Below, one piece after another: positions 1 to 13,527 of a DNA stretch of 13,527 nucleotides (positions are counted from its first letter, which is position 1; every line of letters begins with the position of its first letter). Source of the stretch: Chryseobacterium sp. (GTDB taxonomy: Bacteria; Bacteroidota; Bacteroidia; Flavobacteriales; Weeksellaceae); assembly GCA_003852805.1 (NCBI GenBank), contig RDDY01000281.1, positions 1 through 13,527 of the forward strand. Reading direction: 5' to 3'. Below the pieces are notes generated by a model, which saw only the letters and a program-made list of their open reading frames with translations, ran no database searches and was not told the DNA's origin. The position numbers and the translations under genes are program-made.

Positions 1-71
1 TCTTTTTTACAGGAAACAAGACTGTTGGACAGTGAAACCGCTACAATTAATCCGATGAATGCTTTCCTCAT
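1..71 (-). CDS. Lipoprotein, N-terminal fragment (partial, runs off the left edge)
   Basis: Reading leftward from an ATG at 71, the frame stays open to the window edge and gives 23 codons. The peptide is a classic lipoprotein signal: Met-Arg-Lys start, a hydrophobic stretch (AFIGLIVAV), then a lipobox ending Leu-Val-Ser-Cys at residue 21, followed by lysines. The product is therefore probably exported and lipid-anchored through that cysteine. Nothing of the mature domain is in the window, so no function can be given. It is divergent from the GLPGLI-family gene. A TAACTTTA box at 93-100 on the same strand resembles the Bacteroidota -7 element and would give a leader of roughly 15 bases. The short length keeps confidence moderate. 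Confidence 0.6.
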   Translation of the reverse strand, partial: MRKAFIGLIVAVSLSNSLVSCKK

Positions 72-92
72 AAGTGTTTCTGAAATCTTACG

Positions 93-126
93 TAAAGTTA
101 GGAGAATTTTTCATGTTTTTTAACAT
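93..126 (-). promoter_or_regulatory. Candidate promoter -7 box and small palindrome in a divergent region
   Basis: On the minus strand, 100-93 reads TAACTTTA, one base off the Bacteroidota TAnnTTTG box, about 22 bases before the lipoprotein ATG. Where a -33 element would lie there is no TTG. Instead there is a perfect small inverted repeat, ATGTT-TTTT-AACAT (113-126), which could be a regulator site for the divergent pair. The plus-strand side towards the GLPGLI gene shows only a weak AGAATTTG (173-180). This is motif reading only. Confidence 0.3.
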
Positions 127-219
127 AAGTATTTCTCGGTCTCTTTCCGTTATTTAGCGAAAGTCGACGGGCAGAATTTGTAACAATCGGTAAAGGATGA
201 TGACTAATTCGTAAAGATT

Positions 220-1098
220 ATGATGAAACGAACCCTTCTCTTACTATTTGTTGCGGTGGCGGTAATTATGCAAGCACAGACTTCAGCCAACCGCTTCTTC
301 TATGAATTGACTTACAAACCGAAGACTGATTCGGCGCGTATGGAAACCGAGATGATGGTGCTGGATATTACGCCGACCAAATCCATTTATCGAGATTATA
401 TGGCCGTGTCTCAGGATTCTATTCTGAAAGCGGAAATAGAAATGATGCAGAAAAGCGGTATGTTTCGCGACATCAGCAAGAGCATAAAGCAGCCGAAAAT
501 CACTTATAAAATAACCAAAACCTATCCGTCGATGAAGACGCAGTACTCGGATGTCATCATGAGCGGTTTTACGCCGATGGCCATGGGTTACGGCGAAGAC
601 AATAAGTTTAATTGGACGATATTGCCCGAAACCGCCAAGATAGGCGAGTACAATGCTCAAAAGGCAACCACAGATTTCGGAGGCAGGAAATGGATCGCAT
701 GGTTCTCCGGTGATATTCCTTTTCAAGACGGGCCGTATAAGTTCTACGGTTTACCGGGTCTGATCGTAAAGTTGGAAGATGTCGACAACAATTTCTCTTG
801 GGTGCTCAAAGGCAACAAGAAAATCGACAACTACGACGAATATACTTTTACAGAGACTATGTCAGGTCTGAGCAAGCCCATCACCGAGGTCCCACGTGCC
901 AAGTTTGAAAAAACTTTTTCAGACTACAAAAAAGACCCTTTCGGCTCCATGAAAATGCAGATTCCTGCAAGCGCCTTAAATAACAAACTTCCGGGGCAAG
1001 ATATGACACTGGGCGAGATGATGAGAGAGCAGGAGAAAAAGCTAAAGGATATCTACAACAACATAGATAACCCGATAGAGCGGCCTGTCAATAAATAG
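220..1098 (+). CDS. GLPGLI family protein, exported
   Basis: The 292-residue protein begins with a signal peptide (about residues 1-20, hydrophobic core LLLLFVAVAVIM, ending QAQ), so it should be exported to the periplasm or beyond. The family signature GLPGLI is exact at residues 177-182. It is preceded by conserved-looking blocks: ILPETAKIGEYNAQKA (about 134-149), GGRKWIAWFSGDIP (154-167) and GPYKFY. The family is common and often multi-copy in Flavobacteriia, and its molecular function is not established. The C-terminal third is lysine- and methionine-rich and polar, with no transmembrane segment. Two tandem ATGs (220 and 223) are both usable and differ by one residue. It is transcribed alone and ends at a strong bidirectional terminator. 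A shadow frame of 147 codons on the other strand was discarded. Confidence 0.9.
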   Translation: MMKRTLLLLFVAVAVIMQAQTSANRFFYELTYKPKTDSARMETEMMVLDITPTKSIYRDYMAVSQDSILKAEIEMMQKSGMFRDISKSIKQPKITYKITKTYPSMKTQYSDVIMSGFTPMAMGYGEDNKFNWTILPETAKIGEYNAQKATTDFGGRKWIAWFSGDIPFQDGPYKFYGLPGLIVKLEDVDNNFSWVLKGNKKIDNYDEYTFTETMSGLSKPITEVPRAKFEKTFSDYKKDPFGSMKMQIPASALNNKLPGQDMTLGEMMREQEKKLKDIYNNIDNPIERPVNK

Positions 1099-1114
1099 TC
1101 ATTTGTTAACACAA

Positions 1115-1152
1115 AAAATAATCCCGAACCGTCGACGGTTCGGGATTATTTT
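1115..1152. terminator. Bidirectional rho-independent terminator (perfect 38-bp palindrome)
   Basis: Positions 1115-1133 and 1134-1152 are perfect reverse complements centred on GTCGAC. The core is GC-rich (CCCGAACC/GGTTCGGG). The outer arms are A-rich on the left and T-rich on the right, so a transcript from either side ends in a hairpin followed by U residues. It lies between the stop codons of the GLPGLI gene (1098) and the convergent sodC (1171), as expected for a shared terminator. Confidence 0.9.
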
Positions 1153-1170
1153 CTTTTTAGGTGTAGGAAG

Positions 1171-1704
1171 TTACTTAATCTCCACACAACCCACTCTGCC
1201 GCCGGCGTTGCCCGTTGGCTGGGTGTGGAAATCGTCACGGTCTGCGTGGATGATGACAGACTTGCCGATGATGTTTTTGCTCTCGTCATTACAGCCCAAA
1301 CACCATTTATCCGTCTCGAAAACCAGTCTCGCCGTCCCGTCTTTATCTGCGGTCAGGTTGCCTATATCGCCCATGTGGAAATGTTCGGCGCCCCATTTTC
1401 CATGATCGCTGCCGGCAGGATTCCAGTGCCCGCCTGCTGAGGTGGCATCAGCCGCTGAGCAATCGCCTTTTTCATGAATGTGGATGGCGTGAATGCCCGG
1501 TGTCAGTTTGTACGCATTGACATCCATAATCACCTTTTTCCCGTCTTGGCGGAAAGTAATGCGTCCTTGGGTGTCGGTGCCGCTTTTACCCATTATCTGA
1601 TAAGAAGCACTTTTTCGTGAAGCTTCAGATTGTTGATGTGTGGTGGTGCAGGAGAAAAGGAAGATTCCCGCTGCCGTTGCCAATAGTACGCTTTTAAGAT
1701 TCAT
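1171..1704 (-). CDS. sodC: Superoxide dismutase [Cu-Zn], lipid-anchored
   Basis: The 177-residue protein converts superoxide to oxygen and hydrogen peroxide in the cell envelope. Residues 1-19 form a lipoprotein signal with lipobox Leu-Phe-Ser-Cys (Cys19). The metal site is complete: His75 and His77 in HIHEKGDC, bridging His93 in GGHWNP, His101, His110 and Asp113 in HMGD, and His153 in IIHADRDD. Cys82 and Cys173 are placed for the conserved intramolecular disulphide, and TQPTGNAGGR (161-170) carries the conserved active-site arginine region. An additional CLGC pair (Cys135, Cys138) lies in the loop before the last strands. I believe related Bacteroidota enzymes share it, but could not check. 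The gene is monocistronic by position: convergent with the GLPGLI gene and preceded by another gene's terminator. No convincing promoter was seen in 1705-1770. Confidence 0.95.
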   Translation of the reverse strand: MNLKSVLLATAAGIFLFSCTTTHQQSEASRKSASYQIMGKSGTDTQGRITFRQDGKKVIMDVNAYKLTPGIHAIHIHEKGDCSAADATSAGGHWNPAGSDHGKWGAEHFHMGDIGNLTADKDGTARLVFETDKWCLGCNDESKNIIGKSVIIHADRDDFHTQPTGNAGGRVGCVEIK

Positions 1705-1770
1705 AGTCGTAAAATTTTTGATGCAAGTTGCAAAATTCCCGCCAAAGCTTCGAGCAAAGTCGAATGCAAT

Positions 1771-1793
1771 AAAAAGAGGGCCGCAGCCCTCTT
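1771..1793 (-). terminator. Rho-independent terminator of the T9SS-sorted protein gene
   Basis: An 8-bp stem (1774-1781 with 1786-1793, AAGAGGGC/GCCCTCTT) encloses a CGCA loop. Read leftward it is followed by a run of T (1775-1771). It begins 5 bases after the stop codon of the gene at 1798-2691 and separates it from sodC. Confidence 0.85.
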
Positions 1794-1797
1794 GGAT

Positions 1798-2691
1798 TTA
1801 TTTCTTGATGAAACGCGATGTATAGTCGCCCTCGTCTGTCAGCACCTTGATTATGTAGGCGCCTTTCGCCAGCGAAGATACATCAACCGCTTGTCTGCTT
1901 TGTTCAAAAACATGTGCTTTTGTCACACCGGTTGACTTGCCCGACATGTCGTAGATCAGCACTCCTTTGATGCGTACGCCACTCTTTAAGCTGATGTTTA
2001 CCTCTTTGTCGGCAACAGTCGGATAAATGCTCAGTCCTTCTTTGGAAGCGGCTTCCGTCACGCCTAACGCGGGGCGGGTTACCGTGAAGGTGTCCAGCCC
2101 GATGATGTTCGAATAAGATCCTGAAGGACCTCCGTTTTCCACAAAATACCTGAACGCCAGACGGCTTGTCGCACCGGCGGGAAGATCGCCTATCGTTGCG
2201 GTAAACTGTGTCCACGCGGTAGGATAATCAGCGCCATAACCTGGATTGATGTCCAACAATAGTGTCGTGAAGTCCCCTACAGAGGTTGCACTGCTGCCCA
2301 CCTCGGTGCTGTTGCCGGCAGTAGAAAGGCGTACCTGCAGACGGTCCGGATAAGTGGTACTGGGCGAACGAGTGTAGAAACTTACTATGTCTCCTTTCTG
2401 CAGCGTTACGGCAGGCGTCAGCAGCCAGTTGCTGATGGTGCCCGCACCTGTGGTACTGTTGAAATTGACCAATGCACAAGAGGTCTCGGCGCCTGAATGA
2501 GCAGGAGGAATGCCCGTTCCGCCACATTGTGCCCAGGTACTCGCACCTTTAGGCGCACTCTTGTTGACGGTATACCAACCGCCTGACCCGAGCATGTTAG
2601 CGACGCTGTCAAAGCCTTCCGATATAACGGTGGTCTGTGCGCTAACTGCGGTGATCGCCAAAGACGATAACACTAATAAAACTTTCTTCAT
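1798..2691 (-). CDS. Secreted choice-of-anchor J domain protein with T9SS type A sorting domain
   Basis: The 297-residue protein has a signal peptide (1-19, ending VSAQ). The middle region (about 20-205) resembles choice-of-anchor J / cleaved-adhesin domains: EGFDS at 25-29, GWYTVN at 38-43, a Trp-containing loop, SNWLLTPAV at 87-95, and a jelly-roll-like pattern ending NIIGLDTFTV. The C-terminal ~80 residues form a type A sorting domain for the type IX secretion system: LSIYPTVAD (220-228), IYDMSGK (246-252), and a final AYIIKV then basic RFIKK. The protein is thus probably exported by Sec, carried across the outer membrane by T9SS, and released or anchored at the surface. The usual YPNP motif is YPTV here. 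Ligand or partner is unknown. It is the only gene of its transcript, with a terminator right after the stop. Confidence 0.88.
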   Translation of the reverse strand: MKKVLLVLSSLAITAVSAQTTVISEGFDSVANMLGSGGWYTVNKSAPKGASTWAQCGGTGIPPAHSGAETSCALVNFNSTTGAGTISNWLLTPAVTLQKGDIVSFYTRSPSTTYPDRLQVRLSTAGNSTEVGSSATSVGDFTTLLLDINPGYGADYPTAWTQFTATIGDLPAGATSRLAFRYFVENGGPSGSYSNIIGLDTFTVTRPALGVTEAASKEGLSIYPTVADKEVNISLKSGVRIKGVLIYDMSGKSTGVTKAHVFEQSRQAVDVSSLAKGAYIIKVLTDEGDYTSRFIKK

Positions 2692-2812
2692 AATTAAAAT
2701 TTTAGGTTAATGATTGAGTATGTGAAATTAAAAAATTTTTTCATAAAATCAAGGATATTACTCATAAATAGATGTTTAACTGGTATCTATCAAAGTATTT
2801 CGCTATTTATAT

Positions 2813-2855
2813 GCATTTGTGACTGCGCGTTTGTCTCCAAATCCGGCATTTGTGA
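2813..2855 (+). repeat. Direct repeat GCATTTGTGA, two copies 33 bp apart
   Basis: Identical 10-base copies lie at 2813-2822 and 2846-2855. The 33-base period is close to three helical turns, so both copies would face the same side of the DNA. They sit 40-85 bases upstream of the candidate receptor promoter, a reasonable place for an activator site. No protein is assigned. Confidence 0.35.
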
Positions 2856-2895
2856 AAACGGAATATGGTGGTAGTGCGCTTAACATTTTAATCCT

Positions 2896-2925
2896 TTTGC
2901 AGTAGATAAGCTTGAATTATTTTTT
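2896..2925 (+). promoter_or_regulatory. Candidate promoter of the TonB-dependent receptor gene
   Basis: TTTG at 2896-2899 fits the Bacteroidota -33 element. After an 18-base spacer, TATTTTTT at 2918-2925 matches TAnnTTTG in 7 of 8 positions. A start near 2931 would give a leader of about 110 bases that includes the 2999-3024 hairpin. Confidence 0.4.
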
Positions 2926-2998
2926 CGCAGCAAATACAATACCGTTACCTTATTGCCGTTCAGATGTGTTTTTCGACGGTTCAGTTACAATTTTTTAG

Positions 2999-3024
2999 AA
3001 GAAAGCAGTGGTGACTGCTTTCTT
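2999..3024 (+). promoter_or_regulatory. Leader hairpin just upstream of the receptor start codon
   Basis: An 11-bp perfect stem (2999-3009 with 3014-3024, AAGAAAGCAGT/ACTGCTTTCTT) with a GGTG loop ends 19 bases before the ATG at 3044. It is followed by only one further T, so it is a poor intrinsic terminator. It may shape translation or mRNA stability of the receptor message. Confidence 0.5.
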
Positions 3025-3043
3025 TGCGGTAGAAATTGTTGCT

Positions 3044-5245
3044 ATGAAAACAAGATTATTTGCCTTGTCGGCTCTGTTCATCGTTTCGCTGTTAAATGCC
3101 CAAGTTCACATCAGTGGTGTGGTAACTTCTCGCAACAAACCGGTGAAAAACGTATCGGTGACGCTGAAGGATACCTACGACGGCGCGACTACAGATGAAA
3201 CCGGCCGTTACAGTTTTGAAACTTCTGAGAAAGGCAGCCAAAAATTGATTTTCAATGCGCCGGATTATGCTGAAGTGGAAAAGGAGGTGGTTATCGGCGA
3301 AGCGTCGGTGACGATGGATGCTGAGCTAAAAGAAAAGATAAGCGAGATCAGCGCGGTGACCATTACTGCCGGCAGCATAGAAGCCAGTGATAAAAAGAGA
3401 GCAACAGCACTGCTCAGTCCGGTCGATATTTACACCACCGCCGGTGCCGATGCACAGATCACCAAAGCCTTGGAATATTTGCCCGGTGTGCAGAAGGTCG
3501 GCGAAACTGAGGGCTTATTCGTGCGGGGCGGTACCGGTACCGAAACCAAGATCTTTATGGACGGTGCGCTGATCAATAATTACTTCAGCAACTCGGTGCC
3601 GGGAATTGCTGGCCGCGATCGTTTTAATACCTCGCTGTTTCAGGGGAATATTTTCTCAAGTGGTGGCTATTCTGCGCTGTATGGGCAGGCATTGTCATCG
3701 GTGCTGCTGCTGGAAAGTGTGGATTTGCCGGCACGCACTTCCTACGACATCAGCGGTTCACCACTGTTCCTTAGCGGCAGTTATCAATTTGTTGACGCCG
3801 ACAAAACCTATTCGTATGGCGTGCAGGCCGGTTACTCTAACCTGGGTTTAATGACAAAACTGCTCGACTTTAACACAGATTTTACCAAAGCGCCCGAAGC
3901 TTTTAATGGCAATGTAAACTTTAGATTCAAGACCAAAGGCGGTGGCATGCTGAAATATTACGGCAGTTATGACCAGAACGTCATGCGGTTGACATCGCCA
4001 AGCTTGGAGCCTGAATACAGCCAGAACAGCGTTGGGTTAAAAGGCGCCAACACTTTCCAGACGCTGGCTTTCCGTCAGAAGCTTGGCAGATATCTGCTGC
4101 GCGCCTCAACGTCTTATTCATTCAATAAAAATAATATCGATCTCGGCTATCTGAATAACGGTGCAACAGCGGCTGAAAACCAGGTCAACAATACTGGTAA
4201 CTACCTGAACGGCAAGATCGTGGTGGAACGGAAGATCAAACAGATCAGCGCAGTGCGTGGTGGAGTAGAGCTTAACAATGCTGATGAACGGACCGCATTT
4301 AACAGTTTTACTAAAAACTACAATGACCTGATCTCGTCGGTTTTTGCCGAAACCGATCTGGGTTTCAGCAATTATCTGTCAGCGAAAATCGGTATCCGCG
4401 CCGAGCATTCTTCTTATCTGAACAAAAATAATATTGCGCCACGGCTTGCGCTGGGTTACCGACTGTCAGCGAACTGGACGGGGTCGCTGGCGTACGGCAT
4501 TTTTTACCAGAATCCCGAGAGCAAATACATCAACTCTGCGGCGCCTTTGGATTTCCAACGTGCTGACCATTATATCTTCCAGGTTCAGCACAGTGCTAAC
4601 GGAAGAAGTCTTCGCATGGAAGCTTTTTATAAGAATTACGAGCATTTAATCAAAACTGTGGGTAACAGCAATTTTCAAACTGCTGTTAACAACGCGGGGA
4701 ATGGTTATGCGAAAGGTGTGGAAGTCTTCTGGCACGACAAGAAAAGCATCAAAACGGTGGACTACTGGTTGTCGTATTCTTATCTGGATACCGAGCGCGA
4801 CTTTCTGAATTATCCCGTAAGCCTGACGCCTGGCTTTGCGGCAAAACATACACTGTCTGCAGTTGCCAAGAAATTTGTGACACCGTGGAAGACGCAGTTC
4901 AATCTGTCCTACAATTTCGCCACCGGCAGACCTTATTACGACATCATTTCAGATAACCATCAAAATGTCATCCGTCATGAGGGCCGCCTGAAAAATTATA
5001 ACGCCTTGAACTTCAGTGTCAACTATCTGCCGAACCTCGGAAAAACCGACAGCAAAGCATTTACGGTGGTAGTTTTAGGCATCAACAATATTCTCGGCAC
5101 CAGGAATGTGTTCGGTTACAATTTCTCAAACGATGGCCTGCGAAGCATGCCTGTGGTGGCGCCTGTTAACCGTTTTGCTTTCATCGGCGTGTTCATCAGC
5201 TTCGGCATCGACAAGACCGATGAAGCCATCAACAGCAACCTGTAA
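3044..5245 (+). CDS. TonB-dependent outer-membrane receptor
   Basis: With the ATG at 3044 the protein has 733 residues and a good signal peptide (MKTRLFALSALFIVSLLNA, cleavage before Gln20). A GTG further upstream (3008) lies inside a hairpin and would bury that signal, so it was rejected. Residues about 21-98 form a carboxypeptidase-regulatory-like beta-sandwich (GVVTSRNKPVKNVSVTL, TDETGRYSF). The plug follows at about 105-225, with ALEYLPGVQ, GLFVRGGTGTETKIFMDG and GGYSALYGQALSSV. The remainder is a beta-barrel rich in aromatic alternating strands, with a final strand near FAFIGVFISFG. It should import a ligand across the outer membrane using TonB energy. The substrate cannot be told from sequence. 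No SusD partner lies next to it. The tail after the last strand (DKTDEAINSNL) is short and polar. The next genes encode a TPR-like secreted protein and a two-component system. Confidence 0.92.
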   Translation: MKTRLFALSALFIVSLLNAQVHISGVVTSRNKPVKNVSVTLKDTYDGATTDETGRYSFETSEKGSQKLIFNAPDYAEVEKEVVIGEASVTMDAELKEKISEISAVTITAGSIEASDKKRATALLSPVDIYTTAGADAQITKALEYLPGVQKVGETEGLFVRGGTGTETKIFMDGALINNYFSNSVPGIAGRDRFNTSLFQGNIFSSGGYSALYGQALSSVLLLESVDLPARTSYDISGSPLFLSGSYQFVDADKTYSYGVQAGYSNLGLMTKLLDFNTDFTKAPEAFNGNVNFRFKTKGGGMLKYYGSYDQNVMRLTSPSLEPEYSQNSVGLKGANTFQTLAFRQKLGRYLLRASTSYSFNKNNIDLGYLNNGATAAENQVNNTGNYLNGKIVVERKIKQISAVRGGVELNNADERTAFNSFTKNYNDLISSVFAETDLGFSNYLSAKIGIRAEHSSYLNKNNIAPRLALGYRLSANWTGSLAYGIFYQNPESKYINSAAPLDFQRADHYIFQVQHSANGRSLRMEAFYKNYEHLIKTVGNSNFQTAVNNAGNGYAKGVEVFWHDKKSIKTVDYWLSYSYLDTERDFLNYPVSLTPGFAAKHTLSAVAKKFVTPWKTQFNLSYNFATGRPYYDIISDNHQNVIRHEGRLKNYNALNFSVNYLPNLGKTDSKAFTVVVLGINNILGTRNVFGYNFSNDGLRSMPVVAPVNRFAFIGVFISFGIDKTDEAINSNL

Positions 5246-5331
5246 CGGTTCAGCCGAGAAAATTTACGGTTCAGCTGCATTTATTTAGATCAGAATCTAT
5301 TCTGCTATATCTTTAATAAAAATTTAAAAAC
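5246..5331 (+). promoter_or_regulatory. Gap before the TPR-like gene: weak promoter box and small palindrome
   Basis: The gap holds TATCTTTA at 5308-5315 (7 of 8 matches to TAnnTTTG) about 16 bases before the next ATG. A palindrome, CAGAAT-CT-ATTCTG (5291-5304), sits directly upstream, where a -33 element or regulator site would lie. ACGGTTCAGC occurs twice (5245-5254, 5266-5275). No terminator was seen, so read-through from the receptor gene is possible. Confidence 0.3.
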
Positions 5332-5973
5332 ATGAAAAAATTAGTCCTTGGTCTGCTGCTTACCGCCAGCCTTCACAGCTTTGCACAGACGACTTACGAG
5401 AAAGCGATGAACGATAAAATCGCCAAAATTGAACAGGTTCGCAGCGCCGATGAGCTGACGGCACTGTCGAACGATTTCACGCGCATCGCCGACAAAGAAA
5501 AAACACAATGGTTGCCGTATTACTACTCGGCTTATGCTACGCTCCAGCGTGGCCGCGCCATGATGCAACAAGGCAAAACCGCTGACCTGGACGCAGTAAC
5601 AGATGCGGCAGACGCGCAGATTGCAAAAGCAGAAGCCTTGTCGCCTAACAATGCAGAGCTGTTTATTCTGAAGAAAATGTCCCACGGTCTGCGGATGATG
5701 GTTAATCCACAAGCACGCTTTATGACCGAAGGCACTGCCGCTACCGAAGCGCTGACCAATGCGGAGAAACTGTCGCCGAATAATCCGCGGATCACTTTGT
5801 TAAAAGCTGAAGATATGTATTTTACGCCACCACAGTTCGGCGGTGATAAGGCAAAAGGCCTGGAACTGTTCAAGAAATCGCTGGATCAGTTCGACAGTTT
5901 TAAGCCTGCAACTGCGATGGATCCTAACTGGGGCAGGGCTGAGGCTGAGTACTTTCTGGCGAATAAGCCGTAA
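5332..5973 (+). CDS. Secreted TPR-like protein of unknown function
   Basis: The 213-residue protein has a signal peptide (1-19, ending HSFAQ), placing it in the periplasm. The rest is alanine-rich and helical. Two similar helical blocks end in ALSPNNAELFILKKM (about 102-116) and KLSPNNPRITLLKAEDMYF (about 145-163), a spacing and pattern typical of degenerate tetratricopeptide repeats. A block PPQFGGDKAKGLELFKKSL (about 165-183) and a final NWGRAEAEYFL (199-209) also look like TPR helices. Such repeats usually bind proteins, so a partner role for the receptor or the sensor kinase is possible, but this is inference from position only. The AT-rich leader (AAAAATTTAAAAAC) is typical of starts in this group. 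I do not recognise a named gene. Confidence 0.8.
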   Translation: MKKLVLGLLLTASLHSFAQTTYEKAMNDKIAKIEQVRSADELTALSNDFTRIADKEKTQWLPYYYSAYATLQRGRAMMQQGKTADLDAVTDAADAQIAKAEALSPNNAELFILKKMSHGLRMMVNPQARFMTEGTAATEALTNAEKLSPNNPRITLLKAEDMYFTPPQFGGDKAKGLELFKKSLDQFDSFKPATAMDPNWGRAEAEYFLANKP

Positions 5974-5986
5974 TGAGAAGTCTTTC

Positions 5987-6020
5987 AAACCTCATAGGTT
6001 TTTTAAAACCTATGAGGTTT
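5987..6020. repeat. Perfect 16-bp inverted repeat, probable dispersed palindromic element
   Basis: Positions 5987-6002 and 6005-6020 are exact reverse complements (arm AAACCTCATAGGTTTT) around a TT centre, 14 bases after the stop of the TPR-like gene. The hairpin would be strong. However, neither side has a following run of T (rightward it continues CCACC), so it is not a standard terminator. Palindromes of the AACCTAT/ATAGGTT kind recur between genes in many Flavobacteriia, to my recollection. A REP-like repeat that also protects the mRNA 3' end or slows transcription is the best reading. Confidence 0.65.
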
Positions 6021-6085
6021 CCACCATTCATCCCACAAGACCAACCACTCAACAATTATTAATTTTAAACAAGGATTACAGACAT

Positions 6086-6093
6086 TACCTTTG
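6086..6093 (+). promoter_or_regulatory. Promoter -7 box of the kinase-2TM-regulator operon
   Basis: TACCTTTG is an exact match to TAnnTTTG and ends only 7 bases before the ATG at 6101. Transcription would start almost at the start codon, giving a leaderless or nearly leaderless message. The -33 element is poor: only TTTT near 6063-6066. Confidence 0.5.
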
Positions 6094-6100
6094 AAGTGTC

Positions 6101-7429
6101 ATGAGAAGAAAATCGATTATATCGCTCTTTTGGATTTCGGTGGTCATCGGGATGGTGGTTTACCTCTTCCTAATCCGCGAGAAAACAGTGCAAAATGCGC
6201 TGCTATCCATCGGTGTGTCGCTGCTGTACACCCTGCCGCTGGCATATGGCAACGGCCTGATGAACGATTATCTGACACGGAAATTCTCCTGGGTAGAGCA
6301 GACGCGGCTGCGGGTAGCCTTGGGAATCATTGGTACGCTTGCCATAAATGTCATTGGTGTTCTGGCCATCAATTATATCAATTTTATACTGATTCAGGGG
6401 TTCGATGCAGCCGACTTCTTCAGCGGAGATTTAGCTTTATCCAACTGGCTCACCATCAATATTGCACTGCTCATCGCGGCCATTCTCCACGCAAAAGGCT
6501 TCATGGAAGAATGGAAGAAAACGGCGAAGCGCGAAGTGGTGGAGCAGAAGCTCATCGCAAAATCGGCCAACGCGCAATTTGAAAGTCTGAAGAATCAGCT
6601 CGATCCGCACTTTTTGTTCAATTCGCTGAATGTGTTGGACGCACTGATCGACGAAAACCCGGAGCAGGCACAGCGTTTCACCAACGCGATGTCGAAAGTG
6701 TACCGCTATGTTCTCGACCAAAAGGATAAAGAACTCGTCACCGTGCAGGAAGAAATAGATTTTGCTAAAGTCTATTGTGAACTGCTTGAAACCCGTTTTG
6801 AAGACAGCGTCAGCTTTGAATTTGATGTGGAGGACAGGGTGAAACAGCAGTTTGTGGTGCCACTGTCGCTGCAGTTACTGTTGGAGAATGCCATCAAACA
6901 CAATTTTGCTACCTCGGCAAGACCTTTACAGATCAGAATTTTTTCAGACGGCCGGGCGCTCTGCATTCAGAACAATTTACAGGCACGCGGAAATCTGAAA
7001 GACCGCGACGGTATCGGCCTGGCCAATATTGTACAGCGTTACGCGCTGCTAACCAAACAAAATGTTTTTATCGAAAAATCCGACCACAGTTTTACGGTTC
7101 GGATTCCAATTTTAACCCAAAAAATCACCGCTATGCAAACGCCCCGATCCACCTCTTCCGACGAGATGATTGCTTATGAAAAAGCAGCCAAACGCGTCAA
7201 AGAACTCAAAAGTTTCTACGGCAACATTACCTCGTATTGCCTGGTTATTCCGTTCTTGGTCTTTGTAAACCTCTACACTTCGCCCGAATACCACTGGTTT
7301 TGGTGGCCGATGCTGGGCTGGGGAATCGGTGTGGCATCGCACGCCATCCAGGTTTTCGGCGTCGGCAAAAATTGGGAAGACCGCAAGATTCGGGAGCTGA
7401 TGGAAAAAGAAAAGGTTAACTCTAAATAA
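6101..7429 (+). CDS. LytS/YehU-type sensor histidine kinase fused to a C-terminal 2TM domain
   Basis: The 442-residue inner-membrane kinase has about four N-terminal membrane segments (roughly 6-26, 32-50, 72-98, 115-131) with very short loops and no extracellular sensor domain. The His_kinase domain (PF06580 type) follows: KNQLDPHFLFNSLN with phosphoacceptor His170, the N-box LLLENAIKHN (Asn263), and the G-box DRDGIGLANI (301-310). The kinase core ends near residue 338. An additional 2TM domain (about 355-437) is fused after it: YEKAAKRVKELKSFY, two hydrophobic segments (377-391, 398-418), then NWEDRKIRELMEKE. An internal ATG (Met345) sits exactly at the junction. The next gene encodes the same type of 2TM domain alone, and the third encodes the LytTR regulator that is the likely phosphotransfer partner. 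The stimulus is unknown. Confidence 0.92.
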   Translation: MRRKSIISLFWISVVIGMVVYLFLIREKTVQNALLSIGVSLLYTLPLAYGNGLMNDYLTRKFSWVEQTRLRVALGIIGTLAINVIGVLAINYINFILIQGFDAADFFSGDLALSNWLTINIALLIAAILHAKGFMEEWKKTAKREVVEQKLIAKSANAQFESLKNQLDPHFLFNSLNVLDALIDENPEQAQRFTNAMSKVYRYVLDQKDKELVTVQEEIDFAKVYCELLETRFEDSVSFEFDVEDRVKQQFVVPLSLQLLLENAIKHNFATSARPLQIRIFSDGRALCIQNNLQARGNLKDRDGIGLANIVQRYALLTKQNVFIEKSDHSFTVRIPILTQKITAMQTPRSTSSDEMIAYEKAAKRVKELKSFYGNITSYCLVIPFLVFVNLYTSPEYHWFWWPMLGWGIGVASHAIQVFGVGKNWEDRKIRELMEKEKVNSK

Positions 7430-7438
7430 AGCAATATC

Positions 7439-7501
7439 ATGAGACGGAAAGACGAACTAATAGAGATGCAGTTTCAAAATGAAGAAGAATAGCTGCGTTA
7501 T
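7439..7501 (+). pseudogene. In-frame 5' part of the 2TM gene, interrupted by an amber codon
   Basis: An ATG at 7439, 9 bases after the kinase stop, opens a frame of 17 codons (MRRKDELIEMQFQNEEE). The frame meets TAG at 7490-7492, continues Leu-Arg-Tyr, and joins the 2TM protein at 7502 without a frame change. The stretch aligns with the lead-in of the kinase's own 2TM domain (SSDEMIAYEKAAKRVKELK against EEE-stop-LRYMRAQNRMKELK). That supports a once-continuous 107-residue gene carrying a nonsense change, possibly GAG to TAG, or a base-call error. Confidence 0.65.
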
Positions 7502-7762
7502 ATGCGTGCACAGAATCGTATGAAAGAATTGAAATCGTTCTACAAACACTTGGGATGGTATCTGTTGATCAGCTTTATCTTGATGGTTCTTAAATTCTCC
7601 AAACGGTCATCAATCGAGCTTGCTGACTTCCGCATCGTATTGCTTTGGGGAATCGTCGTGACGATACACGCGGCCGTTGTATTTTTGCCGCAGTTTTTCC
7701 TGGGTCAAAATTGGGAAGAGCGCAAAACGAGAGAGCTGATGAACCAATACAGCAACGAATGA
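7502..7762 (+). CDS. Stand-alone 2TM domain protein (possibly N-terminally shortened)
   Basis: The 86-residue protein (from the ATG at 7502) has the layout of the 2TM domain family (PF13239): the helix RAQNRMKELKSFYKHLG, membrane segment one (about 18-32, WYLLISFILMVLKF), a short loop, membrane segment two (about 42-60, FRIVLLWGIVVTIHAAVVF), and the signature NWEERKTRELMNQ. It closely parallels the tail of the upstream kinase (NWEDRKIRELMEK). The start is uncertain. The same frame begins at 7439 but carries TAG at 7490, and 7502 is the first ATG after it, 9 bases downstream, which would suit re-initiation. Its stop overlaps the regulator's ATG (ATGA, 7759-7762), so the two are translationally coupled. 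It probably modulates or tethers the kinase; this is inference. Confidence 0.8.
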   Translation: MRAQNRMKELKSFYKHLGWYLLISFILMVLKFSKRSSIELADFRIVLLWGIVVTIHAAVVFLPQFFLGQNWEERKTRELMNQYSNE

Positions 7763-8499
7763 TAAGCACCGTTATCATAGAAGACGAGAAGCCCGCCGCA
7801 CGGAAATTGCAACGTATGCTGGCCAATCATCCCGAAATGGAGCTGGTTGCAACGCTGCACAGCGTGGAGGAAGCGGTGGAGTATTTCTCGCAAAACGAAC
7901 ATCCGCATTTGGTGTTTTCTGATATTGTGCTGGGCGACGGGCTGTCGTTTGACATCTTTGAAAAAGTGGCGACCAAAAGTTTCATCGTTTATACGACGGC
8001 CTTTGACCAATACACGCTGAAAGCGTTCAAACTCAATTCGATCGATTACCTGCTGAAGCCCATCGACGCGGAAGAACTGGATAAAGCCATCGAGAAGTTC
8101 AAAAGCTTTGTGCCCGCGCAAAACGATTCTGTGCTGGACCTGAAGCAATTGATTAAGAAAGAAGACCCGAAACTCTCACGCGTGCTGGTGAAAATCGGCT
8201 ACAATTTAAAGATCATTTCAGTAGATGAAATCAGCTGTTTTTACAGCGAGAACAAGATCGTGTACCTACAAACCGCTGAGCGCAATTACCCGACGGATTT
8301 TACTTTAGACGAATTGGATAAGGTATTGGATGACAGATGCTTCTTCCGCGTCAATCGTCAGTTCATCATCAATGTGAAGTGCATCAAGAACATCCACACA
8401 TCGCCGTATTATAAGGTGGAACTACAGTTTCAACCCGACGAGGAAATCACTGTAAGCCGTGACAGAGTGAAGGATTTTAAAGACTGGCTGGCGAATTAG
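7759..8499 (+). CDS. LytTR-family response regulator
   Basis: With the start at 7759 the protein has 246 residues, normal for the LytR/AlgR family. The earlier frame opening at 7645 would run through the 2TM gene and was rejected. The receiver domain (1-115) has the acidic pair Glu8-Asp9, phosphoacceptor Asp55 in FSDIVLGD, Thr79-Thr80, and Lys100 in YLLKPID. A linker (about 116-136) leads to the LytTR DNA-binding domain (137-245), with ISVDEISCFYSENKIVYL, FFRVNRQFIINVKCI and the final VSRDRVKDFKDWL. It should bind DNA as a dimer at direct repeats once phosphorylated by the kinase two genes upstream. It overlaps the 2TM gene by 4 bases. It ends the operon, convergent with mnmA. Targets are unknown; the neighbouring receptor and TPR genes are natural candidates. 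Confidence 0.93.
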   Translation: MISTVIIEDEKPAARKLQRMLANHPEMELVATLHSVEEAVEYFSQNEHPHLVFSDIVLGDGLSFDIFEKVATKSFIVYTTAFDQYTLKAFKLNSIDYLLKPIDAEELDKAIEKFKSFVPAQNDSVLDLKQLIKKEDPKLSRVLVKIGYNLKIISVDEISCFYSENKIVYLQTAERNYPTDFTLDELDKVLDDRCFFRVNRQFIINVKCIKNIHTSPYYKVELQFQPDEEITVSRDRVKDFKDWLAN

Positions 8500-8507
8500 A
8501 AATCTGC

Positions 8508-8536
8508 TGTTTCACACGGATGTTTCACGGGAAACA
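8508..8536. other. parS-like centromere site with an adjacent half-site
   Basis: Positions 8521-8536 read TGTTTCACGGGAAACA, which matches the general bacterial parS consensus TGTTNCACGTGAAACA at 15 of 16 positions (G instead of T at the tenth). A half-site TGTTTCAC lies 13 bases upstream (8508-8515). Both lie in the 37-base gap between the convergent regulator and mnmA genes. The outer six bases on each side (TGTTTC/GAAACA) also form a short hairpin, but no T run follows, so a terminator is less likely. ParB binding is inferred from the motif only. Confidence 0.5.
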
Positions 8537-9724
8537 TTAACCTATCACGCCGCTTCCCAGCAACTCTTCACCGTCGTACCAGGCTGCAAACTGTCCTTCG
8601 GCAATGGCGGATTGCGGTCGGTCAAATTCTATGAAGAGACCGTTTTCAAACTGATGTAGGGTAGCTTTCTCCAACGGTTGACGGTAGCGGATGCGTGCTT
8701 CCACTTCCACGTTTTCGCCGTCTTTCAGTTTTAAATCTTCGCGGACCCAATGGACTTCTGTATTATCGATCTTGATGACCGAGCGGTACAGACCCGGATG
8801 GTTCCGGCCTTCACCCACGAAAACGGTGTTGGTCTCCATATCCCGGTAAATGAGGAAGCAGGATTCTTTATGGCCGCCAATGCCAAGACCTTTGCTCTGA
8901 CCTACGGTGAAATAATGCGCACCGGGATGTTGTCCGATGACTTTGCCATCTGCTTTGGTATAGCGCAAAGGCTTCGACAGATATTCCAATTCCTCAGCCT
9001 TTGAACTGAACTGTGGCAGATCAACATTGTACAAATCGTTGTCGGCAAAAATCTCGACGATTTCGCCCTGTTTCGGCTCCAACTGCTGCTGAAGAAAAGT
9101 CGGCAGACTGACTTTACCGATAAAGCATAAACCTTGCGAATCTTTTTTGTCAGCCGTTACCAGACCGATCTCCTTGGCTATTTCGCGAACTTCTGGTTTG
9201 GTCAGCTCGCCGATCGGGAATAAAGCTTTCGACAGTTGTTCCTGGCTCAGTTGGCAGAGGAAATAGGATTGATCCTTGTTGTTGTCTTTGCCTGCCAGCA
9301 AATGATAGATTTCTTGGCCGTTTTCATCTACCGTTGAACTGACGCGCGCGTAATGCCCGGTCGCCACTTTATCGGCGCCCAGCGAGAGTGCGGTTTTCAT
9401 GAACACATCAAACTTGACCTCACGGTTGCAGAGTACATCCGGATTTGGCGTGCGGCCTTTTTCATACTCAGCGAACATATAATCTACGATGCGCTCCTTG
9501 TAGAGTTCGCTCATATCGATTACTTGAAACGGGATTCCAAGCTTTTGAGCGACCAGTAGAGCATCGTTGCTGTCTTCGATCCACGGACATTCATCTTCCA
9601 GCGTAACCGATGCATCATTCCAATTGCGCATGAACAGCGCTACCACTTCGTGACCCTGCTGCTGTAACAGGTAGGCCGCAACACTGGAATCTACACCACC
9701 GGAAAGTCCGACTACTATTTTCAT
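8537..9724 (-). CDS. mnmA: tRNA-specific 2-thiouridylase MnmA
   Basis: This cytoplasmic enzyme makes the 2-thio group of the wobble uridine in tRNAs for Lys, Glu and Gln, using ATP and sulfur from a persulfide relay. The chosen ATG at 9724 gives 395 residues starting [14 protein letters not shown]; a TTG two codons upstream is an unneeded alternative. The PP-loop SGGVDSS is at 8-14. Catalytic Cys99 lies in [11 protein letters not shown] and its partner Cys200 in [15 protein letters not shown] (122-127), NKDQSYFL (149-156) and [15 protein letters not shown] are further family blocks. The region [21 protein letters not shown] adds about 25 residues compared with the Escherichia coli enzyme, which I recall as usual in this phylum. 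The gene has its own promoter and stands apart from the hem operon by a terminator. Confidence 0.97.
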
Positions 9725-9743
9725 TATCAAGTCTTAAGAGCTG

Positions 9744-9771
9744 CAAATTTACGACAATATCAAGCGACAAA
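9744..9771 (-). promoter_or_regulatory. mnmA promoter
   Basis: Read leftward, 9751-9744 is TAAATTTG, an exact match to the Bacteroidota -7 consensus TAnnTTTG. TTTG at 9771-9768 lies 16 bases upstream as the -33 element. The predicted start gives a leader of roughly 13-15 bases before the ATG at 9724. The -33 TTTG is formed by the T tail of the hemE terminator, so the two signals overlap. Confidence 0.7.
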
Positions 9772-9797
9772 AAACCTCCGGCAATTGCCGAAGGTTT
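9769..9797 (-). terminator. Rho-independent terminator of the hem operon
   Basis: A stem 9772-9782 with 9787-9797 (one C/A mismatch at 9778/9791) around AATT is followed leftward by six T (9774-9769). It lies 33 bases after the hemE stop and before mnmA. Confidence 0.85.
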
Positions 9798-9829
9798 GTA
9801 TCATAGAATCTGTTAAAGATTGAAACTAA

Positions 9830-10855
9830 TTATTCTTTCCAATCTACCACCGCACGGATGAATGCTTCAGCATTTTCCACCGGAATGTTCGGCAGGATAC
9901 CGTGGCCGAGGTTGGCGATATAGCGGTCTTTGCCAAAACGGCGGATCATATCATCGACCATTTTGCGAATGGTTTCCGGAGTTGAATGCAGGCGTGAAGG
10001 ATCGAAATTCCCTTGCAGCGTAATCTCATTGCCGGCAAGCTTGCGCGCATTCTCGGGGCTGACGGTCCAATCGACGCCCAGCGCAGACGCGCCCGATTTC
10101 GACATCTCATCCAATGCAAACCAGCAGCCTTTACCGAATACCACAACATGTGTCAACGGTTTCAGCGCATCAACGATCTGTTGAATGTACTGCCAGGAGA
10201 ATTCCTGGTAATCTTCCGGCGAAAGCATTCCGCCCCAGCTGTCGAACACCTGAACGGCAGATACACCTTTTTCCACTTTACGCTTCAGATAAGCGATGGT
10301 GGTATCGGTAATTTTTTGCAGCAGCAGATGTGCCGCTTCGGGCTGGGTAAAGCAGAAGGTCTTGGCGACATCGAAGTTCTTGGAGCCTTTGCCCTCCACG
10401 CAGTAGCAGAGAATGGTCCACGGGCTGCCGGCAAAACCTATCAGTGGAATCTCGTTGTCTAATTTCTGCAAGGTAAGTTCGATGGCGTCGAACACATAAC
10501 CCAAGGTGTCATCTACATTCGGAACTTCCACTTTTTCAACATCGGCCATATTGCTGACAGGATTTTCGAGCCAGGGGCCAACGCCTTCTCTCATTTCGAA
10601 ATCCAGACCCATCGCCTGTGGAACCACCAGAATGTCGGAGAAGAGGATGGCGGCATCCAGCGGAAAACGGCGGATCGGCATCAGGGTGATCTCGGAGGCC
10701 AGTTCCGGGCGACGGCAGCGCGTGAAGAAGTCGTACCGGTCACGCATCGCGCGGAACTCGGGCAGGAATCTTCCTGCTTGGCGCATCATCCAGACGGGCG
10801 GTCTTTCGACGGTTTCGCCACGAAGCGCTTTGAGGTATAAATCGTTCTTAATCAT
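9830..10855 (-). CDS. hemE: Uroporphyrinogen decarboxylase HemE
   Basis: This cytoplasmic enzyme removes the four acetate carboxyl groups of uroporphyrinogen III to give coproporphyrinogen III. The 341 residues match the family length. The active-site loop [17 protein letters not shown] (19-35) contains the conserved MRQAGR, and catalytic Asp74 lies in [27 protein letters not shown], and NLGHGI near the end (His318) are further conserved sites. No cofactor-binding motif is expected. It is the last gene of the hem operon, and its start overlaps the end of hemD by 8 bases, suggesting translational coupling. A terminator follows. Long open frames on the opposite strand (for example 10506-11060) show no signal peptide or family motif and are codon-bias shadows. 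Confidence 0.97.
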
Positions 10856-11495
10856 TTTTTATAATGTGAAGTATGTCTTGAAGTGTGTTTTGCTCGGAAA
10901 CTACAATTCCCGAAGCTTTGTGTTTGCGGATTTCCGCGGCAGTGGTTTCACCGATAGCGATGACCTGCGCAGGGAACTCATTCTTGTCTGCATAGCTTGC
11001 TACGCCACTCGGGCTGAAGAAAACCGCGAGATCAAACTGATCGTCGATTTTCGGTGTTAACAGTTCGGTATTGTAAACGATGACTTTCTCATACGGAATT
11101 CCCATTTCAAACAGATAATTTCCAATCGTGGGGAGACTGATGTTTCCTGCAAAGTGTATGAAACTCTCTTGGTCGTGCTTAACGAGTTCTGATGCCAACA
11201 GTTCTGCATTTGGCGCGTTGAACCGAACGCTGCCGCCGATCTTCTCCACCGCCTTTACGGTTTTCTCGCCTACGGTATAAACCTTTGTTTGAGGAGTGAG
11301 GCCGCCGCCGTTCTTTGCAAAAGCATGTACGGCAGGAACGCTGGTGAAAATCAACGATTTTCCTGATGTGACGTCAACGTCTGCTTCAATCGATCTTGTT
11401 TGAATGACGGTTGCACACGTCCATTGAAAACGATTGTCCAACACTGCCGAAATCTCAGCGTTATCGAGCTCTTTGGTAAACAGGATACGGATCAC
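10848..11495 (-). CDS. hemD: Uroporphyrinogen-III synthase HemD
   Basis: The enzyme cyclises hydroxymethylbilane with inversion of ring D to give uroporphyrinogen III. The 215 residues are somewhat short compared with the usual ~240-250, but both lobes are recognisable. The first has [12 protein letters not shown] (48-59) and [12 protein letters not shown] (72-83). The second has FSPSGVASY (160-168) and [10 protein letters not shown] (180-189), the best-conserved HemD segments. Overall sequence conservation in this family is low, so position in the operon adds much of the confidence. The start is GTG at 11495, overlapping the hemC stop as GTGA (11492-11495). The 3' end overlaps hemE by 8 bases. 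Expression is therefore probably coupled to both neighbours. Confidence 0.93.
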
Positions 11496-12400
11496 AGCTG
11501 GGTGCGGATTTCGGTCATTACCTCGCGGCCCCCGTTATTCAACAAGAGTTCTGCGAGCATCTTACCATGAGTATCGGGTTCATGCCAGTCGAAGATTTCG
11601 TCCACCGAGATAGAATTTAGTCCGTCCAACGAGCATACTCGTCCTTGAAAACGCATCTCGTTGCCTTTCATCTCAGCAAAGGCCCCGATCGGCGCCGTAC
11701 AGCCGCCTTCCAAAATTTGGAGGAACTTGCGTTCGGTGTTTACGCAGTTCTCGGTTTCTTTATGGCTGATCTGTTGTAGACTTTCCAGTAGATCGGGATT
11801 GTTCTCCATCGCTGTTACGCCGATAACGCCTTGCGCCGGTGCGGGCAGCATAAACGGCAATTCTTCATAAGTTACATCCATGTCCATTCGGTTCAGGCCG
11901 GCCAAAGAAAGGAGGGTAGCGTCGGCCACGCCTTCTTCCAGTTTGCGCAATCGGGTCTGTACATTGCCGCGGATATCGCTGAAGTCCGCCTCAGGATATT
12001 GATTGAGCCAAAACGCTCGGCGACGCAGACTGCTGGTAGCGACCTTTAGTTCGTGCAGTTCTAAATTTTCTGCTTCTTTTCTTCTTATCAATACATCCTG
12101 CGGCCAGTCGCGTTCCAGAACTGCCGCCAGCAGCATCCCGTGAGGCAGCGCGGTCGGCACGTCTTTTAATGAATGCACGGCCAAGTCTATTTGACCGTTG
12201 ACCAGCGCAACGTCAAGGTCGCGCGTGAAAACTCCGGTAATGCCCAACGCATACAGCGGTTGCGACAGATTTTTATCGCCCGAAGAAACTACAGGCACCA
12301 GTTCGGTCTGCAAGCCCAAAGCTTGCAAGCGCGTTTCTACTTGCCGTGCTTGCCATAGGGCGAGCGGACTGTTGCGGGTTCCTATGCGTAGCGTTTTCAT
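11492..12400 (-). CDS. hemC: Porphobilinogen deaminase (hydroxymethylbilane synthase) HemC
   Basis: The enzyme condenses four porphobilinogen molecules into hydroxymethylbilane in the cytoplasm. All family landmarks are present in 302 residues: GTRNSPLALWQ (7-17), DLAVHSLKDVPT with catalytic Asp80 (72-83), ATSSLRRRA (121-129), DIRGNVQTRLRKL (142-154), APAQGVIGV (187-195), and LEGGCTAPIGA, where Cys234 carries the dipyrromethane cofactor. The ATG at 12400 overlaps the hemA stop (ATGA, 12397-12400), and the stop overlaps the hemD GTG. No hemB or hemL is in the window, so porphobilinogen synthesis must be encoded elsewhere. Nothing is unusual about this copy. Confidence 0.97.
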   Translation of the reverse strand: MKTLRIGTRNSPLALWQARQVETRLQALGLQTELVPVVSSGDKNLSQPLYALGITGVFTRDLDVALVNGQIDLAVHSLKDVPTALPHGMLLAAVLERDWPQDVLIRRKEAENLELHELKVATSSLRRRAFWLNQYPEADFSDIRGNVQTRLRKLEEGVADATLLSLAGLNRMDMDVTYEELPFMLPAPAQGVIGVTAMENNPDLLESLQQISHKETENCVNTERKFLQILEGGCTAPIGAFAEMKGNEMRFQGRVCSLDGLNSISVDEIFDWHEPDTHGKMLAELLLNNGGREVMTEIRTQL

Positions 12401-13527
12401 GACTTTTTGTGTGGTGAGTTTAGTATTTCGCCCAGCAGACTGCTTACGTCCTCGGCCCTATGCGGGTTGTCAATGATATATTTGGCGAAACGATTCGTCA
12501 GTTTTTGCAAGACCTTTTCGGTCAGCTTCATATCCTCAATCTCGGCGTAGCGGTGCTTGCGGTGAATATTGTGTAGCTCGTGACGCTCGATGCGCTTCAG
12601 TGCCGACTTAAATCGATAAATGTGCGGAACCAGTTTGCGCTTCTTTTCCCAGTCCAAGAAATCGTGCATCATTTCGCGGATGATTTCCTCTGCCTTGGGA
12701 ACTTCCTTTCGGCGCTGAATCATTGTTTCTTCTATCTGATCCGATAGTGCGTCTACATCAACCACATCAACACCGTCCAGCGCTGCAACTTCTTTGTCCA
12801 CATTGTTCGGGATGGAAAGATCGATGACGAGCATGCCGCGGTGCGGGAAATGTTCCTTTTTCAGAATGGGCTGCGGCGCTCCCGTGGCCACGATCAGGAT
12901 GTCGGTATCCGCCAACTCTCTTTGGTGTTGATTAAAGCCGATCTGTGGAATTTTGTATTTCTCTGCTATTTTCTCTGCCTTTTCTGCGGTACGGTTGGCG
13001 ATTTTGACTCTTGGTTGATGGACATGCTTCACCAAATTTTCGATGGTGTTCTGGCCGATCTCGCCCGTGCCCAATAGCAGGATATTCTTGGATGAAAGTT
13101 GCTGCTGAGTTTTGAGGATATAATGAACGGCAGCGTAAGAAACCGAGGCCGCGCCGTTGCTGATGCCGGTCTCGTTCTTGATCCGTTTCGATATTTGGAT
13201 GGCTGAATTGATGGCGCGCTCCAGATAAGGATTTGATTTTGTTTTGTAATGCTTGAACCGGTTGTAGGCGCTTTTGATTTGCGAGATAATCTCGAAATCT
13301 CCCAAGATTTGGCTTTCCAGCCCGGCAGCAACGCGGAACAGATGTTCGAGCGCATCCTCGCCTTTTTTTACGGAGACGTAACGCATGAAATCCATAAGAC
13401 CCACGCCCACGGTTTCGCAGAAAAGCTGCGCCACCAACATGTAATTGTGCGTGGTGGTGTAGATCTCGGTGGTCACCCTATCATAAAAAAAAAAAAAGCG
13501 CAGCCGCTCCAGCAGCGGCACGCGCGG
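12397..13527 (-). CDS. hemA: Glutamyl-tRNA reductase HemA, partial; N-terminus replaced at the sequence edge
   Basis: The NADPH enzyme reduces glutamyl-tRNA to glutamate-1-semialdehyde, the first committed step of C5-pathway tetrapyrrole synthesis. The reliable part runs from TEIYTTT near 13470 leftward to the stop. It includes LFRVAAGLESQILGD (substrate-binding region), the NADPH fold with LLLGTGEIGQNTI, ANRTAEKAEKIAEKY, ATGAPQPIL and VIDLSIPNNVD, and a C-terminal helical dimerisation region. The expected ~45 N-terminal residues and the catalytic-cysteine block STCNRTE are missing. In their place the frame reads LLERLRFFFFYDRVTTEIY, encoded by the suspect edge sequence. The GTG at 13521 should not be taken as a start. 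The stop overlaps the hemC ATG, so hemA is the first gene of the visible operon. Confidence 0.92.
   Translation of the reverse strand, partial: PRVPLLERLRFFFFYDRVTTEIYTTTHNYMLVAQLFCETVGVGLMDFMRYVSVKKGEDALEHLFRVAAGLESQILGDFEIISQIKSAYNRFKHYKTKSNPYLERAINSAIQISKRIKNETGISNGAASVSYAAVHYILKTQQQLSSKNILLLGTGEIGQNTIENLVKHVHQPRVKIANRTAEKAEKIAEKYKIPQIGFNQHQRELADTDILIVATGAPQPILKKEHFPHRGMLVIDLSIPNNVDKEVAALDGVDVVDVDALSDQIEETMIQRRKEVPKAEEIIREMMHDFLDWEKKRKLVPHIYRFKSALKRIERHELHNIHRKHRYAEIEDMKLTEKVLQKLTNRFAKYIIDNPHRAEDVSSLLGEILNSPHKKS
13457..13527. other. Probable sequencing-adapter/chimeric edge
   Basis: Positions 13457-13485 match the reverse complement of the Illumina P5 adapter at 26 of 29 bases, including an unbroken 18-base block GTGTAGATCTCGGTGGTC. 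Thirteen A follow (13485-13497), then 30 bases with 25 G/C (13498-13527), far above the rest of the window. The sequence interrupts a conserved gene at its most conserved motif. The adapter match comes from my knowledge of the adapter; the junction is seen directly. Confidence 0.8.

Follow-up and report, generated by a model that had tools for sequence, protein, structure and literature searches.

The window that we analysed is an entire contig of 13,527 bases (C148), which belongs to a 388-contig draft genome, G000 (2.16 Mb; 93% complete; 4.4% contaminated). At its right end lies hemA, the gene for glutamyl-tRNA reductase, on the minus strand. Read along that strand, the contig end consists of CCGCGCGTGCCGCTGCTGGAGCGGCTGCGC, T13 and ATGATAGGGTGACCACCGAGATCTACACC, and hemA follows. 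The reading frame is uninterrupted from 13527 to 12397. We assigned the following features in window coordinates:

12397 to 13456, minus strand: the genuine part of hemA, with its 5' end missing, assigned from Pfam domains, the HemA proteins of relatives and the public HemA protein P0002.
13185 to 13238, plus strand: a stretch with an exact copy in the final 54 bases of contig C152, where it is turned round with respect to hemA, making an inverted chimera across the gap in that gene.
13457 to 13470, minus strand: an overlap zone in which the 3' end of P5 falls on the TEIYT codons of hemA (relatives match at 10 to 12 of 14 positions) and true genome bases are indistinguishable from primer.
13457 to 13485, minus strand: an Illumina P5-like sequence matching at 26 of 29 positions, with a second copy at C70:3006-3034.
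13486 to 13497, plus strand: a poly-A of 12, to which the A at 13485 adds, read as the complement of the poly-T linker of a flow-cell oligo.
13498 to 13527, minus strand: a foreign fragment of a polyphosphate kinase gene (ppk; frame PRVPLLERLR) from a high-GC, Paracoccus-like organism, matching pFER4 at 29 of 30 positions.

The hemA product carries the Pfam domains GlutR_N, Shikimate_DH and GlutR_dimer. When the window frame, which has 376 residues, was compared to 30 relatives, matches were found in 23. Homology to the HemA of the 15 closest of these (66-74% identical) begins at its residue 19; among the eight more distant relatives, it begins at residues 19-20 in five and at residues 8-12 in three. 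The GlutR_N profile matches the frame only from profile position 48 onward. The cysteine in the STCNR block of HemA has a catalytic role, and this block is absent from the window HemA frame. In relatives, CNRT immediately precedes E[IL]Y at all 14 hemA loci that were read, and the 8 listed read DAFVVSTCNRTEIYT at this site. An earlier, sequence-only reading of this DNA had proposed that HemA homology, followed leftward, stops at TEIYTTT and that STCNRTE is no longer encoded before it. Both the residue 19 start in the closest relatives and the CNRT in every locus read are in agreement with that proposal.

For comparison with P5, we used the letters of the Illumina adapter sequence. Positions 13485 to 13457 match it at 26 of 29, the figure given by the sequence-only reading, and the runner-up site in the window reaches 17 of 29. 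The best match in 20 mononucleotide shuffles (one strand) was 20 of 29, and, by a random-base estimate, the chance that any place in the window would match at 26 or more positions is approximately 1e-8. About 14 of the 29 P5-matching bases coincide with TEIYT codons that are conserved by hemA itself. The first 15 P5 bases are the independent part, and here the window matches at 12 of 15 (random expectation approximately 1e-5 in that one register), whereas hemA of 14 relatives matches at 0-3. Over the last 14 P5 bases in the same register, the relatives match at 10-12, a similarity that is in line with the earlier claim that the RTEIYT codons naturally resemble the 3' end of the adapter. The unbroken 3' match of the relatives' hemA to P5 is 8 bases long in one of the 14 and 1-2 bases long in the other 13. 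Because the relatives resemble P5 in its last 14 bases but not in its first 15, where the window does, these data indicate that foreign DNA makes up the poly-A and the outer half of P5, and that the inner half is not divisible between primer and gene.

Flow-cell oligos carry a poly-T linker of 10 bases. In the window, the A run extends from 13485 to 13497 and is 13 long, with its first base falling on the first position of P5. It is the sole A or T run of at least 8 in the window, and it corresponds to the 13-T run that was said to precede P5, in P5 orientation. The P5-like sequence stops 42 bases short of the end of C148.

The outermost 30 bases are matched by Paracoccus plasmid records at up to 29 of 30 positions; in Paracoccus ferrooxidans pFER4, the locus is annotated as RNA degradosome polyphosphate kinase, and the translated frame is NPRVPLLERLRF. 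At an E limit of 10, 622 plasmid records match these bases at some level, so the source organism is not fixed, but a high-GC ppk gene is the best reading. A search allowing 3 mismatches gave no further copy of the tail in G000. The sequence-only reading had described these bases as 83% GC and foreign in appearance. The figure is correct and the ppk match agrees that they are foreign. However, a GC content of 80% is found in another 30-mer of the window, so GC alone is a weak sign of foreignness and the ppk match a better one. At the Paracoccus locus, two A's lie directly before the ppk stretch. A linker of 10 A's followed by this AA would give 12 A's, a sum that is consistent with the run but not diagnostic, because C70 has 12 A's and no ppk.

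When G000 was searched for P5 with as many as 3 mismatches allowed, two sites were returned, both near the right ends of contigs, on C148 and C70. The C70 match (C70:3006-3034) is 27 of 29 and lies 70 bases from the end of a 3,104-base contig, which terminates in GTGTAGATCTCGGTGATCTCCGTATCATT followed by A12 and a tail that consists mostly of G. In two-colour chemistry, poly-G past the end of the template is the no-signal call, and the tail of C70 looks as such a read should once it has passed the template. Across C70:3006-3104, the P5 complement, A12 and mostly-G tail are joined to the 3' portion of a gene. Relatives of this gene were found in 15 genomes (E ≤ 1.5e-6) with open frames of 599-666 aa, and its end suggests that it likely encodes an outer-membrane receptor. 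Of 14 relative loci, 11 were compared at the junction and just one of these encodes IYT there, so the natural similarity to P5 is weaker on C70.

The exact 13-mer GTGTAGATCTCGG occurs in G000 solely at the C148 and C70 ends, with four 1-mismatch sites elsewhere. Two sites of the exact 10-mer GTGTAGATCT, at C183:7828 and at C293:6775 (the latter 121 bases from the contig end), were considered as further P5 copies and rejected, as other sequence continues there. P7 was not found in G000 within 3 mismatches. We also surveyed contig ends of G000; 34 were listed, 1 masked end was dropped and 33 were examined, with 11 short contigs that have N at both ends excluded. Homopolymers of at least 9 were present only at the C148 and C70 ends among these 33.

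We extended the P5 search (up to 3 mismatches) to 320 genomes of the family. Only one had a match, G000 itself, leaving 0 of 319 others. The same sequence in an independent assembly had been named beforehand as counter-evidence to an artefact. It was found in none of these genomes, and P0002, which was compared at the protein level and has a gap of two residues there, contains no P5 peptide.

When G000 was probed with the HemA N-terminus of a relative, C152 gave a match (E 8e-4) at its right end, reading MQATVSTYNTSQFTVLSISF. The public HemA P0002 (416 aa, from a 138,653-base contig, source JGI) shares all 20 residues of the C152 N-terminus, and 349 of 353 positions are identical between it and window residues 24-376. 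At this level of identity, P0002 and the window HemA are probably from the same species. The N-terminus of P0002 contains MQATVSTYNTSQFTVLSISF and, further on, VATCNRT; its block reads VVATCNRT, which includes ATCNR. Since the first 20 residues of P0002 equal the end of C152, an assembly gap divides hemA between two contigs. The gap between C152 and C148 would span approximately 40 codons with one artefact on either side, and hemA itself looks ordinary. Frames of at least 80 aa from C152 had no blastp match at 1e-10 to the 12.7 kb upstream of hemA in genome G001, and the adjacency of C152 thus rests on the HemA N-terminus and not on synteny.

Both the apparent GTG start (13521) and the absence of the catalytic cysteine are consequences of the artefact, and there is no novel HemA here. 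The sequence-only reading had come to this view, and the near-identical P0002, with its cysteine block and normal-looking N-terminus, upholds it.

At C152:13096-13204, the first 20 hemA codons and the inverted copy of 13185-13238 are joined at a short shared stretch, which by eye is GTTTCGA. We also looked for inverted or direct copies of at least 20 of the last 80 bases within the same piece, and found these at 0 of the 33 G000 contig ends; a direct 14-mer self-copy was present at one of the 33, the left end of C70. This test is blind to cross-contig cases, since the C152 chimera copies C148 and not itself. In P0002, near residues 59-75, two residues are missing exactly at the P5-like site (CNRT-D-TTTHNYM). 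P0002 also differs from the window at two residues soon after this site and is otherwise nearly identical.

The end of C148 is almost certainly an artefact of library preparation and sequencing. That P5 and the poly-T linker are fused to hemA had been claimed from the window; the cleaner case on C70, the absence of the sequence from the 319 other genomes and the normal-looking N-terminus of P0002 now back that claim.

The cause was probably mispriming by the P5 PCR primer on the TEIYT codons of hemA. During library amplification, the primer would anneal to these genomic codons, which probably resemble its own 3' end, and yield molecules in which hemA is joined straight to P5 with no read-1 primer site. 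A read from the opposite side would then pass through hemA, the P5 complement and the poly-A from the flow-cell linker before running off the template. The 30 ppk bases after the poly-A may be signal from another template in the same cluster, or the read may be chimeric. Adapter trimmers target read-1 and read-2 stubs, which such hybrid molecules would not have. Lacking trimmable stubs, the hybrid read could have survived trimming and extended the contig into the hemA gap.

In public sequences, the P5 complement followed by A6 was found in at least 120 stretches of genome contigs and in 84 of viral contigs; the genome-contig sites are not independent, because many come from a few projects. Among 210 listed public sites, a coarse test found a TruSeq read-1 site before P5 in 132, a Nextera site in 48 and neither in 30, and several of the 30 stub-less sites show adapter remnants by eye. 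True contig ends lie within 250 bases in the reading direction at 186 of the 210, and 16 are near no known end. The C148 and C70 ends are like these public ends in having the P5 complement and then an A run, mostly by the contig end. They are unlike them in the read-1 site: 180 of the 210 have one, of TruSeq or Nextera type, in front of P5, and no such site lies between insert and P5 at either G000 junction. Poly-A length after P5 has a mode of 10 among the 210 listed sites; the 12 at both G000 sites is longer than the 10-base linker, though lengths of 11-13 are frequent among the listed sites. The P5 copies in G000 carry 3 (C148) and 2 (C70) errors, while 208 of the 210 listed sites have no error within P5. 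Some viral contigs, such as L163 (6738-6772) and L158 (5145-5179), contain the P5 complement and poly-A deep inside, with other sequence beyond, and these internal copies are probable chimeric joins.

If a normally ligated molecule had simply ended here, the read would have entered the adapter with no mispriming involved. Such read-through is the commonest public form, seen at the 180 listed sites with a read-1 site, and adapter sequence at contig ends has been documented (PMC11536531). It is nevertheless an improbable account of C148, because P5 joins hemA with no read-1 site and the genome has neither an exact TruSeq stub nor a Nextera stub. The exact TruSeq stub AGATCGGAAGAGC is not present in G000, where a search gave two 1-mismatch hits, both more than 3 kb from a contig end, and a reversed-pattern control gave one. 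A Nextera stub was not found in G000 within 3 mismatches. Mispriming is favoured over read-through on these grounds. These stub results fit data that were presumably trimmed, from which only molecules without stubs escaped.

A truncated P5 oligo attached directly to a fragment end, as in ligation of a broken adapter, would also leave the read-1 site missing, and it would suit C70, where natural similarity to P5 is weak in most of the relatives compared. However, the hemA frame and TEIYT run through the 3' end of P5 on C148, which random ligation would produce only by chance, and we regard this route as unlikely.

The sequence-only reading had offered mispriming or a false overlap as the cause. 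In a false overlap, the assembler would have joined adapter-bearing reads to hemA at the P5-like codons, and no hybrid molecule would have existed. The hemA codons and the 3' end of P5 do resemble each other. However, in the relatives only 10-12 of the last 14 P5 bases and 0-3 of the first 15 are matched, far below the usual assembler k-mer of 21 or more, and the same accident would be needed again at an unrelated gene on C70. Mispriming fits better, as both junctions lack a read-1 site, and the false overlap is unlikely. Finally, a real genomic feature, either a variant HemA without the catalytic block or P5-like DNA acquired by descent, agrees with the open frame from 13527 to 12397 but has practically no chance of being correct, given the normal block in the 349/353-identical P0002, the missing 5' part of hemA on C152, the absence of the sequence (up to 3 mismatches) from all 319 other family genomes, and the adjoining poly-A and ppk-like fragment.

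Moeller et al. 2024 (PMC11536531) report that adapter contamination in public microbial genomes is concentrated at contig ends. As on C148, the adapter in those cases lies at a contig extremity of a draft genome and breaks the assembly. That study counts the AGATCGGAAGAG stub, whereas on C148 P5 joins the gene directly and G000 has only two internal 1-mismatch AGATCGGAAGAGC hits. Because of this direct joining, a screen for the AGATCGGAAGAG stub would miss an artefact of the C148 type. Mispriming on adapter-like genomic sites has been described for RNA libraries in HITS-CLIP (Gillen et al. 2016, PMC4858895). There, as proposed for C148, a library primer acts on adapter-like genomic sequence and molecules are anchored at that site. 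The HITS-CLIP case concerns reverse transcription of RNA, whereas on C148 the step would be PCR of a DNA library with P5, and it is the assembly that is affected. Among the papers listed on P5 mispriming in DNA libraries, on linker poly-A and on adapters in databases, we found no account of this exact case, and the string TATTEIYT was not found in the literature searched.

Once the artefact is recognised, HemA will not be wrongly reported as lacking its catalytic cysteine. We recommend trimming 71 bases from the end of C148 and 99 from that of C70, and annotating hemA as partial. The finding of an adapter is correct and has housekeeping value only, and it concerns a kind of adapter contamination that would escape the usual AGATCGGAAGAG screens.

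Because the conserved TEIYT codons resemble the 3' end of P5, it is conceivable that hemA of this bacterial group is a standing hot spot for mispriming, with the gene broken or miscalled at the same codons across projects. The loss of two residues in P0002 exactly at the TEIYT site would agree with this. We searched with a translated P5 plus HemA probe, which returned 64 proteins among 3949 candidates, 9 of them HemA and 55 carrying an adapter peptide. None of these 55 is a HemA by motif, and P5 within 3 mismatches is absent from the 319 other family genomes. The hot spot is therefore doubtful.

The 55 proteins (P0010-P0064) are predicted proteins with adapter-derived peptides, for example NDTATTEIYTLSLHDALPI, and 54 of them also contain apparent peptides from the other adapter. 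With 55 of the 64 returned proteins carrying adapter peptides, adapter artefacts do reach protein collections.
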